A stretch of 64,000 nucleotides of DNA from Hyphomicrobiales bacterium (GTDB lineage Bacteria > Pseudomonadota > Alphaproteobacteria > Rhizobiales > Xanthobacteraceae). Positions 1 to 64,000 of this stretch are shown in pieces (position 1 is the stretch's first letter; the number at the start of each line of letters is the position of its first letter). Under the pieces are notes generated by a model. That model made no database searches. It was not told the DNA's origin and saw only the letters and a program-made list of their open reading frames with translations. Both the position numbers and the translations under genes were made by a program. The DNA lies in the NCBI GenBank assembly GCA_017305665.1, contig JAFKKH010000009.1, positions 1-64,000 on the forward strand, read 5' to 3'.

Positions 1-2
1 CC

Positions 3-911
3 CATCCCGCAAGCCTCGACCATCTGACACCGCCGGGCCACCCCGAGCGGCCCGATCGTATCCGAGCCGTCGATCAGGTTCTCGGCCAGGACCGATTCAA
101 GAGTCTGGTGCGCGGCCAGGCGCCGGAAGGATCGCTCGACTCCGTGCTGTTGTGCCACAACGAGCACTACGTGGATGAACTCCGGCACATCGCGCCGAAG
201 GAAGGTCTGGTCTATCTCGATGGCGACACCTCGATGTCTCCCGGCACGTGGGAAGCGGTGATGCGCGGCGTCGGCGGTGCGATCGCGGCGACCGATGCCG
301 TGATTGCGGGCCAGGCCGACAATGCCTTCGTCGCCACGCGTCCGCCGGGGCACCATGCCGAAACCAACAAGCCGATGGGCTTCTGCTTCTTCGATCAGGC
401 CGCGATCGCCGCGCGTCATGCCCAGCGCACGCACGGCATCGGGCGCGTCGCGGTGGTCGATTTCGACGTGCATCATGGCAACGGCACCCAGGACATCTTC
501 TGGGCCGATCCGACCGTGATGTATTGCTCGACCCATCAGATGCCGCTGTTTCCCGGCACCGGCGCCTCTGGCGAGCGCGGCGAGCATGATACCATCGTCA
601 ACGCACCGCTCGCCTCCGGCGACGGCGGCGCTAAATTCCGCGCTGCGTTCGAAAACCTGATCCTGCCGCAAATCCAGAAATTCGCGCCCGAACTGATGAT
701 CATTTCCGCCGGGTTTGACGCGCACCGCCGCGATCCGCTGGCGAGCCTCGAACTCGATGCCACGGACTTCGGCTGGGTGACGCGCAAGCTGATGGACGCC
801 GCCCATGCGAGCGCGGGCGGCCGAATTGTCTCGGTGCTCGAGGGTGGCTATGATCTGCAAGGATTACAGGAATCGGTGGCGGAGCACGTCACCGCATTGA
901 TGGGCGCCTGA
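3..911 (+). CDS. Histone deacetylase family hydrolase (5' partial)
   Basis: The reading frame is open from the first bases of the window, so the true start lies upstream. The visible N-terminal part carries the family's HPERPDRIRAV motif. Catalytic signatures follow in order: RPPGHH near bases 339-356, DFDVHHGNGTQ near 460-490 (zinc ligands Asp and His), SAGFDAH near 705-725 (third zinc ligand) and EGGYD near 840-855. These define the arginase/deacetylase-fold zinc hydrolases (acetylpolyamine amidohydrolase/HDAC-like), which remove acetyl or acyl groups from amines. The substrate cannot be read from sequence. It lies directly upstream of xseB on the same strand, a common alphaproteobacterial neighbourhood. 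Truncated only by the window edge. Confidence 0.93.
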   Translation, partial: HPASLDHLTPPGHPERPDRIRAVDQVLGQDRFKSLVRGQAPEGSLDSVLLCHNEHYVDELRHIAPKEGLVYLDGDTSMSPGTWEAVMRGVGGAIAATDAVIAGQADNAFVATRPPGHHAETNKPMGFCFFDQAAIAARHAQRTHGIGRVAVVDFDVHHGNGTQDIFWADPTVMYCSTHQMPLFPGTGASGERGEHDTIVNAPLASGDGGAKFRAAFENLILPQIQKFAPELMIISAGFDAHRRDPLASLELDATDFGWVTRKLMDAAHASAGGRIVSVLEGGYDLQGLQESVAEHVTALMGA

Positions 912-981
912 TCCTTCGCCACATTCCGCCCGAAAACTTCCTTAACCTTGCGAACGATCGAGTCGAGTCCGGGGACACCAG

Positions 982-1233
982 ATGGCCGAAACCAACCATG
1001 CCGACGTGAAGAAGCTCACCTTCGAGCGCGCGATCGAGGAGCTCGAAACGATCGTCAAGCGCCTCGAGGACGGCAAGGTCCCGCTCGAGGAATCGGTCGC
1101 GATCTACGAGCGCGGCGAGGCGCTCAAGCGCCGCTGCGAGGAATTGCTGCGGCAGGCCGAGGCGCGCGTCGACAAGATCACCACCGACGCCACCGGCCAG
1201 CCCACCGGCACGGAACCGCTCGACGTGAAATAA
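982..1233 (+). CDS. xseB: Exodeoxyribonuclease VII small subunit
   Basis: An 83-residue acidic helical protein of the usual XseB length. It has the family pattern LTFERAIEELETIVKRLEDG followed by PLEESVAIYERGEAL, which form the helical hairpin. Several copies bind one XseA to make the cytoplasmic exonuclease VII that degrades single-stranded DNA. The ATG start at 982 is 70 bases after the deacetylase stop. The tail after residue 70 is low-complexity, as is usual in rhizobia. xseA is not in the window. Confidence 0.95.
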   Translation: MAETNHADVKKLTFERAIEELETIVKRLEDGKVPLEESVAIYERGEALKRRCEELLRQAEARVDKITTDATGQPTGTEPLDVK

Positions 1234-1724
1234 TGTCCCGGCGGCGCCACGCTCCCCCCTGGGAGTGGCGAGGTACACCAGCCACACTCCGCCAACCTTT
1301 CGACCGAATTGACTGAAATGGAACCGATCGCTGCAACCCGCGGCGGTCGGCGGAGTTAGTGTCAACGGTCCGGTCCGTTGCTTTGAACCTTCGGCATGAC
1401 CTCCCCCACTCAAGTGGGGGGCTCAGCCGTTGGCGTTGCGTGCCGGTTTAGTGTAATGGAACAGGTCTATGCGCTGTCGAACCCGCTCCGCAGCTGATGC
1501 TCTCTGGCGGTAAGCGCTTCACACAGCTTGCAAAAACGATTGGAAGGCGCCACACGCTCAAGAGTGACGTACATCACAATTCTCGGCCGAAGCATTAGCT
1601 AAACTTCGGATTCAGGCCCCTCAACACGGGAAATTTGGCGACACAAGGACTATATGACGCGCTGAAGCGCCTTGGTCTGAGTGCCGTACAACCTCTCCCG
1701 GACATGCAAAATTGGAATATCGCA
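1234..1724. other. Non-coding gap between xseB and dxs
   Basis: A stretch of 491 bases without a convincing gene. It holds one small perfect hairpin (CCCCCACT-CA-AGTGGGGG, 1403-1420) of the repeat type found elsewhere in the window, and presumably the dxs promoter, which I cannot place confidently. Many alphaproteobacteria have ispA between xseB and dxs; no ispA-like remnant is visible here. Confidence 0.5.
1403..1420. repeat. Short GC-rich hairpin
   Basis: A perfect 8-bp stem with a two-base loop in the xseB-dxs gap. It has no T-run, so it is more likely repeat-derived than a terminator. Confidence 0.4.
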
Positions 1725-3650
1725 GTGACCAATTTCAGTAAAACCCCCCTCCTCGATACGATCCACACGCCGGACGATCTCCGCAAGCTCAAGGTCGAGC
1801 AGGTCCGGCAGGTGGCCGACGAGTTGCGTCAGGAAACCATCGATGCGGTGTCGGTGACGGGCGGACACTTCGGCGCCGGCCTCGGCGTCGTCGAGCTGAC
1901 GACCGCGATCCATTATGTCTTCAACACGCCGCATGACCGCCTGATCTGGGACGTCGGTCATCAGGCCTATCCGCACAAGATTCTGACCGGACGCCGTGAC
2001 CGCATCCGCACGCTGCGCACCGGCGGCGGCCTATCCGGCTTCACCAAGCGTTCCGAGAGCGACTACGATCCGTTCGGCGCGGCGCACTCGTCGACTTCGA
2101 TCTCCGCCGGTCTCGGCATGGCCGTAGCGCGCGATCTCGCGGGCGGCAAGAACAACGTGATCGCGGTGATCGGCGACGGCGCGATGTCCGCCGGCATGGC
2201 CTACGAGGCCATGAACAACGCCGGCGCGATGAATTCGCGGCTGATCGTCATTCTCAACGACAACGACATGTCGATCGCGCCGCCGGTCGGCGCGATGTCG
2301 GCCTATCTGTCGCGTCTCTATTCAGGCAAGACCTATCGCTCGCTGCGCGAAGCCGCAAAGCAGCTCGGCAAGCATCTGCCGAAGATGATTTCCGACCGCG
2401 CCGAGCGCGTCGAGGAGTATTCACGCGGCTTCATGACCAACAGCGGCACGCTGTTCGAGGAGCTCGGCTTCTACTACGTCGGCCCGATCGACGGCCATAA
2501 CCTCGATCACCTGCTGCCGGTACTGAAGAACGTCCGCGATATGGAGGACGGTCCGATCCTCGTTCACGTCGTCACCCAGAAGGGCAAAGGCTACGGTCCG
2601 GCTGAAGCCGCCGCCGACAAGTATCACGCGGTGGTCAAGTTCGACATCGCCACCGGTGCGCAGTCGAAATCGAAGCCCAACGCACCCGCCTATCAGAACG
2701 TGTTCGGCCAGAGCCTCGTCAAGGAAGCGCAGAAGGACGACAAGATCGTCGCCATCACCGCGGCCATGCCGTCCGGCACTGGTGTCGACATCTTCAACAA
2801 GGCGTTTCCGAAGCGCACCTTCGACGTCGGTATCGCCGAGCAGCATGCGGTGACGTTTGCCGCCGGTCTTGCGACCGAAGGCTACAAGCCATTCTGCGCG
2901 ATCTATTCGACCTTCCTGCAGCGCGGCTACGATCAGGTGGTGCATGACGTCGCCATCCAGTCGCTACCGGTGCGCTTCGCCATCGATCGCGCCGGTCTGG
3001 TCGGCGCCGACGGCGCGACCCATGCCGGCTCGTTCGACAACGCCTATCTCGGCTGCCTGCCGAACTTCGTCGTCATGGCCGCCGCCGACGAGGCGGAACT
3101 GGTGCATATGGTTGCGACCCAGGTCGCGATCAACGACCGCCCCAGCGCGGTGCGCTATCCGCGCGGCGAAGGCCGCGGCGTCGAGATGCCCGAAGTCGGC
3201 ATTCCCCTCGAGATCGGCAAGGGCCGTATCATCCGCCAGGGCAGCAAGGTCGCGCTGTTGTCGTTCGGCACCCGCCTCGCCGAGTGCGAGAAGGCGGCCG
3301 ACGAGCTCGCCGCGCATGGCCTCTCCACCACCATCGCCGACGCGCGCTTCATGAAGCCGCTCGACGTCGATCTGGTGATGAAGCTTGCGCGTGATCATGA
3401 CGTGCTGATCACCATCGAGGAAGGCTCGATCGGCGGCTTCGGCTCCCATGTGATGCAGACGCTGTCCGACAACGGCATGCTCGACGGCGGCCTGCGGATG
3501 CGCTCCATGATCCTGCCGGACGAGTTCATCGATCACGACACGCCGAACGCGATGTACGGCCGTGCCGGACTCGACGCCAAGGGCATCGTCGCCAAGGTGT
3601 TCGAGGCGCTCGGCAAGGACGTCAAGACCGAGACCGTCAAGCTGGCGTAA
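1725..3650 (+). CDS. dxs: 1-deoxy-D-xylulose-5-phosphate synthase
   Basis: This thiamine-diphosphate enzyme condenses pyruvate and glyceraldehyde 3-phosphate in the first step of the MEP isoprenoid pathway. It is 641 residues from the chosen GTG at 1725. Visible features are the [10 protein letters not shown] motif (about residue 75), the ThDP motif starting GDGAMSAG (about 150), the pyrimidine-domain motif GIAEQHAV with the catalytic Glu (about 369), and a C-terminal transketolase domain ending in [18 protein letters not shown] chose 1725 because the protein then begins [13 protein letters not shown], as in related rhizobial Dxs. The frame stays open further upstream (TTG at 1635, ATG at 1704), but that extension looks non-coding. 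Confidence 0.96.
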
Positions 3651-3679
3651 GCCTGACCTGAATGCGATGTCGCTGCGTT

Positions 3680-3760
3680 CGTCATTGCGAGCGCAGCGAA
3701 GCAATCCAGATTTCATGCGAAGACTGGATTGCGTCGTCGCAAGTGCTCCTCGCAATGACG
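3680..3760. repeat. REP-like palindromic element, CGTCATTGCGAG type
   Basis: An 81-base imperfect palindrome. It starts CGTCATTGCGAGCG and ends CTCCTCGCAATGACG, with internal arms GCAATCCAG and CTGGATTGC. This is the classic dispersed intergenic repeat of Bradyrhizobium relatives. It sits between dxs and the next gene. Confidence 0.85.
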
Positions 3761-3773
3761 ATGAGTACGCTCC

Positions 3774-4343
3774 ATGAAAGTCTATCTCGCAGGCCCCGAC
3801 GTCTTCCTCCCCGATGCCATCGAGATCGGCCGCCGCAAGGCCGGGATCTGCCGACGCCATGGCCTGACCCCGCTCTATCCGCTGGACAGCCCGATCGATC
3901 TCACGGCCCGCGATGCCTCGCTGCGCATCTTCCGCGCCAATCAGGCCATGATGGATTCGGCCGACGCGATCCTCGCCAACCTCACGCCGTTTCGCGGTCC
4001 CGGCGCCGATCCCGGCACGGTCTATGAACTCGGCTACATGGCGGGCCGCGCGAAACCCTGCTTCGGCTATACCAACGATGCCTCGCGCTACATTGAGCGG
4101 GTGCGCGCATGGGGCGGCGTGTGCGCCGATGACAACGGCCCGACCGACGCCGACGGACTGGTTGTCGAGGACTTCGATCTGGCCGACAATCTGATGATGA
4201 TCCACGCTCTTGAATTGCACGGCGGCCCGCTGGTGATGCCGTCGCATCAGCCAGACGACGTCTGGCACGATCTTGCGCCGTTCGAGGCTTGTGTCCGCCT
4301 TGCGGCGGAATGGCTTCACACCGGCACCAGCGCCTTGGTCTGA
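3774..4343 (+). CDS. Nucleoside 2-deoxyribosyltransferase-like protein
   Basis: A 189-residue protein of the nucleoside 2-deoxyribosyltransferase/nucleotide hydrolase fold. Signatures are YLAGPDVF at residues 4-11, the nucleoside-binding stretch RDASLRIFRANQAMMDSADA around 46-65, and GTVYELGYMAGR around 81-92, where Glu85 is the likely catalytic nucleophile. Such enzymes transfer or hydrolyse the glycosidic bond of (deoxy)nucleosides or nucleotides in salvage or damage control. The ATG at 3774 lies just after the palindromic element. tlyA follows two bases after its stop if the GTG at 4346 is used, so the two are probably co-transcribed. Confidence 0.85.
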   Translation: MKVYLAGPDVFLPDAIEIGRRKAGICRRHGLTPLYPLDSPIDLTARDASLRIFRANQAMMDSADAILANLTPFRGPGADPGTVYELGYMAGRAKPCFGYTNDASRYIERVRAWGGVCADDNGPTDADGLVVEDFDLADNLMMIHALELHGGPLVMPSHQPDDVWHDLAPFEACVRLAAEWLHTGTSALV

Positions 4344-4345
4344 TC

Positions 4346-5101
4346 GTGGTTGGACGCGACAACAACCAATCTCCCGTCCGCAAGCGCGCCGACGTGCTGC
4401 TGGTCGAGCGCGGCTTGTTCGAAAGCCGCGCGCGGGCACAGGCCGCGATCGATGCCGGGCTCGTCACCGCCAACGGCAAGCCGGTCGCCAAGGCGTCCGA
4501 AACCATCGCCATGGATGCCGAGCTTACAGCCGAACCGGCACACCCCTGGGTGTCGCGCGGCGGCGTCAAGCTTTCCGGTGCGCTGGAGCGCTATCCCATC
4601 GACATCGAAGACCACGTCTGTCTCGACGTCGGCGCCTCCACCGGCGGCTTCACCGAAGTGCTGCTCGCCAATGGTGCGGGCCTCGTGTTCGCGATCGATG
4701 TCGGCCGCGATCAGTTGCATCCGAGTCTGCGCGGCCATCCGCGTATTGTGTCCATGGAATCCACCGACATCCGCGCCTTCGAAGGCAAGCGGCTGCCGCA
4801 GCGGCCGGACGTGGTGACGATCGACGCGAGCTTCATCTCGCTGAAAGCCATTCTCCCCGTCGCGCTGTCGCTGGCGGCGGCACCGATGAGTCTATTGGCA
4901 CTCATCAAGCCGCAATTCGAAGCGCCGTGCGCCGCAATCAAGAAGGGCATCGTTCGCGATGCGGCCGTGCATCAGGCGGTGTGCGACGACATCGCGGCTT
5001 TCGCCGTTTCGCTCGGCTGCACCGGCATCGAGGTATTCCCCTCGTCCATTGCCGGCGGCGACGGCAATGTCGAATTCTTCCTCGGGGCCCGCCGTGGCTA
5101 G
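4346..5101 (+). CDS. tlyA: TlyA family rRNA (cytidine-2'-O)-methyltransferase / hemolysin-like protein
   Basis: A 251-residue protein with an N-terminal S4 RNA-binding domain (RADVLLVERGLFESRARAQ, about residues 14-32) and a C-terminal FtsJ-type Rossmann methyltransferase (DVGASTGGFTEVLL, about 94-107). TlyA proteins methylate ribosomal RNA at cytidine 2'-OH; some homologues were named hemolysins. GTG at 4346 is preferred because it directly follows the upstream stop and gives the normal N-terminus, although the frame is open to a TTG at 4289. The stop codon TAG (5099-5101) lies inside the CTAG that begins the first palindromic element, so the repeat sets the C-terminus. Confidence 0.92.
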   Translation: MVGRDNNQSPVRKRADVLLVERGLFESRARAQAAIDAGLVTANGKPVAKASETIAMDAELTAEPAHPWVSRGGVKLSGALERYPIDIEDHVCLDVGASTGGFTEVLLANGAGLVFAIDVGRDQLHPSLRGHPRIVSMESTDIRAFEGKRLPQRPDVVTIDASFISLKAILPVALSLAAAPMSLLALIKPQFEAPCAAIKKGIVRDAAVHQAVCDDIAAFAVSLGCTGIEVFPSSIAGGDGNVEFFLGARRG

Positions 5102-5173
5102 TGCCCCGTTTTCGAAGTTCGTGATACATTGCGGCACCCTTTGACACGAACTTCGAAAACTAAGGGGCACTAG
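5098..5173. repeat. CTAG-bounded palindromic element 1
   Basis: A 76-base inverted repeat. It begins CTAGTGCCCCGTTTTCGAAG and ends with CTAAGGGGCACTAG. The inner arms TTCGAAGTTCGTG and CACGAACTTCGAA match perfectly. It shares its outer ends (CTAGTGCC...GGCACTAG) with the element 14 bases downstream. This resembles a REP/MITE-like unit. It supplies the stop codon of tlyA. Confidence 0.8.
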
Positions 5174-5187
5174 CAACTCTAATCATT

Positions 5188-5264
5188 CTAGTGCCGCTAT
5201 CGATTTGAAGTTTCTTTGCGAGCTTGCAGCCACTGGTACAGAAACTTCAAATCGGCGGCACTAG
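5188..5264. repeat. CTAG-bounded palindromic element 2
   Basis: A 77-base inverted repeat. It begins CTAGTGCCGC, ends GGCGGCACTAG, and has inner arms GATTTGAAGTTTCT and AGAAACTTCAAATC. The outer ends are like those of element 1, but the inner arms differ in sequence. It contains the TTG start candidate (5224) and first codons of the downstream methyltransferase gene. Confidence 0.8.
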
Positions 5265-6495
5265 GAAGTTCGTCATCGACCACGTCGGCCATCGCGGCGA
5301 CGGCATCGCTTTCGCAGGCCGCGGCAACGTGTTCGTGCCCTATACGCTCGGCGGCGAAACCGTGGATGCCGAACCTGTCGCCGGGCACGCCGACCGCGCG
5401 CGTCTGCTGCGCGTCGAGACGCCGAGCCCAGAGCGGATCGCGCCGTTCTGCCCGCATTTCGGCGCCTGCGGCGGCTGCGCCATCCAGCACTGGCAGCCGG
5501 AGGCCTATCGCGCCTGGAAGCGGCAGATCGTCGTGGATACGCTGACGCAGGCCCGGATCGATTGCGCGGTGGACGATCTCGTCGACGCGCACGGCGCTGG
5601 ACGGCGGCGCATCACCGTCCATGCCCGGCGCGACGACGACGGCCAGTTGCGCGTCGGATTCGCCGCACCCAACAGCCACGCCATCGTGCCGATCGACGCC
5701 TGCCCGATCCTCGATCCCGGCCTCGACGGCGCGCTCGGCGCGGCGCGAACGTTGGCCGACGTGTTGAAGCCCGCGAACAAGCCGCTCGACATTCAGGTGA
5801 CCGCCGCCGACAACGGACTCGATGTCGACGTGCGCGGCTCCGGTCCGCTGCCGACGAAATTGATCGCGACGCTGTCGCGCACGGCCGAAGCGCACCGGCT
5901 GGCACGGCTGACCCGCCACGGCGAACTGGTGCTGATGCGCGCGCCGCCGGTGATCGGCATCGGCACGGCACAGGTCGTGCTGCCGCCGGGCTCGTTCCTG
6001 CAGGCCACCGTCGCCGGAGAGGAAACCCTGGCGGCGCTGGTGGCCGGCCATTGCAAGAAGGCGAAGCACATCGCCGATCTGTTCTGCGGCGTCGGACCGT
6101 TCGCGCTGCGGCTCGCCGGCAAGGCACGGGTTGCGGCTCTCGATAGCGATCCCGGCGCGATCGAAGCCTTGCGCAAGGCGGCCGCCGGGGCGCACGGACT
6201 GAAACCGCTCAAGGCCGAGGCTCGCGACCTGTTCCGGAGACCGCTGGTGCCGCAGGAATTACGCGAGTTCGATGCGGTGGTGTTCGATCCGCCGCGACAG
6301 GGCGCCGAAGCGCAGGCGCGCCAGTTGGCAGCGAGCAAGGTGCCGCTGGTCGTCGCCGTCTCCTGCAACGCCACGACCTTCGCGCGCGATACCAACATCC
6401 TGATCGCGGGCGGCTATCGGCTTGCAGCCGTGACGCCGGTCGATCAATTCCGCCACTCGCCGCATGTCGAACTGGTGGCGCGGTTTACGCGGTAG
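5224..6495 (+). CDS. TrmA/RlmD-type 23S rRNA (uracil-5-)-methyltransferase
   Basis: A 423-residue SAM-dependent RNA m5U methyltransferase. It has the [4Fe-4S] cysteine signature [10 protein letters not shown] (about residues 77-86), SAM motif [14 protein letters not shown] (about 284-297), [11 protein letters not shown] (about 357-367), the catalytic Cys in [13 protein letters not shown] (about 377-389), and the typical C-terminus [17 protein letters not shown]. The only initiator before the conserved DHVGHRGDG motif is TTG at 5224 (or CTG at 5233), which lies inside palindromic element 2. The first dozen residues are therefore repeat-derived and non-homologous. The family is rlmD-like, but I do not assign the exact uracil. 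Confidence 0.9.
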
Positions 6496-6510
6496 ATGCG
6501 TGGCCGTGCT

Positions 6511-7434
6511 CTACGCCTGAACGCCGTCCGCTGACGTCGCGAGCTCGGCCTGGAGTTGCCGGATCTGCTCCCAGATAAAATCCATCACGAGGCGCGTGCG
6601 TGGCGCCAGATGCCGCCGTGACGGATAGACCAAGCTGAAGGGAACACCAGGAGCCGGAAAGTCGCTCAAGACGCGAACCAGCCGACCGCTGCGCAGATCG
6701 TCGAAGATCTCGACCAGCGTCAGGTACGCGATGCCGTATCCTGTGCGGGCCGCGAGGTGCACCGCGCGCGCGTCGTTGGCGAGAAATCCGCCGGACACCC
6801 GAAAATCCCGTCGTCCGTCAGGTGTCATGAACGTCCATATATCCGAATCCGGACCGATGTCGTGGACGATGCAGGTGTGGTTCACGAGTTCTGCCGGCGC
6901 GAGAGGCGCGCCGCGGCGCGCGATGTAGTCCGGAGCCGCCACGGCGACGCGCACGCCGGCTCCCCTCCGGCGCACCACAAGCGACTCATCCTTGATCTCG
7001 CCCACCCGCATCGCGAGATCGAGACGGTCTTCAATCATGTCGCCGAGCCGATCGCCGACAACCAGTTCGACCTTCAATCCTGGATGGGAGTCGAGCAGTG
7101 CCGGCAGCCGCAATGCGAGGAAGCGGCTGGACGCCACCGTGACGCCCACGCGCACCAGCCCCACCGGCGAGGCGCTGTGCTGCCGGAGCACGCTCTCGAG
7201 CGCTTCCGCACCCTCGAGCAACGGCTGAGCCAATCCGAACAGCATCTCGCCATCATCGGTGAGGCTCAGCCTTCGCGTGGTGCGGTGAAACAAGCGGACC
7301 CCAAAGTGGTCTTCCAACTGTGAGATCTGGCGGGCAACGGCCGCCTGACTGAGTTCGCATTCACGCGCCGCAGCCGAAAACGAGCCGGTCCGCACCACGC
7401 GTACAACGAGATCAAGTCCGCCGAGCAGGTCCAT
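6511..7434 (-). CDS. LysR family transcriptional regulator
   Basis: A 307-residue regulator with an N-terminal winged helix-turn-helix (SFSAAARECELSQAAVARQI, about residues 18-37, then the wing FHRTTRRLSLTDDG) and a C-terminal periplasmic-binding-like effector domain. The C-terminal motif RRHLAPRTRLVMDFI is typical of the group that controls oxidoreductase or stress genes. It is divergent from a small gene at 7594, its most likely target region. The effector is unknown. Confidence 0.92.
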   Translation of the reverse strand: MDLLGGLDLVVRVVRTGSFSAAARECELSQAAVARQISQLEDHFGVRLFHRTTRRLSLTDDGEMLFGLAQPLLEGAEALESVLRQHSASPVGLVRVGVTVASSRFLALRLPALLDSHPGLKVELVVGDRLGDMIEDRLDLAMRVGEIKDESLVVRRRGAGVRVAVAAPDYIARRGAPLAPAELVNHTCIVHDIGPDSDIWTFMTPDGRRDFRVSGGFLANDARAVHLAARTGYGIAYLTLVEIFDDLRSGRLVRVLSDFPAPGVPFSLVYPSRRHLAPRTRLVMDFIWEQIRQLQAELATSADGVQA

Positions 7435-7593
7435 CGATTATCTCGAAAAACGAAAAGATCATTCGTCAGGAAACGGGATTATCGCCCCGGGGCAAGAGGC
7501 ATATCTGCGCGATGTTGCATACCGGCGTTGCGATCCGTTGCCCCTTCATCAGAGGGCTGTTCACGACGGAGCCGCCACGCGACGAGGTGGATC

Positions 7594-7839
7594 ATGTTCG
7601 AATTCGTCAAACTGCCTGCTCGGCTGAAGACCCTGTTGATTGCCGCCAGCACCGGCTTCGCAGGCGGCGACATACTTCCCGTCATTGTGATCTCAAGTCT
7701 GTTCAGCGTTGTCCATCGAGGCACGACACCGAAAGAGCGGACCATGCAGCGTTACGCGCCGGTGGATTACTCCCGTGCGACGTCGTCGCTGAGCGCAGAT
7801 CAGTCATTCGATTTCGAGGGTGCACCGAAACCGCAATGA
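7594..7839 (+). CDS. Small hypothetical membrane-associated protein
   Basis: An 81-residue predicted protein from ATG 7594, with a GAGGTGG ribosome-binding site seven bases upstream. It has one hydrophobic stretch (LKTLLIAASTGFAGG through VIVISSLFSVV, residues about 12-40) and a polar C-terminus ending in FDFEGAPKPQ. I recognise no family. It is divergent from the LysR gene, and the next gene downstream encodes a small secreted protein. The ribosome-binding site and a membrane-like segment support it; lack of recognisable homology lowers confidence. Confidence 0.45.
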   Translation: MFEFVKLPARLKTLLIAASTGFAGGDILPVIVISSLFSVVHRGTTPKERTMQRYAPVDYSRATSSLSADQSFDFEGAPKPQ

Positions 7840-7974
7840 CGGGGGTTTTTCGACCGGCGCGGCGACCTCCAATTACCTCGCAAAATGAAAAAGTCTTCAA
7901 AGGAAAAGCGAGATTATTTTCCCGCGGAAACAGGACTAATCGGGAGAAACAAACATAACCAGGAGACGACGACC

Positions 7975-8250
7975 ATGACGAACTACAAGATGCTTGCCGC
8001 CGCCGCGTCCGTGAGTCTGATGATGCTGACATCCCACGCGTCGGCACAGTGCGCGGATTGCGCGATGTATCCGAATATGGATCACCTGAACGGCGGAGAG
8101 ACACCGGCCGCTAAAATGGGCCTTGAGCACGCGGGTGGTGCGGCCTCCACGCAAGGCGGGGCCAATGCGTACATGGCGCCCCAGGATCGCGTGGTGCAGC
8201 CGTCAACCCGCAGACACACGTCCACCAAGCGGCATCCTGTCGCCAGATAA
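7975..8250 (+). CDS. Small secreted Cys-containing hypothetical protein
   Basis: A 91-residue protein from ATG 7975, preceded by AGGAGA at 7961-7966. A clear Sec signal peptide (MTNYKMLAAAASVSLMML... ASA, cleavage near residue 28) leads to a short mature part starting QCADCAMYP, whose paired cysteines could bind a metal or form a disulfide. The C-terminus is basic and low-complexity. The frame is open upstream to 7885, but the signal peptide and ribosome-binding site favour 7975. The region just upstream (7870-7960) is more AT-rich than its neighbours and probably holds the promoter. Function unknown. Confidence 0.65.
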   Translation: MTNYKMLAAAASVSLMMLTSHASAQCADCAMYPNMDHLNGGETPAAKMGLEHAGGAASTQGGANAYMAPQDRVVQPSTRRHTSTKRHPVAR

Positions 8251-8367
8251 CTTGTTAGGCCAGCTTGTTGGCCAAACTTGTCGGCCGTCGGCCCGCAGCG
8301 GCCCCCCCCTTATCTCCTCCGCTGTGGGCCGATTCGACAGTCCCGCCTGACAGGTCTCTTGATCCTG

Positions 8368-9210
8368 TCATTGCCCCCACCGCTGCCGCCAGATCCGCTC
8401 GCCGATTGTGCAGGGGATGCGAGGCTCCTGGCTGGACACCGGAATCACCCGCCGTTCGGGTGTGCGACCCGCGACCTCGAGCACGAGCTTGGTGCGGATC
8501 GCTTCCTTGAACTTCTCGCGGCCCTTGATCGGCACCACGAACGATCCGGGCCCTCCGATTACGCAATCCTCGTAATAGAAATCGAGATCGGCGATATCCA
8601 TGGTCGAGTAGGACGGCTGCTTCGCCATGATCGGCAGGCCGTTGATGACGATACCCTTGGCAAGGGCGGCATCGCGCGCGGTCGTGACCGGCAGGCCGTT
8701 GTTGTTCGGCCCGTCGCCGGAAATGTCGATCACCCGGCGCAAGCCGTGATAGGGGCTGTTCTCGAACAGCGGCATCGCAAAATGGATCGCCCCTGATATC
8801 GAGGTGCGAGACGCGCGGCGGACCGGCGTCTTCATGATCTCGTTGGCGACGGCATCCGCCGCTTCGGGACCGTCGATCACCCGCCACGGAATGATGATCT
8901 TCTGATCGTTGGTCGCAGCCCACTCGAAATACGTCACCGCGACTTTGCCGTTGGGGCCGGTCTTCAGTGCCTGCAGGAAATCCGGCGAGACGATCGCCTG
9001 CGCATAGCCCTCGCGCTGGATCGCAAGCTCATCCATGTCCATGGAATAGGAGACATCGACCGCGAGGATCAACGCGACGTCGACCTCCGTCGCGGCAGTC
9101 GGGGAATCCGCCAGCAGCAGCCCCGGATTCGGCGCGGCAACACCCGCGACATCCCCTCCAGCGATCGCACCTGCGACCAGCACCGCTCCGATCGAGACCC
9201 ACCAGCGCAT
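8368..9210 (-). CDS. DUF1194 family secreted von Willebrand factor A-like protein
   Basis: A 280-residue protein with a signal peptide (MRWWVSIGAVLVAGAIAGG) and a VWA-like fold. It opens with LILAVDVSYSMDMDE, a MIDAS metal-binding D-x-S-x-S motif near residues 51-55, and continues with RRVIDISGDGPNNNG, typical of DUF1194. These proteins are exported and of unknown function, probably metal-dependent adhesion or scaffold proteins. I chose the ATG at 9210 because an upstream in-frame start would precede the signal peptide with 41 implausible Arg/Cys-rich residues. It is divergent from the chemoreceptor. Confidence 0.88.
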   Translation of the reverse strand: MRWWVSIGAVLVAGAIAGGDVAGVAAPNPGLLLADSPTAATEVDVALILAVDVSYSMDMDELAIQREGYAQAIVSPDFLQALKTGPNGKVAVTYFEWAATNDQKIIIPWRVIDGPEAADAVANEIMKTPVRRASRTSISGAIHFAMPLFENSPYHGLRRVIDISGDGPNNNGLPVTTARDAALAKGIVINGLPIMAKQPSYSTMDIADLDFYYEDCVIGGPGSFVVPIKGREKFKEAIRTKLVLEVAGRTPERRVIPVSSQEPRIPCTIGERIWRQRWGQ

Positions 9211-9514
9211 CGCGGCTCTCCCTCGATTGAGGCGTCGATGCTGACACAGCCGCGCGACCGCGCAAGACGGAACCCTGCGTTCCGCGCACACCTTCTGCGT
9301 GTGCAACGCATGATTTAGGTCGATGCGAACCACACGCCATTTACCAACATTTCATTTAACTTGTTCAGGATTTGAAAGCGAATTCCGATCCCCTCCCCGG
9401 GCCTACGGCTTTCGACTGGTACTGCCTCCTCCGCGCGAATTGCGCCTCCGCCCAGTCAGACGCCCCCTCGACGTTCAGCTCGGCACATCGGGTTAGAAAA
9501 ACCCAAGGATCAGA
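9211..9514. other. Divergent intergenic region, DUF1194 gene / chemoreceptor
   Basis: A stretch of 304 bases with no gene. It holds an AT-rich patch around 9310-9375 that probably contains the promoter or promoters, and the chemoreceptor ribosome-binding site AAGGA at 9505-9509. No clear inverted repeat was found. Confidence 0.4.
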
Positions 9515-11200
9515 ATGATGCTCTCTCGGCTTTCCATCCGCACCAAAATCATCTCCGTCATCTCCCTGCTGCTGCTCGCCATGGCCGGCATGGGGCTGTT
9601 GTCCGTGCTCGAAATGCACTCGATCCACGCCAACGCGGCCGACATCCAGACCAACTGGCTGCCCAGCGTCCGCGAACTCGGCGATCTCAGGGCCAACACC
9701 ATCACGTATCGCATCGTGGTCCGCTCTCACCTGCTCGCACCGGACGCCGCCGGAAAGGATGCCGCCGAAAAGACGCTGGATACCGTCGGACAGGCCGTCG
9801 AGCGGACCCGCAAGTCTTACGAGACGATGATCACGACCGCCGATGAGCGGCGCATCTACAGTGAATTTTCCGAGCAATGGGCATCCTACGTCGCGGGCGT
9901 GCACGATCTCCTCGCCGTATCGCGCAAGGGCGACGTGATGGCCAGCCTCGACATGAACACCAACAAGGTCAATCCAATCGGGCTGAAAGCCGACGAAACC
10001 CTGCGCAAGGATATCGAACTCAACAACAAGGGCGCCGAGGCCGCCGGTCACGCGGCCACCCAAAGCTACAAATCGGCTTTCATGATGGTGATCGCCTTCA
10101 TCACGGTGGCGCTGATCCTTGGCATCGGCATCGGCATCTATCTGGTGCGCGACATCTCGAAAGCGATCGCCTCGATCGTGGCGCCGATGCGGACGCTCGG
10201 CGCCGGCGACCTCACCGCCGTCGTTCCGCATCAGGGCGAACCGACCGAAATTGGCACGATGGCGGACGCGCTGCAGATCTTCAAGGACGCGCTGATCGCC
10301 AAGCAGGCGGCCGACGCGGCTGCGGCGCGGGACGCCGATGCCAAGCTCCAGCGCGCCCAGCGCGTCGATAGCATTACGCGCCAGTTCGAATCGATGATCG
10401 GCGAGCTCGTCGGCTCGCTGTCATCGTCCTCCACCGAACTTGAGGCCGCCGCCAACACCCTGACCACGACGGCCGAGACCACCGGCAAGACATCCGGCGA
10501 AGCCGCCAGCGCTTCACAGGAAGTTTCGGCCAACGTGCAATCGGTCGCGAGCGCCACCGAAGAAATCACTTCCTCGGTGCACGAGATCGGCCGCCAGGTG
10601 CAGGAAGCAAGTCGCGTCGCCGGCGACGCCGTTCGGCAGGCGGAGAAGACCGACACCAGCATCGCAGACCTCTCGCAGGCCGCGGGGCGGATCGGCGATG
10701 TCGTCAAGCTGATCACGGCGGTTGCCGAGCAGACCAACCTGCTCGCACTCAACGCCACCATCGAGGCCGCGCGCGCCGGCGATGCCGGCCGCGGCTTCGC
10801 GGTGGTCGCCTCCGAGGTCAAGGCGCTGGCGGCGCAAACCGCGAAAGCGACCGACGAGATCGGCACCCAGATCGCTGGCATGCAGGCGGCGACGCGCGAC
10901 TCAGTGACGGCGATCCGCGAGATCGGCACCACCATCAAGCTGATCTCGGAAATCTCCTCGACCATCGCAGCCGCCGTCGAGGAGCAGGGCGCGGCGACGC
11001 AGGAGATCGCGCGCAACGTCCAGCACGCAGCCCAGCGCAGCGGCGAGGTCGCCTCCAGCATCACCGAAGTCAGCCGCGGCGCCGGCGAAACCGGCTCGGC
11101 GTCCGCGCAGGTGCTGTCGTCCGCGCAGATGCTCTCGACGGAAAGCACCCGGCTGAAAACCGAAGTCGAAAACTTCCTGCATACGGTGCGCGCGGCCTGA
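9515..11200 (+). CDS. Methyl-accepting chemotaxis protein
   Basis: A 561-residue transducer. Features in order are an N-terminal membrane helix (residues about 9-32), a periplasmic four-helix-bundle sensor (about 33-188), a second membrane helix (about 190-212), a HAMP domain (about 212-265), and a cytoplasmic coiled-coil signalling domain. The hairpin tip [19 protein letters not shown] lies around 407-425 and binds CheA/CheW. It lacks a C-terminal NWETF pentapeptide for CheR docking. No che genes are nearby, so this is an orphan receptor feeding a chemotaxis system encoded elsewhere. The ligand is unknown. A GC-rich hairpin follows the stop. Confidence 0.95.
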
Positions 11201-11245
11201 GCGCAGCACGCACAGACCGGAGATCTGGCCACCGGCAGCAACGGC

Positions 11246-11267
11246 CCCGCCCCTTTTTCGGGGCGGG
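11246..11267 (+). terminator. Terminator-like hairpin after the chemoreceptor
   Basis: A perfect 8-bp GC stem (CCCGCCCC/GGGGCGGG) around a TTTTTC loop, 46 bases after the chemoreceptor stop and upstream of clpS. There is no T-tract after the stem, so its efficiency is uncertain. Confidence 0.5.
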
Positions 11268-11330
11268 TTCCAAAGTTATATTCCGGCGGCAACGGTGGCT
11301 GCCGCCGGATGCGGTTGTTGCGAGGATCTC

Positions 11331-11636
11331 ATGAGCAACATCGACACCAAACCGCGCACGAAGGTGAGGACGAAGACCGAGCGTCCGCGCCTGCACAAGG
11401 TCATCCTCGTCAACGACGACTACACACCGCGCGAATTCGTCGTGCTGGTGCTCAAGGCCGAGTTCCGCATGACCGAGGATCAGGCGCACAAGGTGATGAT
11501 CACCGCGCACCGGCTCGGCGTCTGCGTCGTCGCGGTCTTCACCAAGGATGTTGCCGAGACCAAGGCGACCCGTGCCACCGACGCCGGCCGCGCCAAGGGC
11601 TATCCGCTGCTGTTCACCACCGAGCCGGAAGAATAG
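11331..11636 (+). CDS. clpS: ATP-dependent Clp protease adaptor ClpS (stand-alone, ClpS2-like)
   Basis: A 101-residue N-recognin adaptor with the conserved VILVNDDYTPREFVVLVL (residues about 25-42) forming the N-degron pocket, then AHRLGVCVVAVFTKDVAETK. ClpS delivers N-end-rule substrates to ClpAP. ATG 11331 has a GAGGA ribosome-binding site. No clpA follows, and the pocket helix differs from the usual HVHHHG version of clpA-linked ClpS. This fits the second paralogue (ClpS2) that alphaproteobacteria carry as a single gene. The opposing cyclase gene ends 13 bases downstream. Confidence 0.92.
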   Translation: MSNIDTKPRTKVRTKTERPRLHKVILVNDDYTPREFVVLVLKAEFRMTEDQAHKVMITAHRLGVCVVAVFTKDVAETKATRATDAGRAKGYPLLFTTEPEE

Positions 11637-11649
11637 TCTCGCGAGCCGT

Positions 11650-12843
11650 TCAGGGCGACGGCGGCGCTGGACTCTCGTCCTTCAAGCCGAAGACACGCTC
11701 GGCTCGCGCAAATCCCGCAATCGGAAATTCCCCCAGATCGCTCCAGTCGGCCGACTCGCACAATTGCGCGAAGCTTGCGGACGCGACCACCGTGCGATGC
11801 AGGCTGCCGGCGATCTTTTCCAGTCGCGCCGCCAGATTCACGGCGGGGCCGATGCAGGTGAAGTCGAGCCGGTTGCCGCCGCCGACATTGCCATACAAGA
11901 CCGTGCCGATATGGAGCGCGAGACCGAAGCGAAATCGCTCGACGGTGTGGCCGCCTTCGGAATAGACCAGATCGGCCACGCTCGCACGGCATTCGTGGAC
12001 GGCCTCCAGCACCTGACCGCAAATCTCGGCGGCATTGTCTCCTGTCACCGGGAACACCGCGAGAAGGCCGTCGCCCATGAATTTCAGGATTTCTCCGCCA
12101 CGCCGCTTGATCGCTTCCACCTGACAATCGAAGTAGCGATTGAGGATATCGACCACGATCTCCGAGGGCAGACGATCGGAAAGCCGCGTGAAGCCGCGGA
12201 GATCCGACAGCCAGATCACCGCATTCATGGTTTCGGTATGGCCGCGGCGAATCTGTCCCGCCAGAATGCGCTCGCCGGCACGGTTGCCTACATAGGTATC
12301 GAGCAGGATCGTCGCCGTGCGCCGCAGACTGACGATTTCGATGATGCGGGCGAGCGGCGGAAGCAGTTGGCGCAGCGCGGCCAGATGTTCATCGCTAAAA
12401 CCGCCCGGTGCCTTGGTGGTCCAGCTCGACGCATGGATCGAGCCGTCGGCATAGAAGATCGGCATCGCGATATAGTCGGTCACACCTTCCGCCCGCATAT
12501 CGTCGAGGATGGGAAAGCGGCTGTCGTCGGGTTCGCCTATCCTGCGCCGGACCTCACGCCCCTCCTGAAAAACAATGGCGAGCGGACTCGAGACGAACTG
12601 CGGCGAACTCTGGATGTCGAAATCGACAGAGCCGACTTCGACCTCCGCGCCCGGCCGCCAGATGAAGTTGCGCCCGAAGATATCGGGATGCAGCGTGCGG
12701 AGGAACACGCCGACACGCCACAACGGCAGCCCCGCCGCGACCAGCCGCTCGCAGCTCCGCGCCATCAGATCGGTCGGCACCGGCGCCGAGCGCGCGCCGT
12801 CGATCAGCCAATCCGAGAGGTCTTTCAGATCGTCCGGTGACAT
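11650..12843 (-). CDS. Class III adenylate/guanylate cyclase with N-terminal sensor region
   Basis: A 397-residue protein from ATG 12843. The C-terminal half is a class III nucleotide cyclase: VIWLSDLRGFTRLSD carries the first metal Asp, GGEILKFMGDGLLAVF the second, and the segment GNVGGGNRLDFTCIGPAVNLAARLE (split here: GNVGGGNRLDFT, then CIGPAVNLAARLE) the nucleotide and transition-state residues. The N-terminal 200 residues look GAF-like (RFPILDDMRAEGVTDYIAMP) and probably sense a small ligand. It is likely cytoplasmic, as no membrane helix is seen. The frame extends upstream to 12990, but that part has no family character. A second cyclase lies 2.5 kb away. Confidence 0.92.
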   Translation of the reverse strand: MSPDDLKDLSDWLIDGARSAPVPTDLMARSCERLVAAGLPLWRVGVFLRTLHPDIFGRNFIWRPGAEVEVGSVDFDIQSSPQFVSSPLAIVFQEGREVRRRIGEPDDSRFPILDDMRAEGVTDYIAMPIFYADGSIHASSWTTKAPGGFSDEHLAALRQLLPPLARIIEIVSLRRTATILLDTYVGNRAGERILAGQIRRGHTETMNAVIWLSDLRGFTRLSDRLPSEIVVDILNRYFDCQVEAIKRRGGEILKFMGDGLLAVFPVTGDNAAEICGQVLEAVHECRASVADLVYSEGGHTVERFRFGLALHIGTVLYGNVGGGNRLDFTCIGPAVNLAARLEKIAGSLHRTVVASASFAQLCESADWSDLGEFPIAGFARAERVFGLKDESPAPPSP

Positions 12844-13012
12844 CCCTGCCTCGATCTCTCTCTCGCGCGCCCCGCGTCCCACGCAACTCAGGCCAGCATT
12901 AGCTTCTGTGCCGCCGCATTGAAATAACGATTTTAATTCGAACCCGCTGCCCCGCGATGGGACATCGTCATGAATGCCCCACGCCAACAATCAATCGGAG
13001 GACACCTCTCCC

Positions 13013-14053
13013 ATGCGTATCCCGTTCGGACATCGTTTCACGCCTCGCCTGTCGCTCGGACTCGCCGCGACTGTGCTCGCAGCCATCGCGATGGTTCCCG
13101 CGCAAGCCACGCCGAGTAACCCCGAAGGCATGAAGGCGCACATCGCCGCGGCCGAGAAGGTCGCCGCCAGCCACCCCGACCTCAAAGGGCCGCTGAACCT
13201 GTGCAAGACCGCGACCGGCGCGCCGGCTTCGTCCTTCATGGCCAACTACAAGAAGTGGTCCGCCGAGACGCCGCTGCCGCCGATGCAGGTATTCGACAAT
13301 CTTTATTTCCTCGGCGCGAAATGGACTACGGCCTGGGCCATCAAGACCTCGGACGGGATCATCGTCGTTGACGCCATGGATAACGCCAGCGAAGCCGAGC
13401 ACTACATCGAGGGCGGCTTGCGCAAGCTCGGACTCGATCCGGCGCAGATCAAGTACGTCGTCGTCAGCCACGCCCACGGCGACCACTACGGCGGCGCCGA
13501 CTATCTGCAGAAGAAATTCCACGCGCGCGTCGTGATGAGCACGATCGACTGGGACGCGCTGGACAAGCTGCGCAACGATCCAGACGCGTTGAAGAAGGTC
13601 AACCCGTTGTTCGGGCCGCCGCCGGCGCGCGACATGGCGGTCAACGACGGCGACACCATCAAGCTCGGCGACACCACCGTGACCGAGCATCTGATCCCCG
13701 GCCATACGCTCGGCACGCTGGCGACCACCTTCACGGCGTTCGATCACGGCAAGCCACACCATGCGGTGGCCTGGGGCGGCACGGCTTACAACTTCGGTCC
13801 GCTGCCCGACCGGCTGCAGATCTATGCGGACACCACGAAGAAATTCACCGACGTGTTCGGCAAGGACAATATCGATGTGGTGCTGTCGAACCACGTCAGC
13901 TTCGACGCGGCGGTGGCGAAGATGGCGAAGCTGAAAGAACGCAAGGCCGGCGGGCCCAACCCGTTCGTGGTCGGCAACGACGAGGTCAAGGGCTTCCTCA
14001 CCATTCTGGGCGAATGCGCGCTGGCGACGAAAGACAGCCTGCCGGCGAAGTAG
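13013..14053 (+). CDS. Secreted metallo-beta-lactamase-fold hydrolase, subclass B3-like
   Basis: A 346-residue protein from ATG 13013, with GGAGGA ten bases upstream and a Sec signal peptide ending ...MVPAQA near residue 32. The zinc-binding motif is HAHGDH (His153, His155, Asp157, His158), followed by a His in IPGHTLGTL and a final His in VLSNHVSFD. This matches the subclass B3 ligand pattern rather than a glyoxalase. Family members are periplasmic and range from true carbapenemases to enzymes with little or no beta-lactamase activity. Activity therefore cannot be assumed. It is flanked on both sides by opposite-strand cyclase genes. Confidence 0.88.
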   Translation: MRIPFGHRFTPRLSLGLAATVLAAIAMVPAQATPSNPEGMKAHIAAAEKVAASHPDLKGPLNLCKTATGAPASSFMANYKKWSAETPLPPMQVFDNLYFLGAKWTTAWAIKTSDGIIVVDAMDNASEAEHYIEGGLRKLGLDPAQIKYVVVSHAHGDHYGGADYLQKKFHARVVMSTIDWDALDKLRNDPDALKKVNPLFGPPPARDMAVNDGDTIKLGDTTVTEHLIPGHTLGTLATTFTAFDHGKPHHAVAWGGTAYNFGPLPDRLQIYADTTKKFTDVFGKDNIDVVLSNHVSFDAAVAKMAKLKERKAGGPNPFVVGNDEVKGFLTILGECALATKDSLPAK

Positions 14054-14062
14054 CGAGTTCTC

Positions 14063-14108
14063 CGGCAAACGCCACGATGCTCATGAGTCGTGGCGTTTGC
14101 CGCTTCTG
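14063..14108. terminator. Strong bidirectional hairpin terminator
   Basis: A perfect 15-bp stem (CGGCAAACGCCACGA and its complement at 14063-14077/14088-14102) with a 10-base loop, followed by CTTCTGTT. It lies between two convergent genes (MBL hydrolase and hydrolase-cyclase fusion) and can serve both. Confidence 0.75.
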
Positions 14109-15437
14109 TTAGATACTCGCTGCGAACAGGTCCCAGCGCCCGGGAAGGCCCTTGAGCTCGTGGCTGCCGCGTTCGGCGAACTTCAATCCGGCACCGGCGA
14201 CCAGATCGGTGATGACTCGCGACACCAGAACTTCGCTGGCTTGCGATTGCGCCATCACGCGCGCGGCCGCATGCACCGCAACGCCGCCGATATCTTTGCC
14301 CCTGATCTCGATTTCGCCGGTGTGCAAGCCTGCGCGCACCGGAAGGCCGATTTTTTGTGAGGCCGCACCGAACATCAGCGCGCACCGCACGGCGCGGCCG
14401 GGACCGTCGAAGGTCGCCAGAATGCCATCGCCCGTGGTCTTGACCAGAACCCCGCGATGCTTCTCGATCGTCTCCTTTGCCAGTTCATCGTGGCGATCGA
14501 GCAGTTGACGCCAGGTATGATCGCCGCTCGCTACTGCACGGCGAGTGGAATCGACGATGTCCGTGAACAGGACCGTTGCGAGGACACGCTCGAATTCATC
14601 CTGCGGAGTTTCGCGATGCCCGGTGACAAATTCCTCGATGTCACCAAGCGTGGTATCGACGTCGCCGGTCCAGAAGGCATGATTCCCGTCGGGATATTCG
14701 ATATACTTCACGCCGGGAATTTTCGACGCGAGGTCGCGGCCCAGCCGTACCGGCATCTGGGCATCCGTCGCGCGATGCAGAACAAGCGTCGGAACGCGCA
14801 CGGTCGGCAGAATCGGCCTGACATCGATCTGCCGGTTCAGCAGCATGATTTCCTTGAACGCTCCCGGGCTGGACGACAGTCGCTCGAGCTTGGCGACCCG
14901 GGCGAGCAAATCGTCACCGGCAACCTGGCTGCCGAGGGCGACCTTCAGCAGTTCGCCGGTGCCCCAGTGCTTGATGATCCGCGGGAGATTGGCGTCCCAG
15001 ATGTCCTGCGCGACGCGATCCGCGGCGCACGCAAAGCCGCCGATCAGAACCAGATGCGACACCCGCTCGGGATAGGTCGCCGCGAACAGCGCGCTCATCG
15101 GACAGCCTTCGGAGAACCCCAGCAACACCGCCCGCTGCGAGCCGATCTCATCCATGACGGCGCGAACGTCATCCATCCGCTGTTCGAGGGAGGGCGCACC
15201 GGACATCCGATCGGATAACCCCTGGCCGCGCTTGTCGAACGTGACCACGCGAGCGAAACGCGACAGACGGCGCAGAAACCCCGTATAGCCTGGCAGTTCG
15301 TGCAGAAACTCGACATGCGACACCACGCCCGGCACCAGAATGATGTCGACAGGCCCGTCGCCCATCATCTGATAGGCGATGCTGACGTCGTCACTGATCG
15401 CATAGTGCGTCTCGGGAAGGGCAAAATCCGTCGTCAT
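14109..15437 (-). CDS. Alpha/beta hydrolase fused to class III adenylate cyclase
   Basis: A 442-residue two-domain protein from ATG 15437. Residues about 1-265 form an alpha/beta hydrolase with nucleophile elbow GFSEGC (Ser near 106) and a catalytic His in DGNHAFW (near 252). Residues about 285-442 form a class III cyclase with LFTDIVDSTRRAV (first metal Asp), KTTGDGILATFDGP (second Asp) and AGLHTGEIE. The architecture is known in Bradyrhizobium and mycobacteria, where the hydrolase domain is presumed to act as a ligand sensor or esterase coupled to cAMP signalling. The upstream open frame to 15641 overlaps aroC and is rejected. aroC lies upstream on the same strand. Confidence 0.93.
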   Translation of the reverse strand: MTTDFALPETHYAISDDVSIAYQMMGDGPVDIILVPGVVSHVEFLHELPGYTGFLRRLSRFARVVTFDKRGQGLSDRMSGAPSLEQRMDDVRAVMDEIGSQRAVLLGFSEGCPMSALFAATYPERVSHLVLIGGFACAADRVAQDIWDANLPRIIKHWGTGELLKVALGSQVAGDDLLARVAKLERLSSSPGAFKEIMLLNRQIDVRPILPTVRVPTLVLHRATDAQMPVRLGRDLASKIPGVKYIEYPDGNHAFWTGDVDTTLGDIEEFVTGHRETPQDEFERVLATVLFTDIVDSTRRAVASGDHTWRQLLDRHDELAKETIEKHRGVLVKTTGDGILATFDGPGRAVRCALMFGAASQKIGLPVRAGLHTGEIEIRGKDIGGVAVHAAARVMAQSQASEVLVSRVITDLVAGAGLKFAERGSHELKGLPGRWDLFAASI

Positions 15438-15544
15438 GAAACGAGACACCAAAATATGTGGCTCTCCGACTTTCGCTCCGGGAATCGGGCCGGTCAACAG
15501 CGGCTCCGTTTTCGCGTGACGCACCGATCGGCAGCCGACGACGA

Positions 15545-16633
15545 CTACATTCCGACCTGCCCGCGATGGCGCAAATAATGATCGGCGAGCACGCACGCCA
15601 CCATCGCCTCGCCGACCGGCACCGCGCGAATGCCGACGCAAGGGTCGTGACGGCCCTTGGTGAGGATATCGGTATCGCCGCCATTACGGTCCACTGTGCG
15701 GCGCGGCGACAGGATCGATGATGTCGGTTTCACCGCGAAGCGTGCGACGACCGGCTGCCCGGTGGAGATGCCACCGAGAATGCCGCCGGCGTGGTTCGAG
15801 GTGAACATCGGACCGTGGTTGCCCATCCTCATCTCGTCGGCGTTCTCTTCGCCGGTCAGCGTCGCGGCCTCGAAGCCGGCGCCGATCTCGACGCCTTTCA
15901 CGGCATTGATGCTCATCAGTGCCGCGGCGATGTCGCCGTCGAGCTTGGCGTAGATCGGCGCGCCAAGTCCCGCCGGCACGCCCTCAGCCACCACCTCGAT
16001 CACAGCGCCGATCGACGAACCGCTCTTGCGAATGCCGTCGAGATAGTCCGCGAAAAAAGCGGCCTTGTCCTTGTCCGGACAGAAGAACGGATTGCGATCG
16101 ACCTCGTCCCAATCCCACTTGGCGCGGTCGATCTTGTGCGGCCCCATCTGCACCAGCGCCGCTCGCACCGTCATGCCCGGGACGACCTTGCGCGCGATGG
16201 CGCCGGCCGCGACCCGCATCGCGGTCTCGCGCGCCGAGGAGCGGCCGCCGCCGCGATAGTCGCGCAGGCCGTACTTCGCCTCATAGGTGAAGTCGGCGTG
16301 GCCGGGACGAAACTTGTCCTTGATGTCGGAATAATCCTTCGAGCGCTGATCGGTGTTCTCGATCAGGAGCCCGATCGGCGTCCCCGTCGTCACCTGCACG
16401 CCGGTGTCGGGATGCGCCATCACGCCCGACAGGATCTTCACCGCGTCCGGTTCCTGACGCTGCGTCGTGAATCGCGACGTGCCCGGGCGTCGCCGATCGA
16501 GATCGCGCTGGATCTCCTCGGCCGTCAGGGCGAGCTGCGGCGGGCAACCGTCGACCACGCAGCCGATCGCAACCCCGTGGCTCTCGCCGAAGGTCGTGAC
16601 ACGGAACAGATGACCGAAGGTGTTGTGGGACAA
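15545..16633 (-). CDS. aroC: Chorismate synthase
   Basis: A 362-residue FMN-dependent enzyme that converts EPSP to chorismate, the last shikimate pathway step. Start is TTG 16633, giving the family N-terminus [19 protein letters not shown], with AGGAT upstream. Other signatures are [17 protein letters not shown] (about residues 46-62), [10 protein letters not shown] (about 106-115), [20 protein letters not shown] (about 126-145) and [15 protein letters not shown] near the C-terminus. Length is normal. The frame is open to 16813, but that part is a hairpin-rich intergenic region. Confidence 0.96.
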
Positions 16634-16744
16634 ATCTACGATCCTGAAATTGCAAGCTTGCAGATTGCCGTCTGCAAACTTGCAGTCGTCGTACCCGGAA
16701 GTGGTCCGAATCGCAAACTTTTGGAGGCAATTCACCCCACCCGA

Positions 16745-16770
16745 CCGGCCCAAAAAAGAATTTGGGCCGG
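16745..16770. repeat. Perfect hairpin CCGGCCCAAA...TTTGGGCCGG
   Basis: A 10-bp perfect stem with a six-base AAAGAA loop in the aroC/phosphatase gap. Both flanking genes are on the minus strand, so it could end the phosphatase transcript, but no T-run is seen. Confidence 0.5.
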
Positions 16771-16773
16771 CCA

Positions 16774-16840
16774 CCCTCCCCATCAAGGGGAGGGATGAAG
16801 AGCAGAAGCGCATCGGTTTCCCTCCCCCTTGTGGGGAGGG
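16774..16840. repeat. Two CCCTCCCC/GGGGAGGG hairpins
   Basis: Two hairpins with identical arms (16774-16794 and 16820-16840). They belong to a dispersed GC-rich repeat that also appears around 28262-28325. They fill the 267-base gap between aroC and the phosphatase gene. Confidence 0.6.
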
Positions 16841-16900
16841 TCGGCCAAGCCCGAACGATGCGCAGTATCGTTCGGAAGCGGAGGCCGGGGTGGGGGCGCC

Positions 16901-17494
16901 TTAACTATACTTCGCGATCCCGCCCTCGCCGAACACGTACACCGCGCCCTGCTCGATGGTCAGGTTGGCAGCGCTGTCCGGCGTCTCGAAACTGAGCGCC
17001 ACCATCAGCGCCCGCGCCGTGCCGCCGTGAGCCACCGCCACGGTGTCGCCGAGCAGCGAGTCGTACCAGTCGCGCACCCGCAGGGTCACCGAGGCGTAGC
17101 TCTCGCCGCCGGGCGGCGCGGCGCTCCACTTGTCGGCCTCGCGCCGCGCGAACGTGTCCGGATTGGCCTGCTCCATCTGCGGCAACGTCAGGCCTTCCCA
17201 ATGGCCATAGCCGATCTCGCGCAGGCGATCGTCGATCGCGTAATCGTCGGGCGGCAGATCGATCGCACCGCGCATCAATTCCATGGTGTTGCGCGCCCGC
17301 CCCAATGGACTCGCGACGAACGGCAGCGCCGCGGCAGCGCGGCCGTCACGCGAAAACAGATCGGCCAGGATACCGCCTGCCTTCACCGCCTGGGTGCGGC
17401 CGAGATCGTTCAACGGAATATCCTGCGAGCCCTGGAAGCGGCCGGCCGCATTCCATTCGGTCTCGCCGTGGCGGATGTAGTAGACGGTGGGCAT
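16901..17494 (-). CDS. Histidine phosphatase family protein (phosphoglycerate mutase-like)
   Basis: A 197-residue enzyme with the phosphohistidine motif IRHGETEWN (Arg8, His9), the second His in VAVAHGGTARALM near 163, and the acidic residue region REIGYGHWEG near 95. It belongs to the cofactor-independent branch of small phosphatases; the substrate is unknown. ATG 17494 puts the RHG motif at the usual position. The frame continues upstream, but without conservation. Confidence 0.9.
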   Translation of the reverse strand: MPTVYYIRHGETEWNAAGRFQGSQDIPLNDLGRTQAVKAGGILADLFSRDGRAAAALPFVASPLGRARNTMELMRGAIDLPPDDYAIDDRLREIGYGHWEGLTLPQMEQANPDTFARREADKWSAAPPGGESYASVTLRVRDWYDSLLGDTVAVAHGGTARALMVALSFETPDSAANLTIEQGAVYVFGEGGIAKYS

Positions 17495-17732
17495 GATGGA
17501 AAATGGCTCTTGAGGCATGAAGACGGCGCACAGGAGGTACACCAGCGCCGAGGGCTGGCAAAGCCCGATCCACCGTCAGTACGGCTTGTTTGTGCGCAAA
17601 CGTCCGGCGGAATAGACCTCGAACCCGGGTGTTATGCTATGCAGATATCCGCCCTCGCCTGCATTCGTCCGATGCCTCCGAGACGGACATCGAGACAGCC
17701 CGGTGAGGGACCGCCCGCATGAGCCCGTCGCA

Positions 17733-18221
17733 ATGAGCGCCTTTCGTGACGACGTTGAAAGCATGATCCCGGCCCTGCGGCGTTACGCCCGGGCGCTGAC
17801 GCGCGATGTCGATATCGCCGACGATCTCGTGCAGGATACGCTGGTGCGCGCACTGCGGTCGGAGCGGTTGTTTCTCGGCGGCGATTTGAGGAGCTGGCTG
17901 TATACCATCCTGACCAATCTCAACCGCAACCGCCGCCGCTCGCTGGCACGGCGGCCGCAGTTCGCGCCGTTGCAGGACACCGCCGCCGATGCCAGCGGCA
18001 CCGAGGCCGAAGGCCGCGACATTGCCCGCGCGCTGGCGACGGTGGTGGAGGATCAACGCTCAGTGCTGCTGCTGGTGATGCTGGAAGGATTGAGCTATCG
18101 CGAGGTCGCGGAGATCCAGGGCGTGCCGATCGGCACGGTGATGTCGCGCCTCGCCCGCGCCCGCGCCCACGTCAAGGCCTTCCTCGACGGCGAGCGCCCG
18201 GCGCTGCGGCGGGTGAAGTGA
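17733..18221 (+). CDS. ECF-type RNA polymerase sigma factor
   Basis: A 162-residue sigma-70 family protein with region 2 (LRRYARALTRDVDIADDLVQ, residues about 13-32) and region 4 (LEGLSYREVAEIQGVPIGTV, about 118-137, ending in SRLARARAHVKAF). The length and lack of regions 1 and 3 define an ECF sigma factor. ATG 17733 gives the normal N-terminus. The next gene on the same strand encodes a membrane anti-sigma factor, so activation probably follows an envelope signal. Unusually, 214 bases including a repeat separate the pair. Confidence 0.93.
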   Translation: MSAFRDDVESMIPALRRYARALTRDVDIADDLVQDTLVRALRSERLFLGGDLRSWLYTILTNLNRNRRRSLARRPQFAPLQDTAADASGTEAEGRDIARALATVVEDQRSVLLLVMLEGLSYREVAEIQGVPIGTVMSRLARARAHVKAFLDGERPALRRVK

Positions 18222-18275
18222 GGGTGTGGATGATGCAAATGAGAGCAATTCCAGAGGCTGCCATCATCCCCGCGC

Positions 18276-18391
18276 AACGGCTTCGCCGTTGTCGCTGGAG
18301 GTGTGAGCACTTGCGCGCCTCGAAGGACGACGCGACACAATCATTCCACCCTTCGAGACGCGCAAGAAAGAACGCGCACCTCAGGGTGAGG
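18276..18391. repeat. Degenerate REP-like element between sigma and anti-sigma genes
   Basis: Contains a perfect hairpin AACGGC-TTC-GCCGTT (18276-18290). An imperfect larger palindrome follows, with arms GCGCCTCGAAGG (18315-18326) and CCTTCGAGACGCGC (18350-18363), ending CACCTCAGGGTGAGG. The half-sites match the element at 23660-23780. Confidence 0.65.
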
Positions 18392-18435
18392 CTGAATTTG
18401 AGTTTGACGCATTTGACGCAGACGAGACCACGACC

Positions 18436-19209
18436 ATGACCGACCCAAAAATCCCCGTCACCGAGGACGAGCTTCACGCCTACGTCGACAACGAGCTGCC
18501 GGCCGAACGCCGCAGCGATGTCGAAGCGTGGCTGGCGACGCATCCTTACGATGACGAGCGCGTGCAGGCATGGCGCGCGATGGCGGACGCGCTGCATGCA
18601 CGCTACGACCGCGTGGCCGACGAGGCCATTCCGCGACGGCTGGAGATCGATCGGCTGGTGAGCCAGCCGCGCCGATGGATGATGGGTGCCATCGCGGCGA
18701 CGCTCGTGGCCTTCGCGGCCGGCGGCGGCGCGGGATGGTTCGCGCGCGGCGCGGACGCGGCCACGTCAGCGTTCCCGAGTGTCACGGCGGACGCGCTTGA
18801 GGCCCACCGCCTCTATGTCGTCGAGGTCCGCCATCCCGTGGAGGTGCCCGGCAGCGAACGCGCGCATCTCCAGCAATGGCTGAGCAAGCGTTGCGGCTGG
18901 GCGGTACATGCGCCCGAACTCGGCACCACCGGATTGAAGCTGGTCGGCGGCCGGCTGCTGCCCGGTCCGGCGGGACCGGCCTCGTTCCTGATGTACGAAA
19001 GCGCGTCGGGCGAACGGTTCACGATCTATGCGTCGCGCGTTAAATCCGAGAACACGCAGATGCGCTACGCCACGCAAGCCAACGACGGCGCGATGTTCTG
19101 GACCGAAGGCGGCATCGGCTTCGTTCTGAGCGGCCCCGACAACAACAAGGATCGCCTGCAGCAGGTCGCTCGCCTCGTCTACGATCAGACGGAGAAGGCC
19201 GGAGGCTAG
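18436..19209 (+). CDS. Anti-sigma factor, single-pass membrane protein
   Basis: A 257-residue protein. An N-terminal cytoplasmic anti-sigma domain (VTEDELHAYVDNELPAERR, residues about 8-26) is followed by one transmembrane helix (MMGAIAATLVAFAAGGGAGW, about 81-100) and a periplasmic domain of about 150 residues. The ELHAYVDNEL helix is typical of partners of ECF sigma factors. No His-x3-Cys-x2-Cys zinc motif is present, so it is a non-zinc anti-sigma domain. It would sequester the upstream sigma factor at the inner membrane. Confidence 0.9.
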   Translation: MTDPKIPVTEDELHAYVDNELPAERRSDVEAWLATHPYDDERVQAWRAMADALHARYDRVADEAIPRRLEIDRLVSQPRRWMMGAIAATLVAFAAGGGAGWFARGADAATSAFPSVTADALEAHRLYVVEVRHPVEVPGSERAHLQQWLSKRCGWAVHAPELGTTGLKLVGGRLLPGPAGPASFLMYESASGERFTIYASRVKSENTQMRYATQANDGAMFWTEGGIGFVLSGPDNNKDRLQQVARLVYDQTEKAGG

Positions 19210-19328
19210 GTCGGTCACCCGACGTCATACATGGGTGTTGTCCCGGACGCGGCGGCCCCTCTTCCGCAGCCGACATTTTCAGGCCATCCTTCCCGACACG
19301 CCATGATCGTGCCGGGAGAATTGATCTG

Positions 19329-20159
19329 ATGACGAGCGGAAGCATTGCGACAGATGCCGGAAACATCGCATGGCGGCAATCGGCAGGTACTGGCCCCGCC
19401 ATCGTTCTGGTTCACGGCAACTCGGCCTCATCGAAAGCTTTCGCGCGGCAACTGGACGGGACGCTCGGCCGAAAATATCGCGTGATCGCGTTCGACCTGC
19501 CGGGACACGGTAATTCCGACAATGCCGCCGAACCGGCCGCGACTTACAACATGCCGGGCTATGCGCGCGTGCTGCGCGATGTCGTTGCGCATGTTGGTGT
19601 TGGCGATGCTGCTTTCGTCGGTTGGAGTCTTGGCGGCCACATCGTTCTGGAAGCCGCGCCTGACCTTCCCAAGGCTGCCGGGTTCGCGATCTTCGGCACG
19701 CCGCCGCTGGCGTTTCCACCGGCGATGGAGCAGGCGTTCCTGCCGAACCCGGCGATGGCCTTCACCTTTACCCGCGAGCTCAGCGAAGAGCAGGCCCGCG
19801 CCTATGTCGCGGTGGCCTTCAAGCCCAACGCCGCGGATTTTCCGGCCTTCATGGTCGATGACGTGCTGCGAACGGATGGCCGCGCCCGCGAGAGTCTCGC
19901 AGCAAGTATCGCACCGGACGGTTTTCGCGACGAGGTCAAGGTTGTGGCCAACCTGGCGCAGCCGCTCGCGATACTGCATGGCGCGCAGGAGCAGTTGATC
20001 AACGGCGATTATTTCAAGACGCTGAAAATGCCGACGCTGTGGCGCGGCGCGGTGCAAACCATTTCCGACGCCGGTCACATTCCGCAATGGGAGCAGGCCG
20101 AAGGATTCAATGCGCTGCTCGATGCCTTTGTGACCGATTGCGCGAAGCGCGGAGCGTGA
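19329..20159 (+). CDS. Alpha/beta hydrolase
   Basis: A 276-residue hydrolase with the oxyanion motif LVHGNSASSKAF (residues about 27-38), DLPGHGNSDN (about 57-66), nucleophile elbow GWSLGG (Ser near 100) and catalytic His in DAGHIPQWEQ (near 247). The cytoplasmic esterase or lipase-like substrate is unknown. It follows the anti-sigma gene on the same strand after 119 bases and may or may not share its transcript. Confidence 0.9.
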   Translation: MTSGSIATDAGNIAWRQSAGTGPAIVLVHGNSASSKAFARQLDGTLGRKYRVIAFDLPGHGNSDNAAEPAATYNMPGYARVLRDVVAHVGVGDAAFVGWSLGGHIVLEAAPDLPKAAGFAIFGTPPLAFPPAMEQAFLPNPAMAFTFTRELSEEQARAYVAVAFKPNAADFPAFMVDDVLRTDGRARESLAASIAPDGFRDEVKVVANLAQPLAILHGAQEQLINGDYFKTLKMPTLWRGAVQTISDAGHIPQWEQAEGFNALLDAFVTDCAKRGA

Positions 20160-20571
20160 GGAACTCGTCACACAACAATCGCAGCCCGAATTGACCGCCA
20201 CTCAGCCGGTCGTCCAAATTCGGACATGAGGAATCTCGGATTCCGTCATGGGCGGGCCTCAATATCGCGCCGGTTGCATCACTCACTCGTGACGCGTTCG
20301 ATCCGCCGATCGGCGCACGCAGCCTTGATCGGGTTTGCCGCGCTGGTCCCCGGTCGAGGCTGCACTTGTTCTCCTCATCGTCATTCCGGAAACCGTGACA
20401 GCGGCTGTCCGGAATCTGCAGCCTCGTGCCAGGTTCCAGCAAAAGCGGTCTCAAGGGATTATGGAGTCCGGGCTCGCGCTTCAGCGCGAGCGCAAAGCGT
20501 TCGTCGCCGGGGCGCCCTCAGATACGCAATTGCGCATCGGGGAATGACGGCGCTCTGATCGGCTTGGCTCG
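20160..20571. other. Intergenic region, mostly repeat
   Basis: 412 bases between convergent genes with no supported gene. The right half (20379-20549) is a palindromic repeat. The left half shows nothing recognisable. Confidence 0.5.
20379..20549. repeat. REP-like palindromic element, CGTCATTCCGG type
   Basis: Starts CGTCATTCCGG and ends CGGGGAATGACG, with an internal hairpin CTCGCGCTTCAGCGCGAG near 20473-20490. This is the dispersed Bradyrhizobium-type repeat, partly decayed. Confidence 0.7.
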
Positions 20572-21540
20572 CTAGCCCAGATCGCGGCGCGGACTGTAGG
20601 GGTGCGCATCGCGCCACTTCTGCATCAAGGCCTCGAGCTCGGCGTCGTTGCCGTCGGGCAGGATGATGCGCGTGGTGACGAACAGGTCGCCCGATGTGCC
20701 GCCTTTCGGCAGACCCTTGCCCTTGAGGCGGAAGGTGCGGCCGCTCGAGGTGTTCTTCGGGATCGACAATTCGACGGCACCGCCGAGCGTCGGCACGCGC
20801 ACCTTGCCGCCAAGCACCGCCTCATAAAGCGTGATCGGCAGATCGGCGCGCAGGTCATTGCCGTCGATCTTGAAGAACGGATGGGTTGCAACCGTCACGG
20901 TGATCAGGAGATCGCCGGGGCGATGACCGGGCGCGCTGTCGCCCTGTCCCTTCAGCCGGATCTGCTGGCCGGAGGTGACACCCGCCGGAATCTTGACGTT
21001 GAGCTCCTTGCCGCTCGGCAGCCGCACGCGCTTCTCGCCGCCCTTGACCGCCTCCTCCAGCGACACCGTCATGGCGACGCTGAGATCGAGGTCGGGCGCG
21101 GTGAAGGTGCTGGTGTCGAACTCGAACGACTGCGCACCGCCGCCACGGCGTCCGCGCGCGGCCCCCGCCGCTCCGCCGAACATGCTGTTGAGGATGTCCT
21201 CGAAGCCGCCGCCGCCGGGACCACCACCGCCGCCGCTGCGGAAACTGTATTGCTCGAATCCGCCGCCACCCGGCGACGCGCCGCGCGGGCCGCCGCCGGG
21301 AAACCCCTGGAAGCGCGGCTTGCCCTCGGCGTCGATCTCGCCACGGTCGAACTGCTTGCGCTTGGCCTCGTCGCCAAGGATCTCGTTGGCGGAATTCACT
21401 TCCGCGAAGCGTTCGGCGGCTTTTGGATCGTTCTTGTTGGCATCGGGATGGTGCTTCTTCGCGAGCTTGCGAAACGCACTCTTGATCGCCGCGGCGTTGG
21501 CACCCCGCTGCACCCCCAAGACCTCATAGGGGTCGCGCAT
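20572..21540 (-). CDS. DnaJ C-terminal domain co-chaperone (CbpA/DjlA-like, no zinc finger)
   Basis: A 322-residue type II J-protein. The J domain occupies residues 1-70 with HPD at 31-33. A Gly/Phe-rich linker follows (about 85-135, runs of GGG and RG), then two beta-rich substrate-binding domains (GKELNVKIPAGVTSGQQIRL near 180) and a dimerisation C-terminus. The CxxCxGxG zinc domain of DnaJ proper is absent, as in CbpA. It stimulates DnaK ATPase in the cytoplasm. It is probably not the housekeeping dnaJ, which normally sits beside dnaK. Confidence 0.93.
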   Translation of the reverse strand: MRDPYEVLGVQRGANAAAIKSAFRKLAKKHHPDANKNDPKAAERFAEVNSANEILGDEAKRKQFDRGEIDAEGKPRFQGFPGGGPRGASPGGGGFEQYSFRSGGGGGPGGGGFEDILNSMFGGAAGAARGRRGGGAQSFEFDTSTFTAPDLDLSVAMTVSLEEAVKGGEKRVRLPSGKELNVKIPAGVTSGQQIRLKGQGDSAPGHRPGDLLITVTVATHPFFKIDGNDLRADLPITLYEAVLGGKVRVPTLGGAVELSIPKNTSSGRTFRLKGKGLPKGGTSGDLFVTTRIILPDGNDAELEALMQKWRDAHPYSPRRDLG

Positions 21541-21657
21541 CCGTCTCGGTCTCCTTCAAGGGAATTCAGACTATGGGCCGGAAAGGTCCACGTTCCTACC
21601 ATTTGGGAAGTCCGTGGCATTTTTGCAACGGCGACGCGCGCCATTCGGCTGCGCAAA

Positions 21658-22080
21658 CTAACCTCGTCGCCAGGGTTTCAGCGACTGGATCTCCCATTGG
21701 CCGCGACCGGACCGGCACGCTGCGCCTTCCAGCCAGCTCTCGGACTTTCCGTTAACGTAACTCGCCAAAAAACCCCGACAGGTGCGGCCGTCGGCCATGT
21801 AAGCCTCCGCCAGCGGCGTCACCGAGCCGCGCGCGCCGGTCGAGGGATTTTCCCAGGGCTGGCTGGCATCCTTGGCGCCTTTGGTCAGCACATCCGAGGC
21901 CGCTGTGCGGGCGAACGCGAGATCGGTCTCGGTCGGCCCGGCATGCGCGGCCGCACCGAGCGATCCGGTGATGTCGCTGTCTTCCAATTGCGCGAAAGCC
22001 CCGCCATTTCCGCCCAAACTGCAGCCGCCGGCCATGGCCGCGATTAGAATAGCTGTCAGGGCCGCGCCCAGAGGCCGCAT
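21658..22080 (-). CDS. Outer-membrane lipoprotein, RT0821/Lpp0805 family
   Basis: A 140-residue lipoprotein from ATG 22080, with signal peptide MRPLGAALTAILIAAMAGGC and lipobox Cys20. The mature part has the family pattern PWENPSTGARGSVTPLAEAY and GRTCRGFLASYV, ending in WEIQSLKP. The RT0821/Lpp0805 surface proteins are conserved in alphaproteobacteria and have no defined biochemical function. It is divergent from pdxH (103 bases between start codons). Confidence 0.85.
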   Translation of the reverse strand: MRPLGAALTAILIAAMAGGCSLGGNGGAFAQLEDSDITGSLGAAAHAGPTETDLAFARTAASDVLTKGAKDASQPWENPSTGARGSVTPLAEAYMADGRTCRGFLASYVNGKSESWLEGAACRSGRGQWEIQSLKPWRRG

Positions 22081-22182
22081 CGCGGATAGGCCAGCGCGCA
22101 GGTGTGCCCTATATAGGGTTGCCCTGTATAAGGACCGCGAGCGGCTCTCGACGACAAACCGGCGCAACCTGGACTCCAACGC

Positions 22183-22824
22183 ATGAACGATACCACCGAC
22201 ATCAAGGACACAAGCCAGTTAACGTCCGGTGATTTCACCGACAGTTCGGAACCTTTCGCGCTGTTCGCGGACTGGTTCGCGGAGGCCGTCAAGTCGGAGC
22301 CCAACGATCCGAACGCCATGGCGCTAGCCACCGTCGATCCATCGGGGCTGCCCGACGTCCGCATGGTGCTGATGAAGGGTTATGATACCGCCGGCTTCGT
22401 GTTCTACAGCCACATCGCCAGCGCCAAGGGCCGCGAACTCGCCTCCAACCCGAAAGCGGCGCTGCTGTTTCACTGGAAGTCGCTGCGTCGGCAGGTCCGC
22501 GTCCGCGGTCCCGTGACCCCGGTCACCGATGCCGAAGCCGACGCCTATTTCGCCACCCGCCCGAAGCAGGCGCAGATCGGCGCCTGGGCGAGCAAGCAGT
22601 CGCAGCCGCTGGAAAGTCGCTTCGCCTTCGAGCAGGCGATCGCGAAGGAAGCCGCCAAATATATCATCGGCAGCGTGCCGCGCCCGCCGGGCTGGAGCGG
22701 CTGGCGGATCGAGCCTGCGCAGTTCGAATTCTGGCACGACCGTCCGTTCCGCCTGCACGACCGCATCGAATTCCGCCGCACCGCGCCCGACGCGCCGTGG
22801 AGCAAGACAAGGCTTTACCCATGA
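22183..22824 (+). CDS. pdxH: Pyridoxamine 5'-phosphate oxidase
   Basis: A 213-residue FMN enzyme that oxidises pyridoxamine or pyridoxine 5'-phosphate to pyridoxal 5'-phosphate, the active B6 cofactor. Visible motifs are [20 protein letters not shown] (residues about 44-63), [19 protein letters not shown] (about 72-90), [17 protein letters not shown] (near 127-143) and the C-terminal RLYP. Length matches the E. coli enzyme. Its stop overlaps the start of the following SDR gene (ATGA), indicating translational coupling. Confidence 0.96.
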
Positions 22825-23612
22825 CCCCTGACAAGGCAAAGCCGCGCCCCGGCACGAGCGCGGCCGCCGATCCCAACGCGCCGAAGCGGACGCTGCTCTT
22901 GACCGGGGCGAGCCGCGGCATCGGCCATGCCACCGTGATCCGCTTTTCAAGTGCCGGCTGGCGCGTCATCACCTGCTCGCGGCATCCGTTCCCCGAGCAA
23001 TGCCCATGGGACGCAGGCCCCGAAGACCACATCCAGGTCGATCTGTCCGATCCCGCCAACACCATGGAGGCGATCCAGGAAATCCGCTCGCGGCTTCACG
23101 GCGGCACGCTGCACGCGCTGGTCAACAACGCCGCGATCTCGCCGAAGGGCGACGGCGGGTCGCGGCTCGGCACCCTGAACACCGACATGGAGACCTGGGA
23201 GAAGGTGTTCCGTGTCAACTTCATGGCGCCGATCATGCTGGCGCGCGGCCTGATCGAGGAACTCAAGGCCGCCAAGGGCTCGGTGGTGAACGTCACCTCG
23301 ATCGCGGGCTCGCGCGTGCATCCGTTCGCCGGCGCGGCCTATGCGACCTCGAAAGCGGCGCTGGCTGCGCTGACCCGGGAGATGGCGGCGGACTTCGGCC
23401 GCGTCGGCGTGCGCGTCAACGCCATCGCGCCGGGCGAGATCGACACCTCGATCCTGTCGCCGGGCACCGAGAAGATCGTGCACGAGCAGATTCCGATGGC
23501 ACGGCTCGGCACGCCGGACGAGGTGGCGAAGATCATCTACGTGCTGTGCACGGAAACATCGTCTTATGTGAACGGCGCGGAAATCCACATCAACGGCGGC
23601 CAGCACGTGTAA
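22821..23612 (+). CDS. Short-chain dehydrogenase/reductase (SDR)
   Basis: A 263-residue classical SDR from ATG 22821, which overlaps the pdxH stop. It has a Rossmann cofactor motif [10 protein letters not shown] (about residues 28-37), NNAAIS, a catalytic Ser in NVTSIAGS (near 156), the YATSK active-site motif (near 172), and a GGQHV C-terminus. It is probably NAD(P)-dependent; the substrate is unknown. The tight coupling to pdxH is conserved in this family of bacteria as far as I recognise it. Confidence 0.92.
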
Positions 23613-23659
23613 TTCCACACCCTTCCTTGAGGAAGGAGTGACGACTGCTCCATCTCAAT

Positions 23660-23780
23660 CGTCATCCTGAGGTGCGAGCGCCGCGATGCTCTTGCATCGC
23701 GTGAGCGAGCCTCGAAGGATGTGATCCTATGTAGCCCATCCTTCGAGACGCGGCCCAAAGGGCCGCTCCTCAGGATAACG
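23660..23780. repeat. REP-like palindromic element, CGTCATCCTGAGG type
   Basis: A 121-base imperfect palindrome. Outer arms are CGTCATCCTGAGG and CTCCTCAGGATAACG; inner arms are CCTCGAAGGATG and CATCCTTCGAGACG. It is a well-known dispersed repeat of Bradyrhizobium-type genomes. It fills most of the gap after the SDR gene. Confidence 0.85.
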
Positions 23781-23790
23781 CTGGTATAAT

Positions 23791-24039
23791 TTATTCCGCG
23801 TAGAATCGTCGCGGCGACACACGCAATGGTGGCGCGCCCAACACAGGCGCCACGAGCCCCGCGCTCGAACAATCGTCGTCGCTTTCGCCGTCGAGCATCG
23901 CCGCGCCGCAGTGCCGGCAGAGGCGCAAGGAAGACGATTCAGGCCGCGCGGCCGCCTTGCCCGCAACCGATCTCCGCAACTGTTGATAGCTGCTGAAATC
24001 AAGTACGTTGCGTGTCTCCGTTATGAGTTTCTCAACCAT
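23791..24039 (-). CDS. Small conserved hypothetical protein with Cys-x2-Cys motif
   Basis: An 82-residue predicted protein. The central CRHCGAAMLDGESDDDCSSAG looks like half a zinc ribbon (split: CRHCGAAMLDG, then ESDDDCSSAG), and the C-terminus RRFYAE has a conserved feel. I recall similar small proteins in Bradyrhizobium, but no function. ATG 24039 has a weak GGGGAC ribosome-binding site. Alternative: spurious, but the Cys pattern and codon use argue for a real gene. Confidence 0.55.
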   Translation of the reverse strand: MVEKLITETRNVLDFSSYQQLRRSVAGKAAARPESSSLRLCRHCGAAMLDGESDDDCSSAGLVAPVLGAPPLRVSPRRFYAE

Positions 24040-24141
24040 TGCGGTCCCCGCGAGTTTGTCGAGCCGCGTTATGGCAGCAAGCCCTTTGGGAAACCGTTCA
24101 GCGGACCGCTCAAATTTTACGAGGAAAATTGTGGCGGGAAC

Positions 24142-24426
24142 TTACGCGACCTTCAATCGCGTCAGTTCGGCTTCGAAATCGAAACGCAATTGCGCTGCTT
24201 CGTCGTCCGGAAGCCAGTTCGTCATCTGCGGAAAGATGGTTTTATAGAGCGAAACCTGCTTCGGCTCCCACGGCAAAGTCTTCGCCGCCCGCGCCTCGGC
24301 GAGAATCCTGTAGAGCTCGGCGCGCACCTCGTCCGGATCGGCGCTATAAACAGGTGCCGGAGCGTCCTCGTCGAACAGATCGGACTGATCCGTGCCGAAC
24401 AGGTCGCCTTGGCGAGGAGAAGACAT
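24142..24426 (-). CDS. Small hypothetical protein downstream of the restriction-modification gene
   Basis: A 94-residue acidic protein from ATG 24426. The N-terminal SPRQGDLFGTDQSDLFDEDA is unstructured. The C-terminal helical part has PKQVSLYKTIFPQMTNWLP followed by LRFDFEAELTRL. No family is recognised. It is on the same strand as, and 97 bases downstream of, the R-M gene. A perfect 15-base palindrome lies between them. It could be a core gene or an accessory of the R-M system; the sequence does not decide. Confidence 0.6.
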   Translation of the reverse strand: MSSPRQGDLFGTDQSDLFDEDAPAPVYSADPDEVRAELYRILAEARAAKTLPWEPKQVSLYKTIFPQMTNWLPDDEAAQLRFDFEAELTRLKVA

Positions 24427-24495
24427 GACTCGCAAATCCGTCGAGTTGAAATCGCCGGTCATCTTGCGCGGTCATTGAGTCCTGTCGAGGGCATC

Positions 24496-24510
24496 GGGAC
24501 AATTTGTCCC
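24496..24510. promoter_or_regulatory. Perfect palindrome GGGACAA-T-TTGTCCC
   Basis: A 7-1-7 palindrome, 13 bases after the R-M stop codon and 70 bases before the small gene that follows on the minus strand. It could be an operator for that gene or a weak terminator; no T-run is present. Confidence 0.4.
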
Positions 24511-24523
24511 CTACGCGTGCCGA

Positions 24524-27500
24524 TCAATCCCCAGCGGAATTCTTGTCCTTCGTTTTGCTCTTGACTTTGGGTTTGGCGGAACCTGCTTTGGAATCGGACA
24601 CGGCCAATGCGCCCGCCGATTCAAGCTCGTCCCGCGTGACGAGATGCGACGCGCAGATACGCTCCAGTAGATCAGCCTGCGCCGGTTCCAGCGCGATGAG
24701 CCGCCCGAGCACATTCAGGAGGTCGAGCAGGTCCGTCGTATATTCGGCAAGCCAGCCTGCTGGTTGAATCTTATCAAGATCGGACGGTGGGCGCTTATCG
24801 CCCATAATCGGCCGCGAGCGGTCGCGTTTCCGGTAGCTGAACCATTGCCGCAGCACGTTCTTGCCGGAGACTTCATAAGCACACATCTCCGGCGTGACAT
24901 TCTCGACATAGCCCTTGCCGATCTTCAGCCGGCGTGTAGCCGGATCGTAGTCCATCGTCTCGGGCAGAGGCTCCGGCGCGGGCGGAATCTCACCTTCTTC
25001 GGGAATGCGAGGCGCGGTGTCCTTCGGCAGGCGAGGCGCCTGCCTCGGCCGCCCGGCCTTTGGATCAGCGAACCGCTCGCCATAGGTGTGCAGCCAGATC
25101 ACCTCGCGGCCAAGTGCGACGGCTTCCGCGAACAGTTTGGCATCGGCAGTTAAAGGCAAACGAAGTCCGGGACTCACCAGATCGGCCGCAAAACGCAACG
25201 TAAATTTGGGGTGAGCCATGACGGCAGCAACGTAGGCCATAATGTCTTCGGCGGACACGGCCCGTCCGTAGATTTTCGCAAGATAAGAAAGCAACGTAAG
25301 TTTGACATTAGATTGGGTCGCAGCTCGATTTCCCCAGAGTGGATAAGCTCGCCCCCCAAACGACCCTTTGTAGTGATGCAAGTCGGGTATCAAGCCACCC
25401 AACGTTACTGCTGGCCCGGCAACAGGTGAATGCGCTTCAAGAGCAGTCAAATAGACTTGCCGTGGTGAATACGCGTCCCAAAGATTGGGATTTGGACGAT
25501 TGATCAACCGTGCATCCGGAATGATCCATTGACGGTCGAACGACCGAAAGGCGTAACGCATCGGTGCAATTACCGACGCATGGTCGCTCTTGACCGCCTG
25601 TTCCCGATGCTCGTGGCCCGTCAAGCCTTTCTTTGATGGCTTAGAAGCGGTCCGGTCGCCGCCTTCATGCGGATGGAACAGCAACTCCTTTTTGTTTGTA
25701 TCCTTCTCGGAAACGAGTCGTGACCAGCGACTTTCCAGCGATTCCTTGTCCGGCGCGATCACCCATGTGCGTCCGGGCATCACGCCCGAGCCGTCATAGA
25801 CGAAGAAGTCATTAAGTGCAGGCAAGGTGGCCCACAAGCCTGTCGCTGCCGGCAGAAATGGATCGCGCCATTCGTCGGGGCAGGAATTCCATTCCGTTCC
25901 CTTCAATGACAACTCGGCAAGCGCCGCAAATTTTTCCTCGCGCCGCCCCGATGGAAGCCCATGAAAGTGAACTCGCGCCGGCATTGCGCTCGACTTTTCC
26001 AGCTTGCGGGCCGCCATCACGATGCAGACCGGCTGTTGTACGCCCTGAAAGATGCGCGTTGCGACCTCGGGCTGGTGACCTTCGGGAGAACAGTCGATCA
26101 CCCAGATGTCGGAGCAGGTTTCCCGCAAATCCGCCCGCATCTTCTCGAAGCCCGGCCCGTTGAGAAAACCGGCGACCGTGATGAAGCAGACAATTCCTTC
26201 CTCGTCCTTTTCCGGCAGGTCGGTCGAGGCGTGAAGTCCCGCGCCGAACACTTTCCACGTCGCCCAGCGCCAGAAATAGACGTAAAGATTTTTCAGATGC
26301 TTCGCATGAGTGCCGACGCCCCATTCGCGTGGCGGCCGCCAGCGATCCATGGGCGCCTGAAGCCGTCCACCAGTCCCCGCCTCGATCCAGCCGCCGCGCC
26401 CCTCGGCCTTCTCCTTGTAGGGTGGATTGCCGATCACAACGGTGATCGGCTGGCCGCGCTTGACCGCATTCGCTTCGCGTCGTGACACCGCTATCGGCTC
26501 GTAAACGTGACCGAGCTTTTCTTCCTCGATGAAGGGATTGCCCAGCGTATCCGTAATAAAGAGCCTCACGTCGGGAATCGTCGGCAACGGATTTTTCGCC
26601 GTCGCCATCAGCGCCTGCATCTCGGCGATGATGCGGAGTTGTGCCACCGCGAACGGACCGAACTGCAATTCAAAGCCGATCAGGCGCTTGGCCGCGGCTT
26701 CGATCGCGCCGCGCACCGCACCCGCACCCTGATCTTCCTCGACGGTCGCGGCGATTTGCCGGAGCACGCCAAGCAGGAACGTGCCGGTGCCCGCGGCAGG
26801 ATCGGCAACCGTTACGTCAGACGAGGCAAAGCCTGCCGCGCGCTCGAACAACGGGCCGCGCAGGCATTCGTCCGCGAGACGCACCATCGCCGAGACGACT
26901 TCCGGCGGCGTGTAGTAGGAGCCGGTGCGCTTGCGCAGCGTGTTGTCATAGACCTCGAGAAAGTCCTCGTAGAAGTAGAGCCACGCTTCCGGCTTGTCCT
27001 TGCTGATGACGTGCCAGTTCACCTCATCGAGCACGCGCCTCAGCGTGCCAAGCGAGGTCTTCAGAGCTTCCTTGTTGGCGGGATCGTCTGTGAGCAGTCG
27101 CAATGCAGTGCCGATCAGCGAGTTGCTCTTGCGCAGTTCCTGCGCGGCGTGTTCGGTGCCGTCGGCCAGCGAAATGTCACGAGCGCGCGCCACCAGCAGA
27201 CCGAAGGTGACGGCCTGCGCATAGCCGTCGGCGAAGGCTTTATCATCGGCTTGCGGAAACAGCAGCTTGCGCCAGTCGGTCGCGAGCGCGGTGAGACCGG
27301 GATTGCCGAGCGCCATCTGCTCGGTCACCTCGTCGCGCAACAGCCGGCACAGCCGCGCACTGACTTCCGCGAGTTTCTTAGCGCTTTTCGGCGCGATCGG
27401 ATTCCATTGCAGAAAGTCGGCGATCAGCGGCAGCAGCGTCTCCGGCGCGGCGAGTTTCGCGCCGGACGTCTCGACGTCGCCATCGAGCGACACGACCTTG

Positions 27501-27931
27501 CCGACGATCTCGCCGTCGCGCCACAGGCTGAAAGCATTGCCGTCGGTGTAGAGAAGATTCGGCAGCGCCTTCAGCTTGTCCCACTGGTCCTTGTCGTGCT
27601 GGTCCTTGAACTTGCGGGGATCGGCTCCCTTGCCCGGCGCCTTGATCTCGATGAAGCCGACAAGCGCCTTCTGTACGGTCACGGCATAGTCGGGCCGTAT
27701 TCTGTTCTCGGAAAGCGTGGTCTCTCCGACGAGATTGACGGCCTTGGCCGGAAGGCCGCCGAGTTCGGCAAGCTCCTTGATCAGCGCTTCAAGCGGACCG
27801 CGTAACTGATCTTCCGGTGCGCCGCTGATCGCGGCATTCGACAGTTTTGATTTTACGCTGGCGCCGAAGGCCGAAATGACGCCCGCGAAGGTCGTTGCCG
27901 CCAAGTCCCCACTCCCCGATGCAGTCTGCAA
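24524..27931 (-). CDS. Single-chain restriction-modification enzyme (type IIG / ISP-like N6-adenine methyltransferase-nuclease)
   Basis: A 1135-residue protein. The N-terminal domain has a PD-(D/E)XK nuclease pattern: RPDYAV with Asp81, then GFIEIKAPG with Glu95 and Lys97. A gamma-class N6-adenine methyltransferase follows, with SAM motif ADPAAGTGTFLLG (about residue 377) and catalytic NPPY (about 500). A large C-terminal region (about 650-1090), rich in aromatic residues and ending in YVENVTPEMCAYEVSGKNV-type sequence, resembles the specificity domain of type ISP enzymes. No helicase lies between nuclease and methylase, so one chain would methylate, recognise and cut DNA. The 5' end is uncertain (TTG 27931 or a nearby TTG). 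It is a likely phage-defence gene. Confidence 0.85.
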   Translation of the reverse strand: MQTASGSGDLAATTFAGVISAFGASVKSKLSNAAISGAPEDQLRGPLEALIKELAELGGLPAKAVNLVGETTLSENRIRPDYAVTVQKALVGFIEIKAPGKGADPRKFKDQHDKDQWDKLKALPNLLYTDGNAFSLWRDGEIVGKVVSLDGDVETSGAKLAAPETLLPLIADFLQWNPIAPKSAKKLAEVSARLCRLLRDEVTEQMALGNPGLTALATDWRKLLFPQADDKAFADGYAQAVTFGLLVARARDISLADGTEHAAQELRKSNSLIGTALRLLTDDPANKEALKTSLGTLRRVLDEVNWHVISKDKPEAWLYFYEDFLEVYDNTLRKRTGSYYTPPEVVSAMVRLADECLRGPLFERAAGFASSDVTVADPAAGTGTFLLGVLRQIAATVEEDQGAGAVRGAIEAAAKRLIGFELQFGPFAVAQLRIIAEMQALMATAKNPLPTIPDVRLFITDTLGNPFIEEEKLGHVYEPIAVSRREANAVKRGQPITVVIGNPPYKEKAEGRGGWIEAGTGGRLQAPMDRWRPPREWGVGTHAKHLKNLYVYFWRWATWKVFGAGLHASTDLPEKDEEGIVCFITVAGFLNGPGFEKMRADLRETCSDIWVIDCSPEGHQPEVATRIFQGVQQPVCIVMAARKLEKSSAMPARVHFHGLPSGRREEKFAALAELSLKGTEWNSCPDEWRDPFLPAATGLWATLPALNDFFVYDGSGVMPGRTWVIAPDKESLESRWSRLVSEKDTNKKELLFHPHEGGDRTASKPSKKGLTGHEHREQAVKSDHASVIAPMRYAFRSFDRQWIIPDARLINRPNPNLWDAYSPRQVYLTALEAHSPVAGPAVTLGGLIPDLHHYKGSFGGRAYPLWGNRAATQSNVKLTLLSYLAKIYGRAVSAEDIMAYVAAVMAHPKFTLRFAADLVSPGLRLPLTADAKLFAEAVALGREVIWLHTYGERFADPKAGRPRQAPRLPKDTAPRIPEEGEIPPAPEPLPETMDYDPATRRLKIGKGYVENVTPEMCAYEVSGKNVLRQWFSYRKRDRSRPIMGDKRPPSDLDKIQPAGWLAEYTTDLLDLLNVLGRLIALEPAQADLLERICASHLVTRDELESAGALAVSDSKAGSAKPKVKSKTKDKNSAGD

Positions 27932-28390
27932 TCGCTACTCGAATTCGAGCGCCCTTACAATTGTGCATCAATCGAATAAGAGCGACTTAAGCCGGCCAGA
28001 TCGGTCGGGGGTGCCGCGCGCTGGCTTGGCAAACGCTATTCATCAACCTTGCCACCAAGCGGCATTTTCAAGGAATATTTTCCGCTATTTTGCGGCTGCA
28101 TGCGCCGCGCGCATGGCGTCGCGCCGGCCACGTTGGCGCCACTAAAACGGCCCGGCTTCGCCGCAAGACATGCGCGCGGGACGCGGCTGCCTTGGGTTTG
28201 CCGCAAGAGATTCGGGGTCGGTTCTGATCGATCTTGACGATGTCAGGATCGATCGGAAAGAGCCCCCTCCCCCGCCCCCTCACAGGGCGAGCCTTTGCTC
28301 GTCCCGGCCCGCAAGCGGGGGAGGTAGAAGGATCGATCTCAATATGCATGATCTGATCCGAAAACCGGTGCCCACTTTTCGGGATCATGC
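27932..28390. other. Intergenic region with repeats
   Basis: 459 bases without a supported gene, between the R-M start and the end of corA. The first 300 bases presumably hold the R-M promoter. The remainder is repeat: a GC-rich stretch (28262-28325) and a palindrome (28347-28390). Confidence 0.5.
28347..28390. repeat. Palindromic repeat around AAAACCGGTGCCCACTTTTC
   Basis: Imperfect arms ATGATC..GATCCGAAAA and TTTTCGGGATCAT enclose CCGGTGCCCAC. This is a dispersed Bradyrhizobium-type element that abuts the corA stop codon and may double as its terminator. Confidence 0.7.
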
Positions 28391-29365
28391 CTACAGCCAC
28401 TTCTTCATCTTGAAGAACATGTAGGGCAGCACGGCCGCGATTATCATCAGCAGCAGCGCGAACGGATAGCCGTGCGGCCAGTCGAGCTCCGGCATCATCT
28501 TGAAGTTCATGCCGTAGATCGAGGCGATCAGCGTCGGCGGCATCAGCACCACCGCCATCACCGAGAACAGTTTGATGATGTTGTTCTGCTCGAGGTTGAC
28601 GACGCCGAGCATGGCATCGAGCACGAAGGTGATCTTGTTGGACAGATATGAGGCGTGATCGGTGAGCGAAGAGACGTCGCGCTGCATGGTCTTGAGCTGC
28701 GCCTTCTGCTCCTTGCTCCAGCGCCCCGCCTCGCTCTCCACGGCCGCGAACGACACCATGCGCCCGATCGACACGAGACTCTCGCGCACCTTCGAGGTCA
28801 GATCGCCTTTCTTGCCGATCGTGAGCAGGATCTGGGAATAGATCGGCGCGTGGCCGCGCGCGGGCGACGGCTCGAAAATCTCAGCCGAAACGGCGTCGAC
28901 TTCGGCGCCGGCGCGCTCGAGAATATCTGCGCAACGGTCGATCACGGCATCAAGCAGTTCGAGAAATACCGTCTCGCCGTTGATGCCGGCCGCGCAGTTT
29001 CGCGCCAGCTTATTCTCCACCAGCGTGAACGGCCTCGGCGCGTCGTAACGCACGGTGACGAGACGATGATTGGCAAGGATGAAGGTGACCGGCGTGATCT
29101 GCGGCCGCTCGGTTTCCGATTGGCACATCAGCGCCGCCGTCATGTAGCGTGCGCCGTTCTCGACATAGAGGCGCGAGGAAATCTCGATCTCCTGCATGTC
29201 TTCACGCGTCGGCACCGCGACCCCGGCGAGCCGCTCGACGGCATGGTCTTCATCCGGCGTCGGTTTATAGAGATCGATCCATACCCCGGTCTCGGGCAGT
29301 GTCGCGAAATCGGTCGGGACGGCTTTCCGCAGCGTGTTTTCAGCCGGCGCGAAGATCGAGAGCAT
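28391..29365 (-). CDS. corA: CorA family magnesium/divalent cation transporter
   Basis: A 324-residue inner-membrane channel. It has a large N-terminal cytoplasmic alpha/beta and coiled-coil domain (residues 1-260) and two C-terminal transmembrane helices. The signature GMN lies at 285-287 (YGMNF) at the end of the first helix, with the ending FKMKKWL on the cytoplasmic side. It forms a pentameric Mg2+ channel gated by cytoplasmic Mg2+. No dedicated regulator is nearby. Confidence 0.95.
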   Translation of the reverse strand: MLSIFAPAENTLRKAVPTDFATLPETGVWIDLYKPTPDEDHAVERLAGVAVPTREDMQEIEISSRLYVENGARYMTAALMCQSETERPQITPVTFILANHRLVTVRYDAPRPFTLVENKLARNCAAGINGETVFLELLDAVIDRCADILERAGAEVDAVSAEIFEPSPARGHAPIYSQILLTIGKKGDLTSKVRESLVSIGRMVSFAAVESEAGRWSKEQKAQLKTMQRDVSSLTDHASYLSNKITFVLDAMLGVVNLEQNNIIKLFSVMAVVLMPPTLIASIYGMNFKMMPELDWPHGYPFALLLMIIAAVLPYMFFKMKKWL

Positions 29366-29723
29366 GGCACCTCCGGGAGAGAACAGCGCGGAATCAGTCG
29401 AAAGCAGACAAGCCGGAAGTGCGCCAGATCGCGTGGGCTTGGCAAGCCTGACAGCTCATTGCCGCAGTGGATGCCGATGTCTTTTTGCCAGACGGAGGCG
29501 TCCATCCGATGACGCTATTCACGCGGGCGTGAAAAACTGCCGAATTCGGCGGCAAAGCTCTGCATTTTTGCGGCAAAAATGCCACAGGCGCCGTGCTGCA
29601 TAGCGACAGAACCCTCTAAGTACTGGAGTTTTAGCGAATTACGGCAATAATGGATCGCAGAGGAATCTGCGGCTTGCCGGGTGCAAAAGGCCGCGATTCA
29701 GCGGGCACTTTGGAAAAACAACG
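29366..29723. other. Divergent intergenic region, corA / L,D-transpeptidase
   Basis: 358 bases with no gene. Two perfect palindromes lie about 140-185 bases before the transpeptidase start (listed separately), and the two divergent promoters must be here. Confidence 0.5.
29539..29582. promoter_or_regulatory. Two adjacent perfect palindromes
   Basis: GCCGAATTCGGC (29539-29550) is followed by a 21-base palindrome with arms GCATTTTTGC and GCAAAAATGC around one G (29562-29582). These could be operators for either divergent gene, or a hairpin in a leader. Confidence 0.45.
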
Positions 29724-30401
29724 ATGTCGTCTTTTCGGGTTAAGTTTGGGATTTTGGCCGCCGGCCTGCTGCTGTCGGGCTGCATGCAGGCGACCCACTA
29801 CGAAGCTACCAACACCAACAACTTCAAGCCGCACGACAAGGAGTTGCTGGCCAAGGTCTCCTACGTGAAGACCCCGGTGCCCGCGCCGTTCCGCCGCGCG
29901 ATCGTCGACTATCACCGCAAGGAAGCGCCGGGCTCGATCATGGTCGATTCCGACAACCACTATCTCTACTACGTGCTCGATGGCGGCAAGGCGATCCGTT
30001 ACGGCATCACCGTCGGCGAAGAAGCAATGGCGTGGTCCGGCATCGCCAAGGTCGGCGCCATGACCGAATGGCCCGCGTGGCACCCGACACCCGGTGAAAT
30101 CGAACGCCTCGGCGTGCCGAAGTTCGTGCCGCCCGGACCGGACAATCCGATGGGATCGCGCGCGATGTATCTCTATGCCAACGGCAAGGACACGCTGTTC
30201 CGTATCCATGGCACCAACCAGCCGGAATACATCGGCTCGTCGATCTCCTCGGGTTGCATCCGCATGACCAATGAGGACGTCATCGACCTCTATAACCGCG
30301 TCAAGTTGGGAACGGTGGTGGTCGTGCTCGAGCCGCATCACGGCGACTCGCCCTACAATTCAAAGATGGCTCTGCAGGGTGGCAGCAGCAACTACTACTG
30401 A
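29724..30401 (+). CDS. L,D-transpeptidase, lipoprotein
   Basis: A 225-residue YkuD-domain enzyme with a lipoprotein signal (MSSFRVKFGILAAGLLLSGC, lipidated Cys20). The catalytic motif is HGT at about 162 and SSGCIRM with the nucleophile Cys178. These enzymes form 3-3 peptidoglycan cross-links or attach proteins to peptidoglycan in the periplasm. Rhizobia carry many paralogues. A strong terminator follows. Confidence 0.95.
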   Translation: MSSFRVKFGILAAGLLLSGCMQATHYEATNTNNFKPHDKELLAKVSYVKTPVPAPFRRAIVDYHRKEAPGSIMVDSDNHYLYYVLDGGKAIRYGITVGEEAMAWSGIAKVGAMTEWPAWHPTPGEIERLGVPKFVPPGPDNPMGSRAMYLYANGKDTLFRIHGTNQPEYIGSSISSGCIRMTNEDVIDLYNRVKLGTVVVVLEPHHGDSPYNSKMALQGGSSNYY

Positions 30402-30425
30402 TCGCGGCAACTCCGCACCTCAAGG

Positions 30426-30453
30426 AAAGCGCCGGTTCTCCGGCGCTTTTTTT
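30426..30453 (+). terminator. Rho-independent terminator
   Basis: A 10-bp perfect stem (AAAGCGCCGG-TTCT-CCGGCGCTTT) runs into a T-tract. It ends the L,D-transpeptidase transcript 25 bases after the stop. Confidence 0.9.
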
Positions 30454-30485
30454 ATTGTCCAAGCGCCGATCCGCTCTTGCTCACG

Positions 30486-31610
30486 CTAGTTGAACAACTG
30501 CCTCAGGAACGGCGGCAGATCGTTGTGCCGCTTCCGCTTGCGCTTCGTATGCTTCGCCGCCGGGCGGGGCGGTGACGAAGCGGATACCGGCCGCGCGATC
30601 GGCTTTTTTGAAGACGGCATTCCGGTCATGTCCGCGACGGGAGCGGATGCAGGCCGCCCCCGGGGGGTCGGAATGATATCCGCTTGTGGGGACGGAGCGG
30701 GCTGCGAAGCGGCTGGACGGGCTGCCTCGCGATCAGGAAGCGTTTCCTGCGGCGTCTCGGTCTGGCTGGCGACCTCGCGCGGCGGCGCTTCCGCAGGTCG
30801 TTCGGCCGGCAGCGGTGCGACCGCTGACATCGGGTCATAAACCTCCCAGTGGCAGATCCGGTAGCCGTTGTGGCGCTCGGCGAGATCGAGATGGATGTGG
30901 TCTTCGTGGTAGCCGTCCGAACCTGGACCCAGCACGGTCGTGAACCGCGCACAGGCCGAGGTCAGCGCCCGTTCGCGCAATTCGCGCGGCACGTTACGGT
31001 CGGTCAACGCGATCGTCTGACCGTTGGCAAGTTTGACTGCTCGAACATCGAGCGCGTTGGCGCGCCCATGTTCGGACAGCTTCGCCCCCGCGACCCGGTT
31101 GCGGCTCCGGCACTCGAAGGAATCGAAGTTGTCGAGCTCACTGATACGGCTGCCGAGGCCTTCCGCCAGCGGTGCCATATCGGTCCGAATCCAGTCTGCG
31201 ACCGCGGACGCCATGGTGCAGCGGAGCGTCGCGGCAGGCTTGACCGGGACCCGATCACCGTCAGGCAGCACCACGGCTTCCAGACGCACCAGATCGTCGC
31301 CGCCGCACGCTCCCGGCCCTGTGATCGCAGGAATGCTCGGGGCGATCGCGACCGCATCGGTCAGCGCCAGGCGGCAGGCGGACGGTGGCGTTGCAGTTTC
31401 AGCCCCTGCGGACGGCGAACTGGAGCCATCCTGCTTATTATCCAGCGCCGGCGGGGCTGCGGGCCGCGGCTGCGGCAACGGTACTTTGGTGGCTGCCAGA
31501 GCCGCTGACGACGCCATGAGCAAGACCGCGAGAGTAACCATGGCCCATTGGTCGCGGCTCCGGTAGCCAGAAGGCCATTTGCGGCCTGCTTTCCCCGCGC
31601 TAAACTTCAT
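30486..31610 (-). CDS. Extensin-like family protein (putative periplasmic peptidase)
   Basis: A 374-residue exported protein with an N-terminal membrane/signal segment (WAMVTLAVLLMASSAALA, about residues 22-39) and a Pro-rich linker. The conserved extensin-like domain (about 75-265) has ELDNFDSFECRSRNR, SEHGRANALDV and HEDHIHLDL. The His/Asp pattern matches the LAS/VanY-type metallopeptidase fold. A long Pro/Ala-rich tail ends in a Lys/Arg cluster. The probable role is cell-wall related; function is not established. I chose ATG 31610 over 31637 because GCAGGGG lies just upstream. Confidence 0.85.
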   Translation of the reverse strand: MKFSAGKAGRKWPSGYRSRDQWAMVTLAVLLMASSAALAATKVPLPQPRPAAPPALDNKQDGSSSPSAGAETATPPSACRLALTDAVAIAPSIPAITGPGACGGDDLVRLEAVVLPDGDRVPVKPAATLRCTMASAVADWIRTDMAPLAEGLGSRISELDNFDSFECRSRNRVAGAKLSEHGRANALDVRAVKLANGQTIALTDRNVPRELRERALTSACARFTTVLGPGSDGYHEDHIHLDLAERHNGYRICHWEVYDPMSAVAPLPAERPAEAPPREVASQTETPQETLPDREAARPAASQPAPSPQADIIPTPRGRPASAPVADMTGMPSSKKPIARPVSASSPPRPAAKHTKRKRKRHNDLPPFLRQLFN

Positions 31611-31657
31611 GCCAAACCCCTGCGGGGACACCGACAACCACGAGGAGGAACGTTCGA

Positions 31658-33286
31658 ATGCGCGGTTTGATGCAAGATTGGCCCATGCTGTGTCATCGGA
31701 TCATCGATCATGCGGCAAAGGTCCATGGCAAGCGCGAGGTGGTCACGCGATCGGTCGAGGGTCCCATTCATCGGACCAACTACGCCGAAATTCGCGCGCG
31801 CGCGCTGAAAGTCGCGCAGCGGCTCGATCGCGACGGCATCAAGCTGGGCGACCGCGTCGCCACCATCGCCTGGAACACCTGGCGCCATCTCGAGGCCTGG
31901 TATGGCATCATGGGCATCGGTGCGATTTGCCATACAGTCAATCCGCGCCTTTTCCCGGAGCAGATCGCCTGGATCATCAACCATGCGGAAGACCGCATCG
32001 TGATGACCGATATCACCTTCGTTCCAATCCTCGAAAAGATTGCGGACAAGCTGACGAGCGTCGAGCGCTATATCGTCTTCACGGACAAGGCGCACATGCC
32101 GCAGACCACGCTCAAGAATGCGATCGCCTACGAGGACTGGATCGCCGAGGTCGACGGCAATTTCGAATGGAAGATGTTCGACGAAAATACCGCGGCGGCC
32201 ATGTGCTATACGTCGGGGACCACCGGCGATCCGAAAGGCGTGCTGTATTCGCATCGTTCCAACGTTCTTCATTCGATGATGGCGAACAACGGCGACGCGC
32301 TCGGTGCCACGTCGAAGGATACAATGCTTCCGGTGGTGCCGTTGTTCCATGCCAATAGCTGGGGCATCGCATTCTCGGGGCCGGCGATGGGCACCAAGCT
32401 GGTGATGCCGGGCGCGAAACTGGACGGCGCCTCGGTCTATGAGTTGCTGTCGACTGAACATGTCACCTACACCGCTGGCGTGCCGACGGTGTGGCTGATG
32501 CTGCTGCAGCACATGGAGAAGAACAATCTCAAGCTGCCCGACCTCAAGGTCGTGATCTGCGGCGGCTCGGCGATGCCGCGTTCGATGATCAAGGCGTTCG
32601 ATGACACGGGAGTCGAAGTACGCCACGCCTGGGGCATGACCGAAATGTCGCCACTCGGCACCGTCGGTGCGCTGCAGGGCCAGTTCTCGCATCTCAAGGG
32701 CGACGCCAAGCTCGACGTGCTGCAGATGCAGGGCTATGCGCCATTCATGGTGGAAATGAAGATCACAGACGACGCCGGCAAGGAGCTGCCGTGGGACGGC
32801 AAGACCTTCGGGCGGCTCAAGGTACGGGGGCCTGCGATCTCCGGGTCGTATTTCCGCGTCAAGGACAACATCCTTGACGAGAACGGCTTCTTCGATACCG
32901 GCGATGTCGCCACCATCGACGAGTACGGCTACATGCGGATCACTGACCGCTCGAAGGACGTGATCAAATCGGGCGGCGAATGGATTTCGTCAATCGATCT
33001 GGAGAACCTCGCGGTCGGCCACCCCAAAATCGCGGAAGCCGCGGTTATTGGTGTCCACCATCCGAAATGGGACGAGCGGCCGCTGCTGATCGTCCAGGCC
33101 AAGGAAGGCCAGAACGTAACGCGCGACGAAGTCCTCAAGTTCATGGATGGCAAGATCGCCAAATGGTGGATGCCTGACGACGTCGTATTCGTCGACAGCA
33201 TTCCGCACACCGCGACCGGCAAGATCCTGAAGACCGCGCTCCGCGATCAGTTCAAGACCTACAGCTTCCCGAACGCGGCTGCGTAA
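31658..33286 (+). CDS. Acyl-CoA ligase (AMP-dependent, medium/long-chain or methylthiopropionate-CoA ligase-like)
   Basis: A 542-residue ANL-superfamily enzyme. It has the P-loop [18 protein letters not shown] (from about residue 184), the AWGMTEMSP adenylate motif (about 325), [24 protein letters not shown] (split: [23 protein letters not shown]; about 410-432) and the catalytic Lys in TGKILK near the C-terminus. It activates a carboxylic acid to acyl-CoA via an acyl-adenylate. Sequence style is of the FadD/AlkK/DmdB group; chain length is not assignable. ATG 31658 has GAGGAGG upstream. A hairpin follows the stop. Confidence 0.92.
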
Positions 33287-33602
33287 ATCACGCTTCGTCA
33301 AATATAATCCGAATCCCGTTACACTTTCGCCTGCGGCTCGCCTTCGGCATCCGCAGGCGATTGCATTTCAACGAGGAAAGATCCGAAAGTAACCGATGGC
33401 TTCGCCGCCAGCGCGGCTGGCTGTAATCCGGCTCAACCCTACCTGTCGTAGGAGAACGATTTGCGTTTGAGCCGCTATGATCCACTACATTACAGATCAT
33501 TAATACATTTCAAGCACTTGGCCGACGAAAGGCGAATTGGAGCGTGCCGCTCATCTGCCTAGGTTTCCCAACCTTACAAGAACTCCAGAGGGAACACCCA
33601 AG
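33287..33602. other. Intergenic region, CoA ligase / binding protein
   Basis: 316 bases. It holds the hairpin at 33327-33360 and an AT-rich patch around 33480-33512 that is a plausible promoter for the binding-protein gene. No coding potential is supported. Confidence 0.5.
33327..33367 (+). terminator. Terminator-like hairpin after the CoA ligase
   Basis: A perfect 10-bp stem (TCGCCTGCGG/CCGCAGGCGA) with a 14-base loop, followed by TTGCATTT. It lies 40 bases after the CoA ligase stop. Confidence 0.65.
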
Positions 33603-34814
33603 ATGACACAAGCGCTCCTAAAACGGGCGATTCCATGGATGCTTTTTGCATCCATGTCCGCGATAACCGCCGCCCATGCGGCGGACAACAAGGTCGTGAT
33701 CGGAGACATCGACGACATGTCCGGCCTCTACGCCGACGTGATCGGGCCTGGCGGCGTCGAAGCAGCCAAGATGGCGATCGCCGATTTCGGCGGCTCCGTT
33801 CTCGGCAACAAGATCGAGTTCATGGTGACAGACCACCAGAACAAGCCCGATCTCGGCGCACAAAAGTTTCGCGAATGGGCGGACCGCGACGGCCTGACCT
33901 TGGTACTCGGCGGCTCCAATACCGGCGTAAGCCTCGCGATGAGTAACGTCGCGAAGGAGAAGAAAATCCCGTTCATCGCAATCGGCGCGGCGGGCGCTTC
34001 ACTGACCGGCAAGGACTGCACACCCTATACGGTGCACTACGTCTATGACACCACCGCGCTTGGCAACGGCACCGCCAAGACCATGGTAGAACAGGGCGGC
34101 AAGAACTGGTTCTTTCTCACAGCGGACTATGCATTCGGGACCCAGTTGCAGGAATCCGCAGCGTCGGTGGTGACCAAAAACGGTGGCAAGGTGACCGGTG
34201 CGGTCCGCGTTCCGCTTTCGACCGCCGACTTCTCGAGCTATCTGCTGCAGGCGCAATCTTCCGGCGCACAGATTCTTGGCCTCGCCAATGCCGGCAACGA
34301 CTTTACAAACTCATTGAAGGCATTCAACGAGTTCGGCCTCGGCAAGACGATGAAGCCCGCTGCGTTGCTGGCCTTTATCAGCGATATCCACGCGCTCGGA
34401 CTGAGCACCGCAGGCGGTCTATACTTGACCACCGGCTGGTATTGGGACCTGAACGACAAAACTCGCGCTTTCGCCAAACGCTATTTTGCGAAGACCGGGC
34501 GAGAACCGACCATGAATCAGGCCGGATACTATTCGGCGACCATGACCTATCTTAATGCCGTGAAAGCCGTCGGCAGCACCGACGCCGATAAGGTCATGGC
34601 TCAGATGAAGAAGACGAAGATCGATGACATGTTCACCTCGAACGGACATATCCGCGCCGACGGATTGATGGAACACGAGATGTACATCATGCAGGTGAAG
34701 ACGCCTACGGAATCCAAAAAGCCGTGGGACTACTACAAGCTCATAAAGACGATGAGCGGCGAAGAGGCATTCGGCAAACTGGCCGACTCAGCCTGCCCAC
34801 TCGTCAAGCACTAG
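33603..34814 (+). CDS. ABC transporter substrate-binding protein (branched-chain amino acid/amide type)
   Basis: A 403-residue periplasmic binding protein with a Sec signal peptide (MTQALLKRAIPWMLFASMSA ... AHA, cleavage near 26). The Leu/Ile/Val-binding fold starts VVIGDIDDMSGLYADVIG and has the hinge-associated GGSNTGVSLAMSNVAKEK. The paralogue class (COG0683) is hugely expanded in Bradyrhizobium, where members bind aromatic acids, amides and amino acids. No permease or ATPase genes adjoin, so it is an orphan that must share a transporter. The nearby CoA ligase hints at a carboxylic acid, but that is inference. I chose ATG 33603 for its signal peptide. Confidence 0.9.
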   Translation: MTQALLKRAIPWMLFASMSAITAAHAADNKVVIGDIDDMSGLYADVIGPGGVEAAKMAIADFGGSVLGNKIEFMVTDHQNKPDLGAQKFREWADRDGLTLVLGGSNTGVSLAMSNVAKEKKIPFIAIGAAGASLTGKDCTPYTVHYVYDTTALGNGTAKTMVEQGGKNWFFLTADYAFGTQLQESAASVVTKNGGKVTGAVRVPLSTADFSSYLLQAQSSGAQILGLANAGNDFTNSLKAFNEFGLGKTMKPAALLAFISDIHALGLSTAGGLYLTTGWYWDLNDKTRAFAKRYFAKTGREPTMNQAGYYSATMTYLNAVKAVGSTDADKVMAQMKKTKIDDMFTSNGHIRADGLMEHEMYIMQVKTPTESKKPWDYYKLIKTMSGEEAFGKLADSACPLVKH

Positions 34815-34818
34815 CGAC

Positions 34819-34848
34819 AAGCGCGCTCCCCGCTTGGGGAGCGCGCTT
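34819..34848 (+). terminator. Perfect 13-bp hairpin after the binding-protein gene
   Basis: AAGCGCGCTCCCC, a GCTT loop, then the exact complement, starting five bases after the stop. It is terminator-like but has no long T-run. Confidence 0.65.
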
Positions 34849-34974
34849 CCGCAAGCGGCCAATGTCCGCCTAATAATACCGGCCCGCTCTTCGGACGGCG
34901 GACGAGCGTTCCGGCGCCGGATTCTGAAAAGAGAGGCACGACCCGGTCAACCGGATCGCGCCTCTCAATCGCCG

Positions 34975-35856
34975 TCAGGCGTCTGCTGCGACCGGCTCCA
35001 GGCTGCCGAAACGGCCGCTCTGAAAATCGGTCATCGCCTGGCGGATTTCGTCCGTCGTGTTCATCACGAACGGTCCGTGCATCACCACCGGCTCGTCGAT
35101 CGGCTCACCGGAGAGGATCAGCACTGAGGCCTCACCGTTTGCCTCGATGGTCACTTCGCCACCGTCGCGATCCAGCAGTGCGAACTGTGCCTCGCGGGCG
35201 ACCTCGCTGCCGTTGACCAGCACCGTGCCCTTGAGCACCACCACCGCGACGATGTGGCCATCACGCGGGGTAAGCGTCGCAACGCCGTTGCGATTGAGTT
35301 TCACGTCATAGATGTCGATCGGCGTGAAAGTCCGCGCTGGCCCCTTATGGCCGTCGAACTCACCCGCGATCACCCTCAACTTGCCGGCGCCATCCGCCAG
35401 ATCGACCGACGGGATGTCGGCATTCAACAGCGTCTGATAACCGGGTTCAGCGTTCTTCGCCTTGGCCGGCAAGTTGACCCAGAGCTGCACCATCTCGAGT
35501 GTGCCGCCTGTCTTTGTGAAGGCACGCGAGTGGAATTCCTCATGCAGGATACCGGAGGCTGCCGTCATCCACTGCACATCACCCGGTCCGATCAGACCGC
35601 CGTTGCCGGTGGAATCGCGGTGCTCTACCTCGCCCTGGTAGACAATGGTGACCGTCTCGAAGCCGCGGTGGGGATGCACGCCGACGCCGCGTGGCCGCTC
35701 TGTTGGGGTGAAATTCGCCGGCCCCGCGTAATCCAGCAACAGGAACGGACTGACATGGTCGCCGTGACTGGCATGCGAGAACAGCGAGCGGACCGGAAAA
35801 CCGTCGCCCACCCAATGCGGCCGGGGGCCGCTGAAAACACCGAGAACCTTTCTCAT
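34975..35856 (-). CDS. Pirin family protein
   Basis: A 293-residue bicupin. The N-terminal cupin carries the pirin metal site: HPHRGFET (His61, His63) and ILHEEF (His105, Glu107). The C-terminal cupin ends in EPVVMHGPFVMNTTDEIRQA. Bacterial pirins are iron-binding, and some act as quercetin dioxygenases or redox sensors; the role here is not assignable. ATG 35856 gives the usual start MRKVLGVFSG; the frame continues upstream without conservation. It is divergent from a LysR gene 117 bases away, a common arrangement in which the regulator controls the pirin gene. Confidence 0.92.
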   Translation of the reverse strand: MRKVLGVFSGPRPHWVGDGFPVRSLFSHASHGDHVSPFLLLDYAGPANFTPTERPRGVGVHPHRGFETVTIVYQGEVEHRDSTGNGGLIGPGDVQWMTAASGILHEEFHSRAFTKTGGTLEMVQLWVNLPAKAKNAEPGYQTLLNADIPSVDLADGAGKLRVIAGEFDGHKGPARTFTPIDIYDVKLNRNGVATLTPRDGHIVAVVVLKGTVLVNGSEVAREAQFALLDRDGGEVTIEANGEASVLILSGEPIDEPVVMHGPFVMNTTDEIRQAMTDFQSGRFGSLEPVAADA

Positions 35857-35955
35857 GATCGTTGCTCCATTCAGCGCGGCCAGATCGGCCGCTGTGTTTC
35901 CATGGAGAATATGAACGAGACAAAATGGTCGGTAGCTGGCAAAATCAGGCATCAC

Positions 35956-35973
35956 TGTCCTATAATTGAGACA
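35956..35973. promoter_or_regulatory. TGTC-N10-GACA site with TATAAT box in the pirin/LysR gap
   Basis: An inverted repeat TGTC...GACA immediately before the LysR ATG encloses a perfect TATAAT (35961-35966). If that is the -10 box, the LysR transcript would start at or next to its ATG (leaderless) and the regulator could repress itself there. Confidence 0.4.
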
Positions 35974-36915
35974 ATGCCAATGCAGGACCTCAACGATCTC
36001 TATTTCTTTGTGCAGGTCGTCGATCATGGCGGCTTCGCTGCCGCAGCCCGCGCGTTGGGCATGCCGCGCTCCCGCCTGAGTCGCCGCATCGCCCTACTGG
36101 AAGAACGGCTGAATGTGCGGCTAATTCAGCGTTCGACACGACGATTCAGCGTCACCGAAATCGGGCAGGATTATTATCGCCACTGCGTCGCCATGCTGGT
36201 CGAGGCTGACGCGGCACAGAACGTCATTGAGCGCTCGCGCAGCAAGCCGCAAGGCATCGTGCGGGTGAGTTGCCCGCCACCGCTGCTGTATTTTCAGGTC
36301 GGCGAGATGATCGCGCGTTTCATGGCAGAATGCCCTGACGTCGAAGTGCATCTGGAGAGCACACCACGCCGCGTTGACGTGATCAGCGAAGGCATCGACG
36401 TCGCATTGCGGGTACGATTTCCACCGCTGGAGGAGAGCGAATTGGTGATGCGGGTGCTGGCGGACAGCGCTCAGCGGTTGGTGGCGAGTCCGGCGTTGTT
36501 GAAAGGGCTAAGCCGGCCGGTTCCTGCTGATGTGGCCGGGCTGCCGAGCGTCGGTTGGGGACCGGCACACCAACGCCACGAATGGTGCCTGGAAGGTCCG
36601 GACGGCGCCACGGCATTGATTCCGCACAAGCCGCGCCTCATCACCGAGGATATGGTGGCGCTGCGCTTTGCAGCACTGCAGGGCATCGGCATAGCGCAAT
36701 TCCCTACAATGGTGATCAGGTCCGATCTCAAAAACGGCACGCTGGTCGACGTACTGCCGGAGTGGGCACCGCGCGCGGGAATCGTTCACGCGGTGTTTTC
36801 GTCACGGCGCGGCCTGCTGCCGTCGGTCCGGGCATTGCTCGATTTTCTGGCCGGGGAGTTCGCCGCGCTCACGCGTGCCGACGCCGACATTTCGCCGCAC
36901 CACGAAATGCGCTAG
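35974..36915 (+). CDS. LysR family transcriptional regulator (pirin-associated)
   Basis: A 313-residue regulator. The winged HTH GFAAAARALGMPRSRLSRRI (about residues 20-39) is followed by the wing RLIQRSTRRFSVTEIG and an effector domain in the 90-300 region (PQGIVRVSCPPPLL). It belongs to the group annotated as controlling pirin or quinone/oxidoreductase genes, and it is divergent from pirin. ATG 35974 (or 35980) is chosen. The long upstream open frame from 35254 is the antisense of pirin. Confidence 0.92.
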   Translation: MPMQDLNDLYFFVQVVDHGGFAAAARALGMPRSRLSRRIALLEERLNVRLIQRSTRRFSVTEIGQDYYRHCVAMLVEADAAQNVIERSRSKPQGIVRVSCPPPLLYFQVGEMIARFMAECPDVEVHLESTPRRVDVISEGIDVALRVRFPPLEESELVMRVLADSAQRLVASPALLKGLSRPVPADVAGLPSVGWGPAHQRHEWCLEGPDGATALIPHKPRLITEDMVALRFAALQGIGIAQFPTMVIRSDLKNGTLVDVLPEWAPRAGIVHAVFSSRRGLLPSVRALLDFLAGEFAALTRADADISPHHEMR

Positions 36916-36955
36916 GTCATCCCGTAACGAACGAACTCCCGCACTGGACGCTCCG

Positions 36956-37810
36956 ATGGCCCGCAGGTTTTCCGCGCCCTATCAATCCGAACCCTTTTCC
37001 GGGCTCGCCACCTGGGCGCGGCGGCTCGCAGTATTCGCCGCGGTCGCTGCGCTGGTCTCGACTGCTATCGTCAGATTCGGTTTCCTCGAGATGAAACCCG
37101 CGCTGATGACTTTCTTCGGCGCGCTGGCGTGCGCGGGACTTTCTATTCTTGTGGCATTCGCGGGCTTCGTCGCGCTTTGGCGCAACGGTTCCCGCGGCAT
37201 GGGCCGCATCCTGAGCGCGTTGCTGCTGGACGCGCTGATCCTGGCCTATCCGGCGTATCTCGCCGTTCAATACCGCAACCTGCCGCCGATCCATGACATC
37301 ACCACCGATCCGATCAACCCGCCGCGATTCGATACGCTGGCGCGGCTGCGCAGCGGCGACGGTACCAACACCGCGGTCTATGCCGGCCTCTATTCCGCCG
37401 AGCAGCAGCGCGCCGCCTATCCCGATATCGAGCCGGTCGACCTCGATATGCCAGCCGACCGTGCTTTCGAACTCGTCCGGCGTCTGGTGATGCGGCGTAA
37501 ATGGCTGGTAATCGACGAACGGTCGCCGCAGCCACCGCAGCGGCCCGGCCATATCGAGGCGGTGGCGCGAACACCGGTCATGGGTTTCCGTGAAGACGTG
37601 GCAATCCGCGTCGCACCGGACCGCGATGGTTCGCGTATCGATATCCGCTCGTCGTCGCGCTACTTCGAACACGATCTCGGCAGCAATGCCGCGCGCATCA
37701 GTAGCCTGATCGACGACATCAATACGGCTGCCGAGAACAACGTCGAGAGGCCGGTGAAGAAACCGCGGGCGCCGGTCAAGCCTCCCGCGAAGGCCGTGAC
37801 CAAACGATAG
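36956..37810 (+). CDS. DUF1499 family membrane protein
   Basis: A 284-residue protein. The N-terminal half has three hydrophobic helices (about residues 22-40, 48-72, 78-98). The C-terminal half is the DUF1499 domain (YPDIEPVDLDMPADRAFELV, about 161-180, later SSSRYFEHDLGSNAARI). The tail is Lys/Pro-rich. The function of DUF1499 is unknown. ATG 36956 is chosen because the frame upstream overlaps the LysR gene. It converges on the next gene with a one-base gap. Confidence 0.85.
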   Translation: MARRFSAPYQSEPFSGLATWARRLAVFAAVAALVSTAIVRFGFLEMKPALMTFFGALACAGLSILVAFAGFVALWRNGSRGMGRILSALLLDALILAYPAYLAVQYRNLPPIHDITTDPINPPRFDTLARLRSGDGTNTAVYAGLYSAEQQRAAYPDIEPVDLDMPADRAFELVRRLVMRRKWLVIDERSPQPPQRPGHIEAVARTPVMGFREDVAIRVAPDRDGSRIDIRSSSRYFEHDLGSNAARISSLIDDINTAAENNVERPVKKPRAPVKPPAKAVTKR

Positions 37811-37811
37811 C

Positions 37812-38732
37812 CTATGCCAGCCGGTAGCTACCGCCGATCACAGGGTCGCCATCGGTGAGCACAACACCACGCGCCACCAAATCTTCTAAATGCGCCAGCA
37901 CCGAATAGCCGGCGGCGCCGGACAGCCGTGGATCAAGGCCTATATAGATGGCACGGACCATAGTCGGAATATCGGCCTCGCCTTTCGCAAGCCGATGCAG
38001 GATCGACGCCTCCCGCGCTCGCCGATGTCTCGCCAGAAACCGTACGAAGCGCGGCGCCTCCGGAATCTCCGGGCCGTGGCCGGAGAAATAGAGCTGCTCG
38101 CCACGCTGCGAGAGCTTATCGAGCGACGCCATGTAGTCGATCATGGAGCCGTCGGGTGGCGCTACGATCGAGGTCGACCACCCCATCACATGATCGCCGA
38201 CGAACAGGATCTTCCGATCCGTCCAGGCGAACGCCATGTGGTTGGCCGTATGTCCTGGCGTGGTCACCGCTTCCAGCGCCCAACCGGCGCCTGATACGAT
38301 CTCGCCGTCGCGAAGCTGAATGTCCGGCTTGAAGTCACGGTCGGCACCGGATTCCGGATTGTGCTTTTCGCTTTCGAAGCGCGGCCGCGAAGCGCGATGC
38401 GGCCCTTCGGCATAAACCGGCGCGCCGGTCGCGGCCTTGATGCGTGCAGTGTTCGGCGAATGATCCTTGTGCGTGTGGGTGACGAAGATGTGTGTGACCG
38501 TTTCACCCCTAACGGCATCAAGCAGCGCCTTTGCATGCGCCTCGCTGTCCGGACCGGGATCGATGATCGCGACCTTGCCGCGCCCGACGATGTAGCTGAC
38601 GGTGCCGGTGAAGGTGAAGGGACTGGGATTGTCGCAAAGCACGCGGCGGACGCCGGGCATGACCTCTTCCACAACGCCAGGCTTCAAGGGAAAGTTACGG
38701 TTGAAGGGAATATCGTCGTTATCGTCAGCCAT
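37812..38732 (-). CDS. MBL-fold metallo-hydrolase (LACTB2-like)
   Basis: A 306-residue cytoplasmic hydrolase with metal motif THTHKDH (His86, His88, Asp90, His91), TPGHTANHMAF, GDHVMGW and FSGHGPEI, then a C-terminal winged-helix-like domain (SGAAGYSVLAHLEDLVARGV). The architecture matches the LACTB2/glyoxalase-II-like group, which includes thioesterases and endoribonucleases; the substrate is unknown. It is probably not co-transcribed with the acyl-CoA dehydrogenase upstream, because a repeat intervenes. Confidence 0.9.
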   Translation of the reverse strand: MADDNDDIPFNRNFPLKPGVVEEVMPGVRRVLCDNPSPFTFTGTVSYIVGRGKVAIIDPGPDSEAHAKALLDAVRGETVTHIFVTHTHKDHSPNTARIKAATGAPVYAEGPHRASRPRFESEKHNPESGADRDFKPDIQLRDGEIVSGAGWALEAVTTPGHTANHMAFAWTDRKILFVGDHVMGWSTSIVAPPDGSMIDYMASLDKLSQRGEQLYFSGHGPEIPEAPRFVRFLARHRRAREASILHRLAKGEADIPTMVRAIYIGLDPRLSGAAGYSVLAHLEDLVARGVVLTDGDPVIGGSYRLA

Positions 38733-38749
38733 TAGTCACCCGATCCCGT

Positions 38750-38823
38750 TGTCATTGCCAGACGTGATCCGGCAATCCATCCTTCCTGAAAGATGGATGC
38801 CCGGGTCAAGCCCGGGCATGGCA
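38750..38823. repeat. REP-like element with CCCGGGTCAAGCCCGGG hairpin
   Basis: GTCATTGCCAG...ATCCGGCAATCCATCC followed by the perfect 9-bp hairpin ATGCCCGGG-TCAAG-CCCGGGCAT (38797-38819). This is a dispersed intergenic repeat of this bacterial group. Confidence 0.75.
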
Positions 38824-38846
38824 AATTAAGCAGAGCATCGCAGCCC

Positions 38847-40061
38847 CTACGAAAACGCCTGGATGCCGGTGATGGCGCGGCCAAGGATCAGCGCATGCAC
38901 GTCGTGCGCGCCCTCGTAGGTGTTCACCGTCTCGAGGTTCGCGGTGTGGCGCATCACATGATATTCGATCTGGATGCCGTTACCGCCGTGCATGTCGCGT
39001 GACATGCGAGCGATATCGAGCGCCTTGCCGCAGTTGTTGCGCTTGACGATCGAGATCATGTCCGGGTGCATCTTGCCGTCATCCATCAGGCGACCGACAC
39101 GCAAGCTGCCCTGAAGGCCGAGAGAAATCTCGGTCATCATATCTGCGAGCTTCTTCTGCACAAGTTGCGTGGCGGCGAGCGGCCGATTGAACTGCTTGCG
39201 ATCGAGAGTGTATTGCCGCGCGCGATGAAAGCAATCTTCCGCCGCACCCATCGCGCCCCACGAAATGCCATAGCGCGCGCGGTTGAGGCAACCGAACGGG
39301 CCTTTCAGGCCGGAGACGTTCGGCAGCAGATTCTCCTCGGGAACCACGACGCCGTCCATCACGACTTCGCCGGTGACCGACGCGCGTAGTGACAGCTTGC
39401 CGCCGATTTTCGGCGCGGACAGACCCTTCATGCCCTTCTCGAGAATGAAGCCGCGGATCTGATTGTCATGCGCGGCCGACTTTGCCCACACCACGAATAC
39501 GTCCGCGATCGGCGCATTGGAAATCCACATCTTGGAGCCGGTGAGACGATAGCCATCCGACACCTTCTCGGCGCGGGTCTTCATCCCGCCGGGATCGGAA
39601 CCCGCATCAGGCTCGGTCAAACCGAAACAGCCCACCCATTCTCCGGTCGCGAGTTTCGGCAGATATTTCTTGCGCTGGTTCTCGTCGCCGTAGGCGTAGA
39701 TCGGATACATCACCAGCGACGACTGCACCGAATTCATCGAGCGATAGCCAGAATCGACGCGTTCGATTTCGCGCGCTACAAGGCCATAAGCTACGTAGCT
39801 CGCGTTGGCGCAGCCGTATTCCTCAGGTAGCGTAACACCGATCAGACCGAGCTCGCCCATCTCATTGAAGATTTCGCGATCGGTCTTTTCTTCAAGGTAA
39901 GCTTTGACGACGCGCGGCAGCAGCTTGTCCTGCGCATAGGCGCGCGCGGTGTCGCGGATCAGGCGCTCGTCTTCCGTGAGCTGATCATCCAGATTGAAGG
40001 GATCGTCCCACTGAAAGCTGACCGGAGCCGGCTTGTCCTTACCCTGCGGACGAACACTCAT
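38847..40061 (-). CDS. gcdH: Glutaryl-CoA dehydrogenase-like acyl-CoA dehydrogenase
   Basis: A 404-residue flavoenzyme with the acyl-CoA dehydrogenase signatures [20 protein letters not shown] (about residues 143-162) and the C-terminal catalytic Glu in [12 protein letters not shown] (Glu near 383). The N-terminus [20 protein letters not shown] and overall length match glutaryl-CoA dehydrogenase, which converts glutaryl-CoA to crotonyl-CoA in lysine/tryptophan breakdown. It is FAD-dependent and cytoplasmic. Assignment to glutaryl-CoA rather than another short-chain substrate rests on overall similarity. Confidence 0.9.
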
Positions 40062-40123
40062 GACACATCCTTTCAGATCGATGGCACGCGGCCACGTACG
40101 AATTGAGAGTAAAACTTTGACCT

Positions 40124-41209
40124 TCAGCCTTCAAGGTGCTCGTTCGAGACGATCTCAATGCCGAAACCGGAGAGGCCCTTGTAGTCATGCGCAGTCGAGG
40201 TGAGATGACGGATCGACGTCACACCGAGATCGCGCAGGATTTGCGCGCCGACACCAACCTCGCGCCATTGCCTGTTGCGATCGGCTTCTGCCGATTTATC
40301 CGCGGGAAGCGGCGCTACCGGCACGCCTGCTGCGCCGTCGCGCAGATATATCAGCACGCCGCGGCCGGCCTTCTTGAAATGCGCGAGCACCGCTTCCATG
40401 CGCTTCGGACCCGTGAAGATGTCGCGCACGATGTTCGGCTTGTGGAAGCGGGTCAGGACATTCCTGCCGTCTCCAATCCCGTTATAGACGAATGCAACAT
40501 GGGCGATGGAATCGAACGGAGAGCGATAGGCATAACCCTGCAGCACCCCGATCGGGCTCTCGATCGTAAACGTCGAGACACGCTCGATCAGCTTTTCACG
40601 TGCCTGGCGATAAGCGATCATGTCGGCGATGGTGACGTGCTTGAGCTTGTGGGCGGCGGCGAAGCGCGCCACCTGCTCGCCCTTCATCACCGTGCCGTCG
40701 TCGTTCATCAGTTCGCTGATGACGCCGACCGGGGGCAGGCCCGTGAGCTTGCAGAGATCGACGGCCGCTTCGGTATGGCCCGAGCGGAGCAGCACGCCGC
40801 CATCGCGTGCGATCAGGGGGAAGATATGCCCCGGACGCGCGAAATCGTTGGCACCGACATTTGGATTGGCAAGCGCCCGGCAGCAGGAGGCCCGCTCCTC
40901 GGCCGAGATGCCGGTTCCGCCATCGGGCTTGTAGTCGATCGAGACGGTGAAGGCCGTGGTGTGATTGGACTCGTTGTGCGCAACCATCGGGTCGAGCCGC
41001 AGCCGGCGCGCGTCCTCTATCGTGATCGGCGCGCAAACGATACCGGAGGTATGCCGGATGATAAACGCCATCTTGTCGGCAGTGCACAGCGACGCTGCGA
41101 CGATCAGGTCGCCCTCGCCCTCGCGGTCATCGTCGTCGGTGACGACGACGATATCGCCGTTGGCAAAGGCCTGAAGAACGTCCGGTATCGGATGGGGCAT
41201 GGTACGCAT
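40124..41209 (-). CDS. ribB: 3,4-dihydroxy-2-butanone-4-phosphate synthase with degenerate GTP cyclohydrolase II domain
   Basis: A 361-residue fusion. The N-terminal RibB domain (residues about 1-205) has intact [39 protein letters not shown] and [10 protein letters not shown], and converts ribulose 5-phosphate to the four-carbon riboflavin precursor. The C-terminal GTP cyclohydrolase II-like domain keeps the fold ([24 protein letters not shown]). It has lost the zinc-binding cysteines and the RQEGRG motif, so it should lack GCHII activity. Such RibB-X proteins occur in alphaproteobacteria that carry a separate RibA. I see no FMN riboswitch upstream. Confidence 0.93.
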
Positions 41210-41329
41210 TTTTCCCGTTTGACGGGACTTCGTATGACCCAGAGCGGGCGCCGGTGCAACTGTCAGTCCCGGAATGCCGTCATACAGTAGGGCGTATATA
41301 ATCGCGAGGCGAAATTGATGCCAGAACGG

Positions 41330-43057
41330 CTACGGCAACACCTCCCGCCGCTCGCTCAGCCGCGCATCGGTCTCCGCGCGCTTGTCGGGCAGCAAGCCAT
41401 CGTCCGCGGCCTCGATCGCCGCGAACAGCTCCTGCGCATCGGTGAGCCGCGTCACCGTCACGTAGTCCGCGCCGGCGGCATACTGATCCGGAACGTCCAA
41501 CAGGAGGTCCGCGGTGGAGATGATCTTCGCGGCTGGATTGAGTGAGCGGACGTGACGGACGAGCTTTTCGTTGTTGGCACCCTTGAGCAGCGAATCCGGC
41601 ACGCTCAGGATGATAATCTCGGCACTGCCAACGCCGGCGTGCAGCAGCGTGTCCACGTTGCTGATATCCCCATAGGTCACATGCAGGCCGCGGCTCGCCA
41701 GCGTGCTGAACACCGTCGGATTGAAGTCTACGACGCCGATCTGCTCCAGAAGCGCCGGATTGCGACGCTCGATCTCGCTCAACAGCGCACTGGCCGCACG
41801 AAAGAATCCGAGGATGAGAACGCGTCGCGATCCACTATGGCCGCCCGCTCCAACATCGCCGTCATCGGCTCCATGATCGAGATCCCGAAGGCCGAGCCGT
41901 TTCAACAGCCCGATGCCAAAGCGAGACAACTGGTCGCTGCGCCCAATTGCGAAAGTGCTCAGGACAGCCAGCACGACGAACGCGAACGAGGCCGCGTTGG
42001 CTGTCATCGTCTTGATATGCCCCGCAACCACACCCGTTTGAATCACGACCAGAGAAAACTCGCTGATCTGCGCCAGATTGATCGCCGGCAACAGGCTGGC
42101 GCGCAGCCCCTGCTTCATCAGGTATAGCGGCAGGAACGTCGTGACGAGACGGCTGATCACCGTGAATGCCGCGATGACCAGCGCAAGGCCGATCACCGAG
42201 CTGTCGGGAATCGGTATCGTCATGCCGAGCGCGACGAAGAACAGCGTAATGAAAAAATCGCGCAGCGTCGTCACCTTGGCGGTGACGTCGAGCGCGTACG
42301 GAAAGGTCGAAAGCGATACGCCGGCCACCAGCGATCCCATTTCGCGGGACAGGTGCAGCCGTTCGGCAATCTCGCCGATCAGGAAACACCACGCCAGCGC
42401 GCCGAGCAACACCAGCTCCGGCCGACGCGCGATCTGGTGAAACAGATGCGGTAGCACATAGCGGCTGAGAATCAGCGCGGTCGCCACCAGCACGCCAACC
42501 CGCGCGATCGACAACAGGATGATGGACATTTGAAGGTTGTCGAGGCTGGGCTGCACCGCCAGGAACAGGATCGCGAAAATGTCCTGCAGAACGAGCACAC
42601 CGAGCGTGATACGGCCCGGCAAGGTATCGAGCTCGCGCTTCTCGTACAGCACCTTGACGATGATGACCGTACTCGACAGGGCACAGGCAACACAGAGATA
42701 GAGTGCGTCGAACCCCCCGCCGCCCATGGGGAGACCGATCGCGATGAAAAACAGCACGCCGAGGAGACAGCCGCCGATCAGCTGACCGCCGGCCGCGAAC
42801 AGGATCACCCGGCCGGCCCGCACGATCTTCTTGAGGTCGATTTCCAGCCCGATCATGAAAAGCATGAAGATCAGGCCAAGTTCGGAGATGATCTGGATCG
42901 ACTCCTGCGACTTGACCCATCCCATTCCGAATGGTCCGATGAAAAACCCGGCGAGCAGATAGGCCAGAATCAGCGGTTGCCGGGAGAAATGAGCGGCCAG
43001 CCCGAGGCCCCAGGCAAACAGGATAGACAGCGTGATATCGCGGATAAGCTCGTGCAT
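41330..43057 (-). CDS. Cation:proton antiporter with RCK domain (KefB/CPA2 family)
   Basis: A 575-residue CPA2 transporter. About 12 transmembrane helices occupy residues 1-375; conserved FMLFMIGLEIDLKKI lies near 63-77 and ALSSTVIIVKVL near 125. A cytoplasmic TrkA-N/RCK nucleotide-binding domain follows (RRVLILGFFRAAS, about 408, through GDISNVDTL), then a short tail. Such proteins exchange K+ or Na+ for H+, gated by nucleotide or glutathione adducts. The ion is not assignable. Confidence 0.9.
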   Translation of the reverse strand: MHELIRDITLSILFAWGLGLAAHFSRQPLILAYLLAGFFIGPFGMGWVKSQESIQIISELGLIFMLFMIGLEIDLKKIVRAGRVILFAAGGQLIGGCLLGVLFFIAIGLPMGGGGFDALYLCVACALSSTVIIVKVLYEKRELDTLPGRITLGVLVLQDIFAILFLAVQPSLDNLQMSIILLSIARVGVLVATALILSRYVLPHLFHQIARRPELVLLGALAWCFLIGEIAERLHLSREMGSLVAGVSLSTFPYALDVTAKVTTLRDFFITLFFVALGMTIPIPDSSVIGLALVIAAFTVISRLVTTFLPLYLMKQGLRASLLPAINLAQISEFSLVVIQTGVVAGHIKTMTANAASFAFVVLAVLSTFAIGRSDQLSRFGIGLLKRLGLRDLDHGADDGDVGAGGHSGSRRVLILGFFRAASALLSEIERRNPALLEQIGVVDFNPTVFSTLASRGLHVTYGDISNVDTLLHAGVGSAEIIILSVPDSLLKGANNEKLVRHVRSLNPAAKIISTADLLLDVPDQYAAGADYVTVTRLTDAQELFAAIEAADDGLLPDKRAETDARLSERREVLP

Positions 43058-43108
43058 GCCCCTCAGCCAGTCGGCAGAATCTCCGAAAACTCACGCTAAG
43101 GATACGCG

Positions 43109-43120
43109 TTTACCGGTAAA
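43109..43120. promoter_or_regulatory. Perfect palindrome TTTACCGGTAAA
   Basis: A 12-base palindrome 52 bases upstream of the antiporter start, in the divergent gap before the aminotransferase gene. It is a possible operator; no regulator gene is adjacent. Confidence 0.35.
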
Positions 43121-43269
43121 ATGGGCAATGTGTCACAGCCTGGCCATACCCGCCAGATTCGCTGATCGAACCGGTGCGGGGCTTGAATTGGAATGACAAA
43201 GAACGGGCGACCGGAGGCTCAGTCCGTGTCCGGTCCGCCCAACAAGAAGAAACAGGGAGACCGGGTTCA

Positions 43270-44511
43270 ATGACGACCACACCGTTCGACTTCACGCCGC
43301 TGCTGCCACCAGGACTTCCGCCGGCAGCGGCGCCATGGACCGGCCTTGCGGCATACAGCTTCGTCGGCGGCAACAACGATCCCGATGGCGTTCCGCTCGA
43401 TGGCCTGATCGAAGCCATGAACACCGTGCTCCGGCGCGAAGGCCGGGCGCTGGCGACCTACAATCTCGCCCATGGCCCGCTAGGTTACAGACCTCTGCGC
43501 GATTTCCTCGTCTCCAAGCTGAAGCGCGACGCCGGCATCACCTGCAACGCCGACGAGATCCTGCTTGTCTCGGGTTCGCTGCAGGCGCTCGACCTCGTCA
43601 ATCACACGCTGCTCGCACGTGGCGATACCGTGATCGTCGAACAGGAAACCTATCAGGGTTCGCTGACGCGGCTGGCGCGACTCGGCGTCCATGCCGTCGG
43701 CATCCCGCTCGACGAAGGCGGCATGCGGATGGACGTGCTGGCGGCGGCCCTTGCCGAGCTCAAGGCGCGCAATATCCGGCCGAAATATATCTACACCATC
43801 CCGACTGTTCAAAATCCGACCGCCACGATCATGAGCGAACAGCGGCGCATTGAGCTGCTGAAACTCTCGCAAGACTATGGCGTGCCGATCTTCGAAGACG
43901 ACTGCTATGCCGACCTGACCTGGGACGGCAAGCGACCACCGGCGCTATATGCCATGAGTGGAAGCGGCGGTGTCATCCACATCGGCTCGTTCTCGAAGTC
44001 GATCGCGCCCGCGCTGCGGGTCGGCTTCATCGTCGCACCGTGGGAGTTGATGTCACGCATGCTCCCGCTCAAAACCGATGCGGGTTCGGGCTCGCTGGAG
44101 CAGATGGTACTGGCCGAATACTGCGCGCCGCACTTCACGACGCACGTCCCCGAACTCACCCGTGGCCTGCGCGCCAAACTGGACACGCTGATCGAGGCGC
44201 TCAACGAGCAATTCGGCACCACCGCCGAATTCGAGGACCCCAAGGGCGGCATCTTCCTCTGGATCAAGCTGCCGGACAACGTCGACACGATGAAGCTGTA
44301 TCAAGCTGCGCTGGCCGCCGGGGTCTCGATCAATCCGGGGCCGGAGTGGTCGACCGACAAGGCCTACTCCGGCAGCCGACTCAGGCTCTGCTTCGCAAGC
44401 CCCTCACACGACCAGATTCGGGAAGGAGTCGCCAAGCTCGCCGAAGTATGTCGCGACCAGTTCGGGGTGCCTGAGCGGAGCGCCAATGTGACCCGACCGG
44501 CAGCGCCGTGA
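43270..44511 (+). CDS. PLP-dependent aminotransferase class I/II (MocR/LysN-like, no HTH)
   Basis: A 413-residue aminotransferase. It has LATYNLAHGPLGYRPLRDFL (about residues 60-79), PTVQNPTATIMSEQRR (about 179-194), FEDDCYADLTW (about 208-218) and the PLP lysine in GSFSKSIAPALRVGF (Lys243). It resembles the aminotransferase half of MocR regulators and 2-aminoadipate/aromatic aminotransferases. No DNA-binding domain precedes it, so it should be a metabolic enzyme. ATG 43270 has CAGGGAGA just upstream; an upstream in-frame start at 43174 adds an unlikely N-terminus. Confidence 0.9.
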   Translation: MTTTPFDFTPLLPPGLPPAAAPWTGLAAYSFVGGNNDPDGVPLDGLIEAMNTVLRREGRALATYNLAHGPLGYRPLRDFLVSKLKRDAGITCNADEILLVSGSLQALDLVNHTLLARGDTVIVEQETYQGSLTRLARLGVHAVGIPLDEGGMRMDVLAAALAELKARNIRPKYIYTIPTVQNPTATIMSEQRRIELLKLSQDYGVPIFEDDCYADLTWDGKRPPALYAMSGSGGVIHIGSFSKSIAPALRVGFIVAPWELMSRMLPLKTDAGSGSLEQMVLAEYCAPHFTTHVPELTRGLRAKLDTLIEALNEQFGTTAEFEDPKGGIFLWIKLPDNVDTMKLYQAALAAGVSINPGPEWSTDKAYSGSRLRLCFASPSHDQIREGVAKLAEVCRDQFGVPERSANVTRPAAP

Positions 44512-44656
44512 CGCGCGCATAGCTCAGAGCACCAACTACTCTGTGGTGATCCGCCCGGGAAAGGATAGACTGCAGTTCGCGGTTGGGCGCTTCCATCAAG
44601 AGCGGGAGCCTCACCGCCTATATTTTGTTCGAGCCATTTTCAGTCGGAGATTTCAG

Positions 44657-45007
44657 ATGCATCGCCTTATTTCTGGCCCGCTGTTTGCTTGCGCACTGGC
44701 GTTGCCGCTTACAGCCGCAGCAAACGCACAGCAAGCCACCTCCCCTCAGACCTGCATTTACGAAAGCCGCGCCTATTCAGAGGGCGCCGATGTCTGTATC
44801 GCACGATCACTGATGCAAACCTGCATGTCAGACGCCGGCCGGCTGATCTGGAAAACCGTCACCGACCCTGCCATCAGCCGCCTGTGCGTGGGCCGCGGGC
44901 ATTCCCGCTGGTCCGGCCTCCGGCGCCGCATCACTCGCCACACGCCACCGCCGGCTCCCTCGTCAGCGAAGTGCTTCCATTTCAACGGCAAGACTTATTG
45001 CGAGTGA
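44657..45007 (+). CDS. Small secreted Cys-rich protein (DUF1496-like)
   Basis: A 116-residue protein with a clear signal peptide (MHRLISGPLFACALALPLTA, cleavage near 24). The mature part has TCIYESRAYSEGADVCI, which resembles the DUF1496 motif (C-x-Y-E-x-K/R-A-Y-S-x-G), and a C-terminal second Cys pair CFHFNGKTYCE. The even number of cysteines suggests disulfides in the periplasm. Function unknown. The frame opens upstream at 44543, but ATG 44657 begins the signal peptide. Confidence 0.65.
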   Translation: MHRLISGPLFACALALPLTAAANAQQATSPQTCIYESRAYSEGADVCIARSLMQTCMSDAGRLIWKTVTDPAISRLCVGRGHSRWSGLRRRITRHTPPPAPSSAKCFHFNGKTYCE

Positions 45008-45122
45008 ACAGCTAACGCACTCATTCAAGCTGAACAGCCATTCAGAATTCTCCCGGGGTTCCGCCGGAACTCTGGCTTGGTGCCCGCGGTTGTCGTCAGT
45101 GCAACTTGAGGAGGAGAATTCG

Positions 45123-45359
45123 ATGAAAACATTTGCTTACGTTCTTGCTGCGATTGCGACCATTGCCATCGCTGCGCCGACTATTGCCGGCGCAGAGACC
45201 GTGATCATCAAACGTGGACATCATTACCATCACCGCGGGGCCGGCATCGTCATTCGTGACCATCACCGCTGGCATCACGGACGACATCACCACTATGGTT
45301 GGGATCATCATGGCTGGCGACACCATGATCATGGCGCCAGGTTGGTCATCGGGCATTGA
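45123..45359 (+). CDS. Small secreted His-rich protein
   Basis: A 78-residue protein with a signal peptide (MKTFAYVLAAIATIAIAAPT..AGA, cleavage near 24). The mature region is mostly His, Arg, Gly and Trp (HHYHHRG, HHRWHHGRHHHYG, DHHGWRHHDHG). About a third of the mature residues are His, which suggests periplasmic binding of nickel, zinc or copper. A strong GAGGAGGAG ribosome-binding site precedes ATG 45123, and a terminator follows. Similar small proteins are common in Bradyrhizobium; function unproven. Confidence 0.75.
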   Translation: MKTFAYVLAAIATIAIAAPTIAGAETVIIKRGHHYHHRGAGIVIRDHHRWHHGRHHHYGWDHHGWRHHDHGARLVIGH

Positions 45360-45383
45360 GGCCACACCACCCGCCAATATACG

Positions 45384-45408
45384 AACGGCCCCTATTTGGG
45401 GCCGTTCT
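45384..45408. terminator. Bidirectional hairpin terminator
   Basis: AACGGCCCC-TATTT-GGGGCCGTT between the convergent His-rich protein and aldo-keto reductase genes. The nine-base stem is perfect. Confidence 0.75.
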
Positions 45409-45418
45409 CAATTGGACC

Positions 45419-46237
45419 TCAGTCCCAAGCCGGGGCAAATGACGGATTAACGAAGCGCTGGGTCTTCGGCAACGCCGCGATCATTCTGCGATCGTCGTCG
45501 TCGAGCTGCAGCTTCAATGCATCGAGGTTGGCCTGCTGGCTTTCGGCGCGAGACGCTTTCGGAATCGCCGCGACATCGTCCTGATCGAGCAACCACTTCA
45601 GCGCAACCTGCGCAGCTGTTGCTCCATGCTTGCGGGCAATCGACGTCAAGGCTTCGTTGCTTGCGGCACGGCCCTGCGCCAAAGGCGCATAAGCAACCAC
45701 CGGGATATTCTTCTTGGAGAGATACGATCGCACCGGCGTCTGATCGAGCATCACATGATATTCGATCTGATTGCAGGCAATCGACGCCTTGATGTCATCC
45801 ACCGTCTGGCGCAGCAGCGACAGATTGAAGTTGCAGACGCCGATGGCGCGCGTGCGGCCTTCTGCCCTGAGCTTCTCCAGTGTCTCGAACACCACTGCGA
45901 GATTCATGGTCCTGGAAGGCCAGTGCACGAGATAAAGATCAACGTGATCGAGCCGCAGTTTTTTCAAACTGGCTTCGATGGCCCTGAAGATCGCGTCCGG
46001 CGCCAGATTTTCGTGCCACACCTTGGTGGTAACGTGCAGATCCTTGCGCGCAATTCCTGAATCCGCGATGGCGGCGCCTACCGCATCCTCGTTGCCGTAC
46101 ATCTCAGCGGTGTCGATGTGGCGATAGCCGAGACTGAGCGCACTCTCCACCGCTGCGCGACAGAGGTCTCCCTGCATCCGATAGGTGCCGAGCCCAAGAC
46201 GTGGCAGATCGATGCCCTGTGTGTGCAGCTTGGACAT
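45419..46237 (-). CDS. Aldo/keto reductase
   Basis: A 272-residue NADPH-dependent oxidoreductase with GLGTYR at the start of the barrel. The catalytic tetrad is Asp42, Tyr47 (HIDTAEMYGNE), Lys in TTKVWHE (near 75) and His in LVHWPS (near 108). It is similar to 2,5-diketo-gluconate reductase-type AKRs that reduce small carbonyls such as methylglyoxal. ATG 46237 gives the family N-terminus. Confidence 0.93.
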   Translation of the reverse strand: MSKLHTQGIDLPRLGLGTYRMQGDLCRAAVESALSLGYRHIDTAEMYGNEDAVGAAIADSGIARKDLHVTTKVWHENLAPDAIFRAIEASLKKLRLDHVDLYLVHWPSRTMNLAVVFETLEKLRAEGRTRAIGVCNFNLSLLRQTVDDIKASIACNQIEYHVMLDQTPVRSYLSKKNIPVVAYAPLAQGRAASNEALTSIARKHGATAAQVALKWLLDQDDVAAIPKASRAESQQANLDALKLQLDDDDRRMIAALPKTQRFVNPSFAPAWD

Positions 46238-46420
46238 GACAACTCCTCGAGTGAGAAATGAAGGGAGACGTTCGCGCCTGAACGAAGCGAGCAGAGAATT
46301 ACTCCAAATACGTCGTCGCTTGTCAGTCTGACAAATCAAGCCTGAGTTAAGCGTCCAAAAACAGGATGGGCGCTTGCGCCTGTTTGAACCACTGAAAGAA
46401 CGGCCATGTCTCGGAATTTG

Positions 46421-46813
46421 TCAGCGGGATCGCCGCCAATTGCAAATGCCGCCCGACTTGCAGGGCCAGACTTGAATCCGCGTATCGCGAGCCTGCGCGT
46501 CCATTGGATTGCCATGGGATCGGCGAACCAGCTTCGGATACCGAGTCCTGGCGCGGACCGCGTGGTGGGGTTTCCGGACCCGCGTGCGCTCCGCGCGCTG
46601 AGCTTTGACCTCGGGCACGTCAACCTTATCCGGCGCGCTGGCCTCGACCGGGACGTGCTCAAAATGCGCCGGCGGCCCGAGCGGGTTGGGCGACAGCGCT
46701 GTCTTGGAAAGATCCATGCTAAAATAATCACCCGGCTGATACCCGGCCGCCGCGACTGGACTGGCCAGCAGCACCGCGCCGGTCACCGCCGTCAAAATAC
46801 CTTTCAGGGCCAT
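46421..46813 (-). CDS. Secreted hypothetical protein conserved in Bradyrhizobium-type bacteria
   Basis: A 130-residue protein with a signal peptide (MALKGILTAVTGAVLLASPVAAA, cleavage near 23). The next segment (GYQPGDYFSMDLSKTALSPN through PLGPPAHFEHVPVEA) is one I recognise from conserved hypothetical proteins of this family of bacteria. The C-terminus is basic and ends in a Cys pair. No known domain or function. Confidence 0.7.
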   Translation of the reverse strand: MALKGILTAVTGAVLLASPVAAAGYQPGDYFSMDLSKTALSPNPLGPPAHFEHVPVEASAPDKVDVPEVKAQRAERTRVRKPHHAVRARTRYPKLVRRSHGNPMDAQARDTRIQVWPCKSGGICNWRRSR

Positions 46814-46915
46814 GACGCGTCCTCTGAAACCGACGCCTCCCTCCCCATTATTTAAGACGATAATCGCTGCATTCCAGCCGTTCCCCGATCGAATCGGAAC
46901 CGGCGGTCCCTGAAT

Positions 46916-47926
46916 TCATTCTGACGACGTGAAGCGCTCAAACTCGGTGTGCAACTCCCGCCCCTCCAAACCAACGCCGAGCAACAATGAGAGCAGAAGC
47001 CGCGCCTTCAACCCGCCCAGCGAGCCAGTTCCCATCAATCCGCGCCCAAGCAAATCGATCTCCGAACCGGGAAACCCATAGGTATTCGAAAATACCGAGC
47101 CTGATGCGACGCGCGAACTGAGAACCACGGGAATAACTTTGGCGAGTTTCTCCAGTCCCGGCACCATGGCCGCAGGGACGTGACCAGCTCCCATCGCTTC
47201 AATCACCAGTCCGCGATAGCCAAGCTCCACAAGGCCAGGAAGAAGACGTCCATCGTCACCCAGTGCCGCGGTCAATAACGCCACGGGCGTATCGTGTCCT
47301 TCACAGCCATTCTTGATGATGGCCCGGCGCGAGACCCGAACATCGATCCGAACGGTACGTTCGATCACGCAGCCAAGCGGGCCTCCGGCGAACGATTGAA
47401 AAGTTGATGGCAGGAACGTGCTCGCTTTCTGCACAAAGCGCGCCGCGTGAATTGTGTCATTGAGCATCACCAGCGTGCCGAGCCCACGCGTAGCCTGAGC
47501 GCCGGCAACGATTGCACTGGCGAGCAGATTAGCCGGACCATCGGCGCCCGGAGCCTCGGCGCCGCGCATCGCTCCGGTCACGACGACAGGCTTATCGCTC
47601 CCGACCAGAAGGTCGAGAACGAAAGCCGTTTCTTCGATGGTATCCGTGCCCTGCACAACAACGGCACCAGCGATATCGCCATCCAATCGTTCGTTCAGAA
47701 GGCGCGCGACGTCGCGAAGATTGGCGAAAGTCAGCGAGGGCCCGGGCAACTTGAACGGCGAAACCGCTTCGATTTCGGCAATATCGGCCAAAGCCGGCAC
47801 GGCGCGCACGAGATCGGCTCCAGTCAAGGTCGGCACAATCCCGGACCCCGTTCTCGAAGTCATGGTGATGGTGCCGCCAAGCGACACGAGTAGGATTTTC
47901 GGGCGCCGGCCTGCCGCCTGTGTCAT
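46916..47926 (-). CDS. Asparaginase/glutaminase family protein
   Basis: A 336-residue amidohydrolase with the two active-site threonine motifs: SLGGTITMTS (Thr19) and VVQGTDTIEETA (Thr94, Asp95). It converts L-asparagine to aspartate and ammonia, or acts on a related amide. No signal peptide is seen, so it is probably cytoplasmic. ATG 47926 puts the first motif at the usual place; the open frame upstream is not conserved. It borders degraded gene fragments and the catabolic region to the right. Confidence 0.9.
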   Translation of the reverse strand: MTQAAGRRPKILLVSLGGTITMTSRTGSGIVPTLTGADLVRAVPALADIAEIEAVSPFKLPGPSLTFANLRDVARLLNERLDGDIAGAVVVQGTDTIEETAFVLDLLVGSDKPVVVTGAMRGAEAPGADGPANLLASAIVAGAQATRGLGTLVMLNDTIHAARFVQKASTFLPSTFQSFAGGPLGCVIERTVRIDVRVSRRAIIKNGCEGHDTPVALLTAALGDDGRLLPGLVELGYRGLVIEAMGAGHVPAAMVPGLEKLAKVIPVVLSSRVASGSVFSNTYGFPGSEIDLLGRGLMGTGSLGGLKARLLLSLLLGVGLEGRELHTEFERFTSSE

Positions 47927-48097
47927 TTTCCGATACCCTTGGTTTGCAATGCGTGCCAATCGAGAATTTCGGCGCCTGTCCACATCATGACGCCGTCGTG
48001 GCCAAGGATATAGCCATACAATGTTCCGCAACACCAAAGGCAAAATAGGGAAACAAGACGAGCAGCAGAAGTAGTTCTGCAATCATGTTTCACGAAA
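47927..48097. other. Intergenic stretch with possible coding debris
   Basis: 171 bases. The minus strand can be read as a short peptide ending in GHDGVMMWTGAEILDWHALQ, which looks like real protein sequence but has no start of its own; another frame gives a short hydrophobic peptide (MIAELLLLLVLFPYFAFG). Probably remnants of decayed genes. Confidence 0.3.
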
Positions 48098-48343
48098 CTA
48101 CGCCGTCTTGGCCATGATCGTTTGATCCTGCAGAGCACCGACTTTCGTAGCAAACACTGCAAAAAACTCGCCCGCTAATTTCCTCGCGGTGGAATCGATC
48201 AGCCGAGCGCCAAGTTGCGCCAGTTTGCCGCCAATCTGCGCATCGACATCGTAATGAAGGATCGTGACCTCCGGGCTCTCTGCCTCGAGCCGCACCGCTT
48301 TCAGTTGCGCCACGAGATCGATCACCTCGACATGAACCGTCAT
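48098..48343 (-). pseudogene. CoxG C-terminal remnant
   Basis: An 81-codon frame. Its segment VTILHYDVDAQIGGKLAQLG, followed by ARLIDSTARKLAGEFFAVFA, matches the C-terminal part of CoxG (SRPBCC-fold carbon monoxide dehydrogenase accessory protein; the consensus is recalled, not searched). The N-terminal half of the family (about 70-100 residues) is missing, though an ATG with AGGAGGCG upstream could still start translation. CoxG normally sits beside molybdenum hydroxylase genes, none of which remain here. It is most likely what is left of a deleted cluster. Confidence 0.75.
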
Positions 48344-48349
48344 GATCGC

Positions 48350-48505
48350 CTCCTAAAGCCGTGCCAGGCTGTTTAGCGTGTTGGCGGGCGCATAGAGATC
48401 GACATGAGGCAACGCGGCCTTGATGCCGGCGGCCTCTGGTGCGGAGAGGGGCTCGCCGGACGCACCAATCAGAACCATCGGTGCTAAGAACACGATACAC
48501 TTAGA
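48350..48505 (-). pseudogene. Short remnant frame upstream of the CoxG fragment
   Basis: The minus strand reads a 40-50-codon peptide (CIVFLAPMVLIGASGEPLSA, then PEAAGIKAALPHVDLYAPAN) that stops just before the CoxG fragment. It looks like the C-terminus of a real protein, but I cannot name the family. A stop codon precedes it, so it lacks an N-terminus. Confidence 0.4.
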
Positions 48506-48544
48506 AGGCGTGTATCAAGATGTGCGGCGGACGATGTTCGTCTG

Positions 48545-49228
48545 TTAACGCGATCGCGCACGTTTGGCGACGATCGGCTCCCGGGGGCTCGAAGTCCGCG
48601 TCAGCGCATCGACGAAGATCGGCTCCCACGCACGAATATGCCGCCGCAGGAGGTTGGTCAACGCATCGACATCACCCGAGGTCGCGAGCTTGATGATCGC
48701 ATAATGCTCGGGGACTGACTCGTTCTGCCGCTGGAGTCCGGCACGTGATTTGATGCCGTAGAGCCGCATCTGATCACGGAGCGACATGACCATATCCGTC
48801 AGCCGTTCGTTGTCCGCCGCCGCGGTCAACCCACGGTGAAAACGCCGATCGGCCTCCAGATACAGCCTGACGTCTTCGGTCTTCACCGCACGCGCGATGT
48901 CATCCGCAAAACGGGTCAGTTCTCTTAGATTCTTCTTCGACTTGGATGCAACAATCACTGCGGCGTGCAGCTCCAGGAGTTCGCGAAGGTCGAACAGATT
49001 GCGAAGTTCGGTCAAGGTTGGCTCGAGAACCCTGAAGCCTCGGTTGCGGACCGGCTCGATCAAACCGCCGCGGGCCAGTTCGAGCAGCGCCTCACGGACG
49101 GGGGTCGTGGAAACGCCAAGGCTCGCGGCGAGGGTCGGCACCGAATACATCGAGCCCGGCATGCTTTGACCGGAAATGATTTCCGCGCGCACCTGCTGAA
49201 GCACCTGCTCCCGCAAATTCTGCTCCAT
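48545..49228 (-). CDS. GntR family regulator, FadR/FCD subfamily
   Basis: A 227-residue regulator. The N-terminal winged HTH has YSVPTLAASLGVSTTPVREA (about residues 27-46) and LARGGLIEPVRNRGFRV. The C-terminal all-helical FCD domain has metal/ligand-type residues (YLEADRRFHRGL near 122-133 and a His late in RRHIRAW). FCD regulators usually repress catabolic genes until a carboxylate ligand binds. It is divergent from the molybdo-oxidoreductase gene with twin palindromes between, so it most likely controls that gene and the transporter after it. ATG 49228 is chosen; the upstream extension would cross the operator. Confidence 0.92.
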   Translation of the reverse strand: MEQNLREQVLQQVRAEIISGQSMPGSMYSVPTLAASLGVSTTPVREALLELARGGLIEPVRNRGFRVLEPTLTELRNLFDLRELLELHAAVIVASKSKKNLRELTRFADDIARAVKTEDVRLYLEADRRFHRGLTAAADNERLTDMVMSLRDQMRLYGIKSRAGLQRQNESVPEHYAIIKLATSGDVDALTNLLRRHIRAWEPIFVDALTRTSSPREPIVAKRARSR

Positions 49229-49331
49229 CGCGACCTTCCTCCCCGACACAGGCGATTGATCTACGTCCACCATTCCGATTCGGCACGCCAAAAACCGCTT
49301 GACGATGGATATGGGAAGGGTCGATGCTGAA

Positions 49332-49357
49332 GTAAAGCTTTACAGTAATACATTACT
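49332..49357. promoter_or_regulatory. Two abutting perfect palindromes, putative GntR operator
   Basis: GTAAAGCTTTAC (49332-49343) is followed directly by AGTAAT-AC-ATTACT (49344-49357), ending 19 bases before the oxidoreductase ATG. FCD-type GntR proteins bind short AT-rich inverted repeats of this size, and the gene for one starts 104 bases away on the other side. The sites also argue against using the upstream in-frame start at 49299. Confidence 0.65.
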
Positions 49358-49376
49358 AATTCGATCCGGACTTCTC

Positions 49377-52300
49377 ATGGCACAGCGCATTGACGGCTAT
49401 TGCACGCTCTGCCGATCGCGGTGCGGTTCAACCACGGTCATCGAAGACGGCCGCATGGTCGGCGTCGAAAGCCTGCCGGGGCATCCGACCGGGGGCGCGT
49501 TGTGCGCCAAGGGCCGCGCAGCCCCCGAGATGGTGCACAGTCCCCGCCGTTTGACGAAGCCGCTACGGCGGACCGCGCCCCGGGATGCAGCCGATCCCGG
49601 CTGGGTCGAGATTTCCTGGAGCGAAGCGCTCGATGAAATCGCCAAACGGCTGGATGACATTCGCAGGGATTCCGGTGCCGAAGCTGTTGCCTTCGCCGTC
49701 ACCACGCCAAGCGGCACGCCGATGGTGGACAGTTTTGAATGGGTCGAGCGCTTCGTGCGCTGCTTCGGCAGTCCAAACCTGATTTATGCAGTTGAAGTGT
49801 GTGGCTGGCACAAGGACTACGCCCATGCCCTGACGTTCGGGCGCGGAATCGGATTTCCGGATTACGATCACGCCGACGCCATCGTCCTTTGGGGGCACAA
49901 TCCGGCCCGCACGTGGCTCGCTCAGGCGACCCGCATTGCAGATGCCCGCCGGCGCGGCGCGCGCGTCGCGGTGATCGATCCCAAACCCAACGGGTCCGGC
50001 CAGGACGCCGATATGTGGTTGCGGATACGTCCGGGCTCGGATGGTGCGCTGGCCATGGGTGCAATCCGCCACCTCATCGCGACAGGGACGTTGGACACCG
50101 ACTTCGTCGCACACTGGACCAACGGACCGCTGTTGGTCGATACCGCCACCGGCCGCTTTGTCCGCGCTGCTGACATCTGGAACGATCAGCCCCCGGATAT
50201 TTTCGTCGTGGTCAATTCACGCGGGATACCGCAACCCTGCGACACCCGGTCCATCCCGTCAGCCCCCGCCACCATCCAGTTGGACACTCGTGCGGCGCTG
50301 GTCGCGTGCGACGGCCGGACCATCCAGGCGGAGACGGCATTCCGTTTGCTTGCCGCGCAAGCGGCGCCCTTCACACCGCAGCGCGTTGCGGAGCTGACCT
50401 GGCTTAACACGGCCGACATTGTCGATTTCTATACGCTGTTCGAGGACCGCCCTCGCCTTGCCTACCATTCGTGGACGGGCGTCGGCCAGCACACCAATGC
50501 GACGGCGATCGAACGTGCGATCGCAACACTCTACGCCCTGACTGGCGCCTGCGATCGCCGTGGCGGAAACGTCTGGCCCGTTCCGCCACCAACCCGCAGC
50601 GTCAACGACTATGCATTACTGCCGCCGGAGCAGAGAGCCAAGGCGCTCGGTCTCGGCGAACTGCCGCTCGGACCGCCAAGCCGCGGTTGGATCACCGCGC
50701 GTGATTTCAGCCGTGCCGTGATTACAGGCGAGCCTTACCGCGTCCGCGCCTTGATGAGTTTCGGAACAAATTTCGTGGTCTCCCAGGGGCATTCATCGCG
50801 CAACCGGGACGCACTTCGCGCGCTCGACTTCCATGTCCATGTCGACATGTTCATGAATCCTACCGCCGAGAACGCGGATATCGTCCTGCCCGCCAACATG
50901 CCATGGGAACGCAACGCGTTGAAGATAGGCTTTGAGATTACGCAGGCTGCCGTCGAGACTATCCAGTTCCGTCCAAAAATGCTGCCGCAGCTTGGCGAGT
51001 GCAAGGCGGACTACGAGATCGCGTACGAGCTTGCGCTTCGGCTGGGTCTGGCAAACCAGTTCTTCGGAGGCGACATCGAAGCCGGCTGGAATCATCAACT
51101 CGAACCCCTCGGGACCAGCGTCGCAGAACTCCGGCGACATCCACGTGGCCTGCGGTTTCCGCAATCTTTCGGCTACGAAAAATATGCGGCCCCGGGGCGC
51201 GACTCCGCCGTGACCGGCTTTGCAACACCGACACGCCGAATCGAGATCTATTCGGAACTGATGCTCGATCACGGTTATCCTGCGCTCCCCGATCATGTCG
51301 AGCCGGCGGAAAGCCCGCTTGTACCGACAACCGACGCCCGCTTTCCACTGGTCCTGACCACTGCCAAGAGCGGTTGGTTCGTCCACAGTTCGCATAGGCA
51401 CGTCGCGTCGTTGCGCAAGAAATCGCCGGACCCCGCAGTCGAGATCAGCGCGACGCTTGCCGCGCGGCGCGGACTCCAGGACGGCGACTGGGCGATCGTG
51501 GAAACGGGCGCCGGTCAGGCCCGACTGCGCGTGCGATTGAACCACGCGCTGGACGATCGCGTGGTCATCGCCGAGTTCGGCTGGTGGGAGGATTGTCCAC
51601 CCATGGGACGCGACGCGATCCGGCCGACCGGACCTGCGACATCGAACATCAACGATATCCTGAGCGATAACCGCCGCGATCCGGTCAGCGGCTCCGTACC
51701 ATTACGCGCGACCACTTGCGATATTCGGAAGGATGAAACCGCGAGTCGGGGATATTGGACCGGTAGTCGTGCCTTCACTGTCACCGGCCTCCGCACCGAA
51801 GCTAGCGATGTCGTCGCGTTAACGCTCAAGCCGCGCGACTACGGCCCGCTGCCATCATTCCACCCCGGGCAGCATGTCGTCCTGCGGTTACCCGGCGTCG
51901 ACGCGTCTCGTGCCTATTCACTGACGGGTTGCGGGGATGGCGGAGACACCTTTTCAATCGCAGTAAAACGAAATCGCCTCATCGGATTGGAGCGCGACAA
52001 CACGATCGGGATCTCGTCGCGTATTCATGATCTGGCTTTGGGCGATGAAGTCCAGCTCGAAGCACCCGGCGGCATCTTCACACCGGCATTGGGTGGCGAT
52101 CGGCCGCTGATCTTCATCGCAGGCGGGATCGGCATTACTCCGTTCATGAGCCATCTCGAGACGCTGGCAGCAAGACAGCCGGCCAAACGAGTCGGAAAAG
52201 TTCTCTTGCTGTATGGATGCCGGAACGGCGCTGAGCATCCTTTCTCCCGGAGGCTGCGTGAACTGGCGAAATCGCTGCCACAACTCCGCCTCATAACGGC

Positions 52301-52781
52301 TTTCACCACCCCGCGCAGCGAGGATCTTTGTCCCGAGCACTTCAGCTACAAGGGACGGCTCGACCTGTCGGCGATCGATCCAATCCTGCCGGACCGGCCT
52401 CTTGTTTATATCTGCGGCTCGGCGGACTTCACGACATCGATGAAGGCACGTCTGGTGGAACGCGGTGTCCCGCGCATCGATATATTTTCCGAAAGCTTTG
52501 TATCCCCCACAGTCGTACCGAAAACTCTCAAGCCGCAGGTGGTTCACATCGCCGGCAGCGGCGAAAGCTTTCTCTGGTCGCCCGAGGCCGGGACATTGCT
52601 CGACGCCGCTCACGCGGCAGGGATTTCGTTGGCAAGTGGATGTCGCGTCGGCCAGTGCGAAAGCTGCGCCATGCGCATCGTCGACGGCGAAGCGGCGCAC
52701 CTCAACGGCTCGTCCGACACTCCCGGACAATGCCTGACCTGCCAAGCCGTGCCTCTCTCAAAGCTTACGCTCGCATCCTGA
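49377..52781 (+). CDS. Molybdopterin oxidoreductase fused to FAD/NAD(P)H reductase and [2Fe-2S] ferredoxin domains
   Basis: A 1134-residue self-contained redox enzyme. Residues 9-43 bind a [4Fe-4S] cluster (Cys9, Cys12, Cys16, Cys43, then KG). The Mo-bisPGD catalytic domain spans about 50-640; VEVCGWHKD offers Cys142 as likely Mo ligand. The dinucleotide-binding domain covers about 650-745. A ferredoxin-reductase-type FAD domain follows (RAYSLTG, about 845), then an NAD(P) domain (GGIGITPFMS, about 914). The C-terminal plant-type [2Fe-2S] domain has CRVGQCESC (about 1088) and a late Cys. No Tat signal is seen, so it is cytoplasmic. Electrons should flow NAD(P)H-FAD-[2Fe-2S]-[4Fe-4S]-Mo. The substrate is unknown. 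Confidence 0.9.
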   Translation: MAQRIDGYCTLCRSRCGSTTVIEDGRMVGVESLPGHPTGGALCAKGRAAPEMVHSPRRLTKPLRRTAPRDAADPGWVEISWSEALDEIAKRLDDIRRDSGAEAVAFAVTTPSGTPMVDSFEWVERFVRCFGSPNLIYAVEVCGWHKDYAHALTFGRGIGFPDYDHADAIVLWGHNPARTWLAQATRIADARRRGARVAVIDPKPNGSGQDADMWLRIRPGSDGALAMGAIRHLIATGTLDTDFVAHWTNGPLLVDTATGRFVRAADIWNDQPPDIFVVVNSRGIPQPCDTRSIPSAPATIQLDTRAALVACDGRTIQAETAFRLLAAQAAPFTPQRVAELTWLNTADIVDFYTLFEDRPRLAYHSWTGVGQHTNATAIERAIATLYALTGACDRRGGNVWPVPPPTRSVNDYALLPPEQRAKALGLGELPLGPPSRGWITARDFSRAVITGEPYRVRALMSFGTNFVVSQGHSSRNRDALRALDFHVHVDMFMNPTAENADIVLPANMPWERNALKIGFEITQAAVETIQFRPKMLPQLGECKADYEIAYELALRLGLANQFFGGDIEAGWNHQLEPLGTSVAELRRHPRGLRFPQSFGYEKYAAPGRDSAVTGFATPTRRIEIYSELMLDHGYPALPDHVEPAESPLVPTTDARFPLVLTTAKSGWFVHSSHRHVASLRKKSPDPAVEISATLAARRGLQDGDWAIVETGAGQARLRVRLNHALDDRVVIAEFGWWEDCPPMGRDAIRPTGPATSNINDILSDNRRDPVSGSVPLRATTCDIRKDETASRGYWTGSRAFTVTGLRTEASDVVALTLKPRDYGPLPSFHPGQHVVLRLPGVDASRAYSLTGCGDGGDTFSIAVKRNRLIGLERDNTIGISSRIHDLALGDEVQLEAPGGIFTPALGGDRPLIFIAGGIGITPFMSHLETLAARQPAKRVGKVLLLYGCRNGAEHPFSRRLRELAKSLPQLRLITAFTTPRSEDLCPEHFSYKGRLDLSAIDPILPDRPLVYICGSADFTTSMKARLVERGVPRIDIFSESFVSPTVVPKTLKPQVVHIAGSGESFLWSPEAGTLLDAAHAAGISLASGCRVGQCESCAMRIVDGEAAHLNGSSDTPGQCLTCQAVPLSKLTLAS

Positions 52782-52826
52782 CGGCCTTGAAGACTGAAAC
52801 ATCATGATAACTGGGGGAAATTTCAA

Positions 52827-54281
52827 ATGACTGATACCGTACACAAGGACATCGTTCCCGGCAAAGCGCCGTCCAATGCGAATTTCCTGGCTGGCTTTGC
52901 TCAACGCATGGTCGGCTTCGCCGAACGATGGTTTCCAGATGCCTACGTCTTCGTTCTCATCGCCGTGATCGTCGTCGCAGCGGGTGCAATCGTGCATGGC
53001 GGCTCGCCACTAGCCGTCAGCCGTGCCTTCGGCGACGGATTCTGGAATCTCATTCCATTCACGATGCAAATGGCGTTGATCGCGATCGGAGGATATGTGG
53101 TCGCTATGTCTCCAGCGGTCGCGGCAATCTTGCGCCGGCTCGCGGGCGTGCCAAAGACCGGACGCGGTGCAGTAGTCTTCGTCGGCGTGATCAGTATTCT
53201 TTTGTCTTTGCTGAACTGGGGACTAAGCCTGATCTTCTCGGGACTGCTGGTGCGTGAAATCGCACGACGCAAAGACATCAGGCTGGACTACCGGGCCGCA
53301 GGGGCAGCCGGCTATCTCGGCCTGGGCTGCGGGTTCACGCTCGGCATCACATCCTCCGCCGCGCAGTTGCAGGCAAATGCCGCCAGCATTCCGGCATCAC
53401 TCATGCCGATCACCGGGATCATCGGCTTCTCCGAAACGATCCTGACGTGGCAAAGCTTGTTGATCACCGCATTCGTTACCGTCCTGTCGGCCGCTATCTG
53501 CTACTTCACTGCACCGGCGCAGGCCGAGACAAAAACCGCCGAGGATCTCGGCGTGCCTCTCGATAATGATTCCATCGAGCCTCGCAAGCCGGCGCGTCCC
53601 GGCGATTTTCTCGAATTCAGCCCCATCCTGACGATCCTGATCGTCCTGCTGGCACTGGGCTGGCTGTGGCAGACGTTCCGCGCGGGCAACCCGCTCATCA
53701 CGCTCTCCGGCCTGAACACCTATAATTTCGTATTCCTGCTGCTGGGCATCCTGCTGCACTGGAGCCCGCGCAGCTTGCTCGAGGCATTCTCGAAGGCGAT
53801 GCCGAGCGTCTCAGGCGTGATCCTGCAGTTTCCCTTCTATGCCGGTATCGCGCAAATCTTGACGAAGGTCGTCAACGGCAAGGGCGTGACGCTGTCGGAT
53901 ACGATCGCGCACTGGTTCGTCGGCGCGTCCGCGAATTCCGCGGCATTCTCGTTCCTGGTCGGAATCTATTCGACAGTGCTCGGCTTTTTCATTCCCTCCG
54001 CCGGCGGCAAATGGGTTATCGAGGCTCCCTACATCATGAAGGCGGCCAATGAGATCCATGCCCATCTCGGCTGGACCGTGATGGTCTACAATATTGCCGA
54101 GACGCTGCCGAACTTCATAAATCCGTTCTGGATGCTGCCGCTGCTCGGCATCCTGGGCCTCAAGTCGAAGGATCTGATCGGCTATACGTCGGTGCAATTC
54201 TTCATTCATTTTCCGCTGGTCATGATCCTTGCCGCGGTTCTGATGACAACGTTCAGCTATCATCCGCCGATCCTGCCCTGA
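52827..54281 (+). CDS. Short-chain fatty acid transporter, AtoE family
   Basis: A 484-residue inner-membrane protein with about 12 hydrophobic helices. Family motifs are FAERWFPDAYVFVLIAVIVV (residues about 31-50), LLSLLNWGLSLIFSGLLVRE (about 125-144) and FIPSAGGKWVIEAPYI (about 390-405). AtoE-type permeases take up short-chain carboxylates such as acetoacetate or butyrate. It lies 45 bases after the molybdo-enzyme gene with GGGGGAA before ATG 52827, and is probably in the same GntR-controlled transcript. It suggests the molybdo-enzyme's substrate or product is a small carboxylate. Confidence 0.92.
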   Translation: MTDTVHKDIVPGKAPSNANFLAGFAQRMVGFAERWFPDAYVFVLIAVIVVAAGAIVHGGSPLAVSRAFGDGFWNLIPFTMQMALIAIGGYVVAMSPAVAAILRRLAGVPKTGRGAVVFVGVISILLSLLNWGLSLIFSGLLVREIARRKDIRLDYRAAGAAGYLGLGCGFTLGITSSAAQLQANAASIPASLMPITGIIGFSETILTWQSLLITAFVTVLSAAICYFTAPAQAETKTAEDLGVPLDNDSIEPRKPARPGDFLEFSPILTILIVLLALGWLWQTFRAGNPLITLSGLNTYNFVFLLLGILLHWSPRSLLEAFSKAMPSVSGVILQFPFYAGIAQILTKVVNGKGVTLSDTIAHWFVGASANSAAFSFLVGIYSTVLGFFIPSAGGKWVIEAPYIMKAANEIHAHLGWTVMVYNIAETLPNFINPFWMLPLLGILGLKSKDLIGYTSVQFFIHFPLVMILAAVLMTTFSYHPPILP

Positions 54282-54299
54282 GCGACCATTATAGATCGG

Positions 54300-55358
54300 A
54301 TGCCGAACCTAGCGGTCCGGTATCCGATCATGCCTTCGGCCAACGAACCGGGCGAGCATCTTGTGACCAGCAGCAAAAGTATATCTGTCATCGACGCCGA
54401 GCAGACCGCGCGCCTGCTGCCGATGGACGGCCTGATCGCCAATCTCCGGGCGTTTTTCATTGCGGGCTGCGAGGCGCCTCCCCGACACCACCATACAATT
54501 CATGTTCCGGGTGAGCCGGATGCGACGCTGCTCCTGATGCCGTCCTGGCAACCGAAATCCGACAGCGGCGGATACCTCGGCACCAAGCTTGTCACTGTGT
54601 TTCCCGGGAATTCCCGGCACGGAATGCCCGCTCTGACGTCCGTCTATCTTCTGTTTGACAGCGGCACAGGTGTTCAGCTCGCCGCAATCGACGGCAACAC
54701 CATTACGCTCCGGAGGACGGTCGCAACATCGGCACTCGCGGCGTCATTTCTGGCGCGTCGGGATGCCGAGTGCCTGCTTGTACTCGGATCCGGCCGGGTC
54801 GCGCGCCTGCTGCCCGAAGCTTACCGGGCTGTTCGCTCCATCAAAAAAATCAACATATGGAATATCAATCCAGACAGCGCGCTCAGGATGGCGCGGTCTC
54901 TCACCGATTCCGGCATCGAAGCCATCGTGGTATCCGACCTCGAACAAGGCGTCCGCTCCGCCGATATCGTCAGTGCGGCGACCCTGGCGACCGCGCCGCT
55001 GATCCGGGGAGAATGGCTTCGGCCGGGAACACATGTCGATCTGATCGGTGCATTTACCCCGAAGATGCGCGAAGCGGACGCAGAATCCGTACAGCGATCC
55101 GCCGTGTTCGTCGATACGATCGATGCCCTGCACGAGGCCGGCGATCTCGTCGACCCGATCCGGGAGGGCGTCTTTTCCGCCGATCTCCTAAAAGGTACCT
55201 TGGCCGATCCCTGCAACGGGAACGCTTGTGGACGAGCATCTCGCGAAGAAATCACGCTGTTCAAGGCCGTCGGCAGCGCGCTTGCAGACCTTGCGGCCGC
55301 CAGCATGGTTTACAAGGCCATTGAGGACTCGTCAGCGCCAACTCGCGTTGATATTTGA
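54300..55358 (+). CDS. Ornithine cyclodeaminase family protein, pyrroline-2-carboxylate reductase-like
   Basis: Up to 352 residues (ATG 54300; alternatives are ATG 54330 and GTG 54363, the last fitting the family start better). It is an OCD/mu-crystallin fold enzyme with PRHHHTIHVPGEPDATLLLM (split by domain around residue 60-80), YLGTKLVTVFPGN, a substrate/cofactor region starting AAIDGNTITLRRTVA, and a Rossmann motif LVLGSGRVARLLPEAYRAVR. The HHHT...PGEPDATLLLMP pattern is that of NAD(P)H-dependent delta1-pyrroline-2-carboxylate/piperideine-2-carboxylate reductases (LhpI group) rather than true ornithine cyclodeaminase. It would reduce a cyclic imine to an L-imino acid. It starts 19 bases after the transporter gene. 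Confidence 0.85.
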   Translation: MPNLAVRYPIMPSANEPGEHLVTSSKSISVIDAEQTARLLPMDGLIANLRAFFIAGCEAPPRHHHTIHVPGEPDATLLLMPSWQPKSDSGGYLGTKLVTVFPGNSRHGMPALTSVYLLFDSGTGVQLAAIDGNTITLRRTVATSALAASFLARRDAECLLVLGSGRVARLLPEAYRAVRSIKKINIWNINPDSALRMARSLTDSGIEAIVVSDLEQGVRSADIVSAATLATAPLIRGEWLRPGTHVDLIGAFTPKMREADAESVQRSAVFVDTIDALHEAGDLVDPIREGVFSADLLKGTLADPCNGNACGRASREEITLFKAVGSALADLAAASMVYKAIEDSSAPTRVDI

Positions 55359-55485
55359 TCAGCAGCATCTAAAAATGTGCAACTCTCTCACTCCGCGCCG
55401 GAGACAACAGGTGATATATTGAACAGTGGATCTCTGTGCCCCTTTATGCGGCACTGGTTGGCTCTTGCGGAGGCGATCTCACAAT

Positions 55486-56550
55486 ATGGCTGAAAGCAAT
55501 CTTCGCGACACAGTCACGACGGTGTCGATCATCACTGGATTTCTCGGCAGCGGTAAAACGACATTGATGCGTAATTTATTGCGCGATCCGGTGATGAAAA
55601 ATGCGGTCGTTATTGTTAACGAGTTCGGTGAAATCGGCCTTGATCATCAGCTTATGGATATCGATGGCCAGAATGTAGTGCTTCTGGAAAGCGGCTGCAT
55701 TTGCTGCTCACTCGACGGCAGCCTCGTTGAAACGCTGGAAACCCTGCACCAGCGGCGGCGCGCCGGCAGGATTCCGTCATTCGAACGAGTGTTGATCGAA
55801 ACCACCGGTATCGCCGACCCTGCCCCGCTAATTCATGAATTGTTCGACAACCGCGCCGTTCGTCTCGGTGTAAAACTCGACCGCATCATTACGCTGGTCG
55901 ATGCTGCAAGTGGATGGGCGACGCTGGATCGGCACGACATCTCCGTCCGGCAGGTCGCATTGGCAAACAGTATTCTTGTCAGCAAGGCCGACCTTGTGCC
56001 CCCTGAGGCGGTCGCGCAACTGACTGCACGATTGACCGCAATCAATCCCAGCGCTCCGATCTTGCGGTCGGACAACGGCGTCACCGAAGTCGGCGCACTT
56101 TTCGATGATCGTCACGATATGATGTTCGGCGACATTCCGGTGAGATTGGCGCCGAAAGATCGGACACCGCACGCCCACGATCACCACCATCACGACCGCA
56201 TCTCGACGGAAGCGATACGTTTCATCGATCCGCTTCCGCTCGACGGCTTCAACACCTGGCTCGAACAAACCATTGCTGCTTATGGCGACGACCTACTGCG
56301 GATCAAGGGTATTCTCAATATTGAGGGCCGCTCCCGCCCCGTCGTGATCCATGGGGTGCAACGTGTCTTCCACCCGGCCGTCGAACTGGATTCATGGCCC
56401 GATGCAGACAGGTCATCGCGACTGGTCTTCATTCTCCACGACATATCGGGGAACGATCTTATACGCTCCCTGCGGCGAGCGGTCGCACCGCACGACACGG
56501 CGCCGGTCACGGCGAGGATGTCGGCGACATCGTCGCCGTATCCATCCTGA
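55486..56550 (+). CDS. CobW/COG0523 family GTPase metallochaperone
   Basis: A 354-residue G3E GTPase. Walker A is GFLGSGKTT (residues 18-26), the metal-binding motif is GCICC (Cys71, Cys73, Cys74), and base recognition is SKAD. A His-rich loop (HAHDHHHHD) and a C-terminal CobW domain (LRIKGILNIEGRSRPVVIHG) complete it. Family members insert or traffic Zn, Co, Ni or Fe. In this context it may metallate the amidohydrolase or another enzyme of the region. ATG 55486 follows a GGAGGCG site. It converges on ridA. Confidence 0.93.
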   Translation: MAESNLRDTVTTVSIITGFLGSGKTTLMRNLLRDPVMKNAVVIVNEFGEIGLDHQLMDIDGQNVVLLESGCICCSLDGSLVETLETLHQRRRAGRIPSFERVLIETTGIADPAPLIHELFDNRAVRLGVKLDRIITLVDAASGWATLDRHDISVRQVALANSILVSKADLVPPEAVAQLTARLTAINPSAPILRSDNGVTEVGALFDDRHDMMFGDIPVRLAPKDRTPHAHDHHHHDRISTEAIRFIDPLPLDGFNTWLEQTIAAYGDDLLRIKGILNIEGRSRPVVIHGVQRVFHPAVELDSWPDADRSSRLVFILHDISGNDLIRSLRRAVAPHDTAPVTARMSATSSPYPS

Positions 56551-56586
56551 AACGCTACGCCGCCAAAGCAGCGACGGCGACGTCTG

Positions 56587-56979
56587 CTATGCCTTCTCGT
56601 CGACAGCAGCGATCATGATCATTTCGAGCTTCAGCTCGGGTTGCGTCAGACGCGCCTGAAAGCAGGCGCGTGCAGGCGGATTTTTCTGGTCGATCCAGCC
56701 ATCCCATACCGCATTGACAGAGTCGAAGTCCGCCATGTCGGCAAGAAGGATTGCAACGAACAACAGATGCGAACGGCTGCTTCCGAGTTTATCGAGGCGC
56801 CCTTGTGCTTTTTCAAATAGCTGCCTGCACTGCTCGGCGGCGCTCAAATTTCCATCGTAGGGCGCCAGCGGCGTTACGGCGAAATAGATCGTGTCCTTGT
56901 ACCGAACGCCCATACTCATGCGCGGGCTACCGTCCAGCCGCTGAATGATATCTTCAAGGCTCGCAGGCGTGTTTGCCAC
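56587..56979 (-). CDS. RidA family enamine/imine deaminase
   Basis: A 130-residue YjgF/YER057c/UK114 protein. It keeps the substrate-carboxylate-binding Arg in PPARACFQARLTQPELKLEM (Arg near 103) and the C-terminal Glu. RidA proteins hydrolyse reactive 2-imino acids, released by PLP enzymes or D-amino acid oxidases, to keto acids and ammonia. It lies downstream of marR on the same strand, 37 bases apart. It faces an operon that encodes an imine-producing FAD dehydrogenase, which is a sensible pairing. Confidence 0.9.
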   Translation of the reverse strand: MANTPASLEDIIQRLDGSPRMSMGVRYKDTIYFAVTPLAPYDGNLSAAEQCRQLFEKAQGRLDKLGSSRSHLLFVAILLADMADFDSVNAVWDGWIDQKNPPARACFQARLTQPELKLEMIMIAAVDEKA

Positions 56980-57016
56980 CAGGTATCCCTCCCAAATGTT
57001 TTGAATTTGGCTGCAG

Positions 57017-57502
57017 TCAGTCTTCGGCTTCCGCTACAGCCTTGAGTTTGTTGATGACGGCGTCGAGTACCCTGCGCTCGTCGATCGTGAGATGCTTGAG
57101 TAGCGCCAACTGGGCACGACGCGCGTTCGGCATGATCTGCTGATAAAGCTTGAGGCCTCGCTCCGTGATTTGCAGGACGTGCCGCAGTTCATGCGTTTCG
57201 TCCTGCGTGCGCTGCACCAGCCTGCGCTTCTCCAACCCCAGCAGCGCCCGGCTCATCTGTCCCTTGTCCATCTTTGACGCATCACGCAACGCCCGTGTGG
57301 TTCCGGCTCCGTAACGCACGAGCATTGTCAGCACACGCCATTCGGGAAGGCTGATCTCATGTTCCAGCAGATAACGTCTGGTGCTGACGCGGAGAAGCAG
57401 CGCACTGAGGTTGGTGATCCTCATGCTCAGAAAGTCGTCGACTTCCAGATTACCGCCATCCCCGCCCGGCTTGATCCAGTTTTGCACGTTCGACTTTACC
57501 AA
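57017..57502 (-). CDS. MarR family transcriptional regulator
   Basis: A 161-residue winged-helix regulator with LPEWRVLTMLVRYGAGTTRA (residues about 53-72), the recognition region LRDASKMDKGQMSRALLGLE (about 73-92) and a wing around THELRHVLQITERG. It probably forms dimers and represses its divergent target until a ligand is present. It is divergent from the ABC/amidohydrolase/dehydrogenase operon, with a candidate operator in the 186-base gap, and followed by ridA. Confidence 0.92.
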   Translation of the reverse strand: MVKSNVQNWIKPGGDGGNLEVDDFLSMRITNLSALLLRVSTRRYLLEHEISLPEWRVLTMLVRYGAGTTRALRDASKMDKGQMSRALLGLEKRRLVQRTQDETHELRHVLQITERGLKLYQQIMPNARRAQLALLKHLTIDERRVLDAVINKLKAVAEAED

Positions 57503-57574
57503 TGCGATCTCCTTAAACTAATCCGCGCATCCGCAGGGCATAAATCACCCGCCGAACGCGAGACTGCCCGAGAA

Positions 57575-57602
57575 CTATAGTTTAATTGCAATAGCGTTGA
57601 CA
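57575..57602. promoter_or_regulatory. Candidate MarR operator and -35 box
   Basis: A 20-base imperfect palindrome with ends CTATAG and CAATAG (57575-57594), immediately followed by TTGACA (57597-57602), a consensus -35 element pointing toward the operon. A weak -10 (CATTCT) falls at 17-base spacing. A repressor bound here would block the promoter. Confidence 0.45.
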
Positions 57603-57688
57603 ACACAACACTTGTCCGACATTCTTTCATTTATGGGGCATTAGACCTCACAGTAAATAGTCATCTGCTGGAGAGGAAAATACAGATC

Positions 57689-58708
57689 ATGACCTTGGCT
57701 AAAAGCAATTATCTGCACATTGCATTGTCGGCCGCGGTAGCATTTTTCGGATGGAGTGCGGCTCACGCAGCCGACACTGTTCGCGTCGGTGTCTTTCAGT
57801 CAATTTCCGATGCCGGTATTTATATTGCCGATGAAAAGGGCTACTTCGCCGAGCAGGGTATTCACGTCGAGCTTCAGCGTGTCAGCTCCGCGTCAACCGT
57901 GACGACAGCGTTGGCAAGCGGCGATCTTGACGTATCTGGGGGATCCCCTTCTGCCAGTATCTACAATGCAATCCGCCAGGGCGTACCGATCGAAATCGTC
58001 GCAGACAAAGGCAGTACGCATCCCGGCCACGGCTATCTCGCCTTCATGGTGCGCAAGGAACTCGCCGACAAGATCAAGAAGCCGGAAGATCTGCGTGGCA
58101 GGACACTCGCTGCGACGGGCTATGCGGCCGGATCCACCAATGAAGTAGCGGTCCACCATCTTCTCATGTCCGGCGGCGTCAAGTCGAACGAGGTCAAGAT
58201 CGTCGCGATGGCGTTCCCCGACGTCATGACCAGTCTCGGCACCGGAAGTGTCGATGCCGGCATTCTTATCGAACCACTGGTGACGCTGGCAGTCGAAAAA
58301 GGCATCGCCGTGGTCTGGAAGCGGGCCGACGAGGTCTATCCGTCGCAACAATATGCCGCCGTGCTGTACGGGCCCGGCATGACCAAGCGCCACGATGTCG
58401 GTGTTCGCTTCATGACGGCATATCTCAAAGGCGTTCGCTTCTACAACGATGCACTGAAGGGCAAGATTCCACGCAAGGAATTGATCGACATCCTAACCAA
58501 AAACACCTCGGTGAAGACCGCCGCTCTATATGACAAGATGGCACTGCCCGGTCTCGATCCGAACGGCGCCCTCAACATCAAGGGTATGGAAGACGACATG
58601 GCGTGGTTCTTGAAGGAAGGCCGCATGAAGGAGCCGGTGGATATCAAAAAGATTGTTAACACGTCCTATGTTGATGCCGTCATCGGCAAGCTTGGAGTCT
58701 ATAAATGA
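57689..58708 (+). CDS. ABC transporter substrate-binding protein, NMT1/SsuA-TauA type
   Basis: A 339-residue periplasmic protein with a signal peptide (MTLAKSNYLHIALSAAVAFF ... AHA, cleavage near 27). The two-lobed fold starts VRVGVFQSISDAGIYIADEK and has GYFAEQGIHVELQRVSS and ASGDLDVSGGSPSASIY. The class binds nitrate, sulfonates, pyrimidines or small amines. It is the first gene of the operon; the ATPase and permease partners are the sixth and seventh genes. Its stop overlaps the next start (ATGA). Confidence 0.92.
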   Translation: MTLAKSNYLHIALSAAVAFFGWSAAHAADTVRVGVFQSISDAGIYIADEKGYFAEQGIHVELQRVSSASTVTTALASGDLDVSGGSPSASIYNAIRQGVPIEIVADKGSTHPGHGYLAFMVRKELADKIKKPEDLRGRTLAATGYAAGSTNEVAVHHLLMSGGVKSNEVKIVAMAFPDVMTSLGTGSVDAGILIEPLVTLAVEKGIAVVWKRADEVYPSQQYAAVLYGPGMTKRHDVGVRFMTAYLKGVRFYNDALKGKIPRKELIDILTKNTSVKTAALYDKMALPGLDPNGALNIKGMEDDMAWFLKEGRMKEPVDIKKIVNTSYVDAVIGKLGVYK

Positions 58709-59928
58709 GTCCGGCCGAAGGCCCAATCCTGATCGAGCGCGCCCGCTGCTTCGATGGCACCAAGGTGCTGCCAGAACGGGTCGATATTTATCTTGACGGT
58801 GGCCGTATCGCATGGGTGGGCTCTGGCTCCGCGGCACCGGATGCGCGACGGATCAAAGCCGGCGACCGACTAGTGATGCCGGGCCTGATCGACACCCACG
58901 TCCATCTCGAAAGTCCCGCGGTGCCCGATCGCACCGGCTACGTGGTGAGGACACCAGAACCGCTGATGGCATTCTACGCGGCATACAATGCCCGCCTGAC
59001 GCTGGAAGCAGGCTTCACCACGCTGCGCAACATGGGCTCCAACGCCTCGGTAGCACTACGCAACGCCATCGACCGCAACCTGATCGAAGGTCCTCGCATC
59101 CTCACCGGAGGCGTCGTCGACATGACCGGCGGTCACTTCGATTTGTTCCGGCCGCTGATTTATCCAAGGCAGCCGGAAGACACCGCCGATGGCGAGGCGT
59201 CGGTGCGGCAGGCGGTGCGACGTCATGTTCGTGCCGGAGTCGATTTCATCAAGATTGCGACCACCGGCGGCATCGCATCGGAAGGCGACGATTCGGACTG
59301 GGTGACCTACAGTGAAACCGAGATCGCCGCGATTTGCGACGAGGCGCACAACCTCAAGCGTCACGTCGCCTGCCATGCCCAAGGCACCGCAGGCATCAAA
59401 CGCGCGCTCGGCGCCGACATCGATACGCTGGAACACGGTACCTTCATGGATGCCGAGGGCTTGCAAATGCTGCTGCGCAGCCGGGCGATCCTGATGCCGA
59501 CGCTATCGTTCTTCCACGGTGTCGTGACACGTGGCCGTGCGCTGAACCTGCCGGCGCATTGGCAGGAGAAGTGTGGTCCAGCCTATGAGGCCGCTAAGGC
59601 CACCGTGCGTATGGCCCGGGCTGCCGGCGTGCGTATCGCCTATGGCACCGACTCAGCGGGACGGCACGCGCCACATGGCGACAACGCCGTCGAACTCGCC
59701 CTGATGGTCGAGCTTGGCTACACGCCGGAGCAGATGCTGGTGGCGGCGACCAGCGATGCTGCCGCCGCGATCGGCCTGGGTGCAGAAACCGGCCGCATCG
59801 CGCCCGGCCTCTCGGCGGACGTGCTGCTGATCAACGGCGATCCCCTCACCGACATCGCGCTCTTGCAGGACAAGTCCTGTATTGAACAGATCATCTTGCG
59901 CGGCCGTGTCGCGGTGGACCGGACATGA
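58705..59928 (+). CDS. Metal-dependent amidohydrolase (imidazolonepropionase/Xaa-Pro dipeptidase-like)
   Basis: A 407-residue TIM-barrel amidohydrolase. It shows a binuclear-metal site: DTHVHLE (His65, His67), carboxylatable Lys183 in FIKIATTGG, His224 (ACHAQG), His244 (LEHGTF) and Asp316 (YGTDSAG). The LIEGPRILTGG and APGLSADVLLINGDP motifs are those of the group holding Xaa-Pro/Xaa-Arg dipeptidases and related cyclic-amide hydrolases. No signal peptide is present. Within the operon it would cleave the imported compound before oxidation. Both ends overlap neighbouring genes by four bases. The exact bond is unknown. Confidence 0.9.
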   Translation: MSPAEGPILIERARCFDGTKVLPERVDIYLDGGRIAWVGSGSAAPDARRIKAGDRLVMPGLIDTHVHLESPAVPDRTGYVVRTPEPLMAFYAAYNARLTLEAGFTTLRNMGSNASVALRNAIDRNLIEGPRILTGGVVDMTGGHFDLFRPLIYPRQPEDTADGEASVRQAVRRHVRAGVDFIKIATTGGIASEGDDSDWVTYSETEIAAICDEAHNLKRHVACHAQGTAGIKRALGADIDTLEHGTFMDAEGLQMLLRSRAILMPTLSFFHGVVTRGRALNLPAHWQEKCGPAYEAAKATVRMARAAGVRIAYGTDSAGRHAPHGDNAVELALMVELGYTPEQMLVAATSDAAAAIGLGAETGRIAPGLSADVLLINGDPLTDIALLQDKSCIEQIILRGRVAVDRT

Positions 59929-60236
59929 CAACGACAAACACAAGTGCCCGGATCGATAGTGGCATCCAGCGCGGCGCACAGTTCCGCATCACCATCGACG
60001 GCGAGAGCATCATCGCGTTCGAGGGCGAGACCGTCGCGGCAGCCTTGATCGCAGCCGGCCATCGCACCTTGCGTTATTCGACCAAGCGCAAGGAGCCGCG
60101 CTCGCTCTATTGCGGCATCGGCGTGTGCCAGGAATGCCGCATGATGATCGACGGCGTCATCAATACACGCGCCTGCATGACGCCGGCTCGCGCGGGCATG
60201 ACCGTCAAGACGCAGCACGGCATCGGCGAGTACTGA
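59925..60236 (+). CDS. [2Fe-2S] subunit of heterotrimeric FAD dehydrogenase (HcnA/LhpF/OoxA-N-like)
   Basis: A 103-residue small ferredoxin-like subunit. Its plant-type cluster ligands are Cys63, Cys68, Cys71 and Cys84 (CGIGVCQEC, then TRACMT). Proteins of this size and motif are the gamma subunits of D-hydroxyproline dehydrogenase, opine oxidases and hydrogen cyanide synthase. The start overlaps the amidohydrolase stop (ATGA), and the next gene starts two bases after its stop, so subunit stoichiometry is probably coupled. Confidence 0.92.
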   Translation: MTTTNTSARIDSGIQRGAQFRITIDGESIIAFEGETVAAALIAAGHRTLRYSTKRKEPRSLYCGIGVCQECRMMIDGVINTRACMTPARAGMTVKTQHGIGEY

Positions 60237-60238
60237 CG

Positions 60239-61642
60239 ATGCCTGCCAATCACGTCGAACTCGCCATTGTCGGCGCAGGCCCCGCAGGCTTGGCCGCAGC
60301 GCTGGAAGCCAAAGCTGCCGGCGTCGATGCCGTGGTCTTCGATGAGAACGAGCAGCCGGGCGGCCAGATCTTCCGGCAACCGCCTGCGTCGTTCCGCGTT
60401 GTCGATAAAAGCCGAATGGGCCGCGACTACACTCGCGGACGCAGACTGCTGGAAGCGGTTGCAGCCGCCGATATCCGGATTGAGAACGGCGTCACGGTAT
60501 GGAACGTCGCACCGGATCACCTTGCATGCTATCGCGACGACCGGTCATGGAATATCAAGAGCGATGCCATCATTCTTGCGACCGGCGCTTACGATCGCCC
60601 GGTACCCCTGCCCGGCTGGACCTTGCCGGGCGTCTTCACCTCGGGTGGCGTCCAGACCCTGCTGAAAAGCCAGCGGGTGCTGGCCGGCCGGCGTGTCCTG
60701 CTGGCCGGGACCGGCCCGCTCAATCTGGTGCTGGCCAACCAACTCGCCGAAGCCGGCGCCGACGTCGTCGCCGTGCTGGAACTAGCTAACCCGAACCTGT
60801 TCGAACTGATGCCCATGGCGATGGGGCCATGGGAGCTTTTGTTCGACGGCATCGACTACGTCACCCAGCTTGCCCGCCGCAAAATTCCGCTGATGCGCGG
60901 CTGGACCTTGCTGGAAGCGCGCGGCACGGATCAGGTCGAAGCCGCGGTGATCGGACGTGTCGATCGCGATTGGCGCACGATCAAGGGCAGCGAGCGAACA
61001 CTTGACGTCGATACGATCTGTCTCGGTTACGGTCTGGTACCCTCCACCGAACTGTCGCGGCTGATCGGCTGCGCGCATCGCTACGATGCCCAGCTTGGTG
61101 GCTGGATTCCGACGCATGATCGTTACCGGGAGACCAGCATTCAATCAGTGTTCGTCGCAGGCGATGGCTCCGGCGTCGCCGGGTCGCTGGTCGCGATGGA
61201 GGAAGGCCGTCTCGCTGGCTTGCGCGCGGCATGGCGCCTGCAAAAGATCGACGATAGTAGTTTCCATCACAAAGCTGCGCCGATTCTGAAACGGCTGCAT
61301 CAACTCGGCCGTTTCCGTACCGTGCTCGACGGCCTATCAGCGCCGCGTCCGGGATTGTTCGAGCGAATGACCGACGACACGGTGATTTGCCGATGCGAGG
61401 AAGCTTCCTACGGCGACTGCCGCAAGGCTGTCAGCGAAGGCGCGGTTTCGCTCATGGAACTGAAACCTTCGCTACGTGCGGGCATGGGCATGTGCCAATC
61501 GCGGATTTGCGGCCCCACGCTGGTGGAGGTCGTCGCGCGGCTGACCGGGCGTCCGCAGGAGGCTATCGCGCCGTTTAGCGTGCGGCCTCCGGTCAAGCCG
61601 ATTCCGATGTCTGCGCTGCTTAACCAGGATGCTGCCGAATGA
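60239..61642 (+). CDS. FAD/NAD(P)-binding oxidoreductase subunit with C-terminal BFD-like [2Fe-2S] domain
   Basis: A 467-residue alpha subunit (LhpE/HcnB/OoxA-like). Features are an FAD motif IVGAGPAGLAAALEA (about residues 10-24), NEQPGGQIFRQ, a second dinucleotide-binding fold VLLAGTGPLNLVLANQLAEA (about 153-172), and FVAGDGSGVAGS (about 304-315). The C-terminal bacterioferritin-associated-ferredoxin-like cluster is formed by Cys384, Cys386, Cys419 and Cys424. The start ATG 60239 comes right after the small subunit. Together with the neighbours it should form an alpha-beta-gamma dehydrogenase that feeds electrons to the respiratory chain. Confidence 0.93.
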   Translation: MPANHVELAIVGAGPAGLAAALEAKAAGVDAVVFDENEQPGGQIFRQPPASFRVVDKSRMGRDYTRGRRLLEAVAAADIRIENGVTVWNVAPDHLACYRDDRSWNIKSDAIILATGAYDRPVPLPGWTLPGVFTSGGVQTLLKSQRVLAGRRVLLAGTGPLNLVLANQLAEAGADVVAVLELANPNLFELMPMAMGPWELLFDGIDYVTQLARRKIPLMRGWTLLEARGTDQVEAAVIGRVDRDWRTIKGSERTLDVDTICLGYGLVPSTELSRLIGCAHRYDAQLGGWIPTHDRYRETSIQSVFVAGDGSGVAGSLVAMEEGRLAGLRAAWRLQKIDDSSFHHKAAPILKRLHQLGRFRTVLDGLSAPRPGLFERMTDDTVICRCEEASYGDCRKAVSEGAVSLMELKPSLRAGMGMCQSRICGPTLVEVVARLTGRPQEAIAPFSVRPPVKPIPMSALLNQDAAE

Positions 61643-62781
61643 CGGAAATCTCCGGATTCGATGTTGCAGTGATCGGTGGCGGCGTTATCGGAGCGGCCAT
61701 CGCTTACCACGCGGCCAAGCGAGGCATGTCGGTCGGCCTGTTTGAAAAAGGTCCACTGGCCGCCGGCGCCTCCGGCGCGTCAATGGGCTTACGTTCGATT
61801 TGGGTATGGTCGCACCTGTTGCCGATCGAGAGCGGGCTACGCAACGACCAGCGTTTCATCGATTTCGCCGATGAGACCGGCGAGGATATCGAACTCGATA
61901 CCAGCGGCCGGATCATCACGGCGAATTCGGAGGACGATCTCGGCTACATGCACGACTTCGTCGAACGATTGCAAAAGCGCGGTATTGAAATTCGCCTGCT
62001 CGATCAGGCCGAGATCAGGGATGTCGAACCAAACCTTTCACCGCGGGTGATCGGCGCGGCGTGGAGCCCGATCGGCGGTAATGCCATGCCGATCAAATTG
62101 ACCTACGCACTAGCGCGAGCCGCCAAGCGCCTCGGCGCATCGATCTATACGCATACGCCTGTCACCGCCGTCCATGTTGCCGGAGGGCAGGCCGTCGGCG
62201 TTCAGGCCGGCGGGCGCAGCTACAAGGCACAGTGGGTCGTAAATGCGGCCGGCGCGTGGTGCAAGGCTATCGGAAAGATGGCCGACGTCGAGGTGCCGGT
62301 GGCGCCACGCAAGGGGCAGATCATGCTGCTGAATGCACCAGCTGGCCTGCTGCGTCATGGTATCGCTTCCTTGCACAAACCGGGCCCGCAACAGACCGGG
62401 GGCACAAATATCCGGCCGACGCCGCATGGCCAAATCCTTTGCGGAGGCACCAGCGAATATGCGGACTTCGATGTCACCGCGCGCGAGCAGAACATCCATG
62501 ACATCGCACGGCGGTGCGTTGAACTGGTTCCCGCACTGGCGCACCTGTCCGTCCTGCGCAGCTGGGCCGGCGTCAGGCCGCGCACCGCCGACGGCGAATT
62601 CATTATCAGCGGCTCGGAAAAGCTCGACAACTTTCTGATCGCGACCGGACATGATTTCGTCGGCGTCACGCATTCACTGGTGACAGGTGAGCTCATTACC
62701 GAAATGATGATCGACGGCAAGACCTCGACCCCGATCGATGCATTCCGGTTGAGCCGATTCGACACAGAACCGAACCGCTGA
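61639..62781 (+). CDS. DadA-like FAD-dependent oxidoreductase, catalytic subunit
   Basis: A 380-residue beta subunit (LhpB/HcnC/OoxB-like) of the D-amino acid dehydrogenase/sarcosine oxidase fold. It has FAD motif VAVIGGGVIGAAIAYH (residues about 9-24), GASGASMGLRS, a substrate-domain stretch PIGGNAMPIKLTYALARAAK, and C-terminal GVRPRTADG and GHDFVGVTHS. It probably oxidises a secondary amine or D-imino acid to an imine. The ATG overlaps the upstream stop by four bases. Confidence 0.93.
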   Translation: MTEISGFDVAVIGGGVIGAAIAYHAAKRGMSVGLFEKGPLAAGASGASMGLRSIWVWSHLLPIESGLRNDQRFIDFADETGEDIELDTSGRIITANSEDDLGYMHDFVERLQKRGIEIRLLDQAEIRDVEPNLSPRVIGAAWSPIGGNAMPIKLTYALARAAKRLGASIYTHTPVTAVHVAGGQAVGVQAGGRSYKAQWVVNAAGAWCKAIGKMADVEVPVAPRKGQIMLLNAPAGLLRHGIASLHKPGPQQTGGTNIRPTPHGQILCGGTSEYADFDVTAREQNIHDIARRCVELVPALAHLSVLRSWAGVRPRTADGEFIISGSEKLDNFLIATGHDFVGVTHSLVTGELITEMMIDGKTSTPIDAFRLSRFDTEPNR

Positions 62782-62799
62782 CCTTCGGAGTTTTGTCAC

Positions 62800-63609
62800 G
62801 TGCCGCTTGAACGCCCCCAGACCGTAATAAATTCCGGCAAGCCTGCCGGTAAGATCAGCATCCGCAATCTCGGAAAATCCTTCTCACTCGGGGAGACCAA
62901 AGTCACCGCGTTGACCAACGTCAATTTGGAGGTCGATGCTGGGGAGTTTATCTGCATCGTCGGTCCGTCCGGATGCGGAAAGACGACATTGCTGCGCATT
63001 CTTGCCGAGCTGGAGGCGCCAACCCAGGGCGAGGTGCTGATCTCGCGCGACAACCCCGCCGTTCCACTGAGCTCAATGATCTTTCAGGAGTCGTCGATCT
63101 TTCCGTGGATGACGATCCGCAACAACGTCGCCTATGGCTTGAAACTGCGCAACGTTCCGCAGACCGAAATCGACCGAACTGTCGATCATTTCATGAAGCT
63201 CGCCGGGCTGGATGGCTTTGCCGATGCCTACCCGCATCAATTGTCCGGCGGCATGAAGCAGCGCGCCAGCGTCGCACGTGCATTTTCCAACGATCCGGAA
63301 ATCCTGCTGATGGACGAGCCGTTCGCCGCGCTCGACGAGCAGAACAAGGCGCTGCTGCAGGAAGAGCTGCTGAGAATCTGGAGCGAGACGCAGAAGACAG
63401 TCGTGTTCATCACCCACTCGATCGACGAAGCACTGGTGCTGAGCGACCGGGTGCTCGTGATGTCGGGCCGGCCCGGCACGCTCAAGGCGGAATTCAAGGT
63501 CGACTTCCCGCGGCCACGCCGGGTCTACGACCTGAAGGCCGACCCCACCTTCGGCAAGCTCGGGCGGGATATCTGGATGCTGCTGCGGGAGGAGGTCACG
63601 GGACAATGA
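62800..63609 (+). CDS. ABC transporter ATP-binding protein, nitrate/sulfonate/taurine type
   Basis: A 269-residue ATPase from GTG 62800. It has Walker A GPSGCGKTT (about residues 54-62), Q-loop FQESSIFPWM, signature LSGGMKQRASVARA (about 148-161), Walker B LLMDEPFAALD and H-loop ITHSIDEAL. It energises import of the ligand bound by the operon's first gene product. Its stop overlaps the permease start (ATGA). Confidence 0.95.
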   Translation: MPLERPQTVINSGKPAGKISIRNLGKSFSLGETKVTALTNVNLEVDAGEFICIVGPSGCGKTTLLRILAELEAPTQGEVLISRDNPAVPLSSMIFQESSIFPWMTIRNNVAYGLKLRNVPQTEIDRTVDHFMKLAGLDGFADAYPHQLSGGMKQRASVARAFSNDPEILLMDEPFAALDEQNKALLQEELLRIWSETQKTVVFITHSIDEALVLSDRVLVMSGRPGTLKAEFKVDFPRPRRVYDLKADPTFGKLGRDIWMLLREEVTGQ

Positions 63610-64000
63610 TCGTTTCATCCAACGATATGGTGCGCATCACCGCCGATCAGGACAAGACGGCATCGCCCTTGAGCCGCCTGTTGCGCTCTGACGCCTTCGC
63701 CAGCATCGCCTCCCCTATCGTCATTCTGCTGCTTTGGGAGGCGCTGGTGCGCGGGCATTTGCTCGATGCGCGCTTCTTCCCCGCACCGTCTTCGGTGATC
63801 GTCGAGCTGATTACGCTGATCCACTCCGGCCAGATATTCATCGACATCGCCTGGACGGTCTCTCGCGTGCTGATCGGTACGCTGCTCGGCGCCATTCCGG
63901 GCCTGATCTTCGGCGTGTTGCTCGGGCTGTCGCCTGTCATACGGATGTTCGTCCAACCTGCGATTTCCGCGCTCTACCCGATCCCGAAGATCGCGCTGTT
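63606..64000 (+). CDS. ABC transporter permease, nitrate/sulfonate/taurine type (3' partial)
   Basis: The first 131 codons of an inner-membrane permease, cut by the window end. It starts MIVSSNDMVRITADQDKTA and continues with a membrane helix (IASPIVILLLWEALVRG), FFPAPSSVIVELI, the SRVLIGTLLGAIPGLIFGVL segment, and PAISALYPIPKIAL, the family's conserved loop before the ATPase-contact region. The ATG overlaps the ATPase stop, and the operon may continue beyond the window. Confidence 0.93.
   Translation, partial: MIVSSNDMVRITADQDKTASPLSRLLRSDAFASIASPIVILLLWEALVRGHLLDARFFPAPSSVIVELITLIHSGQIFIDIAWTVSRVLIGTLLGAIPGLIFGVLLGLSPVIRMFVQPAISALYPIPKIAL

Follow-up and report, generated by a model that had tools for sequence, protein, structure and literature searches.

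A rare, co-regulated gene set in a rhizobia-related bacterium, probably for uptake of an amide-linked amino compound, cleavage of its amide and oxidation of the resulting amine

We report a rare, co-regulated gene set in a rhizobia-related bacterium by which an amide-linked amino compound is probably imported, its amide cut and the released amine oxidised, and which resembles in design the known opine-eating operons. It was found in a stretch of DNA of 64,000 nucleotides, here called the window, and continues beyond it. The best explanation of the locus, which we hold with about even confidence, is a catabolic regulon under MarR control whose substrate, taken up from outside, would be an amino acid in N-acylated or peptide-linked form.

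The core of the set consists of a MarR-family repressor gene on the minus strand (57017-57502; TTG start; PF12802/PF01047 above cut-off; 85% identity with Rhizobiales bacterium 62-47) and, after it, seven plus-strand genes, whose junctions as given in an earlier note on this DNA (ATGA overlaps at four of them, gaps of 2 and 18 bases at the rest) agree to the base with the ORF coordinates. The run opens with SBP1, an NMT1/THI5-type periplasmic binding protein (57689-58708; PF09084; 81% identity with 62-47), and an amidohydrolase (58705-59928) of the prolidase/Arg-carboxypeptidase/ochratoxin-hydrolase group. The three subunits of a flavin dehydrogenase follow: gamma, a Fer2_4 [2Fe-2S] protein with the motif CX4CX2CX12C (59925-60236; PF13510); alpha, an FAD protein with a BFD-like [2Fe-2S] domain (60239-61642; PF07992, PF04324 and PF17806, motif and tree), whose ATG start lies 2 bases past the gamma stop; and beta, a DAO-family FAD protein with R-S-W as proposed FMN site (61639-62781; PF01266 at 253 bits, motif and tree). 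The run closes with an ABC transporter ATPase (62800-63609; GTG start after the 18-base gap; PF00005; 87% identity with 62-47) and an ABC transporter permease (63606-64439), which ends past the window and was assigned, without a family scan, from its position and 88% identity to the syntenic 62-47 gene.

Several flanking genes are additions to the gene list of the earlier note. Upstream lie a plus-strand CobW-type GTPase gene (about 55486-56550; PF02492 and PF07683; 63% identity and the same place in 62-47), whose ORF opens at GTG 55426 with an ATG at about 55486, and a minus-strand gene for a RidA/L-PSP family protein, a candidate imine deaminase (56587-56979; PF01042; 82% identity and syntenic in 62-47), on the same strand as the MarR gene and 37 bases from it. 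Beyond the window, in its numbering, are genes for a LysR regulator (64520-65416, minus strand), a ferredoxin (65451-65831), a cupin (65873-66283), a second binding protein, SBP2 (66628-67644), and an isochorismatase-family hydrolase (67786-68505, minus strand). The LysR, ferredoxin and cupin genes accompany the block and stand outside the steps proposed below.

Between the divergent MarR and SBP1 genes we predict an operator (57592-57613), an imperfect palindrome with the core GTTGACA-N3-CAACAC placed over a -35-like TTGACA box; the palindrome block is conserved in both the genome of the window and 62-47, and a second operator is found at 66471-66492, beyond the window. Genome-wide, the exact core occurs at two sites in each of the two genomes (G000 and G047) and at none in three congeners. 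Each genome's two sites lie upstream of MarR/SBP1 or of the SBP2 gene, and TTGACA-N17-hexamer is present at 4/4 of them. In 62-47 the SBP2 gene is unlinked to the operon block yet carries the same core upstream, so the palindrome shared by both promoters indicates, as far as sequence can tell, a regulon, with the MarR protein as its presumed binder. As the operator is common to both transcription units and overlaps the -35-like box, this MarR-type regulator most likely holds both promoters shut until a ligand frees it, which is the gating that the earlier note had proposed. SBP2 and the isochorismatase-family gene form a pair in the two genomes, at 78-79% identity.

The block from cobW to cupin is syntenic in 62-47 (L035/L038), at 63-88% identity, and this is the sole other carrier among the sampled genomes. 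Across 12 gene pairs, a set outside which gamma, cobW and ferredoxin fall, dN/dS between the two genomes is 0.04-0.10, with dS of 1.3-2.4 and thus near saturation. The same gene order, for which the earlier note had suggested a search, is thus seen in one other genome among those sampled; its conserved order makes the arrangement more than chance, and, with orthologues in only two genomes, the linkage rests on one independent genome pair. In one comparison, rows with a stop or with a match of at most 320 query positions were left out, and 136 relatives remained. Two neighbouring elements were rejected as pathway parts. A block with a Rieske oxygenase and a glutamine-synthetase-like gene adjoins the operon in 62-47 (L035 2945-8493), but since Rieske protein matches at E 1e-80 or better occur in 66/200 relatives this adjacency is not specific; the window's genome also has IclR, reductase, Rieske and glutamine-synthetase-like genes, on a different contig and at 61-87% identity. 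A delta-1-pyrroline-2-carboxylate reductase gene (54300-55358), above its equivalog cut-off, lacks a 62-47 match at E 1e-20 and is thus placed outside the conserved system.

The dehydrogenase was held in the earlier note to be a heterotrimer of the opine dehydrogenase/D-hydroxyproline dehydrogenase kind, and both motifs and trees bear this out. The alpha-beta-gamma flavin dehydrogenases OdhABC and D-HypDH are described, in the available text of PMC4575208, by the motifs GxGxxG, CX4CX2CX11-12C, CXCX15-20CX4C and R-X-W, and the window's enzyme has the same subunit set and, judged by its sequence, the main motifs: an N-terminal GxGxxG ADP motif in both flavoproteins (GAGPAG at alpha 14, counted from CTG 60233; GGGVIG at beta 13), the gamma [2Fe-2S] motif matching at residue 63 in its CX4CX2CX12C form, and R-X-W as RSW at beta 307, as also in OoxB. 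The second [2Fe-2S] motif of alpha reads CXC-X32-CX4C, with the X32 spacing of OoxA, where that source prints X15-20; according to the same source, the gamma-alpha-beta gene order is that of B. thailandensis OdhC-A-B (PMC4575208). In trees built without L205 (a near-duplicate of L186) and without OdhABC, D-HypDH and HcnABC sequences, grouping with OoxA/OoxB was looked for and both subunits fell outside the octopine-oxidase clade: alpha lies in a 6-row clade (100/99) that lacks OoxA, and OoxB belongs to a different, 12-row beta clade (100/100) from the window's beta. The enzyme thus sits in a clade separate from OoxA/B and without a characterised substrate. A structure model of beta (mean pLDDT 43, built from three sequences) was set aside, as was a Sinorhizobium meliloti pSymB stretch considered as a D-HypDH anchor, which is unannotated and gave a beta-like match but no alpha or gamma.

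By family the amidohydrolase falls in the prolidase/carboxypeptidase/ochratoxin-hydrolase group, which we take to be COG1228, and here its gene lies within a dehydrogenase/ABC operon that has CobW as a neighbour. It has the fold of the group and its conserved residues, including HxH, K, H, H and D, presumably the metal ligands; relatives are Cc2672 (3mtw), 3be7, the Xaa-Pro dipeptidase 2qs8 and the ochratoxin hydrolase ADH3 (8ihq), in a fold comparison where absence excludes no family. Prolidase structures are among the best matches, 3n2c carrying a prolyl phosphonate. Its scores against the equivalog for Xaa-Pro dipeptidase (NF051886, 277.8 bits, cut-off 500) and against D-hydantoinase/dihydropyrimidinase (TIGR02033, 35.5 bits, cut-off 393.25) fall short, and for amidohydrolase, alpha and beta alike the NCBIfam scores stay below the curated cut-offs, which counts against our explanation. 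CobW genes were found near amidohydrolases at 10/90 loci, one of them 62-47 (6/80 at E 1e-10 plus 4/10 at E 1e-6), versus 0/10 beta loci (Fisher p 0.33), so that the association is a lead only and CobW a candidate metallochaperone for the amidohydrolase; the available text on COG0523 (PMC2770081) served as background only.

The general design is not new. Among 22 annotated alpha-homologue loci, chosen among homologue matches (one search alone gave 401 records) with L205 counted, two unannotated records outside and PLSDB gene tables that are incomplete, ABC transporter genes lie within 8 kb at 18, the octopine operon included, and a RidA gene at 11; since transporter, dehydrogenase and RidA are typical of opine-type loci, ours is a variant of a known design. 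An annotated amidohydrolase stands beside the dehydrogenase at none of the 22, and conversely alpha or beta matches lie near only 2/90 amidohydrolase loci, 62-47 itself and L039, where the match is about 7 kb away on the opposite strand. The earlier note had named as a refuting case an amidohydrolase that is not conserved with the dehydrogenase, and the outcome is mixed: the two stay together in the one orthologous cluster but seldom co-occur across the wider sets of loci, and the 2/90 count also weighs against our explanation. A plasmid search at 60% identity or more, in which close kin of the window's genome may be absent, placed neither amidohydrolase, beta nor alpha. The earlier note knew of no characterised pathway with this exact set; among the open-access titles and abstract openings listed, a scope with few subscription papers, neither the enzymes together nor the shared operator is described, although the general design is known. 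Riboflavin catabolism, in the available text of PMC12746152, was not relevant to the gene set.

In the pathway we propose, SBP1 or SBP2 would hand the compound to the ABC importer, and the amidohydrolase, probably cytoplasmic and perhaps metal-loaded by CobW, would cleave an amide that adjoins a free carboxylate; its solved relatives (prolidases, Arg/Lys carboxypeptidases and ochratoxin hydrolases) act in this way. The amino acid set free, which may be N-substituted, cyclic or a D form, would then be oxidised to an imine by the dehydrogenase, whose FAD, FMN and FeS groups would carry the electrons to the respiratory chain, and RidA, whose gene next door fits an imine product, would hydrolyse the imine, giving a keto acid together with ammonia or an amine. 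The earlier import-hydrolysis-oxidation scheme is plausible as a design: the amidohydrolase, with conserved residues, sits inside the operon in both carrier genomes and RidA lies next door, whereas the identity of the imported compound, the order of hydrolysis before oxidation and the use of the released amine as dehydrogenase substrate are inferences. Outside the genome pair the best matches of amidohydrolase (43% identity) and beta (38%) are too distant for substrate transfer.

The nearest dehydrogenase relatives adjoin other amide hydrolases: in L039 and L172 the set is followed by genes of the CapAB-like ATP-dependent lactamase family (in L039 at 570 and 321 bits, each cut-off being 1000), and that of L185 lies beside a D-hydantoinase (534 bits, cut-off 393). 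We tentatively consider that one dehydrogenase clade with interchangeable amide hydrolases (prolidase-type here, CapAB-like in L039/L172, hydantoinase in L185) may form an undescribed class of modules turning amides or ureides into imines, here as a MarR two-locus regulon with two binding proteins and one importer for an amide-linked natural product or xenobiotic without a known pathway. The same neighbours, with the isochorismatase gene, in part suggest cyclic ureides or lactams as substrates, which counts against our main explanation. It is conceivable, if unlikely, that ring opening by the amidohydrolase gives an N-carbamoyl or similar amino acid, which the isochorismatase-family hydrolase encoded next to SBP2 decarbamoylates, and that the dehydrogenase oxidises the product. 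The model would be bacterial creatinine/N-methylhydantoin breakdown, which, in the available text of PMC8864220, employs a hydantoinase, a carbamoylsarcosine amidase and a multi-subunit sarcosine oxidase and shares the principle that an amide is hydrolysed and a flavin enzyme then oxidises the N-substituted amino acid set free; at our locus, too, there is an isochorismatase-family hydrolase nearby, with RutB (57 bits) and N-carbamoylsarcosine amidohydrolase (56 bits) among its named matches and 87 bits against the RutB model (cut-off 378). The oxidase described there is a heterotetramer, whereas ours is a three-subunit dehydrogenase, the window's amidohydrolase is from another group, and no creatininase was recognised among the annotated genes.

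We judge quite improbable a true opine-type operon, where an opine-like secondary amine, once imported, would meet the dehydrogenase first and the amidohydrolase would deal with a later or side intermediate. Its skeleton is that of the octopine operon of Agrobacterium Ti plasmids (occQMPT-ooxB-gamma-ooxA-RidA-ocd, L198), with ABC importer, three-subunit flavin dehydrogenase, RidA and an ornithine-cyclodeaminase-family gene, which the window also has upstream (NF004793, 423 bits against 322). That gene, however, is without a match at E 1e-20 in 62-47, and the tree positions of alpha and beta and the 0/22 count speak against this reading as well; L198 lists no amidohydrolase, CobW or cupin, its alpha and beta are 30% and 25% identical to ours, SBP1 and SBP2 have no match there, and its regulator is the LysR-type OccR where the window has MarR. 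Salvage of proline, by a prolidase, a (D-)proline-type dehydrogenase yielding delta-1-pyrroline-2-carboxylate and the 54300-55358 reductase returning L-proline, is very unlikely, for although the prolidase structures, the reductase score and 1y56_B (second-best PDB sequence match of beta, named sarcosine oxidase there and, we believe, an archaeal L-proline dehydrogenase) favour it, the reductase has no 62-47 counterpart at E 1e-20 and the product of a prolidase would be L-proline rather than D-proline.

Under the regulon for an N-acyl or peptide-linked amino acid, the ligand that frees the regulator from both palindromes is likely the substrate or first product, so that a ligand screen could name an uncharacterised pathway. 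The CobW GTPase and the amidohydrolase are a possible chaperone-client pair, and the locus offers a compact illustration of a way in which an opine-type dehydrogenase operon, by taking on a hydrolase, could come to use a new substrate.

The run preceded by the minus-strand MarR gene (57017-57502) comprises seven plus-strand genes whose junctions, as an earlier note had described, are four ATGA overlaps and two gaps (2 and 18 bases); the last, an ABC permease, runs past the window edge to position 64439 of the 228-kb contig. The others belong to the NMT1 binding protein (SBP1), Amidohydro_1, Fer2_4 (dehydrogenase gamma subunit), Pyr_redox_2/Fer2_BFD/SO_alpha_A3 (alpha), DAO (beta) and ABC ATPase families. 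A RidA gene lies on the MarR strand, 37 bases from MarR, and a CobW GTPase gene also flanks the run. Beyond the window are genes for a LysR regulator, a [2Fe-2S] ferredoxin, a ChrR-like cupin, a second NMT1 binding protein (SBP2) and an isochorismatase-family protein. Positions 49299-55358 encode a 1160-aa molybdopterin oxidoreductase fused to a NAD-binding/ferredoxin reductase module, with a short-chain-fatty-acid-type transporter and a delta-1-pyrroline-2-carboxylate reductase close behind.

The block is conserved at the sequence level in Rhizobiales bacterium 62-47, in which the order cobW-RidA-MarR-SBP1-amidohydrolase-gamma-alpha-beta-ATPase-permease-LysR-ferredoxin-cupin recurs at 63-88% identity. 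Between the two genomes, 12 gene pairs (10 block genes, SBP2 and the isochorismatase-family gene) have dN/dS of 0.04-0.10, with dS near saturation. Among 200 relatives, the amidohydrolase was matched in 70 (E 1e-30) and beta in 16 (E 1e-40), but identities above 40% and 36%, respectively, were confined to the window genome and 62-47 (86% and 88% in the latter). At E 1e-50, beta was matched in 1 of 385 class genomes, its own. In partly overlapping wider samples (E 1e-55), the amidohydrolase was matched in 13 of 391 genomes of the family and 39 of 398 of the phylum, with no additional homologue above 43% identity in either. A scan of named genomes with exact short patterns, which intermediate orthologues may escape, gave 80 kept loci among the matches listed (at least 593 stretches, 364 of them from relatives); one was 86% identical (MKVX01000011.1 of 62-47) and the rest, among those listed, 40% or less.

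Between MarR and SBP1, conservation is poor apart from one block, which holds in 62-47 a perfect palindrome, AAGTGTTG-N6-CAACACTT, and in the window (57592-57613) a copy with two changes. With up to three mismatches allowed, the 62-47 palindrome found a single additional site in the contig's first 84 kb, at 66471-66492, within the 344-base intergenic gap preceding SBP2, and none in five mononucleotide shuffles of that sequence. The whole sequence of five genomes was then searched for the core common to these three sites, GTTGACA-N3-CAACAC, with one mismatch allowed. Both matches in the window genome were exact and were the two sites already described; in 62-47 there were three, an exact copy before MarR/SBP1, a second exact copy on another contig ahead of a gene sharing 88-90% identity with SBP2 and, on C5, a copy carrying a mismatch. 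Three congeners lacking the block (G003, G005 and G006) had no exact match and 0, 1 and 1 with one mismatch. As a control, the reversed core, also with up to one mismatch, gave 1, 1, 1, 2 and 0 matches in the window genome, G003, G005, G006 and 62-47, and base composition predicts about 0.08 exact core matches per genome. Because the core was shaped by the other three sites, the fourth, before the SBP2-like gene of 62-47, is an independent success. SBP2 and the convergent isochorismatase-family gene (78-79% identity) are paired in both genomes, the pair being unlinked from the main block in 62-47. All four sites contain TTGACA followed, 17 bases on, by a weak -10-like hexamer (CATTCT, TACGCT, CATGCT or TACGCT), so that any protein bound there would overlie a -35-like box. 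Position and co-conservation suggest that this protein is MarR.

In 62-47, about 3 kb separate the counterparts of the genes at window 40.1-43.1 kb from tRNA-Pro(CGG) and its neighbour gene, whereas in the window genome, with tRNA-Pro at 69284-69360 (window numbering), that distance is about 26 kb. The operon thus lies within a stretch of about 26 kb adjoining tRNA-Pro(CGG) (about 43100 to 69283, contig numbering past 64000) that is absent there in 62-47. This stretch is island-like, with no integrase among its annotated genes. G+C in 1-kb windows over 55-69 kb ranges from 0.54 to 0.65 (flanks 0.63), with minima at 57-58 kb, over MarR, and at 66-69 kb, over SBP2 and the isochorismatase gene. 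No exact repeat of at least 14 bases of the tRNA gene's 3' portion (offsets every 2 bases) turned up in the 84 kb, so integration is not proved. The fetched stretches of the three congeners contained the tRNA-Pro side genes, and neither block genes above 50% identity nor the 40-43 kb genes were found in them. A conserved IclR/ferredoxin reductase/Rieske oxygenase/glutamine-synthetase-like block adjoins the operon in 62-47 (L035:2945-8493) and lies on a different contig in the window genome (L196:5557-10779); strong matches to its Rieske protein occur in 66 of the 200 relatives.

Within 8 kb of alpha homologues at 22 annotated plasmid loci, hand-chosen from search matches, ABC transporter genes occurred at 18 (at one a binding protein only), RidA at 11, an OCD-family gene at 2, an amidase or hydantoinase/oxoprolinase at 3 and an annotated amidohydrolase at none. 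Given these frequencies and the octopine operon, ordered ABC-ooxB-gamma-ooxA-RidA-ocd, importer, dehydrogenase and RidA form a known design, to which amidohydrolase, CobW, MarR operator and doubled binding protein are here added. The linkage of amidohydrolase to dehydrogenase is kept in 62-47, but an alpha or beta match lay near only 2 of 90 amidohydrolase loci, L038 (62-47) and L039 (a betaproteobacterium). CobW-type GTPase genes lay near 10 of the 90 (L038, L039, L050, L053, L073, L111, L167, L168, L169 and L171), a small control comparison being not significant; a chaperone-client link between CobW and the amidohydrolase is possible.

Motifs that PMC4575208 gives for three-subunit flavin dehydrogenases are present (GxGxxG, gamma [2Fe-2S] and R-X-W); in alpha, the [2Fe-2S] spacing is the one seen in octopine oxidase OoxA and lies outside the range printed there. 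An alpha tree of 27 rows and a beta tree of 31, drawn without heterotrimeric D-HypDH and HcnABC, place both subunits outside the OoxA/OoxB clade. Alpha groups with L185 (Variovorax plasmid), L219 (Paracoccus aminophilus), L172 (genome G087, of the window's family) and L039 (support 100/99); beta groups with L172 and L039 (88/82, under the starred level), the L185 and L219 betas lying elsewhere. An amide hydrolase is nearby at 4 of 5 alpha-clade loci versus 3 of 21 among the remaining annotated ones (Fisher p 0.010 in a post hoc test on non-randomly drawn loci, the window and 62-47 counting as one). L172 and L039 share the order beta-gamma-alpha-CapA-like-CapB-like-GntR (beta to CapB-like at L172:9701-16380 and L039:14258-20883), with 63% (CapA-like) and 65% (CapB-like) identity; the L039 pair has NCBIfam scores under the caprolactamase cut-offs. 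Both runs join a flavin dehydrogenase to an ATP-dependent lactamase/hydantoinase-family enzyme. At L185:9566-12532 (Variovorax sp. PDNC026), gamma, alpha and beta are fused in a single 988-aa ORF (Fer2_4, Pyr_redox, BFD, DAO); upstream, on the opposite strand, are a binding-protein gene and a D-hydantoinase gene scoring above its equivalog cut-off.

Such hydantoinase and CapAB-like neighbours of dehydrogenase relatives, like the isochorismatase gene, would suit a rival, cyclic-ureide route, against which stands the group to which the amidohydrolase itself belongs. The earlier note had pictured a MarR-gated operon for import, hydrolysis and oxidation of the released amine; this picture is partly supported. 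Conservation of the operator and of the block is seen in the sequence, and families and neighbourhood suggest the three steps. On the best reading, a compound would be imported, an amide beside a carboxylate hydrolysed, the released amino acid oxidised by the flavin dehydrogenase and the imine hydrolysed by RidA, all steps being derepressed through the MarR operator.
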